Below the pieces are notes generated by a model, which ran no database searches, was not told the DNA's origin, and was given only the letters and a program-made list of their open reading frames with translations. A DNA stretch of 59,174 nt from an uncultured Intestinimonas sp. (GTDB lineage: Bacteria > Bacillota > Clostridia > Oscillospirales > Oscillospiraceae), in assembly GCF_944387725.1 (NCBI RefSeq), contig NZ_CALXGA010000004.1, positions 1-59,174 on the forward strand, written 5' to 3'. The position numbers and the translations under genes were made by a program. This document shows positions 1 through 59,174 of the stretch, piece by piece (positions within the stretch are counted from its first letter, which is position 1; the number at the start of each line of letters is the position of its first letter).

Positions 1-72
1 TTCCATCACCCGTCCTTAGTTTACCACCTATTCCACCTCCTCGCTATTTCTATTTTCTAACTTGATGGAGTA

Positions 73-1422
73 CTAGTCCCGGTCCCGGATGGGACTTCCA
101 GCGCTCCGGGCGGACACCCCGGCCCGGATGCGCTGGGCGGCCTCTTGGGGCCCGATCTTCACCTGCTCCCCCGAGGCCATATCCTTCACCGAGCAGAGCC
201 CGGCGGCAATCTCGTCCTCCCCCAGGAAGACCACATAGGGGATGCCCAGCTTGTCCGCATAGTTCATCTTGCTCTTGAACTTCTTCTTCTCGGTGTAAAT
301 CTGGGTCCGCACCCCCGCCTCCCGGAGGGTGGTGGCCAGGGCGATGGCGGGGGAGAGGTCCTCGGTCATGGGCAGCAGAAGGGCGTCGGCGGGGGCGGTG
401 AGAAGGTCCTCATTCAGATACCCCTGGTCCTCTAGTACAAAGAAGAGCCGAGTAAGTCCGATGGAAATTCCAACTCCAGGGAGTTGTTTCTCCGTGTAAT
501 ATTCCGCCAAGTTGTCATATCGCCCCCCGGAACAGATAGAACCAATCTCCGGGTGGTCCAGCATGACCGTCTCATAGACCGTGCCAGTGTAGTAGTCCAG
601 GCCCCGGGCGATGGTGAGGTCCACGGCGAAGTGGTCCTCCGGCACCCCGAAAGCGGAGAGGTAGCCCACCACCGTGGAGAGCTCCCCGACGCCCTGGTCC
701 AGCAGCTGGTTCTGCCCCCGAAGGTCCTCCAGGTCGGACATGGGGTCGGGAGTGGAGAGGAGGGCCAGCAGCCGGTCTGCCCCTTCCTCCGGCACACCGA
801 AGTCGCCGGTGAGGATGGCCCTGACTTTCTCCGGGCCGATCTTTTCCAGCTTGTCGATGGTCCGCATGATATCCCCGGAGCGCTCCCGGAGGCCCAGCAG
901 GTCAAAGAGGCCACTGAGGACTTTCCGGTTGTTGACCCGGATTTTGAACCGCCGCAGCCCCAGGGCGGTGAAGGTCTTGTAGATGATGGCGGGGACCTCG
1001 GCCTCATTGATGATGTCCAGGGCCCCGTCGCCGATGACGTCGATGTCGGCCTGGTAGAACTCCCGGAACCGCCCCCGCTGGGCCCGCTCCCCCCGGTAGA
1101 CCTTGCCGATCTGGAAGCGGCGGAAGGGAAAGGAGAGCTCATTGTGGTGGAGGGCCACATACTTGGCCAGGGGGACCGTCAGGTCGAAGCGGAGGGAGAG
1201 GTCGGTGTCCCCCTTGGTAAAGCGGTAGATCTGCTTTTCGGTCTCGCCTCCCCCTTTGGCCAGCAGGACCTCGCTGGCCTCGATGGCGGGGGTGTCCAGG
1301 GGGGTGAAGCCATAGAGGGCGTAGGTCCTCCGCAGAGTCTCTACCATACGGTCGAACTGGACCTGCCGGTGGGGCAGCAGTTCCATAAAGCCAGATAGGG
1401 TGCGTGGTTTGATGCGCTCCAT
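73..1422 (-). CDS. hisS: Histidyl-tRNA synthetase
   Basis: Charges tRNA-His with histidine in the cytoplasm (class II aminoacyl-tRNA synthetase). The 449-residue length is normal for the family. Class II motif 2 is visible as RGERAQRGRFREFYQ. The HisRS signatures ARGLDYYTGTVYE and SGGRYDNL follow, and a C-terminal anticodon-binding domain begins near residue 340. The ATG start is preceded by AAAGGAG. The gene stands alone behind a T-box leader with an intrinsic terminator, so expression should rise when tRNA-His is uncharged. Confidence 0.97.
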   Translation of the reverse strand: MERIKPRTLSGFMELLPHRQVQFDRMVETLRRTYALYGFTPLDTPAIEASEVLLAKGGGETEKQIYRFTKGDTDLSLRFDLTVPLAKYVALHHNELSFPFRRFQIGKVYRGERAQRGRFREFYQADIDVIGDGALDIINEAEVPAIIYKTFTALGLRRFKIRVNNRKVLSGLFDLLGLRERSGDIMRTIDKLEKIGPEKVRAILTGDFGVPEEGADRLLALLSTPDPMSDLEDLRGQNQLLDQGVGELSTVVGYLSAFGVPEDHFAVDLTIARGLDYYTGTVYETVMLDHPEIGSICSGGRYDNLAEYYTEKQLPGVGISIGLTRLFFVLEDQGYLNEDLLTAPADALLLPMTEDLSPAIALATTLREAGVRTQIYTEKKKFKSKMNYADKLGIPYVVFLGEDEIAAGLCSVKDMASGEQVKIGPQEAAQRIRAGVSARSAGSPIRDRD

Positions 1423-1458
1423 TTACAACGCTCCTTTGTATATAATCAGCGGGGGGAC

Positions 1459-1720
1459 AAAAAGGCGCTTCCGCCCCGGCAATGGGACGAAAGCGCCTGC
1501 CTCCGTGGTGCCACCCATTTTCAACGGCCTGTGGAAAACCGGCCGTCCTCGCGCCTTCTGTTGCGGGAAGGGAACCGCGCCCGTCTCCGGGCCCGCTGCT
1601 GGGGCCGTCTTCTCCCGCTCCTGTCCGCAGAGCGCTTTCAGCCGGCGGCGCTCCTCTCTGTCCGGCGGTGCTGCGGGGTACTCCTGCTCCGTCCTCGCGG
1701 TGTCTTTGATGATATTATCC
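1459..1720 (-). promoter_or_regulatory. T-box riboswitch leader of hisS
   Basis: On the minus strand the conserved T-box sequence GGTGGCACCACGG (about 1503-1517) lies just before an intrinsic terminator (arms 1463-1470 and 1491-1498, then a T-run). This is the usual antiterminator/terminator arrangement. The upstream part contains stem-I-like elements such as AGAGAG and GGAGTACC. It senses uncharged tRNA, by inference tRNA-His. The 5' edge is approximate and I did not assign the specifier codon. Confidence 0.85.
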
Positions 1721-1767
1721 CACAATGGAGAAAAAGTCAATGGAAATCTCCACACTTTTCCGCAGCT

Positions 1768-1776
1768 TGTGGATAA
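1768..1776 (-). other. Consensus DnaA box
   Basis: TGTGGATAA on the plus strand (TTATCCACA on the minus strand) is an exact consensus DnaA box. It lies between hisS and the next gene, 21 kb from oriC. It is isolated, so any role is uncertain. Confidence 0.45.
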
Positions 1777-1812
1777 ATCCTCTTGCCGGTTTCTACATCC
1801 GCGATTTAAATG

Positions 1813-1841
1813 AAAAAACCGCCCCATTCTGGGAACGGTTA
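1813..1841 (-). terminator. Intrinsic terminator overlapping the stop of the preceding gene
   Basis: On the minus strand an imperfect hairpin (AACCG...CGGTT) with a short loop is followed by TTTTTTC. Its 5' arm starts at the stop codon of the 289-residue membrane protein gene. Confidence 0.6.
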
Positions 1842-2708
1842 AAAGACTGGGCGCAGGCCGCAGCGGCCTGCGGTCATCTGCCCCAGGTTTCCCTCCCAGC
1901 TCCTTTCCGCCGCGGGACCAAGACTGGTCAGCTCCAGGCCGTCCTCTGTATGGACGGTCAGGTAGCAGTTGTAGTGGTAATCCTCTCCCTCCACAAGATA
2001 AGCCCCCAGGTCGGCGTTCCACAGACCTTCCACATCTTGGACAGCCTGAACCTGTCCGGCAAGGGAACCGGCGTCCTCTGGGTCCAGAATGGCGTACCGC
2101 ACCTCCACCCACACCGCTTCCGCCAGGAGGTTGGGCTGAACACCTCTTGGGTCCAGCTCGATCTGGAGAACCGTGTCCAACCCCCCCGCGCCCAACGGCT
2201 CCCATTGGACCTTGCACTCCATGGAGAGGGCCTCCTCCGTCCGCAGACTGGGCAGGGCCTCCCGCCGGATGCTCTCCGCCGTGCCCAGGGCCGCCACCGG
2301 GGCTACCTCCTCCCGGAGGGAACAGGTGAGGCGCCCCCGGAGCCAGCCGGAGCCGTCATCGGTGAGTGGGACGCTCTCCCCGGTGTCCAGGCTCAGAAGG
2401 GCGGTCTCGCCCGCCCGGAACTCCTTGGGCATCACCCCCGCCTCCAGCACCAGGGCCCCGTCCTCATAGCGCAGGGTCGTCTCCGTCTGAGAAAAGAGAC
2501 TGGCCTCCCGCTCCAGGGCCTCCTGGAGGGCCGCCTCCTGGCGGTCCATGGCCTCCCGATAGTCCTCCCGGAGATGATTGAAGTCCTCCTGGAGTGCGTG
2601 GATTTCCCCGTAAAGCCGGTTCATCTGACCGAAGAGGTCCCAGTTCATCCCCAGCAGCGCAGCCAGGGCGGCCCCGGCGGCCAGGGCAGGCAGTTTTTTC
2701 TTGTCCAT
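1839..2708 (-). CDS. Membrane-anchored protein of unknown function with coiled coil
   Basis: Encodes 289 residues. I do not recognise the family. An N-terminal membrane segment (about residues 7-25, after MDKKK) is followed by a charged heptad-like coiled-coil stretch (about 28-70). The rest is a predicted extracytoplasmic region rich in beta-type sequence. The ATG at 2708 is chosen because AAGGAGAGG lies 8 bases upstream. A longer open frame runs to 2885 but reads through a repeat element. The 162-bp MITE ends immediately 5' of the Shine-Dalgarno, so the promoter must be inside or beyond the element. Confidence 0.8.
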   Translation of the reverse strand: MDKKKLPALAAGAALAALLGMNWDLFGQMNRLYGEIHALQEDFNHLREDYREAMDRQEAALQEALEREASLFSQTETTLRYEDGALVLEAGVMPKEFRAGETALLSLDTGESVPLTDDGSGWLRGRLTCSLREEVAPVAALGTAESIRREALPSLRTEEALSMECKVQWEPLGAGGLDTVLQIELDPRGVQPNLLAEAVWVEVRYAILDPEDAGSLAGQVQAVQDVEGLWNADLGAYLVEGEDYHYNCYLTVHTEDGLELTSLGPAAERSWEGNLGQMTAGRCGLRPVF

Positions 2709-2727
2709 CGCAGAAACCCTCTCCTTA

Positions 2728-2889
2728 GGGCTTGTTTGAAAATTGGCGATGTGTCCAGCAGCGAGGGATTTTGAGCCGCTGGCAAGCAATTTTTTCGCAG
2801 GAATCCTGGCGGATTTCAAGGAAAAATTGCGCCGTCCAGGGGGCAAAAGACCCGCTGATTGGGTATGTTGCCATTTTTCAAACAAGCCC
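2728..2889. mobile_element. MITE-1 copy 1 (162 bp, TA-flanked)
   Basis: A near-palindromic element begins GGGCTTGTTTGAAA and ends with its reverse complement, with TA on both sides (2726-2727 and 2890-2891). The core is a long inverted repeat centred near 2808. It encodes nothing convincing. TA flanks suggest mobilisation by an IS630/Tc1-mariner-type transposase (inference). It shares an internal subtype with the copy at 40938-41099. Confidence 0.9.
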
Positions 2890-2892
2890 TAG

Positions 2893-2933
2893 AAAAAGGG
2901 CCCGCTCCTTCTGAAAGCGGAGGGGCGGGCCCT
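2893..2933 (-). terminator. Terminator after mgsA
   Basis: GC-rich hairpin (AGGGCCCGC...GCGGGCCCT on the minus strand) followed by CCCTTTTTCT. It ends the minD-mgsA transcription unit just before the MITE. Confidence 0.8.
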
Positions 2934-2949
2934 GATATTTGGGCAGAGA

Positions 2950-3366
2950 CTACACGGTGAAGGGGACGGTCTTGGGGCTGACGATGTCCCGCCAGTCCAG
3001 ATCCCCCCGCTCCAGGCCGTGAATGAGCATTTCGGCGGTGCCCACGTTGGTGGCGTAGGGGATGTTGTACTGGTCACACAGACGGCTGATGTAGTCGATT
3101 TCCTTGTCCAGGTTGTGGCTCTGGGGGTCGGTGAAAAAGAGCACCATGTCGATCTCGTTGTAGGCGATCCGGGCCCCGATCTGTTGGCTGCCCCCGTGCT
3201 CATGGGACAAAAAGAGGTTCACCGGCAGGCCGGTAGCCTCGGCCACCATTTTTCCGGTGGTATTGGTGGCGCAGACGGTGTGCTTGGAGAGGATGCCGCA
3301 GTAAGCGATGCAGAACTGCACCATCAATTCCTTTTTTCGGTCGTGGCTCATCAGCGCGATGTTCAT
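2950..3366 (-). CDS. mgsA: Methylglyoxal synthase family protein
   Basis: The family converts dihydroxyacetone phosphate to methylglyoxal and phosphate. The 138-residue length and fold motifs fit: N-terminal NIALMSHDRKK, the phosphate-binding TNTTGK, and the C-terminal IPYATNVGTAEMLI. The ATG at 3366 is preferred because GAGGGAGA precedes it. Oddity: the family loop with the catalytic Asp (GGDQQ, E. coli D71) reads GGSQQ here (Ser60), so true synthase activity is uncertain. It follows minD by 43 bases and is probably co-transcribed; a minD-mgsA neighbourhood is known in Clostridia. Confidence 0.85.
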   Translation of the reverse strand: MNIALMSHDRKKELMVQFCIAYCGILSKHTVCATNTTGKMVAEATGLPVNLFLSHEHGGSQQIGARIAYNEIDMVLFFTDPQSHNLDKEIDYISRLCDQYNIPYATNVGTAEMLIHGLERGDLDWRDIVSPKTVPFTV

Positions 3367-3409
3367 TTCTCCCTCATCCTCTCTTTTCCACAAAGGCCCT
3401 TTCCCGGAC

Positions 3410-4150
3410 CTATCGGAGCTTCATCAGGGGGACCCGCTCCCCGACGAGTCGCTTGGCGATGTTTAAGTAGGCCAGGGCGGCCCCCCGGCGGCTGAACAGA
3501 ATCAGGGGCTCCCCACGGTTGGCGGACAGCATGACATCAGGGTCCTCGGGAACCACCCCCAGCAGGGGGAGTCCGGCGGCGTCCATCGCGTCGTCAATGG
3601 TGGTGTGAAGCCGCCGCAGCAGCTTCGGCTGAACCCGGTTCATCACCAGATGAATGGTCTCCAGCGTCCGGGTCAGCTCCACCACCGTCTTCTGGGCGTC
3701 CCGCAGGGCAGAGGAGTCGCTGGTGGAGACCACCAGCCCCCGGTCCGCCCCGCAGACGGCAAGCCGGAAGCCGCTCCCAAGTCCCGCCGGGGAGTCCATC
3801 AGGATGTAGTCGAACCGCTCCCGGGCCCGCCGGAGCAGCTCCCGCATCTTCTCCGGGTCCAGCCCCTCCCTGGGGGGATAAACCGGGGCCGTGAGGAGGT
3901 AGAGCCCCCGAATCACCGGATGTTCCACGGCTGCCCGCTCCAGGGAGCACCGCCCGGCCATCACATCGGAAAAATCCATCAGGGCCCGGTCCGTCATGCC
4001 CAGGGAGATGTCCAGGTTCCGCAGGCCGATGTCCATGTCAATGCACAGGGTCCGATGGTTCAGGGCGGCCAGGCAGGAGGCCACGCCCCCGGTGAGGGAG
4101 GTCTTGCCTGTGCCGCCCTTCCCGGATGTGACCACGATTGCTGTTCCCAT
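3410..4150 (-). CDS. minD: Septum-site-determining ATPase MinD
   Basis: ParA/MinD-family ATPase that positions the division septum at the membrane. A deviant Walker A motif (GKGGTGKTS) spans residues 10-18, and DSPAG marks the MinD switch. At 246 residues it is about 20 shorter than typical MinD, and the C-terminal membrane-targeting amphipathic helix is either very short (AKRLVGERVPLMKLR) or absent. A GGAGGAAGG Shine-Dalgarno precedes the ATG. No minC or minE is adjacent. Confidence 0.88.
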   Translation of the reverse strand: MGTAIVVTSGKGGTGKTSLTGGVASCLAALNHRTLCIDMDIGLRNLDISLGMTDRALMDFSDVMAGRCSLERAAVEHPVIRGLYLLTAPVYPPREGLDPEKMRELLRRARERFDYILMDSPAGLGSGFRLAVCGADRGLVVSTSDSSALRDAQKTVVELTRTLETIHLVMNRVQPKLLRRLHTTIDDAMDAAGLPLLGVVPEDPDVMLSANRGEPLILFSRRGAALAYLNIAKRLVGERVPLMKLR

Positions 4151-4252
4151 TGCCTTCCTCCTCAGCCTTGTCTCTCATTATACCATTTCATTGGGCAGAT
4201 ATCAAATCATATTTGTGAAAAATGGGCAAAAATTTTCGCTTCGCTGCCCAAA

Positions 4253-4960
4253 TTATAAGGGGGCCTTGCGGATTCTCGCCCAGCGGCGGGGATAGCCCTT
4301 GGGGGTGGGAGCGATTTTCTCCACCGCCGCCACCGTCCGCTTCACCTCAGTCCCGGGGATGGCGTAGTGCCAGGCGGGCAGCAGCCGCCCCCCCAGCACC
4401 GATACCGCCCGGCCGGCGGCGTCCACCTCCGCCTGACAGCCTGCGGCCTTCATGGCCAGGAAGCGGCCCCCCACCCGCACAAAGGGCAGGCACAGCTCCG
4501 CCAGGACCCGCAGATCGGCCACCGCCCGGGCGGCGGCGAAGTCAAAGGCCTCCCGCCAGTCCGGCTCCTGGGCCAGCTCCTCGGCCCGGTCGTGGCGGAG
4601 GGTCACCCCCTCCAGTCCCAGCGCCTGGCACACGGTCTCCAGCCAGTCCAGCCGCTTCCCCAGGCTGTCCACCAGGGTCAGCCGCAGGTCAGGCGCCAGC
4701 ACCTTGAGCACCACGCCGGGAAAGCCCGCCCCGGTGCCCACGTCCACCAGAGAGGCCCCCGCCAGTCCGGCGCAGCCCAGCAGGGCGGCTGAGTCCAGAA
4801 AGTGCAGGGTGGCCACCTCCTCCGGCCGGGTGATGGCGGTAAGGTTCATCACCTGGTTCTGCTCCAGCAGCAGCTGGCCGTAGCGCATCAGCTTCTCCAC
4901 CGCTCCCGCAGGGGGCGCGATACCCAGCTCCGCCAGCCCCTGTTCCAGCAGCCCTCTCAC
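4253..4960 (-). CDS. rsmG: 16S rRNA (guanine527-N7)-methyltransferase
   Basis: SAM-dependent methyltransferase of 16S rRNA G527; loss commonly gives low-level streptomycin resistance. The 235 residues carry the SAM-binding motif VDVGTGAGFPGVVLK (about 78-92) and the N-terminal NLTAI signature. Translation starts at GTG 4960, four bases past the upstream gene's stop, so coupling is likely. In many Firmicutes it follows mnmG; here mnmE and mnmG are absent from the neighbourhood. Confidence 0.95.
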   Translation of the reverse strand: MRGLLEQGLAELGIAPPAGAVEKLMRYGQLLLEQNQVMNLTAITRPEEVATLHFLDSAALLGCAGLAGASLVDVGTGAGFPGVVLKVLAPDLRLTLVDSLGKRLDWLETVCQALGLEGVTLRHDRAEELAQEPDWREAFDFAAARAVADLRVLAELCLPFVRVGGRFLAMKAAGCQAEVDAAGRAVSVLGGRLLPAWHYAIPGTEVKRTVAAVEKIAPTPKGYPRRWARIRKAPL

Positions 4961-4964
4961 AGCC

Positions 4965-5300
4965 TCACCCCCAAAAATTCCGCAGCAGGGAGGGAATGCC
5001 CGACCACAGGTTCAGCCCAATGAGCACCAGGCAGGCCCCGGTGAGCAGCACGCAGGCGGGGAGCCCCCCCCGGCCCAGGCGGCGCCGGAGGATGGCGGTG
5101 GCGGCCAGTCCGCCCAGGGCGGGGCAGAGGAAGAGGGGGCCTAGGCCGATGAGGAACCGGGCGGTGGCCAGATAGTAGGTAAAGGCCGCCAGGATCATCA
5201 GCATGTAGACCACGCCCACCCAGGCCCAGGCCCGCTTCACCGGCGAGGCGTAGACCACCGGGGCCCGCTCCTCCTCCTCAGGGCGCTTCTCCTCCGGCAT
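4965..5300 (-). CDS. Small membrane protein of unknown function
   Basis: 111 residues with a charged, Glu-rich N-terminus and three hydrophobic segments (about 25-45, 50-68 and 80-103). The ATG at 5300 is chosen because AAGGAGG lies 8 bases upstream; the in-frame GTG at 5309 lies within that site. It overlaps the 3' end of mscL by 23 bases and abuts rsmG, so the three genes form a compact operon. Family not recognised. Confidence 0.75.
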   Translation of the reverse strand: MPEEKRPEEEERAPVVYASPVKRAWAWVGVVYMLMILAAFTYYLATARFLIGLGPLFLCPALGGLAATAILRRRLGRGGLPACVLLTGACLVLIGLNLWSGIPSLLRNFWG

Positions 5301-5733
5301 GGCCGGCACCTCCTTCCGTCTCCCGGACCCGCTGCCCTTCCCGCAGCAGGTCCCGGATCTCTGTCAGCAGCTTCTCCTCGTTGGAGGGGGCAGGGGGCGT
5401 CGGAGCCGCCTCCTTCTTCCGCCACAGGCCGTTCACCGCCTTCATCATACAAAAGACTACAAAGGCCATGATGAGGAAGTTGAGTACAGCGTTGAGAAAG
5501 CTCCCCACCATCAGGTCCCCGCCGCCGGGCAGGGGGATGCTCAGGGCGGAGAGGTCCTCGTTGTCCCCGGCGAAGACGCCCAGGACGGGGTTGATGATAT
5601 CGTTGACCAGAGAGTTGGTGATGGCGTTGAAGGCGCCGCCGATAAGGACGCCCACCGCCAGGTCCATGACGTTCCCCCGGGTGATGAATTTGCGGAATTC
5701 AGCAAAAAAGCCCTTGGCATTGTCTTTTCCCAT
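5278..5733 (-). CDS. mscL: Large-conductance mechanosensitive channel MscL
   Basis: Homopentameric inner-membrane channel that opens on hypo-osmotic shock. 151 residues. The hallmark RGNVMDLAVGVLIGGAF (about 14-30) starts TM1, and a second TM (about 75-98, FLIMAFVVFCMMKAV) is followed by a charged cytoplasmic helix with KLLTEIRDLL. The ATG at 5733 is preceded by AGAAAGG. Length is within the family range. Confidence 0.95.
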   Translation of the reverse strand: MGKDNAKGFFAEFRKFITRGNVMDLAVGVLIGGAFNAITNSLVNDIINPVLGVFAGDNEDLSALSIPLPGGGDLMVGSFLNAVLNFLIMAFVVFCMMKAVNGLWRKKEAAPTPPAPSNEEKLLTEIRDLLREGQRVRETEGGAGHAGGEAP

Positions 5734-5765
5734 GGTACAGCCTTTCTTATCCAAAATCAGGGAGG

Positions 5766-6704
5766 TCAGCTTGCCGGCAGGAGCACCCGCCGGGACGGGT
5801 CCACAATCCGGGCCAAAACCACCGCCAGCTCGGCCCGGGTGAGGCCCCGGTTCCCGGCAAAGGCCCCGGAGGCGTCCACACCGGTGAGAATACCCGCCCG
5901 GTAGAGGGTTAAGGCGGCCTGGTCCGCCGTGTCGGGGATCATCTCCACCTGGTTGATGGGGGTCAGCTCCTCCGCCGGCAGAGCGGAGCACAGCCACTCC
6001 GCCAGGTCCAGCCGGGTGGCGGGGTCCTCAAAGGCGGCCTCCTCCGGCTGGCTGTCCAGAAGCTCGTGCTCCCGGGCATACCACAGGGCGTTGCGGTACC
6101 ACATGCCAGTGGCCGGGGCGGGGAGGAAGGAGGCAAACTCCCGGTTGAAGGCGGTGTAGTCGGAGCCTGGGTCGGCCACGAACTCCATCCGGGCGGCGTA
6201 GCCCTCCGCCGGGGCCAGGCTTCCGGTGAGCACCTGTTTGCCGTTGAGAATCAGCACGGCGCTGGCCGCGCCCCCCGCCGGGGTCAGGGCCTGGCCCTCG
6301 GCCTCGGTGACGGTGAGATAGAGGTGGAGCTGCCGGGGGTTCTGGGTGTCGAAGCGGTAAGTGAGGTCCCGGTTTTGCTCACAGGTGTTGAAGGACAGGA
6401 GCACCGCTCCGGCGGGGGTGGTGATGGCGCCGGTGCCCCAGCTCTCCGGGGCCTCCGGCAGGTCTCCCTGGCCCCCCCCGGCCCGGTAGTGGAGCCGGGC
6501 GGCCACGGTCATGACCTCCGCCAGGGTCACCGCCCCCTGGGGAGAAAAGGTATCCGCTCCGGTGCCCTGGAGCAGGCCGGCTTCGACACACAGCTCCGCG
6601 CTGTCGGCGTACCAGGCCCCCTCCGGCACGTCGGAAAAGGCCAGGGCCCGGCCCGGGAGGAGCAGGGCCAGGAGCAGCCCCGCCACGGCAATTCGCCTTT
6701 TCAT
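5766..6704 (-). CDS. Exported SLH-domain protein
   Basis: 312 residues. A signal peptide (MKRR, then a Leu-rich core ending about ALA at residue 22) is followed by an S-layer-homology repeat (FSDVPEGAWYADSAELCVEAGLLQGTG). The middle region (about 70-190) is unrecognised, and two degenerate SLH-like repeats lie near the C-terminus (about 185-305). SLH domains bind pyruvylated wall polysaccharides, so this is probably a surface protein. Of the two possible ATGs (6710 and 6704), the second is better spaced from GAGAGG. Confidence 0.82.
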   Translation of the reverse strand: MKRRIAVAGLLLALLLPGRALAFSDVPEGAWYADSAELCVEAGLLQGTGADTFSPQGAVTLAEVMTVAARLHYRAGGGQGDLPEAPESWGTGAITTPAGAVLLSFNTCEQNRDLTYRFDTQNPRQLHLYLTVTEAEGQALTPAGGAASAVLILNGKQVLTGSLAPAEGYAARMEFVADPGSDYTAFNREFASFLPAPATGMWYRNALWYAREHELLDSQPEEAAFEDPATRLDLAEWLCSALPAEELTPINQVEMIPDTADQAALTLYRAGILTGVDASGAFAGNRGLTRAELAVVLARIVDPSRRVLLPAS

Positions 6705-6740
6705 TTGCATCCTCTCTTTCTGCGTTGGGCAGGGAAGGGG

Positions 6741-8048
6741 TCACTTCTGTTTGGGAATCAGGACTTCCTTCCCGCCCATATAGGGCTGGAGCACCTGTGG
6801 AATCTTCACGCTGCCGTCGGCCTGAAGGTTGTTCTCCAGCAGGGCAATGAGCATCCGGGGAGGCGCCACACAGGTGTTGTTCAGGGTGTGGGCCAGGTAG
6901 TTCTTGCCGTCCTCCCCCCGGATGCGGATTTTCAGCCTTCTGGCCTGGGCGTCCCCCAGGTTGGAGCAGGAGCAGACCTCAAAATACTTCTTCTGCCGGG
7001 GGCTCCAGGCCTCGATGTCGCAGGACTTCACCTTCAAATCCGCCAGATCGCCGGAACAGCACTCCAGCTGCCGTACCGGGATGTCGAAGCTGCGGAAGAG
7101 CTCCACCGAGTAGCGCCACATCTTTTCATACCACTCCATGGAGTCCTCTGGCTTGCAGACCACGATCATCTCCTGCTTCTCAAACTGGTGGATGCGGTAG
7201 ACCCCCCGCTCCTCGATGCCGTGGGAGCCCTTCTCCTTGCGAAAACAGGGGGAGTAGGAGGTGAGGGTCTGGGGGAGCTTCTCCTCCGGGAGAATCTGGT
7301 CGATAAAGCGGCCGATCATGGAGTGCTCGCTGGTGCCGATGAGGTAGAGGTCCTCCCCCTCAATCTTATACATCATGCTGTCCATGTCGGTCTGGCTCAT
7401 GACTCCCTCCACCACGTTGCCGTGGATCATGAAGGGGGGGATGCAGTAGGTGAAGCCCTTGTCGATCATAAAGTCCCGGCCGTAGGCCAGCACCGCCTCG
7501 TGGAGCCGGGCGATGTCCCCCAGGAGGTAGTAGAAGCCCTGTCCGGCCACCCGGCCCGCGGCGTCCATGTCAATGCCGTCAAAGGACTCCATTATCTCGG
7601 TGTGATAGGGGATGGGGAAGTCGGGGACCAGGGGCTCCCCGAAGCGCTCCACCTCCACGTTGGCGGAGTCGTCGGGGCCGATGGGCACCGAGGGATCAAT
7701 GATCTGGGGGATCACCAGCAGTATCTTGTGGATTTCTCGGGCCAGCGCATCCTCCCGGCCCTCCAGATAGGCCAGCCGGTCGGCGTCGGCCTTGACCTCA
7801 GCCTTGAGCTGTTCGGCCTCCTGGAGCTTGGAGGGGTCCTTCTTGGACTGTCCCATGAGGATGCCCACCTGCTTGCTCTTGGTGTTTCGGGCGGTGCGGA
7901 GGTCCTGGGCCTCCTGGATGGTTTTCCGGTTCTCGGCATCCAGCGAGAGCACCTGGTCCACCAGGGGGAGCTTTTCGTCCTGGAATTTCTTTCGAATGTT
8001 CTCTTTCACGGCCTCCGGGTTCTCCCGGATGAATTTGATGTCCAGCAT
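6741..8048 (-). CDS. serS: Seryl-tRNA synthetase
   Basis: Charges tRNA-Ser and tRNA-Sec. At 435 residues it is standard length. The N-terminal antiparallel coiled-coil arm (about 28-100) is followed by the class II core with motif 2 (SPCFRKEKGSHG) and motif 3 near the C-terminus. GAGGTG precedes the ATG. No T-box sequence is visible upstream. A parS site lies 130 bp upstream, downstream of the parA-parB operon. Confidence 0.96.
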   Translation of the reverse strand: MLDIKFIRENPEAVKENIRKKFQDEKLPLVDQVLSLDAENRKTIQEAQDLRTARNTKSKQVGILMGQSKKDPSKLQEAEQLKAEVKADADRLAYLEGREDALAREIHKILLVIPQIIDPSVPIGPDDSANVEVERFGEPLVPDFPIPYHTEIMESFDGIDMDAAGRVAGQGFYYLLGDIARLHEAVLAYGRDFMIDKGFTYCIPPFMIHGNVVEGVMSQTDMDSMMYKIEGEDLYLIGTSEHSMIGRFIDQILPEEKLPQTLTSYSPCFRKEKGSHGIEERGVYRIHQFEKQEMIVVCKPEDSMEWYEKMWRYSVELFRSFDIPVRQLECCSGDLADLKVKSCDIEAWSPRQKKYFEVCSCSNLGDAQARRLKIRIRGEDGKNYLAHTLNNTCVAPPRMLIALLENNLQADGSVKIPQVLQPYMGGKEVLIPKQK

Positions 8049-8177
8049 CTTTTTTCACCTCATTGTTTTTGTGGGGCGGGCTCCACCCCCGGGGGCTGGC
8101 CTGGCCAGGGCAGGCGCACTTCCGGCAGGTGTCCGGACCCCAGGGTCAGAACTTCCCTAAAAAGGGCATCGGCCCTG

Positions 8178-8193
8178 TGTTTCACGTGAAACA
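8178..8193. other. parS: parS centromere site 1
   Basis: TGTTTCACGTGAAACA is a perfect 16-bp palindrome, one base off the B. subtilis parS consensus. It lies two bases after the stop of the gene downstream of parB. It is a loading site for Spo0J/ParB. Confidence 0.93.
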
Positions 8194-8194
8194 A

Positions 8195-8740
8195 TCAATA
8201 GAGATCGTCATAAATCTCCTGATAGCGGTCCGCAGGGGAGAAGCGGTCATTGTTAGTGGTGCTCTGTGTGGGGAGATAGTCCTTCAGAGGCGTCTGGCCG
8301 TTGGAGGTGTCCTCCATGACCGCCATCAGCTCCCGGCAGAGGGAATACCGGCCCCGGACATAGGCCTCGTTTACCTGCCAAAAGTAGTCCAGCGCCTGGC
8401 AGGTCTGCTCCAGGACATACTCCTGATGGCTGATGATGTCAGGCAGCACGTCCAGCTGGTCCTGGGCGTCGGCCAGCTGGCTCTCCAGCTGGGCCACCTG
8501 GGCCTTCAGGTCCTCGTTCTCCTGGATGACGTTCTCCAAGGCTGAGGAACTCTCTTCCAGGTCGCTCATGGTCTCATGGTTGGCCCGCTGCTGAATGATA
8601 TAGCTCCAGGCCATCAGCAGAAAGGCGGCGGCGAAGAGGATCACCAGATAGAGCATCACAGAGGTCCCTTTGCGGCGTTTTTCGGTTTCCGACTGGGCCT
8701 TGGCCGGGTCCCACACGGTCTTTTCCGGCTCCTGGCTCAC
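8195..8740 (-). CDS. Single-pass membrane protein with coiled coil, downstream of parB
   Basis: 181 residues. A charged cytoplasmic N-terminus, one TM segment (about 28-46, VMLYLVILFAAAFLLMAW), then a coiled coil (about 55-100) and a Tyr/Asp-rich C-terminal domain. It starts at GTG overlapping the parB stop, so it is translationally coupled. The architecture resembles DivIC/FtsL-like proteins, but I cannot assign it. Its operon position suggests a link to segregation or division (inference). Confidence 0.8.
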   Translation of the reverse strand: MSQEPEKTVWDPAKAQSETEKRRKGTSVMLYLVILFAAAFLLMAWSYIIQQRANHETMSDLEESSSALENVIQENEDLKAQVAQLESQLADAQDQLDVLPDIISHQEYVLEQTCQALDYFWQVNEAYVRGRYSLCRELMAVMEDTSNGQTPLKDYLPTQSTTNNDRFSPADRYQEIYDDLY

Positions 8741-9627
8741 AGGGGGCTCCCTCCCTTCAAGGTCTCCTCCAGCCGGTCCAGCAGCGCGGTCAGGTCCTCG
8801 TCATTGTAAAACTCAAACTCCAGCCGGCCCTTTTTGGGGCCCATGGTGATGGAGACCTTCCGGCCCCAGCGGGCCGAGAGCTCCTTGGCGGCGGCGTCCC
8901 GGTACAGCTTCATGGGGTCTGACGGCTTTTCGCCGCCGCTGTCCTCCATCTCCTCCCGGTCCCGGGCCAGGCGCTTGGCCAAGGCCTCGGTCTGCCGCAC
9001 GGACAACCCCTCGGCCACCACCTTCTGAGCCAGCTTCTTCTGCTCCTCGGCGCGGGGCAGCGACAGCAGCGCCCGGGCGTGGCCGGCGGAGAGCCTGCCC
9101 TCCTCCACCAGGGCCCGGACGGCGTCGGGCAGGGCCATCAGCCGCAGGGCGTTGGCCACCGCCGGACGGGACTTGCCCACCCGCCGGGCGGCCTCCTCCT
9201 GGGTGAGGCCGTACTCCTCGATCAGGGCCTGGTAGCCCATAGCCTCTTCCATGGGATTCAAGTCCTCCCGCTGGAGGTTTTCAATGAGGCCAAGCTCCAT
9301 GACCTTGCGGTCATCGGCCTCCACAATGACGGCCGGCACCTCACGGAGGCCGGCCAGCTTGGCCGCCCGCCAGCGGCGCTCCCCGGCGATGATCTGGTAG
9401 TAGCCGGAGGCCAGCCGCCGGACCGTCAAGGGCTGTAGGATGCCGTGGAGCCGGATGGACTCGGCCAGAGCGGCCAACGTCTCCTGGTCAAAGCGCTTCC
9501 GGGGCTGTTTCAGTCCCGGCTCCACCTGGGCGATGGGGAGGAGGACGGAGCCCCCTTCCTGGGTCTGGAGGGCGGCGTCCCCCAGCAGGGCCCCAAGCCC
9601 TCTGCCCAGGCCCCGTTCTAGTGCCAT
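8737..9627 (-). CDS. parB: Chromosome-partitioning protein ParB/Spo0J
   Basis: CTP-dependent clamp that loads at parS and recruits SMC. 296 residues. The N-terminal LERGLGRGLGALLGD, the CTPase motif GERRWRAAKLAGLREVP (about 85-101), the helix-turn-helix (LTQEEAARRVGKSRPAVAN) and the C-terminal dimerisation domain are all recognisable. The ATG at 9627 is preferred because AGGAGTGATCCT precedes it; the open frame extends 48 bases further without a better site. Operon with parA upstream. Confidence 0.95.
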   Translation of the reverse strand: MALERGLGRGLGALLGDAALQTQEGGSVLLPIAQVEPGLKQPRKRFDQETLAALAESIRLHGILQPLTVRRLASGYYQIIAGERRWRAAKLAGLREVPAVIVEADDRKVMELGLIENLQREDLNPMEEAMGYQALIEEYGLTQEEAARRVGKSRPAVANALRLMALPDAVRALVEEGRLSAGHARALLSLPRAEEQKKLAQKVVAEGLSVRQTEALAKRLARDREEMEDSGGEKPSDPMKLYRDAAAKELSARWGRKVSITMGPKKGRLEFEFYNDEDLTALLDRLEETLKGGSPL

Positions 9628-9671
9628 AGGATCACTCCTTTTTTGTGATGCTCCCCGTCTGGGGATGGGAT

Positions 9672-10448
9672 TCAACGTTTTGCCGCCACCAGCGCATTTT
9701 TCTCCAGCACCTCCTCCGCCAGGGCCTGGTAGGCCTCAGCCCCCCGGGAGAGACTGTCGTAGGCCGTCACCGGCTTGCCGTGGCTGGGGGCCTCGGAGAG
9801 GCGGACGTTCCGGGGGATGACGGTGGCGTAGACCCTGCCGGGGAAGTGGCGCTTGACCTCCTCCGCCACCTGCATGGACAGATTGGTCCGGCCGTCATAC
9901 ATGGTGAGGACCACACCCTCCAGGTCAATGTCCCGGTTCAGGGAGCGCTTCACAATGCGGATGGTGGTCAGCAGGTCGCTGAGGCCCTCCAGGGCGTAGT
10001 ACTCACACTGGACCGGCACCAGCACCGTGTCTGCCGCGCACAGGGCGTTGAGGGTCAGCAGCTCCAGGGAGGGAGGACAGTCAATGAAGAGGTAGTCATA
10101 CGCATCCCGAAAGGGCGCCAGGGCGTCCTTCAGCAGGTACTCCCGGCGCTCCATGCCGATCATCTCCACCGTGGCCCCGGCCAGAGACTTGTTGGATGGG
10201 ATCACGTCGGCCCAGGCCGTGGACACCACCGCCTTCCGGCAGTCCGCCCCGTCGATGAGAACGTCGTAGATGGAGGGGGAGGCCGTAGTTTTATCCACCC
10301 CGAAGCCCGAGGTGGTGTTGGCCTGGGGGTCAAAGTCACAGACCAGCACCCGCTGGCCCTGGGCCTGCAGGGCGGCGGCCAGGTTCACACAGGTGGTGGT
10401 CTTGCCTACGCCGCCCTTTTGGTTGACGATTGCAATGGTCTTTCCCAT
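9672..10448 (-). CDS. parA: Chromosome-partitioning ATPase ParA/Soj
   Basis: Soj-type ParA ATPase, 258 residues. The deviant Walker A motif QKGGVGKTTT lies at residues 10-19, Walker A' is DFDPQAN, and Walker B is LFIDCPPSLELL. It works with Spo0J in origin segregation and in DnaA regulation. AGGAGCGAATGTCTC precedes the ATG. Its leader contains a structured repeat element and a promoter, with two parS sites immediately upstream. Confidence 0.96.
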   Translation of the reverse strand: MGKTIAIVNQKGGVGKTTTCVNLAAALQAQGQRVLVCDFDPQANTTSGFGVDKTTASPSIYDVLIDGADCRKAVVSTAWADVIPSNKSLAGATVEMIGMERREYLLKDALAPFRDAYDYLFIDCPPSLELLTLNALCAADTVLVPVQCEYYALEGLSDLLTTIRIVKRSLNRDIDLEGVVLTMYDGRTNLSMQVAEEVKRHFPGRVYATVIPRNVRLSEAPSHGKPVTAYDSLSRGAEAYQALAEEVLEKNALVAAKR

Positions 10449-10502
10449 GAGACATTCGCTCCTGTTTCTCTGTTTGCCCCGACGGGTTGGGATAGGTCTC
10501 CA

Positions 10503-10667
10503 TTCTCATGCGTAAAAAACAAAGCCACAGGTCTGGAAAGGCTCTCCGCCCATTGGCTCTGCACATCCTGGGGCAGTCTTTTTCAGCGCGCCCCACGCGG
10601 ACACAAAGAACTGTGCGGCCATGCCGCACGAATCAACCCCTTTGCGGTCAATTCAGCCAATGACATT
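10503..10667 (-). repeat. Structured leader element, copy C (upstream of parA)
   Basis: Read on the minus strand it begins AATGTCATTGGCTGAATT, continues with GGTTGATTCGTGCGGC and a GTGCGGC/GCCGCAC hairpin, and ends with GGCTTTGTTTTTTACGCATGAG. The two ends match the copies at 34290-34541 and 39391-39612; the middle is diverged but still forms hairpins (GGGGC...GCCCC). It lies between the parA promoter and the parA Shine-Dalgarno, so it would be the parA 5' UTR. Confidence 0.65.
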
Positions 10668-10696
10668 ATTATAATGCCCCCGGCGGCGGAATTCAA
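10668..10696 (-). promoter_or_regulatory. Probable sigma-A promoter of parA
   Basis: On the minus strand TTGAAT (10691-10696), a 17-bp spacer and TATAAT (10668-10673). It lies 12 bp downstream of a parS site, so ParB binding could influence it (inference). Confidence 0.75.
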
Positions 10697-10707
10697 CAGG
10701 CAATGTG

Positions 10708-10723
10708 TGTTTCACGTGAAACA
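10708..10723. other. parS: parS centromere site 2
   Basis: TGTTTCACGTGAAACA, a perfect palindrome identical to site 1, in the spacer between noc and parA and just upstream of the parA promoter. Confidence 0.93.
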
Positions 10724-10756
10724 AGGTCTACAAAAACCGCAGAAAAAAGCGCGGAA

Positions 10757-10772
10757 TGTTCCACGTGAAACA
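10757..10772. other. parS: parS centromere site 3
   Basis: TGTTCCACGTGAAACA is identical to the B. subtilis parS consensus. It lies 49 bp from site 2. Together with site 1 this makes three parS sites within 2.6 kb, about 12-14 kb left of oriC. Confidence 0.95.
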
Positions 10773-10937
10773 TTCCGCACGATATGGGCGGGCGCAGGGG
10801 AGGGAGGAGGCCCTTTCGGGCGCCCGGCCCGAGGCCGGGAGCTTGACCGCCGGCCCGCCGCAGGACCCCGAGAAATTGCAGAGGGCATTGTGCCTCCGGG
10901 GTCCAACCACCGTCCAATCAGCCAGGCAGACAACCGC

Positions 10938-11771
10938 TTAACCCTTGGCCCGGCGCCGGGATTCCGCCGGAGTCTTTGGAATGCGGATGGTCAGCAGGAT
11001 ATTCTCCTCCGTCTCCTCCCGGGCGCACTGGGCGTCGATACCCGCCCCCTGCATCACCGAGAGGCCCCGGTCCACACTGTTGAGGAAAAACCGTACATCC
11101 TTGATGAGGTAGATGGGCTTTCGCCGCTTGGGGGGCTTGGGTGTCAGCAGGCTCTCGATGTAGGCCTCGGTCTGGGCCACCGTCAGATGGGCGGCGGCAA
11201 TGTGATCCAGGGCGGAGCGCTGCGCGCTCTCCCCCTCCAGCCGCAGAAGGGCCCTGGCGTGCCGCTCCGTGAGGCCGTACTTTCGTAGCAGCGCCCGAAT
11301 CTCCGGGGAGAGCTTCAGCAGGCGCAGCTTGTTGGCCACTGCAGACTGGGACTTTCCGATGCGCCGGGCGGCCTCCTCCTGGGAGAGGTGATAGGTGCGG
11401 ATGAGCCGGTCCAAAGCCTGGGCCTCCTCCAGGAAGTTCAAATCCCGGCGCTGGAGGTTTTCCACCAGGGCCAGCAGGGAGGAGGCCCGGTCGTCCACAT
11501 CCACCACAATACAGGGCACCTCCCGAAGTCCCGCCAGCTTGGCCGCCCGGAGCCGCCGCTCCCCGGACACCAGCTCCCAGCCGTCGCCCTGACGGCGCAC
11601 CGACAGGGGCTGCAGAATGCCGTGCTCTTGGATGCTCTGGGCCAGCTCCTCCAGCCCCTGAGGGTCAAACTGGGTCCGGGGCTGCCCCGGGTTGGGCCGC
11701 AGCTCCTCCACCAGCAGATAGAGCACCTTGCCGGTCTCGAAAAGCCCCTCTCTTTTTCGGAAAATCGGCAT
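10938..11771 (-). CDS. noc: ParB-like nucleoid occlusion protein Noc
   Basis: Second ParB-family protein, 277 residues. It has the CTPase motif GERRLRAAKLAGLREVP and the HTH region LSQEEAARRIGKSQSAVAN. The start at ATG 11771 (AAGAAGG upstream) gives an N-terminus MPIFRKREGLF that could serve as the short membrane-binding helix seen in Noc (inference). The position between rsmG-type genes and parA/parB matches noc in Firmicutes. It could alternatively be a second chromosomal ParB; binding-site specificity cannot be read here. Confidence 0.85.
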   Translation of the reverse strand: MPIFRKREGLFETGKVLYLLVEELRPNPGQPRTQFDPQGLEELAQSIQEHGILQPLSVRRQGDGWELVSGERRLRAAKLAGLREVPCIVVDVDDRASSLLALVENLQRRDLNFLEEAQALDRLIRTYHLSQEEAARRIGKSQSAVANKLRLLKLSPEIRALLRKYGLTERHARALLRLEGESAQRSALDHIAAAHLTVAQTEAYIESLLTPKPPKRRKPIYLIKDVRFFLNSVDRGLSVMQGAGIDAQCAREETEENILLTIRIPKTPAESRRRAKG

Positions 11772-11873
11772 AAGAAAGCCTTCTTTCACAGATTGATATC
11801 CATATTTTACCACATTCTCCGGTGAAATCTGCCGCTCCCCGTCGAAAGGCCATTTTTTCCTCCCAGACAAAGG

Positions 11874-11895
11874 GGGGGCCTCCGAAGAGGCCCCC
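11874..11895 (-). terminator. Tetraloop terminator
   Basis: On the minus strand GGGGGCCTC-TTCG-GAGGCCCCC, a stable stem with a UUCG loop, just after the stop of the hypothetical gene at 11899. The T-run is poor (CCTTTG). Confidence 0.6.
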
Positions 11896-11898
11896 GCG

Positions 11899-12450
11899 TC
11901 AGAGCGTTTTTTCATAGATGCACAGACCGTCCGCCCCGCTCCGGCGCACCGCGAAGCCATCGGGCGGAGCAGCGCCGCCAAGGCCCAAAATCCACGCCGT
12001 CATATTTTGGGCGCTCTCAATGGCCCGGTCCAGGTCCCCCTGATAGTCAAAGACCGTCTCCACGCCGATCCCCGCCGCCAGAAACATGCCCGGCGCACCG
12101 CGCGCCAGCAGTGCGATGCTCCGGTAAATGGCCGCGTAGCAGGACCGATTCTCTGCTGTGATACGGTCACGGTCAAGCTGGGGATGACCAAAGGTATCCA
12201 CCCAGGCGGTAAAGATGGCTTCCGCCCCCGCCCGCTCCAGATGCCAGCCCGCCGCCCGAAAGGCGACAGCGGCACACTCCGCCACAAGGATGGGATGCCG
12301 CGCCAGAAGCTCCGTCAGAGGGCCGGGCATCTCCACCGGCTGCGGGTTGTCAAACTGCCAGCTGTCCATGGAGACAAGGGACCGCGTGGTGATCCCGTAC
12401 CCACGGATCAGCCTCTGTATGGTCCACAGCTCGGGACACTTCCGAAGCAT
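11899..12450 (-). CDS. Hypothetical protein
   Basis: 183 residues if begun at the ATG at 12450, which has GGAGG 8 bases upstream; the frame stays open to 12594. I do not recognise the family. It is moderately hydrophobic in the middle (about 45-60 and 110-125), without a signal peptide. It follows the YitT gene closely and is followed by a terminator-like hairpin, which supports a real gene. Codon use resembles its neighbours. Confidence 0.55.
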   Translation of the reverse strand: MLRKCPELWTIQRLIRGYGITTRSLVSMDSWQFDNPQPVEMPGPLTELLARHPILVAECAAVAFRAAGWHLERAGAEAIFTAWVDTFGHPQLDRDRITAENRSCYAAIYRSIALLARGAPGMFLAAGIGVETVFDYQGDLDRAIESAQNMTAWILGLGGAAPPDGFAVRRSGADGLCIYEKTL

Positions 12451-12568
12451 CAGGTGGACCTCCAGCACTGCGGCCACAGCCATCCCCTCCCACACCGAAC
12501 ATACAAGCCGTCCCGCACCATAGCCTGCGCAGTGGGGCGGGACGGCGGGCTCCGGCTCTCCCAGGCCG

Positions 12569-13426
12569 TCAGGCCTGGAGGAAACCCTTTCCAAAGATTT
12601 CGCTGGAGTTGGTGACGATCATGAAGGCCTGGGGGTCGTGCTCCTTGAGATACCGCCGCAGGAGGACGGCCTGGCCACGGCTGAGGACCGTCAGCACAAT
12701 GTGGTGCTCCTTTTGAGTATAGGCCCCCTGGGCGTCCCAGACCGTGGCCCCCCGGATGAGGGTCTGGGTGATAAAGTCCGAGGCGATCTCCGGGTGGGAG
12801 GTGACGATCATAAAGGCCTTGCGGCGGTTGAGGGACTCGATGGCGCTGTCCACCAGCACCGACTTGAGCACCAAGCCCAGCAGGGAGCACAGCCCTGCGG
12901 TGATGTCGAAGACCAGCAGGGCCGCCGCCGCGATGAGGACATCGGAGCACAGCAGGGCCCGGCCCACGTCCAGGCCGGTATACTTCTTGAGTATCATGGC
13001 GGCAATGTCAGTACCCCCGGTGGAGGCGTCCAGATTAAAGAGAATGGCCGAGCCCAGGGCCGGCAGGAGCACCGCGAAAAAGAGCTCCAGCATCAGTTCG
13101 CCGGTAAGGGGCTCTGACAGGGGGCACAGCCACTCGAAGACCTGGACCAGGGCGGAGTAGAGCAGAGAGCAGTAGACCGTCCGAAATCCGAAGCCCTTGT
13201 CCAGCAGCAAAAAGCCCAGCACCAGGAAAAGCAGGTTAATCAGGGTGTTAAACACCGAGGGGGTCAGCCAGGCGTGGGGAAAGAGCTCCCCCAGCAGCAC
13301 CGCCAGGCCGGATACCCCGCCCATAGAGAAGTGGTTGGGAAACTTAAAGAAATAGACCCCTGCGGACACCAGGACGGTGCCCAGGGTGATGAGCAGGAAT
13401 TCCCGCACATCCTGTTTTTTCCCCAT
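12569..13426 (-). CDS. YitT-family membrane protein (DUF161/DUF2179)
   Basis: 285 residues. Five or six hydrophobic segments fill residues 8-180, with the GGVSGLA and ASTGGTDIAAMIL signatures of the YitT family. A soluble C-terminal DUF2179-like domain (about 195-280) follows, containing RKAFMIVTSHPEIASDF and the LKEHDPQAFMIVTNSSEIFGKGF motif. The transported substrate is unknown. GAGGAG lies upstream of the ATG. Confidence 0.9.
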   Translation of the reverse strand: MGKKQDVREFLLITLGTVLVSAGVYFFKFPNHFSMGGVSGLAVLLGELFPHAWLTPSVFNTLINLLFLVLGFLLLDKGFGFRTVYCSLLYSALVQVFEWLCPLSEPLTGELMLELFFAVLLPALGSAILFNLDASTGGTDIAAMILKKYTGLDVGRALLCSDVLIAAAALLVFDITAGLCSLLGLVLKSVLVDSAIESLNRRKAFMIVTSHPEIASDFITQTLIRGATVWDAQGAYTQKEHHIVLTVLSRGQAVLLRRYLKEHDPQAFMIVTNSSEIFGKGFLQA

Positions 13427-13441
13427 TGCATCGCACTCCTC

Positions 13442-15112
13442 TCATGACCGCTGGGCCTGGACGGCCGTCCAGACATCGTAGAAGGGGATGTCCGCCGCCG
13501 TGGGGATGGTGCCCAGCCGCCACAGGGAGACCCCTGTGATGCCGAACATCCGGGCCAGGTTCAGCTTGTCTGTGACGCTCCGGGCGTCCTCATACCACAG
13601 GGCCACCCGAAGGCCCCCCTCGGTGGTGTAGAGGGCCATGGGGTTCCGGGCGCTCTCGTCGTAGGTCACCACCGTATCGCTCTGCCCCAGCCGCTGGCGG
13701 ATCACCTCCGGACCTGGGTGGTAGATGGTGGTATCGGCCAGGAGGCCGTTTTCGTCCACCGCAAACCCGGCGGTGCCGAAGGAGATCTGGAGGACAATCT
13801 TGCTCCTGTCCTGGACCCCGGTGTCCGGGTCGGTGATGGAGCACAGAGCCCGGTAGATGCTGGGCAGGGGGGTCACCGGGGAGTCGGGGGTGTGGGTCCC
13901 CACATACTCCTCCGGTACGCTGGTCCACTGGTAGTCGTGGGCCATAAGGATCACCTTATCGCAGACCTCCCCGATGGCCCGGTAGTCGTAGCCCTGATAC
14001 CAGTCGTCCGGGGGGACGCAGACATAGAGGGTCTTGCCCTCCGGCAGGGCGGCCCGGAGCTCTGTGAGGAAAGAGACAAAGTCGGCCCGCAGGAGGTCGG
14101 TCCGCAGGCCCTCAAAGTCGATGGTGATGCCAGCGTAGTCCGCTGAGGCGGCGGCAAGGGCCTCCACCGCCTGGGCCCGGGCCTGCGGGTCGGGGAGGAC
14201 GGCCTCCAGCACACTGGTGGAGGAGCCGTCGGCCAGATCCACATTCCGGGCGGTGTCGGCGTAGACGTTCAGATTGTAGGGAGTTCCGTTTCCCTGGAAA
14301 TAGGAGAGGGCCAGCTCTGCCCCCGCCGGAATGGCCCAGTCGTTGCCGTTGGTCCGGGTGGTGTTCATGCGGGGACCCGCGGCCGAGTCGTACTCCAGCC
14401 GGGACCAGCCCAGGGAGACCACCTCCATGGTATCCGTAAGGCCGATCTGCCCATAGGAGGCAAAGGCGTAGAAGGCGTTGAGGAAGTCGACCCTGGAGAC
14501 ATACCGCTCATAGACCCGCACCAGCATGGCCGCCGCCTGGCCCCGGGTGGCGAAGGCCTCCGGCTGAAAGAGGAGGACCCCGTCCACCTCCACGCCGGTG
14601 GTCATGCCCATGGACGCGGCCAGGGCGATGTGCCCCACATGACTGGTCACATCGGGGAAGGGGGCACCCTCTCCGGCAATGTCGTTGGCCAGGGTCTCAT
14701 AGCCCAGGGCCCGGACCAGCATCACCGCCATGTCCTCCCGGCTGATGTAGGACAAAGGGTAAAAGGCCTCTCCGGCCTCCAGGACCCCCCGGGCCAGGGC
14801 GGCTTCCACCGCCGCATAGTACCAGTCCCCGGGCTGGACGTCGGAGAAGGAGGGTTTCGCCGGCTCCACCGGCTCCCACGAGAACATCCGCTGGAGGATC
14901 ACGACAAAGCTGGCCCGGTCCAGGGTCTCCTCCGGGCGGAAGGTGCCGTCCGCCAGACCCTCAATGAGGCCATAGTCCGCCGCCTTTCGGATGTCGGCAT
15001 AGGCCCAGTGCTCCTGGGAGACGTCGGGGAACTCCACCGATTGGGCCGAGGCGGTGAGACCGCTGAGCAGCGCCATGCAGAAAAGCAGGGCGGCGAGTCG
15101 TTTGACATACAT
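13442..15112 (-). CDS. S-layer-homology glycoside hydrolase family 18 protein
   Basis: 556 residues. A signal peptide ends about ASA (24), three SLH repeats (about 26-195) anchor the protein to the wall, and a GH18-like catalytic domain (about 230-550) follows. The acidic motif ITIDFEG carries D332 and E334, the conserved acid pair of the family. This resembles spore-cortex or germination YaaH-type hydrolases, so a peptidoglycan GlcNAc-bond substrate is likely (inference). AGGAGG lies about 9 bases before the ATG. Confidence 0.88.
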   Translation of the reverse strand: MYVKRLAALLFCMALLSGLTASAQSVEFPDVSQEHWAYADIRKAADYGLIEGLADGTFRPEETLDRASFVVILQRMFSWEPVEPAKPSFSDVQPGDWYYAAVEAALARGVLEAGEAFYPLSYISREDMAVMLVRALGYETLANDIAGEGAPFPDVTSHVGHIALAASMGMTTGVEVDGVLLFQPEAFATRGQAAAMLVRVYERYVSRVDFLNAFYAFASYGQIGLTDTMEVVSLGWSRLEYDSAAGPRMNTTRTNGNDWAIPAGAELALSYFQGNGTPYNLNVYADTARNVDLADGSSTSVLEAVLPDPQARAQAVEALAAASADYAGITIDFEGLRTDLLRADFVSFLTELRAALPEGKTLYVCVPPDDWYQGYDYRAIGEVCDKVILMAHDYQWTSVPEEYVGTHTPDSPVTPLPSIYRALCSITDPDTGVQDRSKIVLQISFGTAGFAVDENGLLADTTIYHPGPEVIRQRLGQSDTVVTYDESARNPMALYTTEGGLRVALWYEDARSVTDKLNLARMFGITGVSLWRLGTIPTAADIPFYDVWTAVQAQRS

Positions 15113-15271
15113 AGTGGGAAAACCTCCTTTGTGGGTTCTCCTCTATTCTATCAGCTTCGGCGGAACCTGACAATGGAGAATGTACAAGGATCTCCCGAAC
15201 CTGTCTGCCAGGAAGAAATCCATTGGTCAAAAGCACGGACCCATCCCCGGTTTTTTGGTACATTTGCTTGA

Positions 15272-15300
15272 TTGAACCGTAGGGGGCTTTCCTGTAAAAT
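15272..15300 (+). promoter_or_regulatory. Probable sigma-A promoter of xpt
   Basis: TTGAAC (15272-15277), 17-bp spacer, TAAAAT (15295-15300), 37 bases before the xpt start. With so short a leader there is no room for a purine riboswitch. Confidence 0.7.
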
Positions 15301-15336
15301 AGAACCAGAAAAAAATTTCATCGGGGAGGGGCCGGT

Positions 15337-15915
15337 ATGAAACTTTTGGAGGAACGAATTCGGAGAGACGGAAGGGTCCAGGGCAGCGACGTCCTGAAGG
15401 TAGACAGCTTCCTCAATCACCAGATGGATGTGGCCCTCTTTCAGGAGCTGGGCCGGGAATTCAAGCGGCTGTTTGACGGCTGCGGCGTCACCAAGATCCT
15501 GACCATCGAGGCCTCTGGAATCGGGATTGCCTGTGTGACCGCGCAGTTTTTCGCCTGCCCCGTGATTTTTGCCAAAAAGAGCAGAACCAAGAACATCGCT
15601 GGGGACGTCTACACCTCCAAGGTGGAGTCCTTTACCCACGGCAAGGTCTACGATATCATCGTCTCCAAGGAGTTCCTGCTGCCCAGCGACCGGGTCCTCC
15701 TCATCGACGACTTCCTGGCCAACGGCTCCGCCCTCCAGGGACTCATCCAGCTGGTGCGGGAGGCCGGAGCCACCCTGGTGGGGGCCGGCGTCTGCGTGGA
15801 GAAGGCCTTTCAGCCGGGCGGCGGCCTCATCCGCAGCATGGGCGTCCGGGTGGAGGCCCTGGCCCGGGTCCAGTCCATGAGCCAGGAGAGCGGCGTCATC
15901 TTCTGCGAGGGGTAA
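15337..15915 (+). CDS. xpt: Xanthine phosphoribosyltransferase
   Basis: Salvages xanthine to XMP using PRPP. 192 residues, the family length. The PRPP-binding motif is VLLIDDFLANGSA (about 125-137), preceded by TIEASGIGIA in the substrate region. It is monocistronic on the plus strand between two minus-strand blocks and is followed by a strong bidirectional terminator. Confidence 0.95.
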   Translation: MKLLEERIRRDGRVQGSDVLKVDSFLNHQMDVALFQELGREFKRLFDGCGVTKILTIEASGIGIACVTAQFFACPVIFAKKSRTKNIAGDVYTSKVESFTHGKVYDIIVSKEFLLPSDRVLLIDDFLANGSALQGLIQLVREAGATLVGAGVCVEKAFQPGGGLIRSMGVRVEALARVQSMSQESGVIFCEG

Positions 15916-15975
15916 CAGATTTGCTGTCCGGCGGTTCATTTTGGGCTGGCTCCGCCGCAATCGTCACAGCGCAGC

Positions 15976-16008
15976 AAAAACGGCATGGGAAAATCCCATG
16001 CCGTTTTT
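15976..16008. terminator. Bidirectional terminator between xpt and yaaT
   Basis: A perfect 15-bp stem (AAAAACGGCATGGGA) with an AAA loop. T-runs on both strands serve the convergent xpt and yaaT genes. Confidence 0.95.
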
Positions 16009-16017
16009 TACGCTCTG

Positions 16018-17256
16018 TTATACGCCGTCCTGAGGGGAGGGGGGCTTGGACTGGCCGCCGCCCCGGCGCCGGCGGTGGTTCCGGCGGCTGCCCGAGGGCT
16101 TTCTCTGCTCCCCGAACTCCGCAGCCTCCGTCCAGGGCTGTTGGGGAGGACGATCCCCCCGGGGCGGTTGGGGCGGCCGCTCCTGGGGAGGATGGAGCGT
16201 CTGCGGCCCCTTCTTCTCTCCGCTGTTCCCCCGGCGGCGGCGGCTGCCGCCCCGGCGGTCCCCCCGGGCCTCCCGCTTCTCCCTGGCTTGTCCCTCCTCC
16301 GAGGCCTGGAAGACCCGCTCCAGGGCGGCGCCCAGCGCCGTCTGCTCCCGGGGCTCTCCGCGGCCCTCCTCCTGGGGGGACGTCAGACGGCGCTTGGAGA
16401 GTTCCTCCGGCGGCGGGGGCACATAGCCCTCCGGCCGCCTGCCCTTGCCGTTGCGGACCACGCAGATCTCACAGTTGTGATAACAGCGGGGGGCCTCCGG
16501 GGAGCCGTCCAGCTTGACCTTCACTTGCTCCCGCAGCAAATCCACCTGTGTCACGTCCCCCACCCCGTCCGGGGTCTCCACAAAGGAGTCCTGCCTGGGC
16601 ATCCGGTGCACGGCGTCCTCATAGGCCTCCTGCTCGTATTTCAGGCAGCACATCAGCCGGCCGCAGGTTCCGGAAATCTTGGTGGGGTTCAGGGAGAGAT
16701 TCTGGGTCTTGGCCATCTTGATGGACACCGGCTGAAACTCCCCCAGGAAGGTGGCGCAGCAGAAGGGCTTGCCGCAGATGCCCAGCCCCCCCAGCATCTT
16801 GGCCTCGTCTCGGACTCCAATCTGCCGCAGCTCAATGCGGGTGTGGAAGACGCCGGCCAGGTCCTTTACCAGAGCCCGGAAGTCCACCCGGCCCTCTGAG
16901 GTGAAGAAGAAGAGAATCTTGTTCCCCTCAAAGTTGTACTCCACCTCCACCAGCTTCATCTCCAGACCGTGCTGGGCGATTTTCTCCTGGCAGATGCGGA
17001 AGGCCCTGGCCTCCTTCTCCCGGTTCCGGGCCACCGTCTTCTGATCCTCTGCGGTGGCCAGCCGGATGAGGGGCCGGAGGGGGGATACCACCGTCTCGTC
17101 GGGCACCAGCGTGTTGGCTCTGACGCACTCGCCGTACTCCAGGCCCCGGGCCGTCTCGATGATAACCCCCTGGCCCAGGGCCACCTGGGTCCCCCTGGGG
17201 TCAAAATAGTATTGCTTTCCACCGCTTTTGAAGCGGACGCCGATGATCTCTGTCAT
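16018..17256 (-). CDS. yaaT: PSP1-domain protein YaaT/RicT with Arg-rich tail
   Basis: In B. subtilis YaaT (RicT) is part of the FeS-containing Y-complex controlling RNase Y and sporulation phosphorelay. The conserved core (1-270) has the Cys-rich signature CGKPFCCATFL and CGRLMCCLKYE. The C-terminal ~140 residues are an unusual Arg/Pro/Gly-rich low-complexity tail (SRRRRGNSG, NHRRRRGGG); typical family members are around 275 residues. The gene follows holB by 4 bases in the conserved darA-holB-yaaT order. Confidence 0.92.
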   Translation of the reverse strand: MTEIIGVRFKSGGKQYYFDPRGTQVALGQGVIIETARGLEYGECVRANTLVPDETVVSPLRPLIRLATAEDQKTVARNREKEARAFRICQEKIAQHGLEMKLVEVEYNFEGNKILFFFTSEGRVDFRALVKDLAGVFHTRIELRQIGVRDEAKMLGGLGICGKPFCCATFLGEFQPVSIKMAKTQNLSLNPTKISGTCGRLMCCLKYEQEAYEDAVHRMPRQDSFVETPDGVGDVTQVDLLREQVKVKLDGSPEAPRCYHNCEICVVRNGKGRRPEGYVPPPPEELSKRRLTSPQEEGRGEPREQTALGAALERVFQASEEGQAREKREARGDRRGGSRRRRGNSGEKKGPQTLHPPQERPPQPPRGDRPPQQPWTEAAEFGEQRKPSGSRRNHRRRRGGGQSKPPSPQDGV

Positions 17257-17260
17257 GGAT

Positions 17261-18208
17261 TTACCTCGTCATAGTTTCTGTGGTGAAGGAAAGGGGGGAG
17301 GCCGGACAGGCCCCGGCGCACAGCCATCCGGCAATGTGGCCGGCCCCCACGTTGTAGGCGAGGGCCTGCCGCAGCTGCCGCAGGCGGCCGGTCAGGAACG
17401 TCACCCGCCGGGGGTCCGCCCCGGCGGTCAAGGCCCGCAGGAGCTGCCGCGTTGTCTCGTCCAGCAGCTCTCCCAGGGCCTCCCTCTCCCACTTTTCCAG
17501 GCCCACGCAGGCCTCCAGCAGGACCCCCTCCGGCCCGGAGAGGAGGAGCTGGGCCAGCCGCGCCCCCGCGTCCTGCACCTCCCCCTGTCCGTCCCCCTCC
17601 AGCCAGGACACCGCCCGGCCCAGGACCCCCTCACATCGCCCGGCGGCCGCCAGCACCTCCTCCCGGGGCCGGTCCGGGAACCGGCGAAGGAGCCAGTCCC
17701 GGGCCTCCGTCGGAGTCACCGGGGAGAGGCTCAGCCCCTCGCACCGGGAGCGCACCGTGGGCAAGAGGGCCCCGGCGTTGTCTGTGAGGAGCAGAAAGGC
17801 GGCATAGGCCGGCCCGTCCTCCAGAATCTTGAGGAGGGCGTTCTGGGCGCTGTTATTCATGGTCTGGGCGTTCTCAAGAAGGTAGACCTTCCGCCCGGCC
17901 TCGTTGGGGAGGAGATAGGCGTCGCCGCGCAGCTCCCGGACCCGGGCCACCGTCAGCTCCTTCCCGTCGGCCCCCGCCCGGAGGATGTCCGGGTGAATCC
18001 CCGCCGCCGCCTTCCGGCAGTCGGAGCAGGTCCCGCAGGGGACCTCCCCGGGCCCGGAGCAGACCAGGGCCTGGGAGAGCACCGCCGCCAGGGTCCGCTT
18101 CCCGCAGCCCGCCGGGCCCGCCAGAATATAGGCGTGGGAGAGTCCCCGGCCAGCAGAGAGCCGCCGCTTCACCGAACCATTGCCGCAGAGGGCCTCCAGC
18201 CCCCGCAT
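17261..18208 (-). CDS. holB: DNA polymerase III delta-prime subunit
   Basis: Clamp-loader AAA+ subunit, 315 residues. The P-loop-like GPAGCGKRTL (about 31-40), a four-Cys zinc module (CSGPGEVPCGTCSDC, about 49-63) and NNSAQNALLKILEDGP are present. Start ATG overlaps the stop of darA, which suggests coupling. It loads the beta clamp (dnaN here) on DNA. Confidence 0.93.
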   Translation of the reverse strand: MRGLEALCGNGSVKRRLSAGRGLSHAYILAGPAGCGKRTLAAVLSQALVCSGPGEVPCGTCSDCRKAAAGIHPDILRAGADGKELTVARVRELRGDAYLLPNEAGRKVYLLENAQTMNNSAQNALLKILEDGPAYAAFLLLTDNAGALLPTVRSRCEGLSLSPVTPTEARDWLLRRFPDRPREEVLAAAGRCEGVLGRAVSWLEGDGQGEVQDAGARLAQLLLSGPEGVLLEACVGLEKWEREALGELLDETTRQLLRALTAGADPRRVTFLTGRLRQLRQALAYNVGAGHIAGWLCAGACPASPLSFTTETMTR

Positions 18209-18531
18209 CAGGCGCGCTCGAACCGCTCGATGTCCACCACAAAGATGGTGGCGCCCCCCACGGTGACCTCCACCGGCATACTGGGATAGTAGCCGTAGCT
18301 CATCTCAGTGGTGGTGGGGATCATCTGCTTGCGGCTGTGGGAGTGCTCCTTGATGATGTCGATGACCGCCTGGACCTTCTCCTCATCCACGCCCACCAGG
18401 ATGGTCACATTGCCGGCCATGAGAAAGCCGCCGGTGGTGGCCAGCTTGGTGGAGGAAAAGCCCTTCTTGGCGAGGGCGCGGGTCACGGCGTTGGCATCGT
18501 CAAAATTGATGATGGCAAGGATCAGTTTCAT
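18208..18531 (-). CDS. darA: Cyclic-di-AMP receptor protein DarA (YaaQ/PstA)
   Basis: PII-like trimeric c-di-AMP receptor, 107 residues. The family pattern KLILAIINFDDANAV, KLATTGGFLMAGNVTILVG and MPVEVTVGGATIFV is clear, including the TTGGFL ligand-loop region. The cellular target is not established. GGAGGG precedes the ATG. First gene of darA-holB-yaaT; the usual tmk partner is not adjacent. Confidence 0.93.
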   Translation of the reverse strand: MKLILAIINFDDANAVTRALAKKGFSSTKLATTGGFLMAGNVTILVGVDEEKVQAVIDIIKEHSHSRKQMIPTTTEMSYGYYPSMPVEVTVGGATIFVVDIERFERA

Positions 18532-18730
18532 GATAAGCCCTCCTCGAAGGTTCCGATTTCACGCCCTTTGTCCTGCAAAAGGCCGATAGAAGCAGGGGAG
18601 GAGTTCCATCGAAAGGAGGCCGGCCCTTCATTCGACGCCTCCCCACAGCTTCGGTACCTTCTATTATACCCTACTTCCCGGCAGAAGGAAAGATGTTTTT
18701 TCCCGCCTGTCAGGGCCGGGCGGAAAATTG

Positions 18731-18761
18731 TTTTCCACACCGGTGTACAAAATGTGGAAAA
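18731..18761. other. Pair of convergent DnaA-box-like sites
   Basis: TTTTCCACA (18731-18739) and TGTGGAAAA (18753-18761) face each other between darA and jag. The variant matches that in oriC. The rest of this 327-bp spacer (18532-18858) holds no gene that I can see. Confidence 0.4.
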
Positions 18762-18808
18762 CTTGGTGGAAATGTGCGTAACTTCCCCCGCCTCCGCCGG
18801 GGCGGAGG

Positions 18809-18848
18809 AAAAAAAGCCGCCGGGAGACGGCGCAGTCTCCCGGCGGCT
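18809..18848 (-). terminator. Terminator of the rpmH-jag operon
   Basis: On the minus strand a 13-bp perfect stem (AGCCGCCGGGAGA) with an 8-nt loop is followed by an eight-base T-run, directly after the jag stop. Confidence 0.93.
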
Positions 18849-18858
18849 GTGGAAAGAT

Positions 18859-19650
18859 TCAGCTCTGATGCTCCCCCTTGGCGTAGGCCACCACAGTGCG
18901 GCGGTTGGGCTCAGTGCCGGTGGAGTAGGTGGTCACGTCTGGATAATCCTGAAGAGCGGTGTGGATGACATGGCGCTCATAGGCGTTCATAGGCTCCAGG
19001 GTCACGTTCCGGCGGTACTTCACCACCTTGCCGGCCACCTTCCGGGCCAGCCGCTGGAGGGATTCCTCCCGCTTGGCCCGGTAGCCCTCGGCGTCCACAT
19101 GAATCCGCACACGCTTGGACTGGCCCCGGTTCACCGCATAGCTGGTGAGCTGCTGGATGGCGTCCAGGGTCTCCCCCCGGCGGCCGATAAGGGCCCCCAA
19201 ATGCGCTCCCACCAGCTCCACCTTGTAGCTGCCGTCCTCTCCCAGGGAGATGCGGGGGACCGCCTCCACCTCCATATGCTCCAGCAGGCCCGTGAGGAAA
19301 TCCTGGATGGCCCCGGTCCGATCCCCGGCGGGGGCCGCGCCCTCCGGGGCGGCGGGGGCCTCCTCCGCCTTCCGGGCCTTCCGCTCCTGAGCCTTCTGTT
19401 CCGGGGCCGCCGGCTCCGGCTGGTGGGGGGCCGCCTGGACGGACTCCGGATCCTTAACCGGGGCGGGGGGATCGGGCGCCTCATAGGTGACCTTCACCTT
19501 GGCCGGGCTGCTGCCGATGCCCAGGAAGCCGCTCTTGGCCCGCTCCAGCACCTCCACGGAGACCTCGTCCCGGTCCAGACCCAGCTTCCGCAGGGCGGCT
19601 TGGATGGCCTCCTCCTCGTTTTTTCCTGTGCTCTCGATATGTTGCAGCAT
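18859..19650 (-). CDS. khpB: RNA-binding protein KhpB/Jag (SpoIIIJ-associated)
   Basis: 263 residues. A Jag N-terminal domain (about 1-52, ESTGKNEEEAI and KSGFLGIGS) is followed by an Ala/Pro/Glu-rich linker (about 55-110), a KH domain with the GALIGRRGETLDAIQ loop (about 150-180) and an R3H domain (RKVAGKVVKYRRNVTLEPMNAYER). It binds RNA with KhpA in other Firmicutes. It is co-transcribed with yidC, the standard arrangement. Confidence 0.94.
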   Translation of the reverse strand: MLQHIESTGKNEEEAIQAALRKLGLDRDEVSVEVLERAKSGFLGIGSSPAKVKVTYEAPDPPAPVKDPESVQAAPHQPEPAAPEQKAQERKARKAEEAPAAPEGAAPAGDRTGAIQDFLTGLLEHMEVEAVPRISLGEDGSYKVELVGAHLGALIGRRGETLDAIQQLTSYAVNRGQSKRVRIHVDAEGYRAKREESLQRLARKVAGKVVKYRRNVTLEPMNAYERHVIHTALQDYPDVTTYSTGTEPNRRTVVAYAKGEHQS

Positions 19651-19668
19651 CAGTCTCGTCTCCTTATG

Positions 19669-21102
19669 TTACTCCTTGGGCTTGTCCCCCTGGGTCTCCT
19701 CCTGGATTGCCTGGACCTCTTGGTCCAGCTGTTCCCAGGGGGCTGCCTCTCCGGCAGAGGGCTCCGTCTCCCGGGACAAGTCGGACCCCTCCGGTTTCGG
19801 GGCTTCTTCGGCCTTGGGGGCCTCCCGGTGCTCCTCCATCATCTCTTCCACAATGAGCTCATCGGCCAGGGCCTCCGCCGCCGCAGCCTGGAGCCTGTCT
19901 GACTTCTTCTCCAGGGCCTTCTCCACCGCGTTTTCGTCCACGGCGGGGGCGGTGGGGTCATGGTAAGGGGTGGGTCCGTCGGGGCTGTAGCGGTAGGGAT
20001 CGTAGGCCCGGCCCCGGGCATAGGCCCGGATGCCGATTCCGCTGACTGAGATCACCGAGGCATCGCTCTTCTTCTTCTCCTCGGCTGGCTTGACCTTTTT
20101 CTTGCCCCGGTTGGCCTTGGCCTCCTCGATGGCCCGGGCCCGGCGCTCAGCGGCCTCCCGGCGGCGCTGTTTCTCCTCCTCCTTCTCCAGGCGCTCCTGC
20201 TCAGCCTTGGCGGCGGCAGCGGCCTCGTAGTCCTTCTTCAGCAGCCGGCCGGCCACAAGCTCCTGGACCATAGACAACAGGTTGTTGGCCAGCCAGTAGA
20301 TACTCATAGCCGCCGGCATGGAGTAGCCCACCCACAGGGAGATCACCGGGGACATGATCAGCATGGTGCGGTTGGTGCTCTTCATCTGCTCCGTCTGCTC
20401 CTGACTGCGGTTGAGCTGATTGGTCTTCATGGAGATCATAGACATCAGCAGGCCGGTGAGGGCGGAGATTACCGGCAGCAGGAAGGTGCCGATGGCATTC
20501 CAGTTATAGGGGCCCCGCCAGACCTGCCAGTTGGGGATGGTCTCCAGGGACAGGCCGAAGAAGGAAAAGTTGATCTGCTTGAGGCTGTCGGCAAAGGCCG
20601 CCACCGCCGGGTCGGCCGCCACCGCCTCGAAGTTCTGGAAAAGGACATTGGACGCCGCCAGCTGGTAGTAGTAGTTTCCAGAGGCGTCGATGACCGTGGC
20701 CGAGTAGCGGTTGAGGACCTCCACCAGGGTGGTGACCTCCTCCCCGGACAAGCCCATCATGTAGGTCAGGGGCTCCCGGATAATGGCATACAGGGGGAAC
20801 AGAATCAGAATAGGAACCAAGGTCCACAGGCACCCGCTCATGGGGTTGACCTTCTCCTTCTCGTAGAGCTTCTGCATCTCCAGATTCTGCCGCTCCCGGT
20901 CGTTGGAGTACTTGCGCTGGATCTGCTGCATTTTTCCCTGGAGCATGTTCATCTGGATCATACTCCGCTTGCCCTTCAGGGAGAAGGGGAAGAGGATCAG
21001 CTTCACAATGACAGCGAAAAAGATCAGGGCGAAGCCGTAGCTGCCGAACAGATTGTAAAAGAGCTGGAGCAGCCAGGTGAACGGCATAAGAATATAATAC
21101 AT
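19669..21102 (-). CDS. yidC: Membrane protein insertase YidC (SpoIIIJ type)
   Basis: Inserts proteins into the membrane with or without Sec. 477 residues from ATG 21102 (GGAGG upstream). The hydrophobic core (about 1-270) has five predicted TM segments; the Gram-positive form lacks the large periplasmic domain. A charged tail of about 200 residues follows, first Lys/Arg-rich then acidic, much longer than usual and probably the ribosome-binding cytoplasmic tail. The open frame continues to 21210 but without a ribosome site. It is separated from yidD by 436 bp holding two mobile repeats. Confidence 0.93.
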   Translation of the reverse strand: MYYILMPFTWLLQLFYNLFGSYGFALIFFAVIVKLILFPFSLKGKRSMIQMNMLQGKMQQIQRKYSNDRERQNLEMQKLYEKEKVNPMSGCLWTLVPILILFPLYAIIREPLTYMMGLSGEEVTTLVEVLNRYSATVIDASGNYYYQLAASNVLFQNFEAVAADPAVAAFADSLKQINFSFFGLSLETIPNWQVWRGPYNWNAIGTFLLPVISALTGLLMSMISMKTNQLNRSQEQTEQMKSTNRTMLIMSPVISLWVGYSMPAAMSIYWLANNLLSMVQELVAGRLLKKDYEAAAAAKAEQERLEKEEEKQRRREAAERRARAIEEAKANRGKKKVKPAEEKKKSDASVISVSGIGIRAYARGRAYDPYRYSPDGPTPYHDPTAPAVDENAVEKALEKKSDRLQAAAAEALADELIVEEMMEEHREAPKAEEAPKPEGSDLSRETEPSAGEAAPWEQLDQEVQAIQEETQGDKPKE

Positions 21103-21216
21103 TTGCGTGCCTCCACATTTGATTCTTCGGCATTGGGCCTGCCGGAGCCGCAGGGGATGCCAAAGAGGCGGAAAACTCGCCCATGGGGCATCCCCGTACG
21201 GTTCAAACAAACCTTA

Positions 21217-21375
21217 GTACTTCACCAAGTTAGGAATTGCAGATTGGATTTCCAGCGGAATTTTTGCAGAACAAGGCAGAGGACGCCGGTGGGCTGGCGC
21301 CCACCAAGGACGATCACGAAGCGATGCGGAAATTCCGCCGAAAGGCAAATGCAATTTTCTGGCTTGGTCGAGTAC
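21217..21375. mobile_element. MITE-2: 159-bp TA-flanked palindromic element
   Basis: The left end GTACTTCACCAAGTTAGGAA and the right end (reverse complement GTACTCGACCAAGCCAGAAA) are imperfect inverted repeats. The similarity extends about 50 bp inward, including GCGGAATTT. TA flanks at 21215-21216 and 21376-21377. It is unrelated in sequence to MITE-1, is seen once in this window, and shares its right TA with MITE-1 copy 2. Confidence 0.7.
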
Positions 21376-21377
21376 TA

Positions 21378-21539
21378 GGGCTTGTTTGAAAATTGGTGAT
21401 ATGTCCAGCAGGGAGGGATTTTGGGCCTCTGGCAAGCAATTTTTTCGCAGGAATCCTGTCGGATTGCAAGGAAATATTGCGCCGTCCAGGGGGCAAAAGC
21501 CCCGCCGGTTGGGCATGTTGACATGTTTCAAACAAGCCC
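21378..21539. mobile_element. MITE-1 copy 2 (162 bp)
   Basis: Full-length copy with GGGCTTGTTTGAAA ends and TA on both sides. Its right TA plus the element's first base creates the TAG stop codon of yidD. It is the same subtype as the copy at 58139-58300. Confidence 0.9.
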
Positions 21540-21757
21540 TAGGGCACCGGGTCGTACTCGATGCTCTTCTGCCTGTGGAACGGCTGGCACTTGAGGACGC
21601 GCCGCAGGGCCAGCCAGCCGCCCTTCCAGGCGCCGTACTTCTCCACCGCCTCCAGGGCGTAGGCCGAGCAGGTGGGGAGAAAGCGGCAGCAGGGCGGATG
21701 CAGGGGGGAGATCCGCCGGCGGTAAAACCGAATGAGAAAGAGAAGGAGTCCCTTCAC
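21539..21757 (-). CDS. yidD: Membrane protein insertion efficiency factor YidD
   Basis: 72-residue amphipathic membrane-associated protein that aids YidC/Sec insertion. The family signature RFYRRRISPLHPPCCRFLPTCSAYALEA is clear. The start overlaps the 3' end of rnpA by 4 bases. The TAG stop lies exactly at the junction with MITE-1 copy 2, so the original 3' flank of the gene has been displaced. Confidence 0.95.
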   Translation of the reverse strand: MKGLLLFLIRFYRRRISPLHPPCCRFLPTCSAYALEAVEKYGAWKGGWLALRRVLKCQPFHRQKSIEYDPVP

Positions 21758-22107
21758 TGATCCGCCTCCCCCTGGCCCCGCAGGCCCAGACGGCCGGCGG
21801 CAGAGAGAAAGTGGCGCTCCAGCTGCTGATAGCTGGAAAAAGCCGCCTTCACCCGGGCCACCACCACAATATCATAGCCGGCCCGGAGCTCCCCCTGGTG
21901 GAGGCGGTAAATCTCCCGAAGCCGGCGGCGGACCCGGTTGCGCGTCACCGCGCCCCCGACCTTCTTTCCTACAGTGAGGCCAAGCCGGCTCTCCGGCCGG
22001 CGGTTCTTCCGGCAGTAGAGGACCACGGTGGGGGAGGCGGCGCTCTTTCCCTTGCGGTAGAGCCGCTGAAATTCATGATTGCGCTTGAGGGTGACCACGG
22101 CGCTCAA
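21754..22107 (-). CDS. rnpA: Ribonuclease P protein component
   Basis: Protein subunit of RNase P (tRNA 5' maturation), 117 residues. The conserved RNR block GKKVGGAVTRNRVRRRLREI is present. The start is taken as TTG 22107, eight bases after GAGAGG; a GTG three codons later is the alternative, and the frame is open to 22203. Co-transcribed with rpmH and yidD. Confidence 0.93.
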   Translation of the reverse strand: MSAVVTLKRNHEFQRLYRKGKSAASPTVVLYCRKNRRPESRLGLTVGKKVGGAVTRNRVRRRLREIYRLHQGELRAGYDIVVVARVKAAFSSYQQLERHFLSAAGRLGLRGQGEADQ

Positions 22108-22239
22108 AAAAATCACCTCTCTCTGGCGGGCGGAACCGGGGAGAAAAACCTCCGTATGCACCGCAGGGGCGGTGGGAATGGCTCCCCCGCCCCTTCTTGA
22201 CATTCTATCCCGGCTCCGCCCTGCATTCGGCTTCCCCGC

Positions 22240-22374
22240 TTAGTAGGTCAGGCGGGCGCGGCCTTTAGCGCGCCGGCGGGCCAGGACCTTCCGGCCATTC
22301 CGGGTGGCCATGCGCTTGCGGAAGCCATGCTCCTTAGAGCGCTGGAGCTTCTTGGGCTGATAGGTACGCTTCAT
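22240..22374 (-). CDS. rpmH: 50S ribosomal protein L34
   Basis: 44 residues beginning [18 protein letters not shown], the L34 hallmark, very basic. AGGAGG lies 8 bases before the ATG; the longer frame to 22488 is not needed. First gene of the rpmH-rnpA-yidD-yidC-khpB operon, divergent from dnaA. Confidence 0.98.
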
Positions 22375-22493
22375 CTCTTTCCACCTCCTGTAAGGGTATC
22401 GACGGGACGGGCCCGTCCGCCACAACGGCCGGCGAAGGACCGGCCGGGGTCGTCTGCACTTGTAGTCCCGCTGTTTTTCGGGACGCATTGACT

Positions 22494-22523
22494 ATTATAG
22501 CCTATGGTTTTCTAGGATGTCAA
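22494..22523 (-). promoter_or_regulatory. Promoter of the rpmH operon
   Basis: On the minus strand TTGACA (22518-22523), an 18-bp spacer and TATAAT (22494-22499). Both hexamers match sigma-A consensus exactly, as expected for a ribosomal protein operon. Confidence 0.85.
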
Positions 22524-22560
22524 CCACCTTTTTTCTCTTTTTTGGAGGATATGACGGGGA

Positions 22561-22650
22561 TTTTTCCACAGGGAAGGGCAAAAGAACCCCTCTAACCGTC
22601 TGAGAAAGGGGCGTTGGGGTTATATTTATTAAAGGTAGCCCTGTGGAAAA
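22561..22650. other. DnaA boxes upstream of dnaA
   Basis: TTTTCCACA at 22562-22570 and TGTGGAAAA at 22642-22650 in the rpmH-dnaA spacer. The second abuts the -35 hexamer of the dnaA promoter and could mediate autoregulation (inference). Confidence 0.6.
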
Positions 22651-22652
22651 CC

Positions 22653-22681
22653 TTGCTTCGCACCGTTTCTTTTGATATAAT
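22653..22681 (+). promoter_or_regulatory. Promoter of dnaA
   Basis: TTGCTT (22653-22658), 17-bp spacer, TATAAT (22676-22681), 40 bases before the dnaA ATG. Confidence 0.8.
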
Positions 22682-22721
22682 TAGCTGAATACGGATTCTA
22701 CAAAAAAAGGGAGGTCCCGCG

Positions 22722-24044
22722 ATGAATTCCGCCGCGGATATCTGGTCCAAAGTGCTCTCCCTCATGGAAGCGGACATGACACCCACCACCATCCACACCT
22801 GGTTTGACGACACGGTGGCGGTGTCCCTGGAGGAGGACAAATTCATTCTGCACACGCCCTCTGACTTCAAGCGAGATATCATCCTCGCCCGCTACCTGCC
22901 ACCCATCCAAAAGGCCCTCCACGAGCTCTTTTCCGCCGACTTTCAGGTGGTGGTGCTGGGGGACCAGGAGCTCTCCCAGTACCAGAACGCCCAGAGGCCC
23001 AAGGACGACGGCTTCCTGCCGGGCACGGAGGAGTACACTTTTGAGCGCTTTGTGGTGGGCTCCTCCAACAAATTTGCCCACGCCGCCGCCCGGGCCGTGG
23101 CCGACCACCCGGGGCAGAACTACAACCCCCTCTTCATCTACGGAGAGTCCGGCCTGGGGAAGACCCATCTCCTCTACGCCATCGCCCACAAGATTCACGC
23201 CGATCATCCGGACTTCCGCGTGGTCTACATCAAGGGCGACGCCTTCACCAACGAGCTCATCCAGGCCATCCGGGAGGGGCGCAACAAGGAGTTCCGGGAC
23301 AAATTCCGCTCCGCCGACGTCTTCCTGATGGACGACGTGCAGTTCATCGCCGGCAAGGACTCCACCATGGAGGAGATGTTCCACACCTTCAATACTCTTT
23401 ACGAAGCCCGCAAACAGATCGTCTTCACCGCCGACCGCCCCCCCAAGGAGATGCTCAAGCTGGAGGACCGGCTGAAGACCCGCTTTGAGTGGGGCCTCAT
23501 CGCAGACATCCAGCCGCCGGACTACGAAACCCGCATGGCCATCATCAAGAACAAGGCCATCCGCATGGGGGTGGAGCTGCCCGAGGCGGTGCTCCAGTAC
23601 ATTGCCGAAAACATTACCGCCAACGTCCGGCAGATTGAGGGCACCGTCAACAAGATCATGGCTCTCCGGGACCTGGAGGGGAGCAGCATCGACGCCGCCA
23701 CCGTCACCCGGGCCGTTCGGGACATGTTCAAGGACACCTCCGACATTATGCCCACCGCCGACGTCATCATACAAGAGGTGTGCAGCTTTTACAACATTGA
23801 AAACAGCGCTCTCCGGGGCCAGGGCAGGACCAAGGACACCGCCCTGGCCCGGCAGGTGGCCATCTACCTCATCCGGGAGATGACAAACCTCTCCCTGAAG
23901 GAGATCGGCAAGGAGTTTGAAAACCGGAACCACGCCACCATCCTCCACTCCATCGACCACATTGAGCGGCTGAAAAAAACCAATCCCGAGATTGTTGAAG
24001 TCATCAAGGACATCCGGGCCAACGTCAACGCCAGGTATGAGTAA
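22722..24044 (+). CDS. dnaA: Chromosomal replication initiator DnaA
   Basis: AAA+ initiator, 440 residues. Domain I lies at 1-85 and the AAA+ core at about 105-320, with Walker A GESGLGKTH and Walker B VFLMDDVQF. Domain IV (about 345-440) binds DNA. Oddity: the usual DNA-reading signature GGRDHTT reads ENRNHAT at residues 400-406, so Asp433 and Thr435 of E. coli correspond to N403 and A405. The ATG is preceded by GGGAGG. oriC follows directly. Confidence 0.97.
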   Translation: MNSAADIWSKVLSLMEADMTPTTIHTWFDDTVAVSLEEDKFILHTPSDFKRDIILARYLPPIQKALHELFSADFQVVVLGDQELSQYQNAQRPKDDGFLPGTEEYTFERFVVGSSNKFAHAAARAVADHPGQNYNPLFIYGESGLGKTHLLYAIAHKIHADHPDFRVVYIKGDAFTNELIQAIREGRNKEFRDKFRSADVFLMDDVQFIAGKDSTMEEMFHTFNTLYEARKQIVFTADRPPKEMLKLEDRLKTRFEWGLIADIQPPDYETRMAIIKNKAIRMGVELPEAVLQYIAENITANVRQIEGTVNKIMALRDLEGSSIDAATVTRAVRDMFKDTSDIMPTADVIIQEVCSFYNIENSALRGQGRTKDTALARQVAIYLIREMTNLSLKEIGKEFENRNHATILHSIDHIERLKKTNPEIVEVIKDIRANVNARYE

Positions 24045-24055
24045 CGAAATCCCTC

Positions 24056-24107
24056 CGGGGGCAAGAACCATTTCTTTTTCTGCGGAAAATGAAACGGTTC
24101 TTGCCCC
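24056..24107 (+). terminator. Long hairpin after dnaA
   Basis: GGGGCAAGAACC pairs with GGTTCTTGCCCC around a 25-nt loop; there is no clear T-run. The loop segment CATTTCTTTTTCTGCGGAAAA recurs after gyrB at about 29841. It could attenuate transcription into oriC. Confidence 0.5.
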
Positions 24108-24109
24108 GC

Positions 24110-24503
24110 AACGGAGCCGCAAGTCCCTTCCGGCGGAACGCCGGACTTCCAAACCAGATGGAATCCGGTCAAACGGCCCCCGCCGGGCAGACGCCCCCGG
24201 AGGAACTCTGTTTATTCAAAAAATACGAATGAATATCCATTTTATCCGGAAAATGAAACTCATCCCTTTCCACCGGATTTTGTGGAAATGTGGAAAACTC
24301 CCTGTGGACAACTTTTCCCGTTTTTTCCCCATGTGGAAAGACCCTGATTTTCTCCACAACCCCTGTGGACAGATTTTTCTTGCAGCCCCAACGCTTTTCG
24401 CCGGTTTTCCACATCCATTTCCCCTACGGATACTATTGCTACAAAAATCCTCTCCTCTCCTCACAAAGAGAGCGGCAGAACACGAAAGGAAGGTACCCCC
24501 GCC
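24110..24503. other. oriC: Replication origin oriC (dnaA-dnaN spacer)
   Basis: DnaA-box-like sequences cluster at 24281 (TGTGGAAAT), 24289 (TGTGGAAAA), 24303 (TGTGGACAA), 24332 (TGTGGAAAG), 24350 (TTCTCCACA), 24364 (TGTGGACAG) and 24405 (TTTTCCACA). AT-rich stretches lie at 24210-24250 and about 24425-24450. Few are the canonical TTATCCACA. Gene orientation diverges around this region, which supports the origin. The first 100 bp hold GC-rich hairpin repeats. Confidence 0.88.
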
Positions 24504-25616
24504 ATGAAGTTTTCCTGTGAAAAGGCCATCCTGCAATCGGCCATCGCCGTCACCGCACGGACCGTCTCCCCTAAAAGCTCCATCCCGGCTCTGGAGGGCA
24601 TCCTCCTGGAAGCCGGGAATGAACTACGGCTCACCGGTTATAACCTGGAGACCGGCATCCGTACCATGGTCCCCGCCCAGATTGAAGAGGAGGGAAGCCT
24701 GGTGCTCTCCGCCCGGCTCTTCGGCGAAATCGTCCGCAAGCTTCCCGACGACGTCATCTCCTTCTCCGCAAAGGACTTTCAGGTAGATATCATCTGCGGA
24801 ACCAGTCATTTCCATATCCTAGCCATTGACCCAGAGGATTTTCCCGACCTGCCCACCGTGGAAGACAAAAACGGATTCCATATTTCCCGGGACAAACTGG
24901 GCTCCATGATCCGCCAGACCATCTTCGCCGTCAGCGACAACGAGGCGCGGCCCATCCACACCGGCTCCCTCTTCGAGCTGGACGACACCGGCCTCACCGT
25001 CGTCAGCGTGGACGGCTACCGCCTGGCCCTCCGGCACGAGGCCGTCACCGCCAAGGACGGAGGGGCCTTCTCCTTTGTGGTGCCAGGCGCCGCCCTCAAT
25101 GAGGTGGAGAAGATCTGCGGCGACAGCCAGGAGGACGCGGCCATTACCCAGGGGGAGCGCCACATCATGTTCCAGATCGGAGACACGATGCTGATCTCCC
25201 GGCGGCTGGAGGGAGAGTTTTTGGCCTACCGCCAGGCCATTCCCCGGAACAACGCCATCCAGGTAGAGGGGGACACCAAGACCCTATTGACCTCCATCGA
25301 CCGGGTTTCCCTCATTATCAGCGACAAGCTCAAGTCCCCCCTACGCTGTGTCTTCGGAGACCAGGTGCTCCACATCACCACCAAGACCGGCATCGGGGAC
25401 GCCTCTGACCAGTGCCCCATCGACGGGGACGGCGGGGGCCTGGAGATCGGCTTTAATAACCGCTATCTCATGGACGCTCTGAAGGCCGCTCCTGCCAGCC
25501 GGGTACGGCTGGAACTCAGCTCCGGCGTGGCCCCCTGCGTCATCCTGCCCGCCGGAGAGGGAGAGGAGGACTTCCTCTATATGGTCCTGCCGGTGCGGCT
25601 CAAGGCCGGAGAATAA
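24504..25616 (+). CDS. dnaN: DNA polymerase III beta subunit (sliding clamp)
   Basis: Ring-shaped processivity clamp, 370 residues in three similar domains of about 120. It starts MKFSCEKAILQSAI and ends with the C-terminal MVLPVRL motif of the family. GGAAGG lies upstream of the ATG. It is the first gene of a long plus-strand run away from oriC. Confidence 0.97.
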   Translation: MKFSCEKAILQSAIAVTARTVSPKSSIPALEGILLEAGNELRLTGYNLETGIRTMVPAQIEEEGSLVLSARLFGEIVRKLPDDVISFSAKDFQVDIICGTSHFHILAIDPEDFPDLPTVEDKNGFHISRDKLGSMIRQTIFAVSDNEARPIHTGSLFELDDTGLTVVSVDGYRLALRHEAVTAKDGGAFSFVVPGAALNEVEKICGDSQEDAAITQGERHIMFQIGDTMLISRRLEGEFLAYRQAIPRNNAIQVEGDTKTLLTSIDRVSLIISDKLKSPLRCVFGDQVLHITTKTGIGDASDQCPIDGDGGGLEIGFNNRYLMDALKAAPASRVRLELSSGVAPCVILPAGEGEEDFLYMVLPVRLKAGE

Positions 25617-25630
25617 GGAGGAGACCCCTT

Positions 25631-26053
25631 TTGGAATTGAAACCCTATCTGCGCTTTGCCCAGTTCTATGAGACCGACGCCATGGGCATTATCTACCACG
25701 CCAACTACATCCACTGGATGGAGGAGGCCCGCATCGACATGATGGACCAGCTAGGCTGGCCCTACCGGCGGGTCCACGACGCCGGGCTGGACTTCGGCGT
25801 CACCGAAGTGAGCTGCCGCCACCGGGGGATGGTCCGCTTCGGGGATACCGTGGCCATTCAACCCTCCCTCATCCGGCTGACCCCAGCCAAGATGGAGGTG
25901 GGCTACCGGATCACCGACGCCAAGACAGGGGAGCTGAAGGCTGAGGGTTCCACTGGGCACTTCTTCTTCGATATACGGCAGCAAAAGCCCGTGGCCCTCA
26001 AACGGGCCATCCCGGAGCTCTACCAGCTCTTTGCCCAGTGCAAGGAGGGGTGA
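25631..26053 (+). CDS. Acyl-CoA thioesterase, 4-hydroxybenzoyl-CoA thioesterase (hot-dog) family
   Basis: 140 residues. The catalytic-loop motif YETDAMGIIYHANYIHWMEEAR (residues about 13-34) is typical of the YbgC/4HBT family, which hydrolyses acyl-CoA thioesters. The start is TTG, set by AAGGAGG 8 bases upstream. It is inserted between dnaN and yaaA; its substrate cannot be read. Confidence 0.88.
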   Translation: MELKPYLRFAQFYETDAMGIIYHANYIHWMEEARIDMMDQLGWPYRRVHDAGLDFGVTEVSCRHRGMVRFGDTVAIQPSLIRLTPAKMEVGYRITDAKTGELKAEGSTGHFFFDIRQQKPVALKRAIPELYQLFAQCKEG

Positions 26054-26077
26054 CCCTTGGAGAGAGGAGGAGAGGGA

Positions 26078-26290
26078 ATGGAGGAACAGAGGGTAGCCAT
26101 CACCACTGAATTTATCAAGCTGGACGCCCTGCTGAAATTCGCCGGGTTCACAGAGACCGGTGGGGAGGCCAAGGAGGCCATCCAGGCCGGGGCGGTGAAG
26201 GTTAACGGGGCGGTCTGCACCATGCGGGGCAAAAAGCTTCGTCCCGGCGACCAGGTGGAGCTCCATGGGGTGCGGCTGGTGGTGGAATGA
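26078..26290 (+). CDS. yaaA: S4-domain RNA-binding protein YaaA
   Basis: 70 residues. S4-like RNA-binding fold with [20 protein letters not shown] and [19 protein letters not shown]. The start at ATG 26078 follows GGAGGAGAGGGA; an upstream TTG is unlikely. The last 4 bases overlap recF, the conserved order in Firmicutes. Confidence 0.9.
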
Positions 26291-27390
26291 TTATCCGATC
26301 CATCGCTCTGGAGCACTTTCGCAACTACGGGGCTCTGGAGGCCGGCTTCTCCCCCGGGGTCAACGTCATCTATGGGGAGAACGCCCAGGGAAAGACCAAC
26401 CTGCTGGAGGCGGTAGCCTATCTCTCCACCGCCTCCTCCCACCGGGCCCGGTATGACCGGGAGCTCATTCAGATGGGGGAGGAGGCCGCACTGATTCGGG
26501 CGGGGCTGCTGTCCCGGAACCGGGACTTCACCCTGGAGACCCGGCTGCGCCGGGGCCAGCGGCGGCAGCTCTTTTCCAACGGGGTGCGGCTCCGTTCGGC
26601 GGGGGAGCTCTCCGGAATCCTGACCACCGTGCTCTTCTGTCCCGAGGACCTCTCCCTCATCCGGGCGGGGGCGGCGGAGCGGCGGCGGTTTCTGGACGGG
26701 TGCATCTGCCAGCTCCGGCCCAGGTATGCCGCCGCCCTGGCCGAGTACCGGCGGCTCTATGAGCACAAGACCCGTATTCTTCGGGACTGGCAGGAGAAGC
26801 CCTCCCTTCTGGAGACCCTGGACGAGTTCTCCCTGGCCATGGCCCGGGCAGGGGCCGTGCTCATCCACTATCGGGCCCACTTCATCCGGCGGCTCCGGGA
26901 GGCGGCTCCCCCCATCCACGCCGACTTCTCCGGGGGGCGGGAGGCCCTGGGGCTCCATTACGCCACTGTGAGCACCATTTCTGATCCGGAGGCCCCGGTC
27001 CGGGAGCTTCTGCCCCGGATCTTGGAGCACCAGCGGACCCACCGCCAGGCCGAGCTGGAGACCCGGCAGTGCCTTACCGGGCCCCACAAGGATGATCTGG
27101 TGGTGGATCTGGACGGTATGGAGGCCAAGACCTACGCCTCCCAGGGACAGACCCGCACCGCCGCCCTCTCCCTAAAGCTGGGCTGCCGGGAAATCTTCTA
27201 CCAGGACACCGGGGAGTGGCCCGTCCTCCTGCTGGATGATGTGCTCAGTGAGCTGGACCACCGGCGGCAGGCCTTCGTGCTCAACCGCATCGGCGGGGGG
27301 CAGGTCTTCATCACCTGCTGTGAGGAGGACCGGCTCTCCGGGCTGGAGGAGGGGGCCGTCTTCCACATCCAGGGTGGAAGACTGGTTTGA
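26287..27390 (+). CDS. recF: DNA replication and repair protein RecF
   Basis: SMC-like ABC ATPase that helps load RecA at gaps. 367 residues. Walker [14 protein letters not shown] (about 30-42), the signature [13 protein letters not shown] and Walker [13 protein letters not shown]. The start overlaps yaaA (ATGA). Confidence 0.96.
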
Positions 27391-27391
27391 C

Positions 27392-27455
27392 CCGCCGGGG
27401 GGCCGTCCGGCCGGATTCTATCCGGTCCACGGTGGGAGGGGTCCCCTCCCAAAGA
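27392..27455 (+). repeat. GC-rich hairpin repeat (family C)
   Basis: The recF-remB spacer contains CCGGGGGGCCGTCCGG, CGGATTCTATCC and a GGGAGGGG/CCCCTCCC hairpin. It resembles the segment at 53893-53955 and, inverted and partially, 24150-24210. Function unknown. Confidence 0.5.
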
Positions 27456-27478
27456 GGACAGAAAGGAACAAAACAGCC

Positions 27479-29810
<2,332 letters not shown>

Positions 29811-30187
29811 GGGCGCGCCTGCCCGGCGGGGGCAAGGTCCATTTCTTTTTCTGCGGAAAAAACGGGTCTTGACTCCAAAGAAAAAGGGGGTCCGGTTTTC
29901 GGGAGGCTTATAGGCGTATACGGCGGCCAGCGGCTTTCGTATGAGTGCGGGGACCCCTTCCGGCCGTTACGGCCTGAGTTTGTGCAATAAGGATGGGTTT
30001 GTGTTCTATCCAACCGCCGCCTGGCGGTCCTTCTCCCCGAGCAGAGTGCACGGCGCAAGTTTTGCGGTGTTGGGAGAACCTTGCCCACCGGCGGGGGACC
30101 GCAACTCCCGACAGTGGTGTCTGCGCCCAAGTGAAATACAAAAAGAGGACCCCAGGAAGAAGAACCTCAACTGAGGAGGAACAATAA
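29811..30187 (+). other. gyrB-gyrA spacer, no gene seen
   Basis: 377 bp. It begins with GGGGCAAGGTCCATTTC and a copy of the TTCTTTTTCTGCGGAAAA segment also found after dnaA, then has GC-rich inverted repeats such as CCGGCCGTTACGGCC. No ORF, tRNA or clear promoter was found. AGGAGGAACAATAA at the end is the gyrA Shine-Dalgarno. Confidence 0.5.
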
Positions 30188-32713
30188 GTGAGCAAAAAAC
30201 CGCAGTATGATCCTGAAGAAATTCGCTATCCCAACCAGGTCATCGTCTCGTCGCCCCTGGTGCCGGAGATGGAGAAGTCCTATATCGAGTACGCCATGAG
30301 CGTCATCGTGGGCCGGGCCCTGCCCGACGTCCGGGACGGGCTTAAGCCCGTCCACCGGCGCATCCTCTACGCCATGTATGAGGACAATCTCACCCACGAC
30401 AAGCCCTTCAAGAAGTCGGCCACCTGCGTGGGCGACGTGCTGGGCCGGTACCATCCCCACGGGGATCAGAGCGTCTATGACGCCCTGGTGCGGCTGGCTC
30501 AGGACTTCTCCATGCGCTACATGCTGGTGGAGGGCCACGGCAACTTCGGCTCCGTGGACGGCGACCCCCCGGCCGCCTACCGTTACACCGAGGCCCGGCT
30601 GTCCAAAATTTCCGAGGAAATGCTCCGAGATATCGACAAGGAGACTGTGGACTGGGACCCCAACTTCGACGAGTCCCGGAAGGAGCCCCGGGTCCTGCCC
30701 TCCCGGTTCCCCAACCTGCTGGTGAACGGATCGTCCGGCATCGCCGTGGGTATGGCCACCAACATCCCGCCCCACAACCTGCGAGAGGTCATCGACGCCG
30801 TCATCTGCGTTCTGGACGACCCGGAGGCCACCCTGGCCGACCTGATGGAGCACATCAAGGGGCCTGATTTCCCCACCCGGGGCATCATCATGGGCCGCTC
30901 CGGCATCCGGGCGGCCTACGCCACCGGCCGGGGCCGCCTGATGGTCCGCGCCCGCACCGAGTTCGAGGAGTTCGGCAAGGACCGCATCCGCATCATTGTC
31001 ACAGAACTGCCCTATCAGGTCAACAAGCGGATGCTCATTAAGAGCATGGCCGAGCAGGTGGAGGACAAGCGCCTGGAGGGCATCTCCGACATCCGGGACG
31101 AGACCGACCGCAACGGTATGCGCATCGTCATCGAGCTCAAGAAGGACGCCAACCCCCAGGTGGTGCTCAACCGGCTCTTCGCCCAGACCCAGCTCCAGAC
31201 CACTTTCGCCATCAATATGCTGGCCCTGGTGAACAACCAGTCCCAGCCCAAAATCCTCTCCCTGCGGCATATCCTGGACGAGTATATCGCCTTCCAGGAG
31301 GAAGTCCTCATCCGGCGGACCCGGTACGACCTGCGGAAGGCCCAGGAGCGGGCCCACCTGCTGGAGGGTCTGCTCATTGCACAGGACCACATCGACGAGG
31401 TCATCAAAATTATCCGGGAGAGCTACGACAACGCCAAGGAGCGGCTCATGGAGCGCTTTGCCCTGGATGACGTCCAGGCCCAGGCCATCTGCGACATGCG
31501 GCTTATCGCCCTCCAGGGCCTCAACCGGGAGAAGCTGGAGGCCGAGTACAAGGAGCTTGAGGAGCGCATTGCCTACTTCCAAAAGCTCCTCTCCGATGAG
31601 GAGATGCTCAAGGGCGTGCTCAAGGAGGAGCTCACCGCCATCCGGGACAAGTACGGCGACGGGCGCCGCACCGAAATCCAGGACGTGGAGGACGAGTTGG
31701 ACATTGAGGACCTCATCGAGGAGGAGGAGTGCGTCTTCACCCTCACCCAGGCGGGCTACCTCAAACGGACCCCGGCCTCGGCCTACCGGGCCCAGAAGCG
31801 GGGGGGCAAGGGCGTCAGCGCTCAGACCCTCAAGGAGGCCGACTGTGTGGAGACCGTCTTTACCGCCTCCACCCACGACTATATCCTATTCTTCACCAAC
31901 CGGGGCCGGGTCCACCGGAAGAAGGGCTACCAGATTCCCGAGGCGGGGCGGACGGCCAAGGGCACAAACATCGTCAACCTCCTGCCGGTGGAGCCGGGGG
32001 AGAAGGTCACTGCCATGATCCACCTGCGGGAGTACGCGGAGGACCGCTTCCTGGTGATGGTCACCCGGAACGGTACGGTAAAGCGCATCCAGCTCTCGGC
32101 CATCCACACCGCCCGGAAGGCGGGTATCCGCTGCATCACCCTGGAAGAGGGGGACGAGCTCATCTGCGTCCGGGAGACCGACGGGGAGCAGGCCATTCTC
32201 ATCGTCACCCACGACGGCATGTCCATCAGCTTCCGGGAGACCGATGTGCGGTGCATGGGCCGGGACGCCGCCGGTGTCCGGGGCATCCGGCTTCGGGAGG
32301 GGGACTATGTCATCGGGGCCGCCCGGGCCAAGCACGACCACCAGGTTCTCATGGTTACAGAGAACGGCTATGGTAAGCGCACCGGCATGGACGAGTACTT
32401 CCGGGCCGACGGACCCCAGAACCGGGGGGGCTACGGCCTCAAGGGGTACCAGGTCACTGACAAGACCGGGCCCATTGCCGGGGTTAAGGTGGTGGATGAG
32501 AACGATGACATCTTCATCATCTCCGACGATGGCGTCATCATCCGCATGAGCGTGAAGGATATCAACATTTACAGCCGCTTCGCCCAGGGCGTCATCCTCA
32601 TGCGGCTCCAGGAGGGGGTCAAGGTCATCTCCATCGCCCGCACGGAGCACGAGGAGGAGACGGAAAACCCGGCGGAGTCCGAAGAGAGCGGGGAGGAGGA
32701 TGAGCAGCCGTGA
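30188..32713 (+). CDS. gyrA: DNA gyrase subunit A
   Basis: Breakage-reunion subunit, 841 residues, GTG start after AGGAGG. The catalytic Tyr133 lies in [10 protein letters not shown]. The C-terminal wrapping domain has the GyrA box QKRGGKG, which marks gyrase rather than topoisomerase IV, and ends in an acidic tail. Oddity: the quinolone-determining loop reads [10 protein letters not shown], with Gln94 at the E. coli Ser83 position and Ser95 at Ala84. Confidence 0.97.
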
Positions 32714-33078
32714 GACGGAGGCGGGTCACCTACCGCCCCAGCAAGAGCCAGGCCATCTTCGGCGGCGTGGTGGGAATCATCTTTGTGTTCATCGGCCTCT
32801 TTATGGTCATTCCCACCTTTGGACCCTTCGGCCTTCTGTGGACCCTCATGGCCGTGGGGATTACCGGCATGAATTTCTATCAGGCCTTCGGCAAGGGCTA
32901 TGCCGGACCTGAAATCCACATTGAGGAGGAGCCGGGGGATGGTTCGGGACCCCAAGCGGGCCCGGCGGCGCGGAATACCCAGGAGCGCCTGCGGGAGCTC
33001 CAGGCCCTCTACGGCCAGGGTCTTATCACCCAGGAGGAGTTCGAGGCCAAGCGGAAGGAGATTTTGGAGGATCTGTAG
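32710..33078 (+). CDS. Membrane protein with C-terminal SHOCT-like domain
   Basis: 122 residues. Two TM segments (about 14-34 and 38-58), a Gly/Pro/Glu linker, then a short helical SHOCT-type motif ([26 protein letters not shown]) at the C-terminus. The GTG start overlaps the gyrA stop, so it is translationally coupled. Function unknown. Confidence 0.82.
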
Positions 33079-33097
33079 AATCGGAAGGAGAATGAGC

Positions 33098-33493
33098 ATG
33101 AAGTTCTTTGGTGTACTCTATGTGCGGCCGCGCTGGTTTCCCCTGATTGGGTCTCTGTTCCTGCTGATCAGCCCTTTTTTCGCGGGGGACGGAGTCCCCT
33201 TCTGGGCCTGTTCCACCTTTTGGTCCGGAATCCTTCTGCTGCCGTCCGGGGTGCTGGCCGCCGGGCAGTGTCTGGAGGCCGATGTGGGCAAGAAGCGGAA
33301 GCTGCGGGGCTTTGCCTGTCTTCTGGCTCTGGCGGCTGCTCTTCCGCCTCTGGTCTCCTTCCTGGCAGCAATGCTGAGATCTGGAGGGCCGATGAGCGGC
33401 TGGCAGTCCTTTGAGCTGACCGTATCCATCCTCCTTCTGTTTTGCGGCGGCTTTGTCCTGTGCTGGGACTGGCTCCACCGGGAGGACTCATGA
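33098..33493 (+). CDS. Small membrane protein of unknown function
   Basis: 131 residues with four hydrophobic segments (about 10-30, 38-55, 72-94 and 105-124). The ATG at 33098 is better spaced from AAGGAG than the ATG two codons earlier. It overlaps nothing and precedes rnhA by 23 bases. Family not recognised. Confidence 0.75.
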
Positions 33494-33516
33494 CAGCTGC
33501 GCGGGAAGGAGAAGCG

Positions 33517-33957
33517 ATGAAGCAGGTTACGATCTATACGGACGGGGCGTGCTCGGGCAATCCGGGGCCCGGTGGGTGGGGGGCCATCCTGATGTACGGG
33601 GAACACCGGAAGGAGCTCTCCGGGGGAGAGGCCCACACCACCAACAACCGCATGGAGCTCACCGGGGTCATCACCGCCCTGGAGGCCCTGAAGGAGCCCT
33701 GTGTGGTGGAGCTCTGGTCGGACTCCAAGTATGTCATTGACGCCCTTCAGAAGGGCTGGGCCAAGGGCTGGCGGGCCCGGGGCTGGGTGAAGAGCGACAA
33801 AAAGCCCGCCCTGAACCCGGATCTCTGGGCCCGGCTTCTGGAGCTGTGCGAATACCACCAGGTCCGCCTCCACTGGGTCAAGGGCCATGCGGAGAATCCG
33901 TATAACAACCGCTGTGACGAGCTGGCGGTGATGGAGAGCAGAAAGTACAGGGGGTAA
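33517..33957 (+). CDS. rnhA: Ribonuclease HI
   Basis: Degrades the RNA strand of RNA-DNA hybrids. 146 residues with the full catalytic set: D9 ([14 protein letters not shown]), E47 (NRMEL), D69 (WSDSKYVID), H124 and D134 ([15 protein letters not shown]). The last 24 codons and 66 bp of 3' flank are duplicated directly downstream (34093-34234). Confidence 0.96.
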
Positions 33958-34023
33958 AAGGCCCTTGACCCAATCCAAGGGGGTCCCCGCGCGGCCAGCG
34001 CAGCTGGGCGCGTGGGGGAAGGA
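33882..34023 (+). repeat. 142-bp direct repeat, unit 1 (rnhA 3' end)
   Basis: Covers the end of rnhA from the codon of Gly123 plus downstream flank including CCTTGACCCAATCCAAGG. Unit 2 is offset by 211 bp and differs at a single base (Arg145 becomes Lys). Confidence 0.95.
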
Positions 34024-34092
34024 GGAGCAAGGGAGCGGCCGAAGTTTTCGCCGGAAGGCGGAAACGGAGGCAAGCGGACTTTGCGACGACGC

Positions 34093-34234
34093 GGGCCATG
34101 CGGAGAATCCGTATAACAACCGCTGTGACGAGCTGGCGGTGATGGAGAGCAGAAAGTACAAGGGGTAAAAGGCCCTTGACCCAATCCAAGGGGGTCCCCG
34201 CGCGGCCAGCGCAGCTGGGCGCGTGGGGGAAGGA
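34093..34234 (+). repeat. 142-bp direct repeat, unit 2 (orphan rnhA 3' end)
   Basis: Near-identical copy of 33882-34023. Its coding part ends in the same stop codon, but no RNase H core precedes it, so it is a non-functional fragment of a tandem duplication. Confidence 0.93.
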
Positions 34235-34260
34235 AAGAAAATGTGGACTGTCCGCCCCTC

Positions 34261-34289
34261 TTGCCTTTCCCGCGCCCATAGGGTAAAAT
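34261..34289 (+). promoter_or_regulatory. Probable promoter of the structured leader / C39-like operon
   Basis: TTGCCT (34261-34266), 17-bp spacer, TAAAAT (34284-34289), followed by AATGTC as at the parA promoter, where the -10 is also followed by AATGTC. Confidence 0.65.
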
Positions 34290-34541
34290 AATGTCTGCTG
34301 AATCAGCCGCAAGGCGGTTGATTCGTGCGGCACAGCCGCGCAATTCTTCCCACAACCGCCGAAATTGGCGATTGTGGGTAAAAGTCAGCCATTCCTGCAA
34401 TGCGTCCTTCTGCGGCGGAATGGATATGCCGCCGCAGGAAGTGCAGGTATTTTGGGCTGAAAGAGCCCAAAATACCTGCACTTGAACAAAGCCAATGGGC
34501 CTTGAAGCCCTGGCTTTCGGCTTTGTTCTTTACGCATGAAA
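34290..34541 (+). repeat. Structured leader element, copy A
   Basis: Four successive hairpins: 34349-34378 (CCCACAA...TTGTGGG), 34411-34436 (TGCGGCGG...CCGCCGCA), 34441-34481 (18-bp perfect stem GTGCAGGTATTTTGGGCT) and 34484-34528 (GAACAAAGCC...GGCTTTGTTC). It ends TTTACGCATGAAAA, 33 bases before the next gene. It is homologous to copies at 39391-39612 and, at the ends, 10503-10667. Confidence 0.8.
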
Positions 34542-34574
34542 ATAGGGAAAAACAGAACCCAGGAGGGACTTGCA

Positions 34575-35279
34575 TTGGAACACACCTGTGGCCGGAAGCA
34601 AAAAACACAGACAAAAAATAGGGAAAAAAAGCCCGCCTTGGAACACTTCTATGGCCTGAGCCGCCCGGAGCTGCTCACCATTACCGAGGGAAAGAAGACC
34701 TGGCAGGGGGCGGATCAGCTCTGGTACGCCGACGAGTGGAAGCAAAAGGCGGGTTGCGGCCCCACCGCCGCCTCGGTGATGGCAAGCTACCTGGCCCAGA
34801 CCCGCCCGTCCTGTGCCGCCCTCTATCCGTCCGGGAGCCAGGCGAAGGCCGATTTCACCGCCCTGATGGGGGAGCTCTGGCAGTACGTCACCCCCGGCAA
34901 GCGCGGGGTCAACCGCCCCCGCCTCTTCGCTAAGGGCTTTCACACCTTTGGGTCGGCCAAGGGGGTGGAGCTCCCCCTGCGGGAGCTGGATATCCCCCGC
35001 TTCAAGCTGGCCCGGCCCACGGCGGACCAGTGCGCCGCCTTTCTGCGCTCCGCCCTCTCTACCGACGCCCCGGTGGCCTGGATGAACCTCCACCGCGGGG
35101 AAGTGGAGCACCTGGACAACTGGCACTGGGTCACCATCATTGCCCTGGAGGAGCGCTCCGACGGCGCCCTGCTGTGCACCTTTTTGGACAGCGGGAAGGA
35201 GCTTACCGCCGACTTCCGGCTCTGGTTCCAGACCACCAAGCTGGGGGGCGGCCTGGTGAGCGTGGGGGAGACCCCATGA
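34575..35279 (+). CDS. Papain-fold (C39-like) cysteine peptidase-type protein
   Basis: 234 residues. The motif AGCGPTAASVM (C61), WHWVTI (H184) and FLDSGKEL (D205) form a Cys-His-Asp set like that of C39-type peptidases. No signal peptide or TM segment is seen, so it is probably cytoplasmic. The start is TTG 34575, 8 bases after AGGAGGG; an ATG at 34536 lacks a ribosome site. It overlaps the DUF1294 gene by ATGA. Substrate unknown. Confidence 0.75.
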   Translation: MEHTCGRKQKTQTKNREKKPALEHFYGLSRPELLTITEGKKTWQGADQLWYADEWKQKAGCGPTAASVMASYLAQTRPSCAALYPSGSQAKADFTALMGELWQYVTPGKRGVNRPRLFAKGFHTFGSAKGVELPLRELDIPRFKLARPTADQCAAFLRSALSTDAPVAWMNLHRGEVEHLDNWHWVTIIALEERSDGALLCTFLDSGKELTADFRLWFQTTKLGGGLVSVGETP

Positions 35280-35575
35280 GGGCTTTTCTCTCCGCCCACT
35301 GGAGCGTCCTGGCCCTGTGGGTCATCTTCGCCAGCGTCATTGACTTCGCCCTCATGGGCCTGGATAAGGGAAAGGCCCGCCGGGATGACTGGCGCATCCC
35401 CGAGCGGATCCTGTGGGCCTTTGCCCTGCTGGGGGGCGGCCCGGGAGGCTTTCTGGGGATGCGCTGCTTCCGCCACAAAACCCGGCACTGGTATTTTCGG
35501 TACGGCTTCCCCCTGCTGGCCCTCCTGGACTTGGCGCTGCTGGTGTGGCTGGCCCCCCTGTGGAGCCGCCTGTAG
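35276..35575 (+). CDS. DUF1294 membrane protein
   Basis: 99 residues. Family pattern: hydrophobic N-terminus, then MGLDKGKARRDDWRIPERIL, LLGGGPGGFLGM and FRHKTRHWYFRYGFPLL, then a C-terminal TM helix. Function unknown. Coupled to the preceding peptidase-like gene and followed by a terminator. Confidence 0.88.
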   Translation: MRAFLSAHWSVLALWVIFASVIDFALMGLDKGKARRDDWRIPERILWAFALLGGGPGGFLGMRCFRHKTRHWYFRYGFPLLALLDLALLVWLAPLWSRL

Positions 35576-35588
35576 CCCCGATGGAATC

Positions 35589-35618
35589 AAAAAAGGACGC
35601 CGGCGGCGTCCTTTTTTG
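35589..35618. terminator. Bidirectional terminator
   Basis: Palindromic AAAAAAGGACGCCG / CGGCGTCCTTTTTT with T-runs on both strands, right after the DUF1294 gene. Confidence 0.93.
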
Positions 35619-35690
35619 ATGGAGGGCGGGCCCTTTGGGGAGGGGGCCGCACTTGAGAAAAGAGGGGCCGGTTTCAGCCCCTCTAAAAAG

Positions 35691-35731
35691 TTATTCACAT
35701 TGTCAACAAAGTTATCAACAGGTGTGGAAAG
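35691..35731. other. DnaA-box-like cluster
   Basis: TTATTCACA (35691), TTATCAACA (35712) and TGTGGAAAG (35723) lie within 41 bp in an intergenic gap 11 kb from oriC. Each is one or two bases off TTATCCACA. Confidence 0.45.
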
Positions 35732-35818
35732 CCGCGCTCCGCCGGCGGGACAGGGGCGGCGGCTCCTTTCTGGCTGTGGATCCGGCACAGGCGCCGGAAG
35801 CGCGCTGCTGGCCGTCCA

Positions 35819-38800
35819 TTACGGGAACAGGGCCTCAGCCATCTGCATGGCCCCCTTGTGATCCCATTCATAGCGCTCCAAAGTATCCGCCCCCACACCG
35901 CAGAAATAGAAGCCATACGCGGCCCGGCCCCGGTCGCTGGTGGGGTCGAAATAGAGCCACTGGCCGTCGATGCGAGCCAAATCCCACATATGGTTCTCTC
36001 CGCCCATCTTGCCGCTGACGGTGACACAGGGGATGCCCGCCTGGGCCAAGAGGGATTGGAAGGCCTGGGCGTACCCGCCGCAGATGGCCAGTTGATCGTG
36101 GAGCGCCCCGTAGGCGGTTGTGGAATCATAGGGCATCTCGCCGGGCGTGCCGTAATAGCGGAAGTCGTAGCGCACATGCTCCGTCAGATGGGTATACAGG
36201 GCCTCCGCCTGCTCCGCCTGGGACATATCCGCGGTGACGGTTTGACCATAAATCCGCTCCGCCAGGGTCTGAATCTCCGCCAGACGCGCCAGGGCCGCTT
36301 CCCGGGTCAGGCCGCCCTGGGGCGTGACGGTGATGGCAGTCCCGTCCCGGTTGAGCTGGCAGAGCAGGTAGCCCCCGCCCACCTGTTGGAGGGCCCGGTT
36401 CATATCGTCCACCGCCAGGCTGGGATCGGTCAGGCGGATGGGGATGCTCTCCTGGTCCAGCCCCTCCTGGGCGATTTGCAGCAGGCCGGCCAGAGAGGCG
36501 GCTTCCGCCCCCTGAAATCCGTCTGGGTAATCGCCGGTGCGGTAGGGCATATAGGATATGGTGCATTGCAGCAGCCCATCTGCGCCAATCTCTGCGGTCA
36601 GATCATAGGCATACTTGTACGCCGGATGGTCCGACAAAATCCCGTAGTAGAGATTCTTGACGGCAGTGGGCAAGTCCTCCACCGCCAGGCCGGACACATC
36701 GAAGGCGGGGGGCTGCACCACCGCCGCGATGGCCTGGGTCAGCGCTTCCTGAAGTTCCTCCAGGCTGGAGACAGCGGGGGTCTCCGGCTGGGTGGGGGAG
36801 ACTGGGCCGGCCTCCTCCTGCCAGGCCAGCCCCAGGTTCTGCCGGATGACGGTCCGCAGCGCCGTCATATCCGGGTCAGCCCAGAAAAAGCGCAGCTTTT
36901 CCTCCGCCACCGTGTTTCCCTGTGGCTCACCGCCCAGGACAAAAACGGCAAAGGTGTCGGCAATGTCCTCATGGAAGTAGTTGGCCCCGTAGCGGCTGAC
37001 ATAGCGGGTGGGGTTCTGGTCGTAGTCGTCCACGCCGGTGTCCCCCAGAGAGGCCCAAAAGGCGTCATAAAACGCCTTGCGGAAGGAGCCAGCAACAAAG
37101 CCGGCCGGATCGTGGGTGCTGCTGCCCACAGTCAGATCCACCTGGGTCTCGTCCTCCAGCAGGACGTGTCCGTACTCGTGGAGGATGGTGTAGGTCAGCT
37201 TGCTCCAGTCCCGCTTCTCCCCGTTCTCGTCATATACGTCGTAGTAGTCGATGCTGAGGGAGAACCGGGTGTTGTCCGTGACGCCGTCGGCCTCCATGGG
37301 GGAGGTGTAGGCCAGTACATTGCTGGTCCCATCGGTAAACAGGTTGAATTCCGCGATTTTCTGCCGGGCCTCCTGGGGGAGGATGGCGCACAGATAGTCC
37401 CATACAAGCTGATCCTCCGGGTCTGTGACGCTGGCCTGTCCGCCGCTCACCGGGTAGGAGGCGAGCACGTTGGTGAGGCCCACAGAGTAATTGCCTACCG
37501 TGACCAGGCAGCCCACCTCGCCGGTGGAGAGGGTGATGTATTTGCTGTAGACCGGGTCGGCCCAGCTGGTCTGCCCGTCCTCCTCCGCAGTGGGGGCGCC
37601 GTACATGGCCGCAATCAGGGCCCGCACCTCCGCCTCTGTGCAGCCCGTCTCCTCCGGGCGGATCTCGATGCGATCCAGGAAGCCGTTGCGGTACTGGTAG
37701 TAGGTATTCATGGGCGTCTGGCCGTCGAACCAGCGCATGGAGTAGCGGTAGGTTTCATATACATCCGTCCACTCGTTCCAGGAGACCTCCCAGGTGTCCG
37801 TCAGCTCCCCCGCCGCGCCGATGTAGGCCTCGGTCTCGGCCCGGGAGCTGCTGAAATAGATCACGTTCTGCGGGGTCTGGCGGTAGGTATAGCCCTCCCC
37901 CTGGGCCCGGGCCAGCTCCCGGTAGGAGGCGGTCTCAGGGGCGCAGATCTCCCGCGCCGCCGCCAGGGCGGTCTCCGCCGCCGAGGCGATGGCGTACTGG
38001 TCCAGCTGATCCGCGGTGTCCGCCGCCGAGTGGTACAGATAGCCCTGACCATCCTGCATCAGCAGGACGGAGGGGATGCCGGCCAGCTGGAGGGAGGCGT
38101 GGTCGCTGGCGGTCTCCGCCCGCCGCTCCAGACTCGGGTCCTTCTCCTGGAGCAGATCGCTGACCCAGTTGGCCTCGCCGTCCATGGTGCACACCAGCGT
38201 CCCGCTGGCGCCCAGGCCGCCCAGCATATCAAACTGGATGGCCCCGATCATCCGCCCCGTCTCCTCCTCCGTCAGGGAGTCGGTATAGGCCCGGGATCCG
38301 TTTTTGCCGTTCTCCTCGTCGGTGAAGCTGATGAAACGGAGCTCCGTATCGCTCTCCACATCCTTCAGCGCCTCCGCCGCGTAGAGCAGAGCCGCCGTGC
38401 CGGAGGCGTTATCATTGGCCCCGTAGGCGGTGGGCACGCTGTCGTGGTGGGCGGACAGGATCAAAATATCCGCGTCGGGGGAGGGGGCAGCCTTCACCGC
38501 AATCACATTGCTTCCGGTCCGGCCCTGGCTGTCGGTACAGGGCTGGAGGGTGACTGCGTACCCCATTCCCTCCAGCCGCTCCTTTAGGTATTGGGCGGCG
38601 TCCGCCTCTCCCTGGGAGCCGATGGGCCGGGGGGAGGCGGTGAGGGCCGCTAAATCCGCCCCCAGGCCGGTGAGATCCGAGAGGGAAGCGGCCCGCTCCA
38701 GCATCACCAGGGCCTCCGCCACCGGGATGCCGCCGTTGGGCGCCAGGACCCCGGAACCCCGACCGCCCATCACGCCCGCCTGGAGGCTCCAAAGCACGGC

Positions 38801-39250
38801 GGTTCTGGCCCAGGCCTCCACAGCGTCCACGTCCTGAAATTGGCTGATGTTCTGTACAGCCGCGCCGGGAGACCCCGCCCGCCGCCAGAGAATGGCGGCG
38901 AACTCCTGGCGGGTGACGGAGCGGGAGGGCTCATAGGTTCCGTTCCCCACGCCGGTGAGATAGCCCTGTTCTGCCGCCCAGGTCACCGCGCCGGCATAGA
39001 CGCCGGACACGTCAGAGAAGGGGCAGACTTCTGAGACCGGGGGACGTCCCGCCGCTTCATAGAGCAGCTGGGCCGCCATGCCCCGGGTCACGATTGTACT
39101 CGGCGCGGCCAGGAATTCCTGGCTGACAGCCTGTTCCCGTCCCCAGGACAGGGCCTCCTCCGCCCAGGCGGGCCAGGGGTCTGACGGCGTGGCGGAAGAG
39201 GGGAGAACCAACAGGGCCAGGCCAAGCAGGAAAGCAGAGATTCGTTTCAT
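35819..39250 (-). CDS. S-layer-anchored multi-protease (SLH, M28 peptidase, HEXXH, transglutaminase-like)
   Basis: 1143 residues. A signal peptide (1-22) and three SLH repeats (about 25-190) are followed by an M28 aminopeptidase domain (about 195-430; AHHDS at H268/D270, GANDNASG, FTDEENG, YHSAADT). A second module (about 440-830) has the zinc motif HEYGH at 691-695 and resembles the lipoprotein at 56385-57488. A C-terminal transglutaminase-like domain has C1057 (ICGGYAQAF), H1087 (ENHMWDL) and D1102 (YFDPTSD). The start at ATG 39250 follows GAGGTG. It should be a surface enzyme processing peptides or wall proteins. Confidence 0.88.
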   Translation of the reverse strand: MKRISAFLLGLALLVLPSSATPSDPWPAWAEEALSWGREQAVSQEFLAAPSTIVTRGMAAQLLYEAAGRPPVSEVCPFSDVSGVYAGAVTWAAEQGYLTGVGNGTYEPSRSVTRQEFAAILWRRAGSPGAAVQNISQFQDVDAVEAWARTAVLWSLQAGVMGGRGSGVLAPNGGIPVAEALVMLERAASLSDLTGLGADLAALTASPRPIGSQGEADAAQYLKERLEGMGYAVTLQPCTDSQGRTGSNVIAVKAAPSPDADILILSAHHDSVPTAYGANDNASGTAALLYAAEALKDVESDTELRFISFTDEENGKNGSRAYTDSLTEEETGRMIGAIQFDMLGGLGASGTLVCTMDGEANWVSDLLQEKDPSLERRAETASDHASLQLAGIPSVLLMQDGQGYLYHSAADTADQLDQYAIASAAETALAAAREICAPETASYRELARAQGEGYTYRQTPQNVIYFSSSRAETEAYIGAAGELTDTWEVSWNEWTDVYETYRYSMRWFDGQTPMNTYYQYRNGFLDRIEIRPEETGCTEAEVRALIAAMYGAPTAEEDGQTSWADPVYSKYITLSTGEVGCLVTVGNYSVGLTNVLASYPVSGGQASVTDPEDQLVWDYLCAILPQEARQKIAEFNLFTDGTSNVLAYTSPMEADGVTDNTRFSLSIDYYDVYDENGEKRDWSKLTYTILHEYGHVLLEDETQVDLTVGSSTHDPAGFVAGSFRKAFYDAFWASLGDTGVDDYDQNPTRYVSRYGANYFHEDIADTFAVFVLGGEPQGNTVAEEKLRFFWADPDMTALRTVIRQNLGLAWQEEAGPVSPTQPETPAVSSLEELQEALTQAIAAVVQPPAFDVSGLAVEDLPTAVKNLYYGILSDHPAYKYAYDLTAEIGADGLLQCTISYMPYRTGDYPDGFQGAEAASLAGLLQIAQEGLDQESIPIRLTDPSLAVDDMNRALQQVGGGYLLCQLNRDGTAITVTPQGGLTREAALARLAEIQTLAERIYGQTVTADMSQAEQAEALYTHLTEHVRYDFRYYGTPGEMPYDSTTAYGALHDQLAICGGYAQAFQSLLAQAGIPCVTVSGKMGGENHMWDLARIDGQWLYFDPTSDRGRAAYGFYFCGVGADTLERYEWDHKGAMQMAEALFP

Positions 39251-39390
39251 CAAGCCACCTCATCCTCTTACAATGTCAGCGTGGATTTGCCGGCCCTGTT
39301 GGAACCGCGGCGCGGGGGGCCGGTATCAACAAGGCTTTTCCTATAGACGGCGCATGGGGGGAAAAGTTTTCCCCGTCTTTGACCGGAGCG

Positions 39391-39612
39391 CATACAGCCG
39401 CGCAATTCTTTCCACAGCCGCCGAAATCGGCGGTTGTGGGAAGCATTCAATCATTGATGCAATGGGTCCTCACGCGGCGGCATGGATATGCCGCCGCAGG
39501 AAGTGCAAGAGTTTTGGGCGGTTTCAGTTCAAAACCCTTGCACTTGAACAAATCCAATGGGCCTTAAGCGCTTTCGCTTTCAAGGCTTACGGCTTTGTTC
39601 AGTACGCATGAC
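39391..39612 (+). repeat. Structured leader element, copy B (upstream of lexA)
   Basis: Hairpins at 39412-39439, 39474-39497, 39503-39543 and 39546-39600 match copy A in order and spacing. Paired changes preserve the stems (GTGCAAG...CTTGCAC against GTGCAGG...CCTGCAC). It ends CAGTACGCATGACA. The 5' third of copy A (GTTGATTCGTGCGG) is missing here. It lies about 210 bp before lexA in the same direction. Confidence 0.78.
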
Positions 39613-39661
39613 ATGATGTCGGTTGGCGGCTCATTTGTGGTAAAGTGACAACCAGCAGAGG

Positions 39662-39713
39662 GGCGGTCAAAATCCATCGCCGCTGGACACATCGCCAATT
39701 TTCAAACAAGCCC
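39662..39713. mobile_element. MITE-1 fragment (about 52 bp of one end)
   Basis: Matches one terminus of MITE-1 (GGACACATCGCCAATTTTCAA to GCCC, then TA). The other two thirds are missing. It lies between leader copy B and lexA. Confidence 0.88.
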
Positions 39714-39770
39714 TAATTGCTCGCTCTTTTTTCCTGCAACATCTTGACACCGCCAGGGCGGTACGACGGT

Positions 39771-39799
39771 TTGACTTTTTGTTTACGGTATGATAAGAT
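39771..39799 (+). promoter_or_regulatory. Promoter of lexA
   Basis: TTGACT (39771-39776), 17-bp spacer, TAAGAT (39794-39799), 26 bases before the ATG. I do not see a clear Gram-positive SOS box (GAAC-N4-GTTC) over it. Confidence 0.7.
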
Positions 39800-39825
39800 A
39801 CAAAAAAGCAGGGGAGGTGGCCGCC

Positions 39826-40434
39826 ATGCGGGAGCTGACCGAAAAACAGCGGGTGATTCTGGACTATATCGTCTCCTTCCAGCGGGACTGCGGCTATCCC
39901 CCCTCGGTGCGGGAGATCGCGGAGCATTTGGGCCTCCACTCTCCCTCCACCGTTCACTTCCACCTCAAGGGACTGGAGGCGGCGGGCCTCATCATCAAGG
40001 CCCCTGGGAAGACTCGGGCCATCACTGTGGCCGATGACTTCCTCTGGGAGGAGGCGCTCCCCCGGGACCGGGTACCCATCTTGGGAGACGTGGCTGCCGG
40101 GGCCCCCATTCTGGCAGAGGAGCACATCGAGGACTACCTGACCTTCGACACCGGGAACCGGCAGGGGGAGTATTTCGCCCTGCGGGTCCGGGGGGAGTCC
40201 ATGCTGGGGGCGGGGATTCTGCCCGGGGACCTGGTGGTGGTCCATCAGCAGGAGAGTTTTATCAACGGAGACATTGTAGTGGCCCTCTTCGAGGACGAGG
40301 CCACGGTGAAGACCCTCCGGAGAAAGGACGGCCACATCTGGCTCCTGCCGGAGAACCCGGAGTTCCAGCCCATCAACGGAGACTGCGCCCGGCTGCTGGG
40401 AAAGGTGGTGGCGGTGGTCCGCCAGTATTCCTGA
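39826..40434 (+). CDS. lexA: SOS repressor LexA
   Basis: 202 residues. An N-terminal winged helix (TEKQRVILDYIVSFQRDCGYPPSVREIA), the self-cleavage site AAGAP, the nucleophile Ser in VRGESM and the general-base Lys in EDEATVKTL. It represses DNA-damage genes until RecA* triggers autocleavage. The start at ATG 39826 follows GGGGAGGTGG. Confidence 0.96.
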   Translation: MRELTEKQRVILDYIVSFQRDCGYPPSVREIAEHLGLHSPSTVHFHLKGLEAAGLIIKAPGKTRAITVADDFLWEEALPRDRVPILGDVAAGAPILAEEHIEDYLTFDTGNRQGEYFALRVRGESMLGAGILPGDLVVVHQQESFINGDIVVALFEDEATVKTLRRKDGHIWLLPENPEFQPINGDCARLLGKVVAVVRQYS

Positions 40435-40461
40435 CGCCGGAACCCATCGTGACAAAACGAC

Positions 40462-40493
40462 GGCCCGGACCGCGCATTGCGCGGGTCCGGGCC
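40462..40493. terminator. Bidirectional terminator after lexA
   Basis: GGCCCGGACCGCGC / GCGCGGGTCCGGGCC with an ATT loop. The plus strand continues CTTTCTC. It separates lexA from the convergent HxlR pseudogene. Confidence 0.8.
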
Positions 40494-40504
40494 CTTTCTC
40501 TGCC

Positions 40505-40790
40505 CTACAGCCGGTTTTGCTCCCCCCAGCCGCACATCTCGTCCAGAATGGGGATCAGGGACTGCCCCCGCTCCGTCTGGCTGTACTCCACCTTGGGGGG
40601 AATCTGGGGGTACTCCTCCCGGTGGACCAGCTGGTCGGCCCCCCAGCTCCTTGAGGGTGGCGCTGAGGGTCTTGTAGAAGATCTTTCTGATATACCGCTT
40701 TATCTTGTTGAAGCGGACCGCCCCGAAGCGGGCCAGGGTGTAGAGCACGGTCATCTTGTACTTTTCGTTGATGAGAGACAGGGTATGGCT
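40505..40790 (-). pseudogene. HxlR-family transcriptional regulator, frameshifted
   Basis: The minus strand encodes TLSLINEKYKMTVLYTLARF, then [10 protein letters not shown]; in the next frame it continues [19 protein letters not shown] and ends [12 protein letters not shown]. This is the HxlR winged-helix pattern. A single extra G in a six-G run (C-run 40639-40644 on the plus strand) breaks the frame. The N-terminus also seems cut where a divergent gene remnant begins. Confidence 0.8.
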
Positions 40791-40922
40791 GAACCCGGTG
40801 GCGTTCAGATGCTCCCTCTGATGGAGCACCTGCGCTGGAAGAACCTGGGCCATGTGCTGGCCGGAGGCAACGGCGAGCCAGAGATCCGGAAGGCCTACGA
40901 TATGGGAAACTCCATTGCGTAA
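40785..40922 (+). pseudogene. 3' fragment of a flavodoxin-like NAD(P)H oxidoreductase
   Basis: 45 codons ending WKNLGHVLAGGNGEPEIRKAYDMGNSIA, a C-terminus of the NADPH-dependent FMN reductase type. The N-terminal FMN-binding part is absent. It is truncated at the junction with the HxlR remnant. Confidence 0.6.
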
Positions 40923-40937
40923 TCTGACACCAACCTA

Positions 40938-41099
40938 GGGCTTGTTTGAAAAATGTCAACATACCCAATCAGCGGGTCTTTTGCCCCCTGGACGGCGCAA
41001 TTTTTCCTTGAAATCCGCCAGGATTCCTGCGAAAAAATTGCTTGCCAGCGGCTCAAAATCCCTCGCTGCTGGACACATCGCCAATTTTCAAACAAGCCC
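40938..41099. mobile_element. MITE-1 copy 4 (162 bp, inverted)
   Basis: Full-length copy with TA flanks (40936-40937 and 41100-41101), in opposite orientation to copy 1 but the same internal subtype. It separates two flavoprotein gene remnants. Confidence 0.92.
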
Positions 41100-41102
41100 T
41101 AG

Positions 41103-41339
41103 ATGCCAGACGGCTCCACCAACCTGGCCACGGTCTCCTGGTGGATCTACCTCTCCTATCACCCCAACATGACTGCCTACGCCATGGCCAAGACCTCCTA
41201 CAGCGGGGAGCTGGTACGGGGCAATAAAAAGGTCGTTCTCACCATCCCCGGCACGGCCATTGTCGAGGCCGTCATGGGCTGCGGCAGCACCACGGGTCGG
41301 GACACCGGCAAGGGCGCCCAGCTCCGGCCGGCGAAATAA
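41103..41339 (+). pseudogene. Flavin reductase-like domain fragment
   Basis: 78 codons (STNLATVSWWIYLSYHPNMT, AMAKTSYSGELV, VVLTIPGTAIVEAVMGCGST) match the N-terminal part of flavoredoxin/flavin reductase proteins. It stops early after GRDTGKG where full proteins continue about 80 residues or more. The MITE lies directly upstream, so it has lost its native start region. Confidence 0.7.
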
Positions 41340-41358
41340 CCGCATATACCGCCCCATA

Positions 41359-41379
41359 AAAAGCCCCCCCGGCGGCGCC
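41359..41379. terminator. Left arm of a split bidirectional terminator
   Basis: AAAAGCCCCCCCGGCGGCGCC pairs with GGCACCGCCGGGGGGCTTTT at 46485-46504, 5.1 kb away. The minus strand reads into CTTTTTATG, fitting a terminator for htrA. Confidence 0.65.
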
Positions 41380-41389
41380 CAATGTCATT

Positions 41390-41421
41390 AAATGAGCGGA
41401 GGAACAGCCCTCCGCTCATTT
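41390..41421. terminator. Hairpin at the left end of the insertion
   Basis: AAATGAGCGGAGG / CCTCCGCTCATTT with a 6-nt loop, starting inside the terminal inverted repeat. It would block read-through into or out of the element. Confidence 0.7.
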
Positions 41422-41426
41422 AATTG

Positions 41427-41799
41427 TCTTCTTATTATAACTGCAAATCATTAAAATTGCGCTGTGTATAATAATGGCCGAAATATATTGACAACGAATA
41501 CAAAACGGAATACAATGAATCTGGAAGTTGGCCATAGTAGCCCAGGGCTTCCCGTAATGTGACACATACAGAGAGTTTCAGAATTTTTATTGTTTTTAAG
41601 AAATGTGTTCGGCTTGCCGTCATATTGATGAGTGACTGACAAACGTGCACGACAACAGACTTATCCGCCGAAAGGTGGTCTGTTTGTCGTGCGCGGTTTT
41701 TTCTGTATTTTTCGGTGATATCCGCGTTGCGTGGCAGGCGAGCGCAAGCAAGTCGGAATATCAAGAGTTGGAGCCTGCGTCATAAAAGGAGTAAAAACA
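41427..41799. other. AT-rich left region of the insertion with terminator-like hairpin
   Basis: No convincing gene. A strong hairpin at about 41647-41694 (GCACGACAACAGAC...GTCTGTTTGTCGTGC) is followed by GCGGTTTTTTCTG on the plus strand. A 109-codon minus-strand ORF here lacks a ribosome site. Confidence 0.5.
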
Positions 41800-42300
41800 A
41801 TGAGAAATCGTCACACTCTGAGCATTTTAGTTACTATTTGGCTGATGGTCAACACCTACGACCCGTTTTATCGCAAGGTGTGGGTCAATATCGAAGCCGA
41901 CAACATCAACGCCGACAGCGCAGAGGCGTCCTATCACGTTGCACACGCCGTTTCGAGTGCTGTCTACGAGGCGATGTTATTCGTCCTTACTAATCGTAAC
42001 GGCGGAGGTGCTGTCTCCACGCTCGATGTTGAAGTCCGCGCTGAAGCCAGTACCCACACTGCAACACTGACACGTGCCGTGTTTCCGATGGAGACAGCGG
42101 CAGAAGTAGACCCGGAGCCTGCGCCTATCGAAACATATTCCTTCGAAATCGAGCGGTACATCGACCACTGTATGGACGCCATGCGCGCGGACACTGCGGA
42201 GATGTTGAAAGCCCTCGCCGCCTCCCATTTCGCGGACACCGACGGAGGGGAGGGCAACAGCTATGCGGTCACTCGCCGAAGCGTTACGGAGGAGCCTTGA
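41800..42300 (+). CDS. Hypothetical protein of the insertion
   Basis: 166 residues from ATG 41800, with AAAAGGAG upstream. A hydrophobic N-terminus (TLSILVTIWLMV) may be a membrane segment. The rest is an acidic, Ala/Glu-rich helical sequence ending RRSVTEEP. It overlaps the transposase start by 38 bases. Not recognised; probably an accessory gene of the IS. Confidence 0.6.
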   Translation: MRNRHTLSILVTIWLMVNTYDPFYRKVWVNIEADNINADSAEASYHVAHAVSSAVYEAMLFVLTNRNGGGAVSTLDVEVRAEASTHTATLTRAVFPMETAAEVDPEPAPIETYSFEIERYIDHCMDAMRADTAEMLKALAASHFADTDGGEGNSYAVTRRSVTEEP

Positions 42301-43566
42301 CCGCGCGACCCAGCAGGGAGAGGCCCTTTGCCTCTCCCTGGGCCATGCGGCCCGGAGCCAGAAGCTACCGCCCGCCGCTTTAATTCGTTTCCTTATCGCG
42401 GCAGAGGGCGGCTCGCTGGCAAAGGAGCTTCACCGCGCTAAGATCGACGCGACCCCTGCGGCTATCACACAGCGCCGCGCACAGATCCCGCCCGAAGTGT
42501 TCCGGGAAGTCTTTACGCGCTTCAACGCCTCAAGCGTGTATGGACGGCCCCAGAGCGGCTATAAAGGCTACCGCGTCCTCGCCGGGGATGGGACGGCTAT
42601 CAATATGGCGCGTAACCCCAATGCCCCCAGCTATGTCTGCAACAACAGAGCGCCCCAGACGGTTATAACCAACTACACCTCAACCCGCTTTTCGACCTCT
42701 ACGAGCGCACTTTCTTTGACGCTGTTATCCAGCCCACCCCCCAGAAAGACGAGCCGGGCGCACTGGTTCAAATGCTCCAGCGCAACACCTTTGACCGTAA
42801 GACGATTATCGTTCTTGACCGTGGATATGAGAGCTACAATGTCATAGCGCACCTGATGAACACTCCCAATGTCGATTTTGTCATTCGGGTGAAGCAGAAC
42901 CATTCTGCCATGCGGGAAATTGCCCGCTTGCCGATGGTGGAATTGGACTGCGACATCGGTTTTACCATCTCCACCACACAGACAAACGAGGACAAGCGCA
43001 ACCGGCACATTTACTTGCCTGTCCCCAAAAAGAGTAAGCCCGGTTCCACCACCCGCCGCGCCCGGTGGGACTTCCCCAGCCCCTACCCCATGCGCTTCCG
43101 TATCGTCCGCTTCCAGCTTGAAACGGGCAGTTTTGAAACACTGGCGACCTCTCTTCCGCGTTCCTTTACGATTGACGACCTAAAGGAAATATATAGAAGT
43201 AGATGGCGGGTGGAGAGTTGCTTCAGGGATACCAAGTACAGCGTGGGACTTGTCAACCTTCACGGGAAGCGGGACGCTTTCGTAGAGCAGGAGATATATG
43301 CGGCCATGATAGCGTTCAACTTTACCAGCCGTATTGTCAATGAGGTTGTTGTCCGGCAGCCGAAGAACGGCATATATGCTTACGCCGTCAACTTCAAGAT
43401 GGCGGTGACGCTCTGCAAGGAATTTCTTAATGACCCGACTATGACCGGGGAACAAATCATGCGGGAAATATCCCGCCACACCATTCCTCTCCGCCCCGGA
43501 CGGCAGGATGAGCGAAAACTCCGGGCAAAAGGATTTGGATGGTTCACCTACCGCGTTGCGGCATAA
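42263..43566 (+). pseudogene. IS4-family transposase, frameshifted
   Basis: The two halves (42263-42847 and 42772-43566) together give about 434 residues of a DDE transposase. The first Asp is in VLAGDGTAI, the second in IVLDRGYESYN, and the third block YRSRWRVESCFRDTK fits the IS4 Y-2-R-3-E-6-K signature. The frame shifts near the C-run 42653-42656; one added C would restore it. Probably inactive unless the shift is programmed or a sequencing error. Confidence 0.88.
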
Positions 43567-44089
43567 AAGGCAAATTTCAAAAAACGGGGGGCGGCGGTCT
43601 ATTCCACCGCCCCCTGTTCGTATGTTTTTTTTAAAAAGCCCGAAATCAGCCTTGAAAGGGCCGATTTTTCAAAAAAAGGAGTGCAGGATAATTTAACGGG
43701 CAAAAGTTATTGACACCCCTGACAGGCTTGCAAAAAATATCAACATCTTCAAGGAACGTCTGTCAAAAAGGAGAGAAATCAAGAAATTTTCTGACATTTT
43801 AAGTTCTCACAAGTCCGGTCAGCGAGTAAAAAACAAAGCTGTTTTCGGTTTGCTTGAAATGCACCACCCCGCTTTTTTGGTGATTATCACCACAAACCGC
43901 CCCATTAAATTTAGAAATCAACAAGCCTTTGGAATGTATCAAAAATTCCCCAAAATTCTAAAAGAGTGATACAAGAGGAAAAAGCACAACAAGTATCGCA
44001 ACCGGGCGAAAAAATAGCGTCTTTATCTTTTTCACACAGTATGGTATAGTAAAAATCGACGACGGCGCAGAGAAAGGTGGTAACTGATA
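43567..44089 (+). other. Spacer between transposase and RM gene
   Basis: A GC-rich terminator hairpin at 43586-43614 (GGGGGGCGG...CCGCCCCC) followed by a T-run ends the transposase. The remaining ~450 bp is AT-rich, with no gene seen. TATAGT near 44046 is a possible -10 for the RM gene. Confidence 0.55.
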
Positions 44090-46336
44090 ATGGCACGTAA
44101 GAAAGTTAGCGAAACCGTGACTGAAAATCTTTTCCGTGAGTTTTACGGTGCGGATACATTTATAGAGAAGTCTGCTATTCCGTCGGCCTATGGCTTTACA
44201 TCAAAAAAGGGTACGTCTTATAGTGGCTATCCCGATTTTTTCTGTGACTGTGGTGATTATTGTATTGTAGTTGAAGCAAAGGCAACAAATCATGCGGCAG
44301 CGCAAGAGGAAGTACAATATTATATGATAAACAATAAGATACACAAGGATATTATTGGGATTAGTGTATCTGGACAGTCGCAGGATGATATTCTTGTGAC
44401 CTACTATTTGAAGCTTGCAGGAATGACTGAAATAAAGACATTCCCACAAGAAAACACTCTGCTTTCCATTTCTGCAATCAAAAAGCAGTATGGTAAAATA
44501 AAATATGGTGAAAGTGTCACAACTGAAGCCCTTATAACCGTATTAAAGGACTTAAACAAACGTTTTAATGACAATAACAAGGTTCGTGATACTGACCGCA
44601 GCTTATTCTTTTCCGGACTGATGATTGCCTTAAAAAACAACAATTTCAGAAGCACATACAAGAGTATTCAGGCCCCATCTAAACAAGAGGTTGCTACAAC
44701 AAAAGCAACTGTGCTCGAAGCACATAATCTCAATAAAGCTATCCTTGAAGCAATAACAACTGAACTTGAGAGCAAAATCAATAGTCTATCTAAAGAGTTT
44801 AGTTGGCGCGACAAGTTCTCATTTATCAAGAATATTGACTATGCACTTGATGAATACAAGAAAATCATAGAAATTATCGAAGAGAAGATATTCTATCCCT
44901 TTCAGAACGAAGAAAAGCAGGATATTTTAGGGCGTGCATATAAAATTTTTCTGTCCCGTGCTGGGAAAGTAGATAATAAAAATATCATTCTGACACCTGA
45001 CCATATCAAGGAACTTATGGTTCGTTTAGCGCGCCTGTCAGTTGATGATGTAGTGTTAGATACTTGTGCAGGCTCTGGTGGGTTCCTTATGGAAGCTATG
45101 GAAACAATGATTGCCCTTGCAAAAGGAAATCAGGAGACAATTACAAAAATTAAAGAGAAGCAGCTTATTGGGTTTGAGATCGACTCTGTCCTTTTTGCCC
45201 TTGCGTGTTCTAATATGTTTCTACATGGCGATGGTAGAACTAATTTATTATATAGAAGCAGTCTACTTGATGAAACGCAGGGCGGTATTGTCAACAATAG
45301 CGATAAAGAACTTCTTGAATATATACGAGGAATGAAGCCGACAAGGGTTATTATTAATCCGCCGTATGAAAACAACAATCCCATCAAATTTACAATTCAA
45401 GCTTTGAATTACCTTGAGCCTGGTGGAAAACTTGTAATTATTATGCCTACACCTACCTTAACCCATAATCAAGGGGGATTGACAGAAAAAGTTTTGTCGA
45501 TAGCAAAGCTGGAGTATGTCATCAAAATGCCAAACAAGCTATTTTCGGAACAAAAGCGGACTGTGAATACATCAATTTTTGGTTTTACAAAAACTCCGCA
45601 TATTCAATCCGATGATGTTCTGTTTTATAATCTGGATGATGATGGCTTTGTAAGCATTCAACATAAAGGTCGGATTGACAAAAATGGAACATGGCCAGAA
45701 ATCGAAGATACAATTTTTGATGCCATTTCCAATTCAAAAGACATACCTGGAGTATGTCAGAAGAAAAAAATATATAAAGATGGTGTCCTAAACTGTGCAG
45801 GTGTGCAAAAGCGCCGTAATAGCAACTATGAAATGGTAAAAGTCAGCACATTATTCCATATAACTAAAGGGACGCTTGCAAGCGAAAGCAACGTAGAAGG
45901 TGATTATCCTTTTGTAACAGCAGGCGAAGAATGGAAAACGCATACAGAATATGCGCTTGATACAGAGGCGATTGTATATGCAGTTAGTGCGTCGGGTTCT
46001 TTAGGGCGTAGCCACTATGTCAATGGAAAATTTATTGCGAGCAATCTATGTCTTGTCTTGACAAGTAAACATGATCCCAAGTACCCGATTGACCTAAAAT
46101 TTTATAATTGTTATTTTGCTTCAATAAGAAAACAAATTGTTTCTGACTTAGCCGATGGAACATCAAAGCTGACCATATCACCAGATATGTTCAAGGATTA
46201 TTATATTGACTATATCCCATATAAGGAGCAACAAGCCTTTGTAAAAACGAAGTTGAAAGACTTTTTGACACTTCAAGAGAAATACAAAAAGGCACAGGAA
46301 CAACTATCACAGGATATAGCCGCTTTGTCTGATTGA
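44090..46336 (+). CDS. Single-chain type IIG-like restriction-modification enzyme
   Basis: 748 residues. An N-terminal PD-(D/E)xK nuclease domain (P48, D49, then E62-A63-K64 in VVEAKAT), a helical linker, an N6-adenine methyltransferase core (motif I DTCAGSGGF from D324; motif IV NPPY at 423-426) and a C-terminal HsdS-like target-recognition region (about 580-748, with a coiled coil at the end). It cuts and methylates DNA in one polypeptide; specificity unknown. The gene is strikingly AT-rich against its GC-rich surroundings, indicating transfer. Confidence 0.87.
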   Translation: MARKKVSETVTENLFREFYGADTFIEKSAIPSAYGFTSKKGTSYSGYPDFFCDCGDYCIVVEAKATNHAAAQEEVQYYMINNKIHKDIIGISVSGQSQDDILVTYYLKLAGMTEIKTFPQENTLLSISAIKKQYGKIKYGESVTTEALITVLKDLNKRFNDNNKVRDTDRSLFFSGLMIALKNNNFRSTYKSIQAPSKQEVATTKATVLEAHNLNKAILEAITTELESKINSLSKEFSWRDKFSFIKNIDYALDEYKKIIEIIEEKIFYPFQNEEKQDILGRAYKIFLSRAGKVDNKNIILTPDHIKELMVRLARLSVDDVVLDTCAGSGGFLMEAMETMIALAKGNQETITKIKEKQLIGFEIDSVLFALACSNMFLHGDGRTNLLYRSSLLDETQGGIVNNSDKELLEYIRGMKPTRVIINPPYENNNPIKFTIQALNYLEPGGKLVIIMPTPTLTHNQGGLTEKVLSIAKLEYVIKMPNKLFSEQKRTVNTSIFGFTKTPHIQSDDVLFYNLDDDGFVSIQHKGRIDKNGTWPEIEDTIFDAISNSKDIPGVCQKKKIYKDGVLNCAGVQKRRNSNYEMVKVSTLFHITKGTLASESNVEGDYPFVTAGEEWKTHTEYALDTEAIVYAVSASGSLGRSHYVNGKFIASNLCLVLTSKHDPKYPIDLKFYNCYFASIRKQIVSDLADGTSKLTISPDMFKDYYIDYIPYKEQQAFVKTKLKDFLTLQEKYKKAQEQLSQDIAALSD

Positions 46337-46400
46337 GCCTTATCGTCTGGATTGCATTTATTTTCAATTTCCTCTGAATAGAAACGCCTGTTAGATAGCA

Positions 46401-46448
46401 AAAAAACGCCCCGGTCACTTCCAAATTGGACGTGACCGGGGCGTTTTT
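46401..46448. terminator. Bidirectional terminator after the RM gene
   Basis: Perfect 18-bp stem AAAAAACGCCCCGGTCAC / GTGACCGGGGCGTTTTTT, near the right end of the insertion. Confidence 0.95.
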
Positions 46449-46484
46449 TTCATGCCCCGCGCGGGGCTAATTTAATGACATTGC

Positions 46485-46504
46485 GGCACCGCCGGGGGGC
46501 TTTT
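46485..46504. terminator. Right arm of the split terminator
   Basis: GGCACCGCCGGGGGGCTTTT, complementary to 41359-41379 with one mismatch and one bulge. It lies 30 bp downstream of the htrA stop. Confidence 0.65.
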
Positions 46505-46533
46505 CATCCATAGAGCCTGTTTGCCCTATCCGA

Positions 46534-47871
46534 TCAATAGAACCAGGGGGAGAGGTCGCCAAAGGGCCAGAAGAAGTCGTATCCGCCGCTGTTCTGCTGC
46601 TCCTGCTGCTGAGTCTCCTGCTGCTGCTGTTCCAGGACCTCCTCCTGAGCGGCCCGGCGCTCTGGGGTGTCCTCGTCAAAGGTGAGGGTCAGGGTCAGGG
46701 AGGCCCCGTCCCGCTCCACCTCCATGGTGACGGTGTCGCCGGCCTGATAATTTTTCTTCTGCTCAATGAGCTCGGCGGAGGAGACCACTGTGGTGCCGTT
46801 CAGGGCGGTGATGATATCCCCCTCCTGGAGGCCGGCGGCGGCGGCGCAGGAGGCGGGGTCCACGCTCTCTACCAGAGCCCCCTGGCTGATGCCGTAGCGC
46901 TCCGCCACCGTCTGGGGCACGGTGCTCACGGTGATGCCCAGGTAGGGCTTGCCGGTGACATAGCCGTTTTCCATGATGTCGGCCACCATGTCCTTGACGT
47001 CATTGATGGGGATGGCGAAGCCCAGGCCCTCGATGGTGGCGGAGCTGGAGCTGCTGCCGGAGAGCTTGGCCGAGGTAATGCCGATGACCTGGCCGTACAT
47101 ATCAAAGAGGGGCCCGCCGGAGTTGCCGGAGTTGATGGCCGTGTCGGTCTGGAGCATGTTCATGACCTCGCCGTTTTCCATGGTGATGGAGCGGTCCCGG
47201 GCGGAGATAATGCCCTGAGTCATGGAGTAGGTCAGCTCACCCAGGGGGTTGCCGATGGCCACCACCTGCTCGCCCACCCGGACATTATCGGAGTCCCCGA
47301 TGATGACGGGGGTGAGACCGGTGGCGTTGATTTTCAGCACGGCGATGTCGTTTTCCTCCTCGCCGCCCACCAGCTCGGCGTCATAGGTGGTGCCGTCCAC
47401 AAAGGCAACCTGGATGCTGTTGGCGTCCTCAATGACGTGGTAGTTGGTGAGGATGTAGCCGTCCTGGGTGATGACAAAGCCAGAGCCGGCGGCGGCGGAG
47501 GAGACGGGCTGGCCCCAGCCGTTGGTGGTGACGATTTCGGTGGTGATGCCCACGGTGGAACCCACATAGGCGGCGTAGATCTCCGGGGCGGTGAGCAGTT
47601 CACTGCCGGTGATGTTGGCCACGCTGACGGTGGTGGGGGTCCGGGTTCCCTCGTAGATGGTGGTGCTTCCGCGGTCCAGAGCGCCGGTGGCGATGGCCAC
47701 GCCGCCGCCCCCCACCATGCCGCCCACCAGGGCGCACACCAGGCACAGGGCGGCCACCTTGGCGCCGCCGCCCTTCTTCTGCCGCCGGGGCGGATCGTCC
47801 ACGGGACGGCCGGTGGTCTCGATGGGGTTCTCCCAGGGCTCATGGCCTCTGCTGTCGTTGCTGTAATACAT
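46534..47871 (-). CDS. htrA: HtrA/DegP-like trypsin-family serine protease
   Basis: 445 residues. A cytoplasmic Pro/Arg-rich N-terminus and one TM segment (about 37-62) precede the S1C protease domain with H145 (TNYHVIED), D175 (NDIAVLKI) and S251 (NSGNSGGPL), followed by one PDZ domain (about 325-415) and a Gln-rich tail. Membrane-bound quality-control protease facing outward. The ATG at 47871 has AAAGGAG upstream. Confidence 0.94.
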   Translation of the reverse strand: MYYSNDSRGHEPWENPIETTGRPVDDPPRRQKKGGGAKVAALCLVCALVGGMVGGGGVAIATGALDRGSTTIYEGTRTPTTVSVANITGSELLTAPEIYAAYVGSTVGITTEIVTTNGWGQPVSSAAAGSGFVITQDGYILTNYHVIEDANSIQVAFVDGTTYDAELVGGEEENDIAVLKINATGLTPVIIGDSDNVRVGEQVVAIGNPLGELTYSMTQGIISARDRSITMENGEVMNMLQTDTAINSGNSGGPLFDMYGQVIGITSAKLSGSSSSSATIEGLGFAIPINDVKDMVADIMENGYVTGKPYLGITVSTVPQTVAERYGISQGALVESVDPASCAAAAGLQEGDIITALNGTTVVSSAELIEQKKNYQAGDTVTMEVERDGASLTLTLTFDEDTPERRAAQEEVLEQQQQETQQQEQQNSGGYDFFWPFGDLSPWFY

Positions 47872-48024
47872 CAAAATCGCTCCTTTACGCGGGAATGTAT
47901 CCTTTTTTGTTTTCATGAACAGGATACCGGATATTTATGACGATTTCATGAAGAAAGACGAAAGGATTTTTAAACGAACCTCGGATATTTTTTGAACAGA
48001 AGAATTTTCTGCGCACCAGCGGAC

Positions 48025-49206
48025 TCAGTCCTCCGGCGGGGTCTGGTCCGGACGGTCCGCCAGCAGGGCGGCGGTATCCCGGACGGCCAGGCTCAAATCG
48101 GCGGCCAGGCCGTGGAAGATGCCCGAACGGCAGACATTCCACACCACCAGGCAGAGGATGGGCCCCAGGATCATGCCCAGCACGCCTCCCAGCTGCATCC
48201 CCACATACATGCTGATGAGGGAGAGAATGGGGGAGAGTCCCGTCTGGCTGCCCACGAACTTGGGCTCGGCCACCCGGCGGAAGACGCAGACCACCCCCCA
48301 CACCGCCATGAGCCCCAGGGCGTGGAACCAGTTCCCGGTGATGAGGTCCACCACCGCCCAGGGTACCATGATGGTGCCTGAGCCGATGATGGGGATGAAG
48401 TCCAGCACCGCCAGGGCCAGGGCCAGCAGCACAGCGTAGGGCTGACCCAGGAGGAAAAAGCCCACCAGAAGGATGAAGAAGACCACAATGGAGATGAGGA
48501 TTTCCGCCCGGACATAGCCGGCAAAGGCCCCCAGGGCGGTGTTCCTGACATGGGAAAAGAAGTTCCGGGCCCCCTGAGGGAGCCGGTCGGTGAGGAGGAA
48601 GCGGTAGTGGGGGTAGTCCGCAGTGATGAAATAGGTGCCCAGAATAAAGACGATGAGGGCCACCACAAAGGAGGGGATGCTCATGGCGAAGTTACCGGCC
48701 CAGTTGCCCAGGATGGGCATGGCGTCTCCCGCCCAGGCGCTCACCGCCTCCCAGAGGCGCTCCAGAATTCCGTCCACATAGGTGGTAATTTCCTCCGGGA
48801 GGTAGGCCAGCACCTGATCCAGCCAGGCCCCCACGGCGGTGACGGCGCTCTGAAGGGAGTGCCAGATCACCTCCCAGTTGTTCAGCAGGGAGCTGATCTC
48901 CGTAAAGAGGCTTTGGCTCAGGGCGAAAAAGATGCCACCCACGGCGGCGAAGGCCAGCAGAATGAGCAGCAGGGAGAGAAAGCCCCGGGGGAGCCCCAGC
49001 CGTTTCTGGAGCAGCCGCACCAGGGGGTTGAGCAGCCAGGACACCACCAGGGCCAGGACAAAGGGCATGAAGAGGCTCAGCAGCGGAGGGACAAGATAGC
49101 GGAAAAACAGCACGATGAGCACGGCAAGCACCAGGCGGATGCCTATGCGCATCCACAGCCTTCCCCGGTCCCGCCAGGATAATTCTCCTTGTTCCACCTT
49201 TGGCAC
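48025..49206 (-). CDS. AI-2E family transporter (UPF0118 permease)
   Basis: 393 residues with about eight hydrophobic segments. The family motifs GFFLLGQPYAVLLALALAV and PIIGSGTIMVPWAV are clear. Members export diverse small molecules or ions; the substrate here is unknown. It starts at GTG 49206 after GAAAGG, a close spacing; a later GTG or ATG is possible. Confidence 0.88.
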   Translation of the reverse strand: MPKVEQGELSWRDRGRLWMRIGIRLVLAVLIVLFFRYLVPPLLSLFMPFVLALVVSWLLNPLVRLLQKRLGLPRGFLSLLLILLAFAAVGGIFFALSQSLFTEISSLLNNWEVIWHSLQSAVTAVGAWLDQVLAYLPEEITTYVDGILERLWEAVSAWAGDAMPILGNWAGNFAMSIPSFVVALIVFILGTYFITADYPHYRFLLTDRLPQGARNFFSHVRNTALGAFAGYVRAEILISIVVFFILLVGFFLLGQPYAVLLALALAVLDFIPIIGSGTIMVPWAVVDLITGNWFHALGLMAVWGVVCVFRRVAEPKFVGSQTGLSPILSLISMYVGMQLGGVLGMILGPILCLVVWNVCRSGIFHGLAADLSLAVRDTAALLADRPDQTPPED

Positions 49207-49312
49207 ATCCTTTCGATGGGTATGGTCTGAGGATCCAGCCCATTATAGCAGGTTTTCCACCGCACATATCAAAAATTTGTAAACTGTGGAGAACCGCGTG
49301 GGAGAGGCCCCC

Positions 49313-50152
49313 TCACTCCCGGACAAAATAGGCGATCCCAGTGGCGCCGGGCCCGATGTGGGTGCCCACCACCGAGCCGATGTCGCCCTCCACAATCTGC
49401 ATCCCAGGGATGCGCGTGGAGAAGTAGGCCTCGCACTCGGCCATGGCCTCTGGGGCGTCGGAGTTGCCGAAGGACACCGGCAGGGCCGTGTCCACCGGCT
49501 CCTCGGCAATGCGCTTTTCCATCCACTGGTAGGCGGCCTTCCGGCCCCGGGACTTGCCGGCGGCCTCCACCACTCCGTTTCGGATGTTCAAAATGGGGGT
49601 GATGCCCAGCATTCCGCCCACCATGGCGGTGGCCGCCGAGATGCGTCCCCCCATTTTCAGATACTTGAGGGTCTCAGCCACGGCATAGAACCGCAGCCGC
49701 CGGGTGAGCCGCTCCAGGGTCTCATAGATCTCCCGGCCCCCCATTCCCCAGCCCCGGAGGAGGCAGGCCGTCTCCACCATCAGGCCCAGGCCGAAGGTGA
49801 CGGTGGTGGAGTCCAGCACAAAAATACCCTCTCCCTCCACCATGTCCCGGGCGATGACCGCCGACTGGCAGGTGCCCGAGAGCTGGGAGGCGATGAAGAG
49901 CCCCACCACCTCGTCCCCCCGGTCCACATGGGCCTGGAACCGGCGGGCGAACTCCTCCGGGTTCACCTGGGAGGTGGTGGGCAGGGTCTCAGCCTGCCGC
50001 AGCTTGGCGTAAAACTCCCGGTTGGTGAGGTCCACCCCGTCCCGGTAGGTCTCATGGCCGAAGTGGACCGACAGGGGGACCACCTCAATGTCCAGCTCTA
50101 CCTGCCGCTGGGGCGGGATGTCGCAGGTGCTGTCTGTCATAATGCGTACCAT
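49313..50152 (-). CDS. DegV family fatty-acid-binding protein
   Basis: 279 residues. The DegV pattern MVRIMTDSTCDIP, TTSQVNPEEF, SQLSGTCQSA and GGRISAATAMVGGMLGITPIL is complete. FakB-type proteins of this family present fatty acids to FakA kinase. The start at ATG 50152 follows AAGGAAGG; the longer frame to 50299 has no ribosome site. No fakA is nearby. Confidence 0.92.
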   Translation of the reverse strand: MVRIMTDSTCDIPPQRQVELDIEVVPLSVHFGHETYRDGVDLTNREFYAKLRQAETLPTTSQVNPEEFARRFQAHVDRGDEVVGLFIASQLSGTCQSAVIARDMVEGEGIFVLDSTTVTFGLGLMVETACLLRGWGMGGREIYETLERLTRRLRFYAVAETLKYLKMGGRISAATAMVGGMLGITPILNIRNGVVEAAGKSRGRKAAYQWMEKRIAEEPVDTALPVSFGNSDAPEAMAECEAYFSTRIPGMQIVEGDIGSVVGTHIGPGATGIAYFVRE

Positions 50153-50296
50153 AAACTTGCCTTCCTTTCCGGCCTTCCAAGGACGGCGGGAGCCGCCCCC
50201 TGGCTGTTTTCTCTCAAAGACAGGGGCATTGTATCCGCCCCTGGGGCCCCTTGTCAAGCACAATTTTAAACCCCGAAGAAATTTGTCAGAAAAAAG

Positions 50297-50325
50297 CAAA
50301 ACCGCCTGCCGGAGCAGACGGTTTT
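50297..50325 (-). terminator. Terminator of rpsT
   Basis: On the minus strand AAAACCGTCTGC / GCAGGCGGTTTT with a TCCG loop, then GCTTTTTTC. Confidence 0.85.
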
Positions 50326-50346
50326 CTTTCCAGATGGGAGCGCGGC

Positions 50347-50610
50347 TCAGGCCAGCTTGTTGAGCTTAATGGTCATGGCGCTCTTTTTGTTGGCCGCGTT
50401 GTTGCGGTGCAGCAGGCCCTTGGCGGCGGCCTTGTCAATGGCCTTCACAGTGGCCTTGTAGACGACATCGGCCTCGCTGCGGTTGCCTTCGGCCACCACG
50501 GCGTCAAACTTCTTGATCTGGGTCTTCAGCGCAGACTTGGCCGCCTTGTTTCTGGCCGCCTTGGCCTCGTTGACCAGCACGCGCTTCTTGGCAGACTTGA
50601 TATTCGGCAA
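50347..50610 (-). CDS. rpsT: 30S ribosomal protein S20
   Basis: 87 residues beginning PNIKSAKKRVLVNEAKAARN after a TTG start, with GGAGG 8 bases upstream. A UUG start is also found in E. coli rpsT, where it matters for autoregulation. An in-frame GTG three codons earlier overlaps the Shine-Dalgarno and is unlikely. Head-to-head with gpr, as in B. subtilis. Confidence 0.96.
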   Translation of the reverse strand: MPNIKSAKKRVLVNEAKAARNKAAKSALKTQIKKFDAVVAEGNRSEADVVYKATVKAIDKAAAKGLLHRNNAANKKSAMTIKLNKLA

Positions 50611-50670
50611 ACCAAACACCTCCTCCGATGATTGCTCACAGTGTCACGGGTTCTGCCCGTGCAGGTAACT

Positions 50671-50699
50671 ATTCTACCAGAACGCCGGATAAAATGCAA
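50671..50699 (-). promoter_or_regulatory. Promoter of rpsT
   Basis: On the minus strand TTGCAT (50694-50699), 17-bp spacer, TAGAAT (50671-50676). Confidence 0.72.
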
Positions 50700-50812
50700 C
50701 TATTTCTTTGAGACTTTTTGCGATTTTTGTATAGGAGCCCTGCCGGACGCAAAAAATAGGGACTGCAAGGCAGAAGGACCACCACATCTTGAGAGAAAGG
50801 GCGGGAGAAACC

Positions 50813-51718
50813 ATGCTGAAACGGCGGACGGATCTGGCGGTGGAGGCCCGGGAGCTCACCCGGCAGGGGGCCGGCGTCACCGAGCTGGAGGGGGTCCGGG
50901 CCCGGGAGGAGACCCGGGAGGGCTTCCCGGTGACCCGGGTGGAGGTGCTCAGTCAGGCCGGGGCGGAGGCCCTGGGCAAGCCGGTGGGCACCTATGTCAC
51001 CCTGGACTTCGCCGCCCTGGCGGACCGGGCGGAGGGGGTCTTTCCCCGGGCGGTCCGGGCTCTGGCGGCAGAGCTGGGCCTTTTCTTAAAGGAGGTGCCC
51101 CCTTCGGCCCCGGCCCTGGTGGTGGGCCTGGGGAACCGGGCCATCACCCCGGACGCCGTGGGCCCCAAGGCGGCCGACCACACCCTGGTGACCCGCCACC
51201 TGGTGGAGCAGGCGCCGGAGCACTTCGGGGGCTTTCGGCCGGTGGCGGCTCTGGCGGCGGGGGTTCTGGGCACCACGGGGGTGGAGAGCGGTGAGCTGGC
51301 CGGGGCGGTGGCCGGAAAGGTCCGGCCCGGCTGCGTCATCGCCGTGGACGCCCTGGCCTCCCGGAGCCTCCACCGGGTCTGTACCACAGTGCAGCTCTCG
51401 GACACAGGCATCGTCCCCGGATCGGGGGTGGGCAACCACCGGTATGCCCTGAACCGGGAGACCATGGGGGCGCCGGTCATCGCCATTGGGGTCCCCACAG
51501 TAGTGGACGGGGCCACCCTGGCCCTGGACATTCTGGAGGAGGCCGGCCGGACCGGCCTGGACCCGGCGGCCCTTCGGGGGGCGGGGGGGAGCCTCATGGT
51601 CACCCCGCGGGACATCGACCAGCGGGTGAAGGACATGGCCAAGGTCATCGGCTACGGCGTCAACCTGGCCCTCCACCCGGACCTCACCCTGGAGGACGTG
51701 GAGCTCCTCCTCTCCTGA
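50813..51718 (+). CDS. gpr: Germination protease Gpr
   Basis: Degrades small acid-soluble spore proteins at germination, showing that the organism is a spore former. 301 residues, shorter than the ~370 of B. subtilis. It has the pro-region cleavage area RTDLAVEA near the N-terminus, VVGLGNRAITPDAVGPKA and GTTGVESGE. The start at ATG 50813 is chosen over 50789. Convergent with the LtaS-type gene, with only a MITE between them. Confidence 0.93.
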   Translation: MLKRRTDLAVEARELTRQGAGVTELEGVRAREETREGFPVTRVEVLSQAGAEALGKPVGTYVTLDFAALADRAEGVFPRAVRALAAELGLFLKEVPPSAPALVVGLGNRAITPDAVGPKAADHTLVTRHLVEQAPEHFGGFRPVAALAAGVLGTTGVESGELAGAVAGKVRPGCVIAVDALASRSLHRVCTTVQLSDTGIVPGSGVGNHRYALNRETMGAPVIAIGVPTVVDGATLALDILEEAGRTGLDPAALRGAGGSLMVTPRDIDQRVKDMAKVIGYGVNLALHPDLTLEDVELLLS

Positions 51719-51792
51719 CCCGGCTTGCAGGCCCGCCGCCTGGAGGTCCACACTTTTGCCGGGTGGGCAGCGCACAAGGATTCCAGTCTCTA

Positions 51793-51954
51793 GGGCTTGT
51801 TTGAAAAATGTCAACATGCCCAACCGGCGGGGCTTTTGCCCCCTGGACGGCGCAATTTTTCCTTGAAATCCGCCAGGATTCCTGCGAAAAAATTGCTTGC
51901 CAGCCGCCCAAAATCCCTCGCTGCCGGACACATCGCCAATTTTCAAACAAGCCC
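51793..51954. mobile_element. MITE-1 copy 5 (162 bp, inverted)
   Basis: Full-length, with TA flanks at 51791-51792 and 51955-51956. Its end forms the TAG stop of the LtaS-type gene. Same subtype as copy 6 upstream of that gene. Confidence 0.92.
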
Positions 51955-53825
51955 TAAGAGTTTTCCACATCGCTGTAGATAAAGTGGCTTCTGTAATAGT
52001 ACTGTAGGATATTATAGTCCTCCACCAGGGCCTGTCCCTCGGGGGAGAGGGACCCGGTGAGGGTCCCGTTTTCCACATAGAGGCCGGTGGGGGTGTTGAT
52101 AACGGGGACCCGGTCCATCACCTGCTGTGTGGCCTGCATAAAGGCCGGACCCTCCCAGCCGCAGAGCCGGAAGACCTGGTTCATCAGGAAGTTGGGGCTC
52201 AGGGCCGGGCCCTCTCCGGTGAAGTCCTGCCCCAGGACCTCCTTGGCGGCGTCGTTGGCCCAGATGAGGTAGCGGGTGCCGTAGTAGTTGAAAAAGCCCT
52301 CCTGGGTGGAGAGGTCCAGGTTCAGGCCCATAGCCTCATAGACCGAGTTGCCGTCCCCCATCCAGGGCATGTGGTCCCCAAAGAGGAGGAGAACCACCGG
52401 CTCATCGTCGGTCCGAAGGTAGTCGGTGAGCGCCTTGAGGTGCTGGTTGGTGTTGTAGATGGAGCCGAAGTAGTTGTCCAGGATGTACTGCTGCGCCTCG
52501 GTGTAGGCGCCGTTGTCCGCCACATAGTCTCCCTTTTCTCCCCACCAGCAGACATCATCGTTGTAGGGGCCATGGCCCTGGTAGGTCACAGAGAAGCTGA
52601 AATAGGGCTGGTCCGGCGTCTCGGCGGCCTGGTAGGTCTTCAGCAGCTCCGGGAAAAAGATGTCGTCCAGGGCCACGCCGCCGCCGCTCATGGGGGAGAA
52701 GTAGTTTTCCACAAAGTAGTAGTCCTCAAAGCCCAGGCTCTCGTTGACATTGAGCCGGTTGTAGAACCACTCATAGCAGGGGTGCATCCCCTCCACCCGA
52801 TAGCCCTGGGAGCGGAAGTACCAGGCGTAGGAGTTGGTCCGGGCCCGGAAGTTCACCAGGTTGGAGAAGCCGGTGAGGAAGCAGCGCTCGGTGTTGATGG
52901 TCCCTCCGGCGAAGATGTTGGTCACCAGGTCCCCGGAATAGCCCTCGGCCTCCAGGTTGTGCCAGACCTCATAGACGTCTGCTGCCAGCTCCGGGACCCC
53001 CAGCCGGGAGAAGTCGCTGTAGGCCTCCAGCATGATGCCGATGATGTTGACCTTTTCCTCCTCCGGGATATCCGCGTCGGAATAGGCGGAGAGGATGGCC
53101 TCGGCCCGGTCGGCGCTGTAGTTTTCCGGCGGCGTCTCGATGGCCTCGGAGATGCTGTGGAGGAAGGGGTAGAGGAAGCCCCGAGCGATATACTGCTGGG
53201 TAGCGGACCAGATGTTGTTGAGCCGGGCGTAGTAGGCGGTGCGCTGGTTATAGAGGTCGCTGTCCAGCATCACCGGGTAGAGGAGGGTGCAGGCGGTGAC
53301 CCCCGCCAGGGCGCAGATTCCCCGGCCCCGGCCCCGGGGCCGCCCCCGGACCAGGAAATGGAGAAACAGAACTCCGAAGACCCAGCAGGCGATCATCAGC
53401 CCCAGCTTCCAGTCCAGGAAGAGGTGGTATTTGCCGGCCATATCCCCGGCCTCCTTGAGCAGCAGGAGGTCGGCGAACATCAGGGGATCGTTGCGGAACA
53501 TCAGCTTGTAGTAGTTTCCGGTGGACAGGCCGAAAACCAGGGCGGCTGTGACGCCGAAGGAGAGCTGGGCCCGGCCTGTGAGCCCGTAGAGCAGCAGGAG
53601 CAGGGCCAGCACCGGCAGGAGGTTGAGGACAAAGATCAGGGGGCACTCGAAGTAGCCGAAGATCAGGCGCATGGCGTAGTGCCCTGTGGCAAGCATCAGG
53701 GAAATCAGACAGACGCCTACCCCAGAGGTAAGGAGCACTCCCAGGTTCCAGATCCAGAAGAGGGCCTTTTTGGCCGGGGACCAGGCAGGGCTGGCGGTTT
53801 TTTGGAAGAGAAAAAATTGTCTCAT
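51954..53825 (-). CDS. LtaS-type sulfatase-fold phosphoglycerol transferase
   Basis: 623 residues. Five N-terminal TM segments (about 15-195) precede an extracellular alkaline-phosphatase-fold domain. The metal-binding Glu is in IGIMLEAYSDF, the catalytic Thr309 in AGGTINTERCF, and the conserved LLLFGDHMPW follows. It polymerises or transfers glycerol phosphate to membrane or wall polymers. The ATG at 53825 has a weak AGAAAGAAG site; the open frame to 54209 is repeat sequence. Its stop codon is created by MITE-1 copy 5 and another copy lies upstream. Confidence 0.9.
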   Translation of the reverse strand: MRQFFLFQKTASPAWSPAKKALFWIWNLGVLLTSGVGVCLISLMLATGHYAMRLIFGYFECPLIFVLNLLPVLALLLLLYGLTGRAQLSFGVTAALVFGLSTGNYYKLMFRNDPLMFADLLLLKEAGDMAGKYHLFLDWKLGLMIACWVFGVLFLHFLVRGRPRGRGRGICALAGVTACTLLYPVMLDSDLYNQRTAYYARLNNIWSATQQYIARGFLYPFLHSISEAIETPPENYSADRAEAILSAYSDADIPEEEKVNIIGIMLEAYSDFSRLGVPELAADVYEVWHNLEAEGYSGDLVTNIFAGGTINTERCFLTGFSNLVNFRARTNSYAWYFRSQGYRVEGMHPCYEWFYNRLNVNESLGFEDYYFVENYFSPMSGGGVALDDIFFPELLKTYQAAETPDQPYFSFSVTYQGHGPYNDDVCWWGEKGDYVADNGAYTEAQQYILDNYFGSIYNTNQHLKALTDYLRTDDEPVVLLLFGDHMPWMGDGNSVYEAMGLNLDLSTQEGFFNYYGTRYLIWANDAAKEVLGQDFTGEGPALSPNFLMNQVFRLCGWEGPAFMQATQQVMDRVPVINTPTGLYVENGTLTGSLSPEGQALVEDYNILQYYYRSHFIYSDVENS

Positions 53826-53892
53826 AGCGCGCTTCTTTCTGGGTCCGGGGGCCGGGCCCCCGGGGAAATTTCTCTTGTGGGGTCCGGCATCC

Positions 53893-54049
53893 TGCCGGGG
53901 GGCGTCTGGACGGATTCCATCCGAATCCTGGTGTGGGAGGGAACCCTCCCGGGGTTTGCGGCTCCCGCCGCAGCCTGTTCCCCTTTCAGGGGAGCAAGAA
54001 GGAGGCGGCGGGAGCCGCAAAGCCCTTCCGGCGGGACGCCGGACCCCCC
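53893..54049. repeat. GC-rich hairpin repeat (family C), long copy upstream of the LtaS-type gene
   Basis: Contains CGGATTCCATCCG, GGGAGGGAACCCTCCC and a perfect 17-bp stem (TTTGCGGCTCCCGCCGC at 53955-53971 with 54005-54021) that encloses CCCC/GGGG. It ends with TCCGGCGGGACGCCGGA. Similar pieces occur at 24110-24210 and 27392-27455. The 53826-54243 gap holds this, a MITE and no gene. Confidence 0.55.
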
Positions 54050-54051
54050 AA

Positions 54052-54213
54052 GGGCTTGTTTGAAAATTGGCGATGTGTCCGGCAGCGAGGGATTTTGGGC
54101 GGCTGGCAAGCAATTTTTTCGCAGAAATCCTGGCGGATTGCAAGGAAAACTTGCGCCGTCCAGGGGGCAAAAGCCCCGCCGGTTGGGCATGTTGACATGT
54201 TTCAAACAAGCCC
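54052..54213. mobile_element. MITE-1 copy 6 (162 bp)
   Basis: Full-length. The right flank is TA but the left flank is AA, so one flank has mutated. Sequence type is shared with copy 5. Confidence 0.9.
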
Positions 54214-54243
54214 TAGCCCCCGGCGGGTGGAACCCGCCTCCAA

Positions 54244-55665
54244 TCAGAACGCCACGCGCTCCGCGAGATAGTCCCGCAGCCCGGCGATAGGGATGCGCAC
54301 CTGCTCCATGGTGTCCCGCTCCCGGACGGTGACGCAGTTGTCAGCCGGATTCTCCCCGTCGCCCACGGTCTGGAAGTCCACCGTGACGCAGTAGGGGGTG
54401 CCGATCTCGTCCTGGCGGCGGTAACGCTTGCCAATGCTTCCGGCATCGTCGTAGTCCACCATGAAGTCCTTGACCAGCTGCGCCTGAATCTCCCGGGCCT
54501 TGTCCCCCAGCTTCTTGGACAGGGGCAGCACGGCGCACTTGTAGGGGGCCAGGGCGGGGTGAAGCCGCAGGACGGTGCGGACGTCGTTCTTCTCGGTGTC
54601 CACTACCTCTTCGTCGTAGGCGTCCACCAGGAAGGCCAGCGTCACCCGGTCGGCTCCCAGGGAAGGCTCGATTACATAAGGGATATAGTGCTCATTTTTC
54701 TCCTGATCGTAATAAGTCATATCCTTTCCGGAGGTATTCTGGTGAGCGGTGAGGTCGAAGTTGGTGCGGCTGGCCACCCCCCACAGCTCCCCCCAGCCAA
54801 AGGGGAAGACAAACTCAAAGTCGGTGGTGGCATTGGAGTAGTGGCTAAGCTCCTCAGGCTCGTGGTCCCGCAGGCGCAGGTTCTCGTCCTTCATGCCCAG
54901 GCTCAGCAGCCACTTGTGGCAGAAGTCCTTCCAGTAGGCGAACCACTCCAGCTCGGTGCCGGGCTGGCAGAAGAACTCCAGTTCCATCTGCTCGAACTCC
55001 CGGGTGCGGAAGGTGAAGTTGCCGGGGGTAATCTCGTTGCGGAAGCTCTTGCCCACCTGGCAGACCCCGAAGGGCAGCTTCCTTCTGGTGGTGCGCTGGA
55101 CGTTCTGGAAGTTAACGAAGATGCCCTGGGCGGTCTCAGGCCGGAGGTAGACGGTGTTCTTGGCGTCCTCGGTGACCCCCTGGAAGGTTTTGAACATCAG
55201 GTTGAACTGCCGGATGTCGGTCCAGTTGTGCTTGCCGCAGGAGGGGCAGCAGATGTTGTGGGCTTCGATGAACTCTTTCATCTGGGCCTGGCTCATGGCG
55301 TCCACGCTGTGGCCCAGGTCAAAGCTGTGCGCTTGGCACCAGTCCTCGATGAGCTTGTCGGCCCGGAAGCGCTCCTTACACTCCTTACAGTCCATCAGGG
55401 GGTCGGAGAAGCCCCCCACATGGCCGGAGGCCACCCAGACCTGAGGGTTCATGAGGATGGCGGCGTCCAGACCCACGTTGTAGGGGTTCTCCTGGACAAA
55501 CTTCTTCCACCAGGCCTTTTTCACGTTGTTCTTGAGCTCCACCCCCAGGGGGCCGTAGTCCCAGGTGTTGGCCAGCCCGCCGTAGATCTCGCTGCCGGCG
55601 AAAATGAAGCCCCGGCCCTTGCACAGGGCCACGATCTGTTCCATGGTCTTTTCAGTGTTTTTCAT
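54244..55665 (-). CDS. glyS: Glycyl-tRNA synthetase (class II, alpha2 type)
   Basis: Charges tRNA-Gly; single-chain 473-residue form. An N-terminal class II core with [19 protein letters not shown], motif 2 [21 protein letters not shown], motif 3 and a C-terminal anticodon domain from about 370 ([12 protein letters not shown]). AAGGAGTG precedes the ATG at 55665. Controlled by a T-box leader. Confidence 0.96.
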
Positions 55666-55703
55666 GGGAAGACACTCCTTAATATATTTTATCATGCGCG
55701 GGT

Positions 55704-55965
55704 AAAAAACGCCCTGAGCCGGAAACGGCTCAGGGCGAACTGTCACAAGTCCGTGGTGCCACCTGAATTCGGAGCGAAGCCGCTCCGCGCTCTGGACCCG
55801 GTAACGGCGGGGGACCGGCGGGGCATTTCCTCCCTGCGGCTTCCGGGCGCCTTCTCCGCCGCCCGCCGGAAGCCTTGCACTCTCCGGCTCCTCTCTGCAT
55901 TCAGGGCGGCCGGGTACTCCTCCCGGTCATGGCCTTTTGCTGTGCCCTGTATTCTATCACGGGAC
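55704..55965 (-). promoter_or_regulatory. T-box riboswitch leader of glyS
   Basis: On the minus strand the T-box AGGTGGCACCACGG (about 55751-55764) is followed by a terminator hairpin (CGCCCTGAGCCG / CGGCTCAGGGCG, 55710-55737) and a T-run. Stem-I-like elements (GGAGTACCCGG and GCAGAGAGGAGCCGG) lie upstream. It should respond to uncharged tRNA-Gly. Confidence 0.88.
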
Positions 55966-56094
55966 TTCTTTGGAGTCAAGGGCGATTTCTGGCAGATGGC
56001 GGCTCCCTGCGGTCCTTGCGGCAAAATTGTCAACATGGTGTGGAAAATTCGACGGTTCCTGCCGGGATACGGTGGAGAACACGGCCAATCTGGA

Positions 56095-56280
56095 CTACTC
56101 GGCGTCCTGAAGGGCCGCGACGCCCTCCTCTCCGGTGCGGACCTTGACCACGTTTTCCACATCGCAGACAAAAATCTTGCCGTCGCCGATGCTGCCGGTG
56201 TAGAGTATCTTGCGGACAGCGGCCACCACGTCGGCCACCGGGACGGCGGGGACATAGTCCGCGTCATTCTCCTCCCTGAG
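56095..56280 (-). pseudogene. PII signal protein (GlnB-type) C-terminal fragment
   Basis: About 60 codons reading VPVADVVAAVRKILYTGSIG, GDGKIFVCDVENVVKVRTGE and EGVAAL, the C-terminal half of PII proteins. The N-terminal half with the T-loop is missing, and a terminator sits where it should begin, so the fragment is not expected to be expressed. Confidence 0.75.
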
Positions 56281-56297
56281 CACCGCCGCTTGTCTCA

Positions 56298-56346
56298 GAA
56301 AACCGGCCGGCTGTCCCAAAGGGGTGGACAGCCGGCCCGGTTTTTT
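56298..56346. terminator. Strong bidirectional terminator
   Basis: AAAACCGGCCGGCTGTCC pairs with GGACAGCCGGCCCGGTTTT around AAAGGGGT, with T-runs on both strands. It lies between the PII fragment and the lipoprotein gene. Confidence 0.9.
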
Positions 56347-56384
56347 GGTAGAATGGGGAAAAACACAGAAGAGGAGGACGCGAG

Positions 56385-57488
56385 ATGCGGCTGCGGCTTA
56401 TGGCGGGGCTTTTGGCCCTGGTTTTGCTCACAGGATGTGGAGAGAGGAGGGGCTCCCTGCTCCCCCAGGGCGGGGACGGGGAGGTGGACCTGGAGGAGGC
56501 CCAGGACGAGCTGGAGATCCAGCTGGGCCTGCTCTCTGGGGAGCTCACCCAGGAGGAGTACCAGGAGGCGCTGGATATCTGGCTCACCATCAAGCCCATC
56601 CGGGACCAGCGCCTGGAGCAGGGGGAGTGGGACAAGAGCGACTACGAGCGGCGGCTGTGGCGGCGGCTGACGAATCTCCTGGACCAGTACACCGTCAAGT
56701 ACCTGGGGGGCGACGCCGAGGGCTTCGGCTACCAGAGCCCCCCAGAACAGACCCTGGCAGTCTATACCATCTCCTCCGGCGGTCTTCTGACCCCGGAGGA
56801 GGCGCAGACCTCTCCCGGCGGCGGCTGGACCGAAGAGCAGCTCCTGGCCCTGTGGGAGGACATGAACACCGTCCTGCCGGAGGGGGCCTTTGACGACTTC
56901 GACCGGCTGACCTTCTTCACCGACGGCCCTGGGGAGACGGTGGCCTGGGTGTGGATGACCGACCAGGAGGGGGCGCGCTGGGAGATCGCCCTGGACCCGG
57001 AGGACGCCGGGGACCGGGCCTACTTTGTGGAGACCGTCCTCCACGAGTACGGTCACTACCTGACCCTCAACAGCTCCCAGGCGGACTACACCCGGGAGCA
57101 GACTCTGGACACCTATAATGAGTATGGCATGGTCACCCGGCCGGGGTCCTACCTGGACGACTTCTACCAGACCTTCTGGACGGGTTACTTGGACCAGTGC
57201 ATGGCCTGTGAGGACACCTTAAACTTCTTCCTGCGGTTCTATGACGACTTCATTGACCCCTACGCCTCCACCGACCCCTCGGAGGACATCTGTGAGTCCT
57301 TCACCTACTTCGTCCTCCGGCCCCGGGACCCCTACGCCTATCAGGACGTCTGGAGCCAGAAGCTGGACTTCTTCTACAATTATCCCGAGCTGGTGGAGTT
57401 CCGCACCGCCGTCCGGGGCAACCTGGGCCTGGCCCAAGGGGACACCTACGAGTCCAGCTGGGATGCCGGGGAGGAGGAGGCCGCCTGA
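56385..57488 (+). CDS. Zinc-metalloprotease-like lipoprotein
   Basis: 367 residues. A lipoprotein signal with lipobox LLTGC (Cys18) is followed by an acidic helical region. HEYGH lies at about 219-223, and EDICESFTYFVL downstream may supply the third ligand. The C-terminal half resembles the second enzymatic module of the 1143-residue protein at 35819-39250 (HEYGH, ...FAVFVL, ...RGNLGLA). Exported and membrane-anchored. GAGGAGGAC precedes the ATG. Confidence 0.85.
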   Translation: MRLRLMAGLLALVLLTGCGERRGSLLPQGGDGEVDLEEAQDELEIQLGLLSGELTQEEYQEALDIWLTIKPIRDQRLEQGEWDKSDYERRLWRRLTNLLDQYTVKYLGGDAEGFGYQSPPEQTLAVYTISSGGLLTPEEAQTSPGGGWTEEQLLALWEDMNTVLPEGAFDDFDRLTFFTDGPGETVAWVWMTDQEGARWEIALDPEDAGDRAYFVETVLHEYGHYLTLNSSQADYTREQTLDTYNEYGMVTRPGSYLDDFYQTFWTGYLDQCMACEDTLNFFLRFYDDFIDPYASTDPSEDICESFTYFVLRPRDPYAYQDVWSQKLDFFYNYPELVEFRTAVRGNLGLAQGDTYESSWDAGEEEAA

Positions 57489-57561
57489 TCAAAGGGACCA
57501 ATCAGAAAGCCGCGTCTTGTCAAAACACCGGGGATATGGGGAATGCAATCGACTGGATCGG

Positions 57562-58117
57562 TCAATGCTGGTATAGCTTTAAAATTTGTACAATATATGA
57601 ATCCAGCAGATCAGCGATCTCTTTTGGAGATTGCTTCATTCCGCTGTTGATCCATGTGGCAAGAACGCCGCCCCCACCGAAGCTCAGAAAGGCCCGGAGC
57701 AGGGTGAGCTCTTCAGCTGAAAGCGTCGGACCAGGAACTTCAAGAGATGATATTTTTTATATGCAGCGGTCGATACTTTTACTTTGATGATATGTGCCTG
57801 CATGGTTGGAAAAAAACGTAATATTGGTTAATTTTGGTCCTTATATCAGAGATGGTTGTCTCAATGGCCTCCCGCAGGCCTTTTTCGATGTAAATTTCAG
57901 CCATAGAATGTGTGGAACTGTCAAGGAGCTCGTCTACCGTCTTTTCATACAAATCATACACATCCTGATAATATTTATAGAAGGTGACCCGGTTAATTTC
58001 TGCCTTTTTACAGATTTGTGTGACTGATATTTTGTCGAGCGGATAGGCGCCAAGCAAATCCAAAAAACTATCCTTTATCATTTTCTTTGTGACCCTGATG
58101 CGCGTGTCAGTTGACAT
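57562..58117 (-). pseudogene. TetR-family regulator, degraded
   Basis: The first part (MSTDTRIRVTKKMIKDSFLD, HTH ISVTQICKKAEINRVTFYKY) is intact. A T-run of seven (57810-57816) shifts the frame, and in the corrected frame a TAA (57757-57759) interrupts before the C-terminal SFGGGGVLATWINSGMKQSP and EIADLLDSYIVQILKLY. AGGAGG precedes the ATG at 58117. Two lesions argue against a sequencing error. Confidence 0.82.
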
Positions 58118-58138
58118 CAATTTTCCTCCTCACGTTTA

Positions 58139-58300
58139 GGGCTTGTTTGAAAATTGGCGATGTGTCCAGCAGGGAGGGATTTTGGGCCTCTGGCAAGCAA
58201 TTTTGACCCAGGAATCCTGGCGGATTTCAAGGAAAAATTGCGCCGTCCAGGGGGCAAAAGACCCGCCGGTTGGGCATGTTGACATGTTTCAAACAAGCCC
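58139..58300. mobile_element. MITE-1 copy 7 (162 bp)
   Basis: Full-length copy with TA flanks, just upstream of the TetR pseudogene's Shine-Dalgarno. Same subtype as copy 2, with a small change (TTTTGACCCAGG for TTTTTTCGCAGG). Confidence 0.92.
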
Positions 58301-58318
58301 TAAATATCGGAAAAAAGG

Positions 58319-58346
58319 GGCCCGTAGATTGGAAAATCTACGGGCC
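58319..58346. terminator. Hairpin after MITE copy 7
   Basis: GGCCCGTAGATT / AATCTACGGGCC with a GGAA loop. No strong T-run on the plus strand (CCTCGG); the minus strand continues CCCTTTTTTCC, so it acts on minus-strand transcripts. Confidence 0.6.
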
Positions 58347-58404
58347 TCGGAAGCCTCGAAAATACTGAGGTTTTGCCCTCAATATCTTTTTTAGACTCCT
58401 CTTT

Positions 58405-58444
58405 TGGAGCTGGAAACGTGACTTGAACACGCGACCGCTGGTTG
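58405..58444 (-). tRNA. tRNA 3'-end fragment (possible attachment-site remnant)
   Basis: On the minus strand a T-arm-like stem-loop CGTG-TTCAAGT-CACG (58417-58431) is followed by TTTCCAGCTCCA, like an acceptor strand. No matching 5' half is visible within 100 bases. It could be the footprint of an integration event; a chance resemblance is possible. Confidence 0.35.
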
Positions 58445-58513
58445 CTGGTAAGGATACATCATCGAAGGTGTACTTGCGCCCAAAGGCATCCGTCAAAATC
58501 CAGAAATTATAGG

Positions 58514-58541
58514 TTGAATTTCTCCTATTTCGGCGTATAAT
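58514..58541 (+). promoter_or_regulatory. Promoter of the phd-doc operon
   Basis: TTGAAT (58514-58519), 16-bp spacer, TATAAT (58536-58541), 23 bases before the antitoxin ATG. Confidence 0.75.
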
Positions 58542-58564
58542 AAAGTCAGAAGGAGGGTGATCGT

Positions 58565-58807
58565 ATGATGATCAATTCTAATACTCTGGTGTCCATCACA
58601 GAGGCCAACCAGAATTTTTCCAAAGTGGCCCGTCTTGTGGACAAGCAGGGTTCCGCCGTTATCCTGAAAAACAATGTGCCCCGGTATCTTGTGGTGGAGT
58701 TCAGCCAAGTGGAGCAGATGCAGGCGGCTGAGGATGAGGATGTCATGCAGATCTCAAAACGACTCATACAGCAAAACCGGGCGGCCTATGAGGAGCTGGC
58801 CAAATGA
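58565..58807 (+). CDS. phd: Phd/YefM-family antitoxin
   Basis: 80 residues. An N-terminal Phd fold (NTLVSITEANQNFSKVARLV, then GSAVILKNNVPRYLVV) binds operator DNA, and a C-terminal helical tail binds the toxin. AAGGAGGG precedes two consecutive ATGs. It overlaps doc by 4 bases (ATGA). Probably autoregulated. Confidence 0.9.
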   Translation: MMINSNTLVSITEANQNFSKVARLVDKQGSAVILKNNVPRYLVVEFSQVEQMQAAEDEDVMQISKRLIQQNRAAYEELAK

Positions 58808-59148
58808 AGATTTTAAGCAAGCGCCAAATCTTGCTGCTCCATCAGCATCTGGTGGATGAGACCGGCGGAAGTCCGGGGCTGCGGGATGAGGGGCTTCTGG
58901 ACTCCGCCCTCAACGCACCATTTCAGGCGTTCGGCGACACCAGCGCCTACCCTTCCCTCCAGCAGAAGGCCGCCCGGCTCTGTTACGGTCTGGTAAAGAA
59001 TCATCCGTTCGTAGACGGCAACAAGCGGATCGGCGCCCACGCCATGCTGGTTTTTCTGGCGGTCAACGGCCTGGAACTATCGTATACCCAGCAAGAGTTA
59101 GAAACCGTATTCACAAATGGGGAAAGAAGTAGTAGAATGTGGATATGA
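58804..59148 (+). CDS. doc: Doc-type Fic-fold toxin
   Basis: 114 residues. The Fic/Doc motif HPFVDGNKRIG (about 66-76) is of the Doc kinase type, which phosphorylates EF-Tu and stops translation. The N-terminal LLHQHLVDETGGSPGLRD is typical. The C-terminus (FTNGERSSRMWI) is slightly short of typical Doc and may be altered. Coupled to phd. Confidence 0.9.
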   Translation: MKILSKRQILLLHQHLVDETGGSPGLRDEGLLDSALNAPFQAFGDTSAYPSLQQKAARLCYGLVKNHPFVDGNKRIGAHAMLVFLAVNGLELSYTQQELETVFTNGERSSRMWI

Positions 59149-59174
59149 AAAAAGAAAAGAAACGCAAGGCGTAC
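59145..59174 (+). CDS. Possible start of a further gene (cut by window end)
   Basis: An ATG overlapping the doc stop (ATGA) opens a Lys-rich frame MKKEKKRKAY that runs off the window. No strong ribosome site. Too short to identify. Confidence 0.25.
   Translation, partial: MKKEKKRKAY

Follow-up and report, generated by a model that had tools for sequence, protein, structure and literature searches.

The window, a 59,174-nt stretch of DNA from an uncultured Intestinimonas sp. (contig NZ_CALXGA010000004.1 of assembly GCF_944387725.1), contains three related copies of a short, hairpin-rich element. One lies between a promoter and the start codon of the gene at 34575-35276, one between the promoter and the start codon of parA, and one upstream of lexA, and each runs in the direction of the next gene, as an initial annotation of this DNA had stated. 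The copy limits were taken from model matches and the ends were checked by eye; the copies are numbered here by position.

10508..10666, minus strand: first copy, internally shortened and decayed, in the -10 box of parA (35.4 bits with model R2, 52.4 bits with model R1)
10668..10696, minus strand: host promoter of parA, TTGAAT-17-TATAAT (hexamers and spacing also present in 8 of 8 close orthologues without the element, by eye)
34261..34289, plus strand: host promoter of the 34575 gene, with the -35 hexamer TTGCCT (34261-34266), a 17-bp spacer and the -10 hexamer TAAAAT (34284-34289)
34284..34290, plus strand: left target duplication TAAAATA, which includes the -10 box
34291..34537, plus strand: second copy, a full-length element of 247 bp, supported by its fold and by its R2 match (231 bits, E 6e-76; it is one of the 14 copies used to build R2)
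34538..34544, plus strand: right target duplication GAAAATA, with 1 of 7 positions changed
39364..39609, plus strand: third copy, without a recognisable first hairpin (P1) or target duplication (R2 142 bits, E 1e-45)
39771..39799, plus strand: lexA's own promoter, TTGACT-17-TAAGAT, 3' of the element (similar in 8 of 8 orthologues)

The initial annotation had described three copies with common motifs and hairpins. All three are real and form part of a single dispersed family with strong structure, but their limits had to be corrected to those listed above. When the second copy was compared by BLAST with the window's genome, 30 matches were obtained, palindromic self-matches among them; the third copy was recovered at E 6e-48 (79% identity) and the first, in part, at E 1e-9. 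The second copy is laid out as domain I (hairpins P1-P3), a 7-nt linker and domain II (hairpins P4-P6), and the RNA fold of 34290-34545 is far stabler than its shuffles (z = -10.8). No Rfam family matched the window at the gathering score. Fifteen sub-threshold Rfam matches around the second copy (microRNA, snoRNA, snRNA and a few others) were judged to be chance.

The proposed promoter linkage of two copies was borne out, since the promoters of parA and of the 34575 gene were each found once where 0.2 matches were expected, and both copies begin at the -10 box, which is followed by AATGTC. The first copy is flanked by TATAATA on its left and GAGAATG on its right, a duplication that has decayed. 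The 34575 gene occurs in 11 of the 11 genomes of the genus, and promoters similar to its own are seen in other relatives; it had been called ‘C39-like’ but has no Pfam family at E ≤ 0.001, while the identities of ParA and LexA were confirmed by Pfam. The third copy does lie upstream of lexA, as had been noted, but lexA's own promoter stands between them, and its TTGACT occupies the same position in each of the 8 orthologues (by eye). The copy is upstream of this promoter and is not a lexA leader.

For the structure of the family, we aligned 14 full copies from six genomes of the genus over about 255 bp, a length too short for a transposase gene. The consensus consists of two tandem cloverleaf-like domains with about 7 nt between them; domain I is closed by ATG.CTG/CAG.CAT and contains P1-P3, and domain II is closed by ATGCGT/ACGCAT and contains P4-P6. 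The earlier claim that the structure is kept while the bases change holds well beyond the window. In alignment A4, which was fitted to the model and has 83 distinct rows, 69 of the 87 pairs carry two-sided changes, and the covarying cells number 635, compared with 165 when shuffled and 75-94 when slid; in the MAFFT alignment A3, two-sided changes are found in 31 of the 87 pairs. On the sense strand, G-U exceeds A-C (193:126 in 59 representatives and 49:27 in A3), which hints, weakly, at selection on RNA, the cells being not independent and 105 of the 319 lying in one helix. Full-model matches are present in 7 of the 11 genomes of the genus, in 28 of the 120 genomes of the family sample and in 24 of 106 genera, and R2 matches, antisense ones included, number 89 in G010 and 36 in G000. 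By eye, the genes that neighbour the other copies look unrelated.

The junctions of the copies indicate how they arrived. From 85 matches we dropped L104, which is the same as L057, and L112, which is cut by a contig end, and the lack of a left flank in L147 reduced the remaining 83 to 82 copies with both flanks. Exact direct repeats of 6-7 bp stand at the junction in 48 of the 82 (37 of 7 bp and 11 of 6 bp), while shuffling the partners gave 7.0 on average and never more than 14 in 2000 trials; 13 copies have no duplication even when one mismatch is allowed. One insertion, common to two species (L140 and L150), was counted twice. Nearly all duplications read TANNNTA or TANNTA, with TACTCCA and TATTTC as the exceptions. 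The terminal inverted repeats are imperfect, the consensus ends ATGTCTGCTGAAT and ATGCGTACTGAAC agreeing at 9 of 13 positions by eye.

The orthologous loci are empty. For the second copy, the sister genome G004 has an empty site with a single TAAAATA (L044). Judged by models R1 (E 0.1) and R2 (E 0.01), the element is absent from the parA locus in 8 of 8 close orthologues (8 of ten other genomes have a close ParA), from the 34575-gene locus in 10 of 10, and from the lexA locus in 8 of 8 (8 of 10 genomes). In G062, 17 full copies have a median identity of 0.976, the minimum being as low as 0.82 because two subfamilies are present, and these copies are a recent burst. Given the inverted repeats, the target duplications, the empty orthologous loci and the IS5-family insertion sequences (ISs) with near-identical ends described below, the family is a non-autonomous mobile element (MITE), a parasite-like insertion and not a switch common to particular genes. 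Retroposition of RNA was considered and set aside, as a transcript initiated at the neighbouring -10 box would lack the element's first bases. We also observed minimal palindromic forms of ~45-60 bp that consist of the two element ends only (G062:C8:58295-58342 and G062:C12:124464-124511, in L158 and L164, and L026 in G000:C9).

The parent ISs were traced through G062, in which a truncated transposase with a match to NF033578 (IS5 family; E 2e-97) is preceded, at a distance of about 120 bp, by an element-like end. Scanning named genomes yielded 72 relatives, of which 41 were examined for ends. At L181, an IS of 1553 bp has the same first 16 bases, ATGTCTACTGAACAAT, at both ends and the duplication TATATA; L183 holds an IS of 1557 bp with TAACGTA, L186 one of 1533 bp with TAAATA, and L177 one of 1555 bp with an inexact duplication. 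Relatives from Lachnospiraceae and Clostridia have GTGTCTGCTGATTAA-like ends and TAATTA or TACTTA duplicated, and many other loci among the 41 gave no convincing ends. All 5 tested transposases of such loci exceeded the NF033578 cut-off. By eye, the L181 end matches each consensus element end at 13 of 16 positions, and similar ends adjoin an IS5-type transposase in G062 and G057 and an IS5-type remnant in G105. The ISs that match NF033578 (L177, L181, L183, L186 and L198, the last with GTGTCTGCTGATTAA as its ends; from Oscillospiraceae, Lachnospiraceae and relatives) resemble the element in having ends like ATGTCTRCTGAAYAA and a TAN2-3TA duplication, but differ from it in being 1.5-1.6 kb long and carrying a transposase gene.

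Among 20 genomes searched, 18, including that of the window, have no transposase over the NF033578 cut-off; the other two are G062, whose transposase is truncated, and G089, whose IS5-type transposase has no element-like ends nearby. We therefore infer the mobilising enzyme in the genomes with -10 insertions. Most of the solo element ends in G062 have no adjoining transposase, while one led to an IS5-type transposase (L161) and one stands beside an IS1182-type fragment (L160). At the latter (G062:C29:15722; L160 1223-1939), the partial IS1182-type transposase is accompanied by a ~190-bp direct repeat in the same stretch.

The duplicated targets are strongly enriched in one sequence. Outside G062, 27 of the 43 seven-bp TANNNTA duplications are TATAATA or TATTATA, which together make up 11 of 135 (8.1%) TANNNTA sites in flanking DNA (p 3e-19), and read along the element, 24 of the 27 are TATAATA versus 3 TATTATA (p 5e-5). 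The -35 region was scored at the 47 sites outside G062 that have a -10 match of at least 5/6, with the better side taken: the score was above 5000 of 5000 resamples, and TTG stood at spacer 17 in 15 of the 47 sites versus 0-5 for each of the other spacers between 5 and 39. For the strict promoter and gene-direction tests we used 81 copies, L045 having failed the longer flank requirement, and both hexamers were present in 15 sense and 6 antisense cases among the 64 sites outside G062. With genes called by codon usage, the next gene has the same direction at 32 of 34 sense promoters, and the previous gene is reversed in 8 of 10 antisense cases; a cruder and noisy longest-ORF call gave gene directions of 20:14 (sense) and 5:5 (antisense). 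G062 differs, as 9 of its 16 called duplications are 6 bp long and 2 of its 7 seven-bp ones are at a -10 sequence.

Partial copies in the genus were found more often from the 5' side. The 5'-module matches (82, that is, 83 R1 matches minus one antisense) lack a nearby 3' module in 50 cases, and the 3'-module matches (49, that is, 60 R3 matches minus 11 antisense) lack a 5' module in 17, so 5'-only modules, often at promoters, exceed 3'-only ones by about 3:1; contig edges, or copies whose other end escaped the model, account for a few on either side, and some of the 50, the parA copy included, are shortened copies whose 3' end the model did not recover. Forty-five of the 50 were scored, five having no usable flank, and the paired copy L354 is outside this set. 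A -10 match of at least 5/6 is present at the junction in 27 of the 45, and 19 of these 27 also have a -35 match of at least 4/6, with 18 at spacer 17. At a gene that resembles a UDP-muramoyl ligase and adjoins an RNase P RNA-like sequence (both names by eye), G010 has domain I and G007 the first hairpins only (L028, L040). A 5' remnant at G000:C15:5125-5183 (L358) lies directly 5' of a cobalamin riboswitch-like sequence (by eye).

From these data, we consider it very probable that the family is a hairpin-rich MITE that is moved by IS5-family transposases and lands on promoters, sparing the promoter and adding a leader. Transposases of the NF033578 type would recognise the ATGTCTRCTGAAYAA-like ends and duplicate a 6-7 bp TAN2-3TA target. 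In most of the sampled host genomes the commonest such target is TATAATA, which is the -10 box found in ordinary promoters, and the element mostly has its 5' end next to the -35 side there. The duplication re-creates the -10 box on that side, so that the promoter should keep working. With the promoter surviving, the element should therefore be transcribed as a 5' leader. Transcription would start about 7 nt on, inside ATGTCTG, among the first bases of the element, and with the P1 stem beginning at element base 10, the 5' end of the RNA would be followed within a few bases by a hairpin. The resulting mRNAs would carry this 5'-terminal hairpin and a structured leader, which later deletions may trim while tending to spare the promoter-proximal hairpin. 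In other bacteria, 5' hairpins slow mRNA decay, and an effect on mRNA stability or expression is conceivable here. A more far-reaching version, which we regard as doubtful, is that the transposition system recognises the -10 box itself in a fixed orientation, that the duplication installs a mobile, promoter-sparing leader whose first hairpin protects the mRNA, and that lineages trim the leader but keep the hairpin, leaving many genes with an acquired cap-like 5' structure.

The initial annotation had instead read the copies as a regulatory RNA family linking chromosome segregation and the SOS response. If the copies were a family of cis-regulatory leaders or small RNAs with a function of their own, carried by genes such as parA and lexA, this would account for the strong covariation, the slight sense-strand excess of G-U and the promoter linkage, but we consider it very improbable, because the element is missing at the three window loci from all the close orthologues that were examined, has target duplications and an empty site, is patchily distributed among the 120 genomes and has no Rfam family at the gathering score. 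The absence from orthologues, the neighbour genes that look unrelated by eye, and the ends, target duplications and related IS5-type ISs leave the segregation-SOS link without support. Lack of covariation and random orientation, which the annotation had named as outcomes that would speak against it, did not arise, but neither distinguishes between a regulatory RNA and a mobile element that is structured and lands on promoters. The case is a caution that covariation and promoter linkage alone do not make a regulatory RNA. Even the covariation might have arisen at the DNA level, through correction of one arm by the other (template switching in palindromes) or a need of the transposase for DNA hairpins, and not through selection on RNA. 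We hold this to be almost an even prospect: the subfamilies differ wholesale in the arms of P3 and P4, and other bacterial MITEs give hairpin-rich transcripts too (PMC2229807), whereas the one-strand G-U excess speaks, weakly, for RNA.

For the MITE that we favour, the -10 bias can be explained by targeting or by survival, and we regard the two as nearly equal. Under survival, the element would insert at any TAN2-3TA, and mainly those copies would persist that spare the promoter and have a tolerated orientation. The absence of the bias among the fresh copies of G062 fits this, as do some fairly similar copies in G010 (nearest identity 0.93-0.95), which are at mixed targets (for example TACTCCA, TATATA and TATGATA). 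The ISs likewise use many TA-rich targets, the well-delimited ones sitting at TANNTA or TAACGTA and none at TATAATA, and a near-symmetric target would hardly yield an orientation bias. However, a neutral intergenic site should be equally tolerated, and young copies are already all at TATAATA, namely three in G049 (nearest identity 0.988-0.992) and four in G032 (0.945-0.965); survivorship is a possibility that we lean somewhat against. That the young copies of G049 and G032 are all at TATAATA, those of G010 are mixed and those of G062 are unbiased speaks, though not decisively, for a target choice that differs between hosts, rather than for age alone.

Short mobile repeats with a conserved multi-hairpin structure also include bcr1 of Bacillus cereus, whose sequence and target are unlike those of the present family. 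Hairpin RNA, modular forms and promoter effects are familiar features of bacterial MITEs (PMC3049150, PMC10969869, PMC2229807). BOX, RUP and SPRITE of Streptococcus pneumoniae are likewise small dispersed intergenic repeats that fold when transcribed and are co-transcribed with genes; BOX is modular, and terminal inverted repeats tie BOX and RUP to insertion sequences (PMC3049150). Compared by description, an excess of BOX, RUP and SPRITE lies between convergent genes (PMC3049150), whereas the present family often occupies -10 boxes, where it is flanked by a 7-bp duplication and has a gene 3' of it. Correia elements and other bacterial MITEs share with it terminal inverted repeats, target duplication, hairpin RNA and promoter sequence at or in the element, but Correia elements bring their own promoter sequence (PMC10969869, PMC2229807), whereas here the -10 box is the host target, re-created by duplication. 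Among the matches listed from the open-access literature, we found no report of such an element from Oscillospiraceae and none of a MITE targeting the -10 box.

Insertions into core promoters are usually regarded as inactivating. Here the -10 box is often what is duplicated, so that the promoter is still readable after insertion and the gene should acquire a new structured 5' leader. With many genes per genome and empty-site orthologues in sister species, the family is a natural replicated experiment on how mRNA decay and translation respond to 5' hairpins in gut Oscillospiraceae. It also offers a way to test if promoters can be aimed at by a DDE transposase.

Two further features were noticed alongside the element. 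A large protein with S-layer homology, peptidase M28 and transglutaminase-like domains is encoded on the minus strand of the window at 35822-39253. By eye, a second short repeat family of ~200 bp, with the ends TTAGGGCTTGTTTGAAA and TTTCAAACAAGCCCTAA, is present at L002 1301-1480, L009 1328-1500 and L021; it is likely another MITE, and a relic of it lies in the window at about 39690-39728 (by eye).
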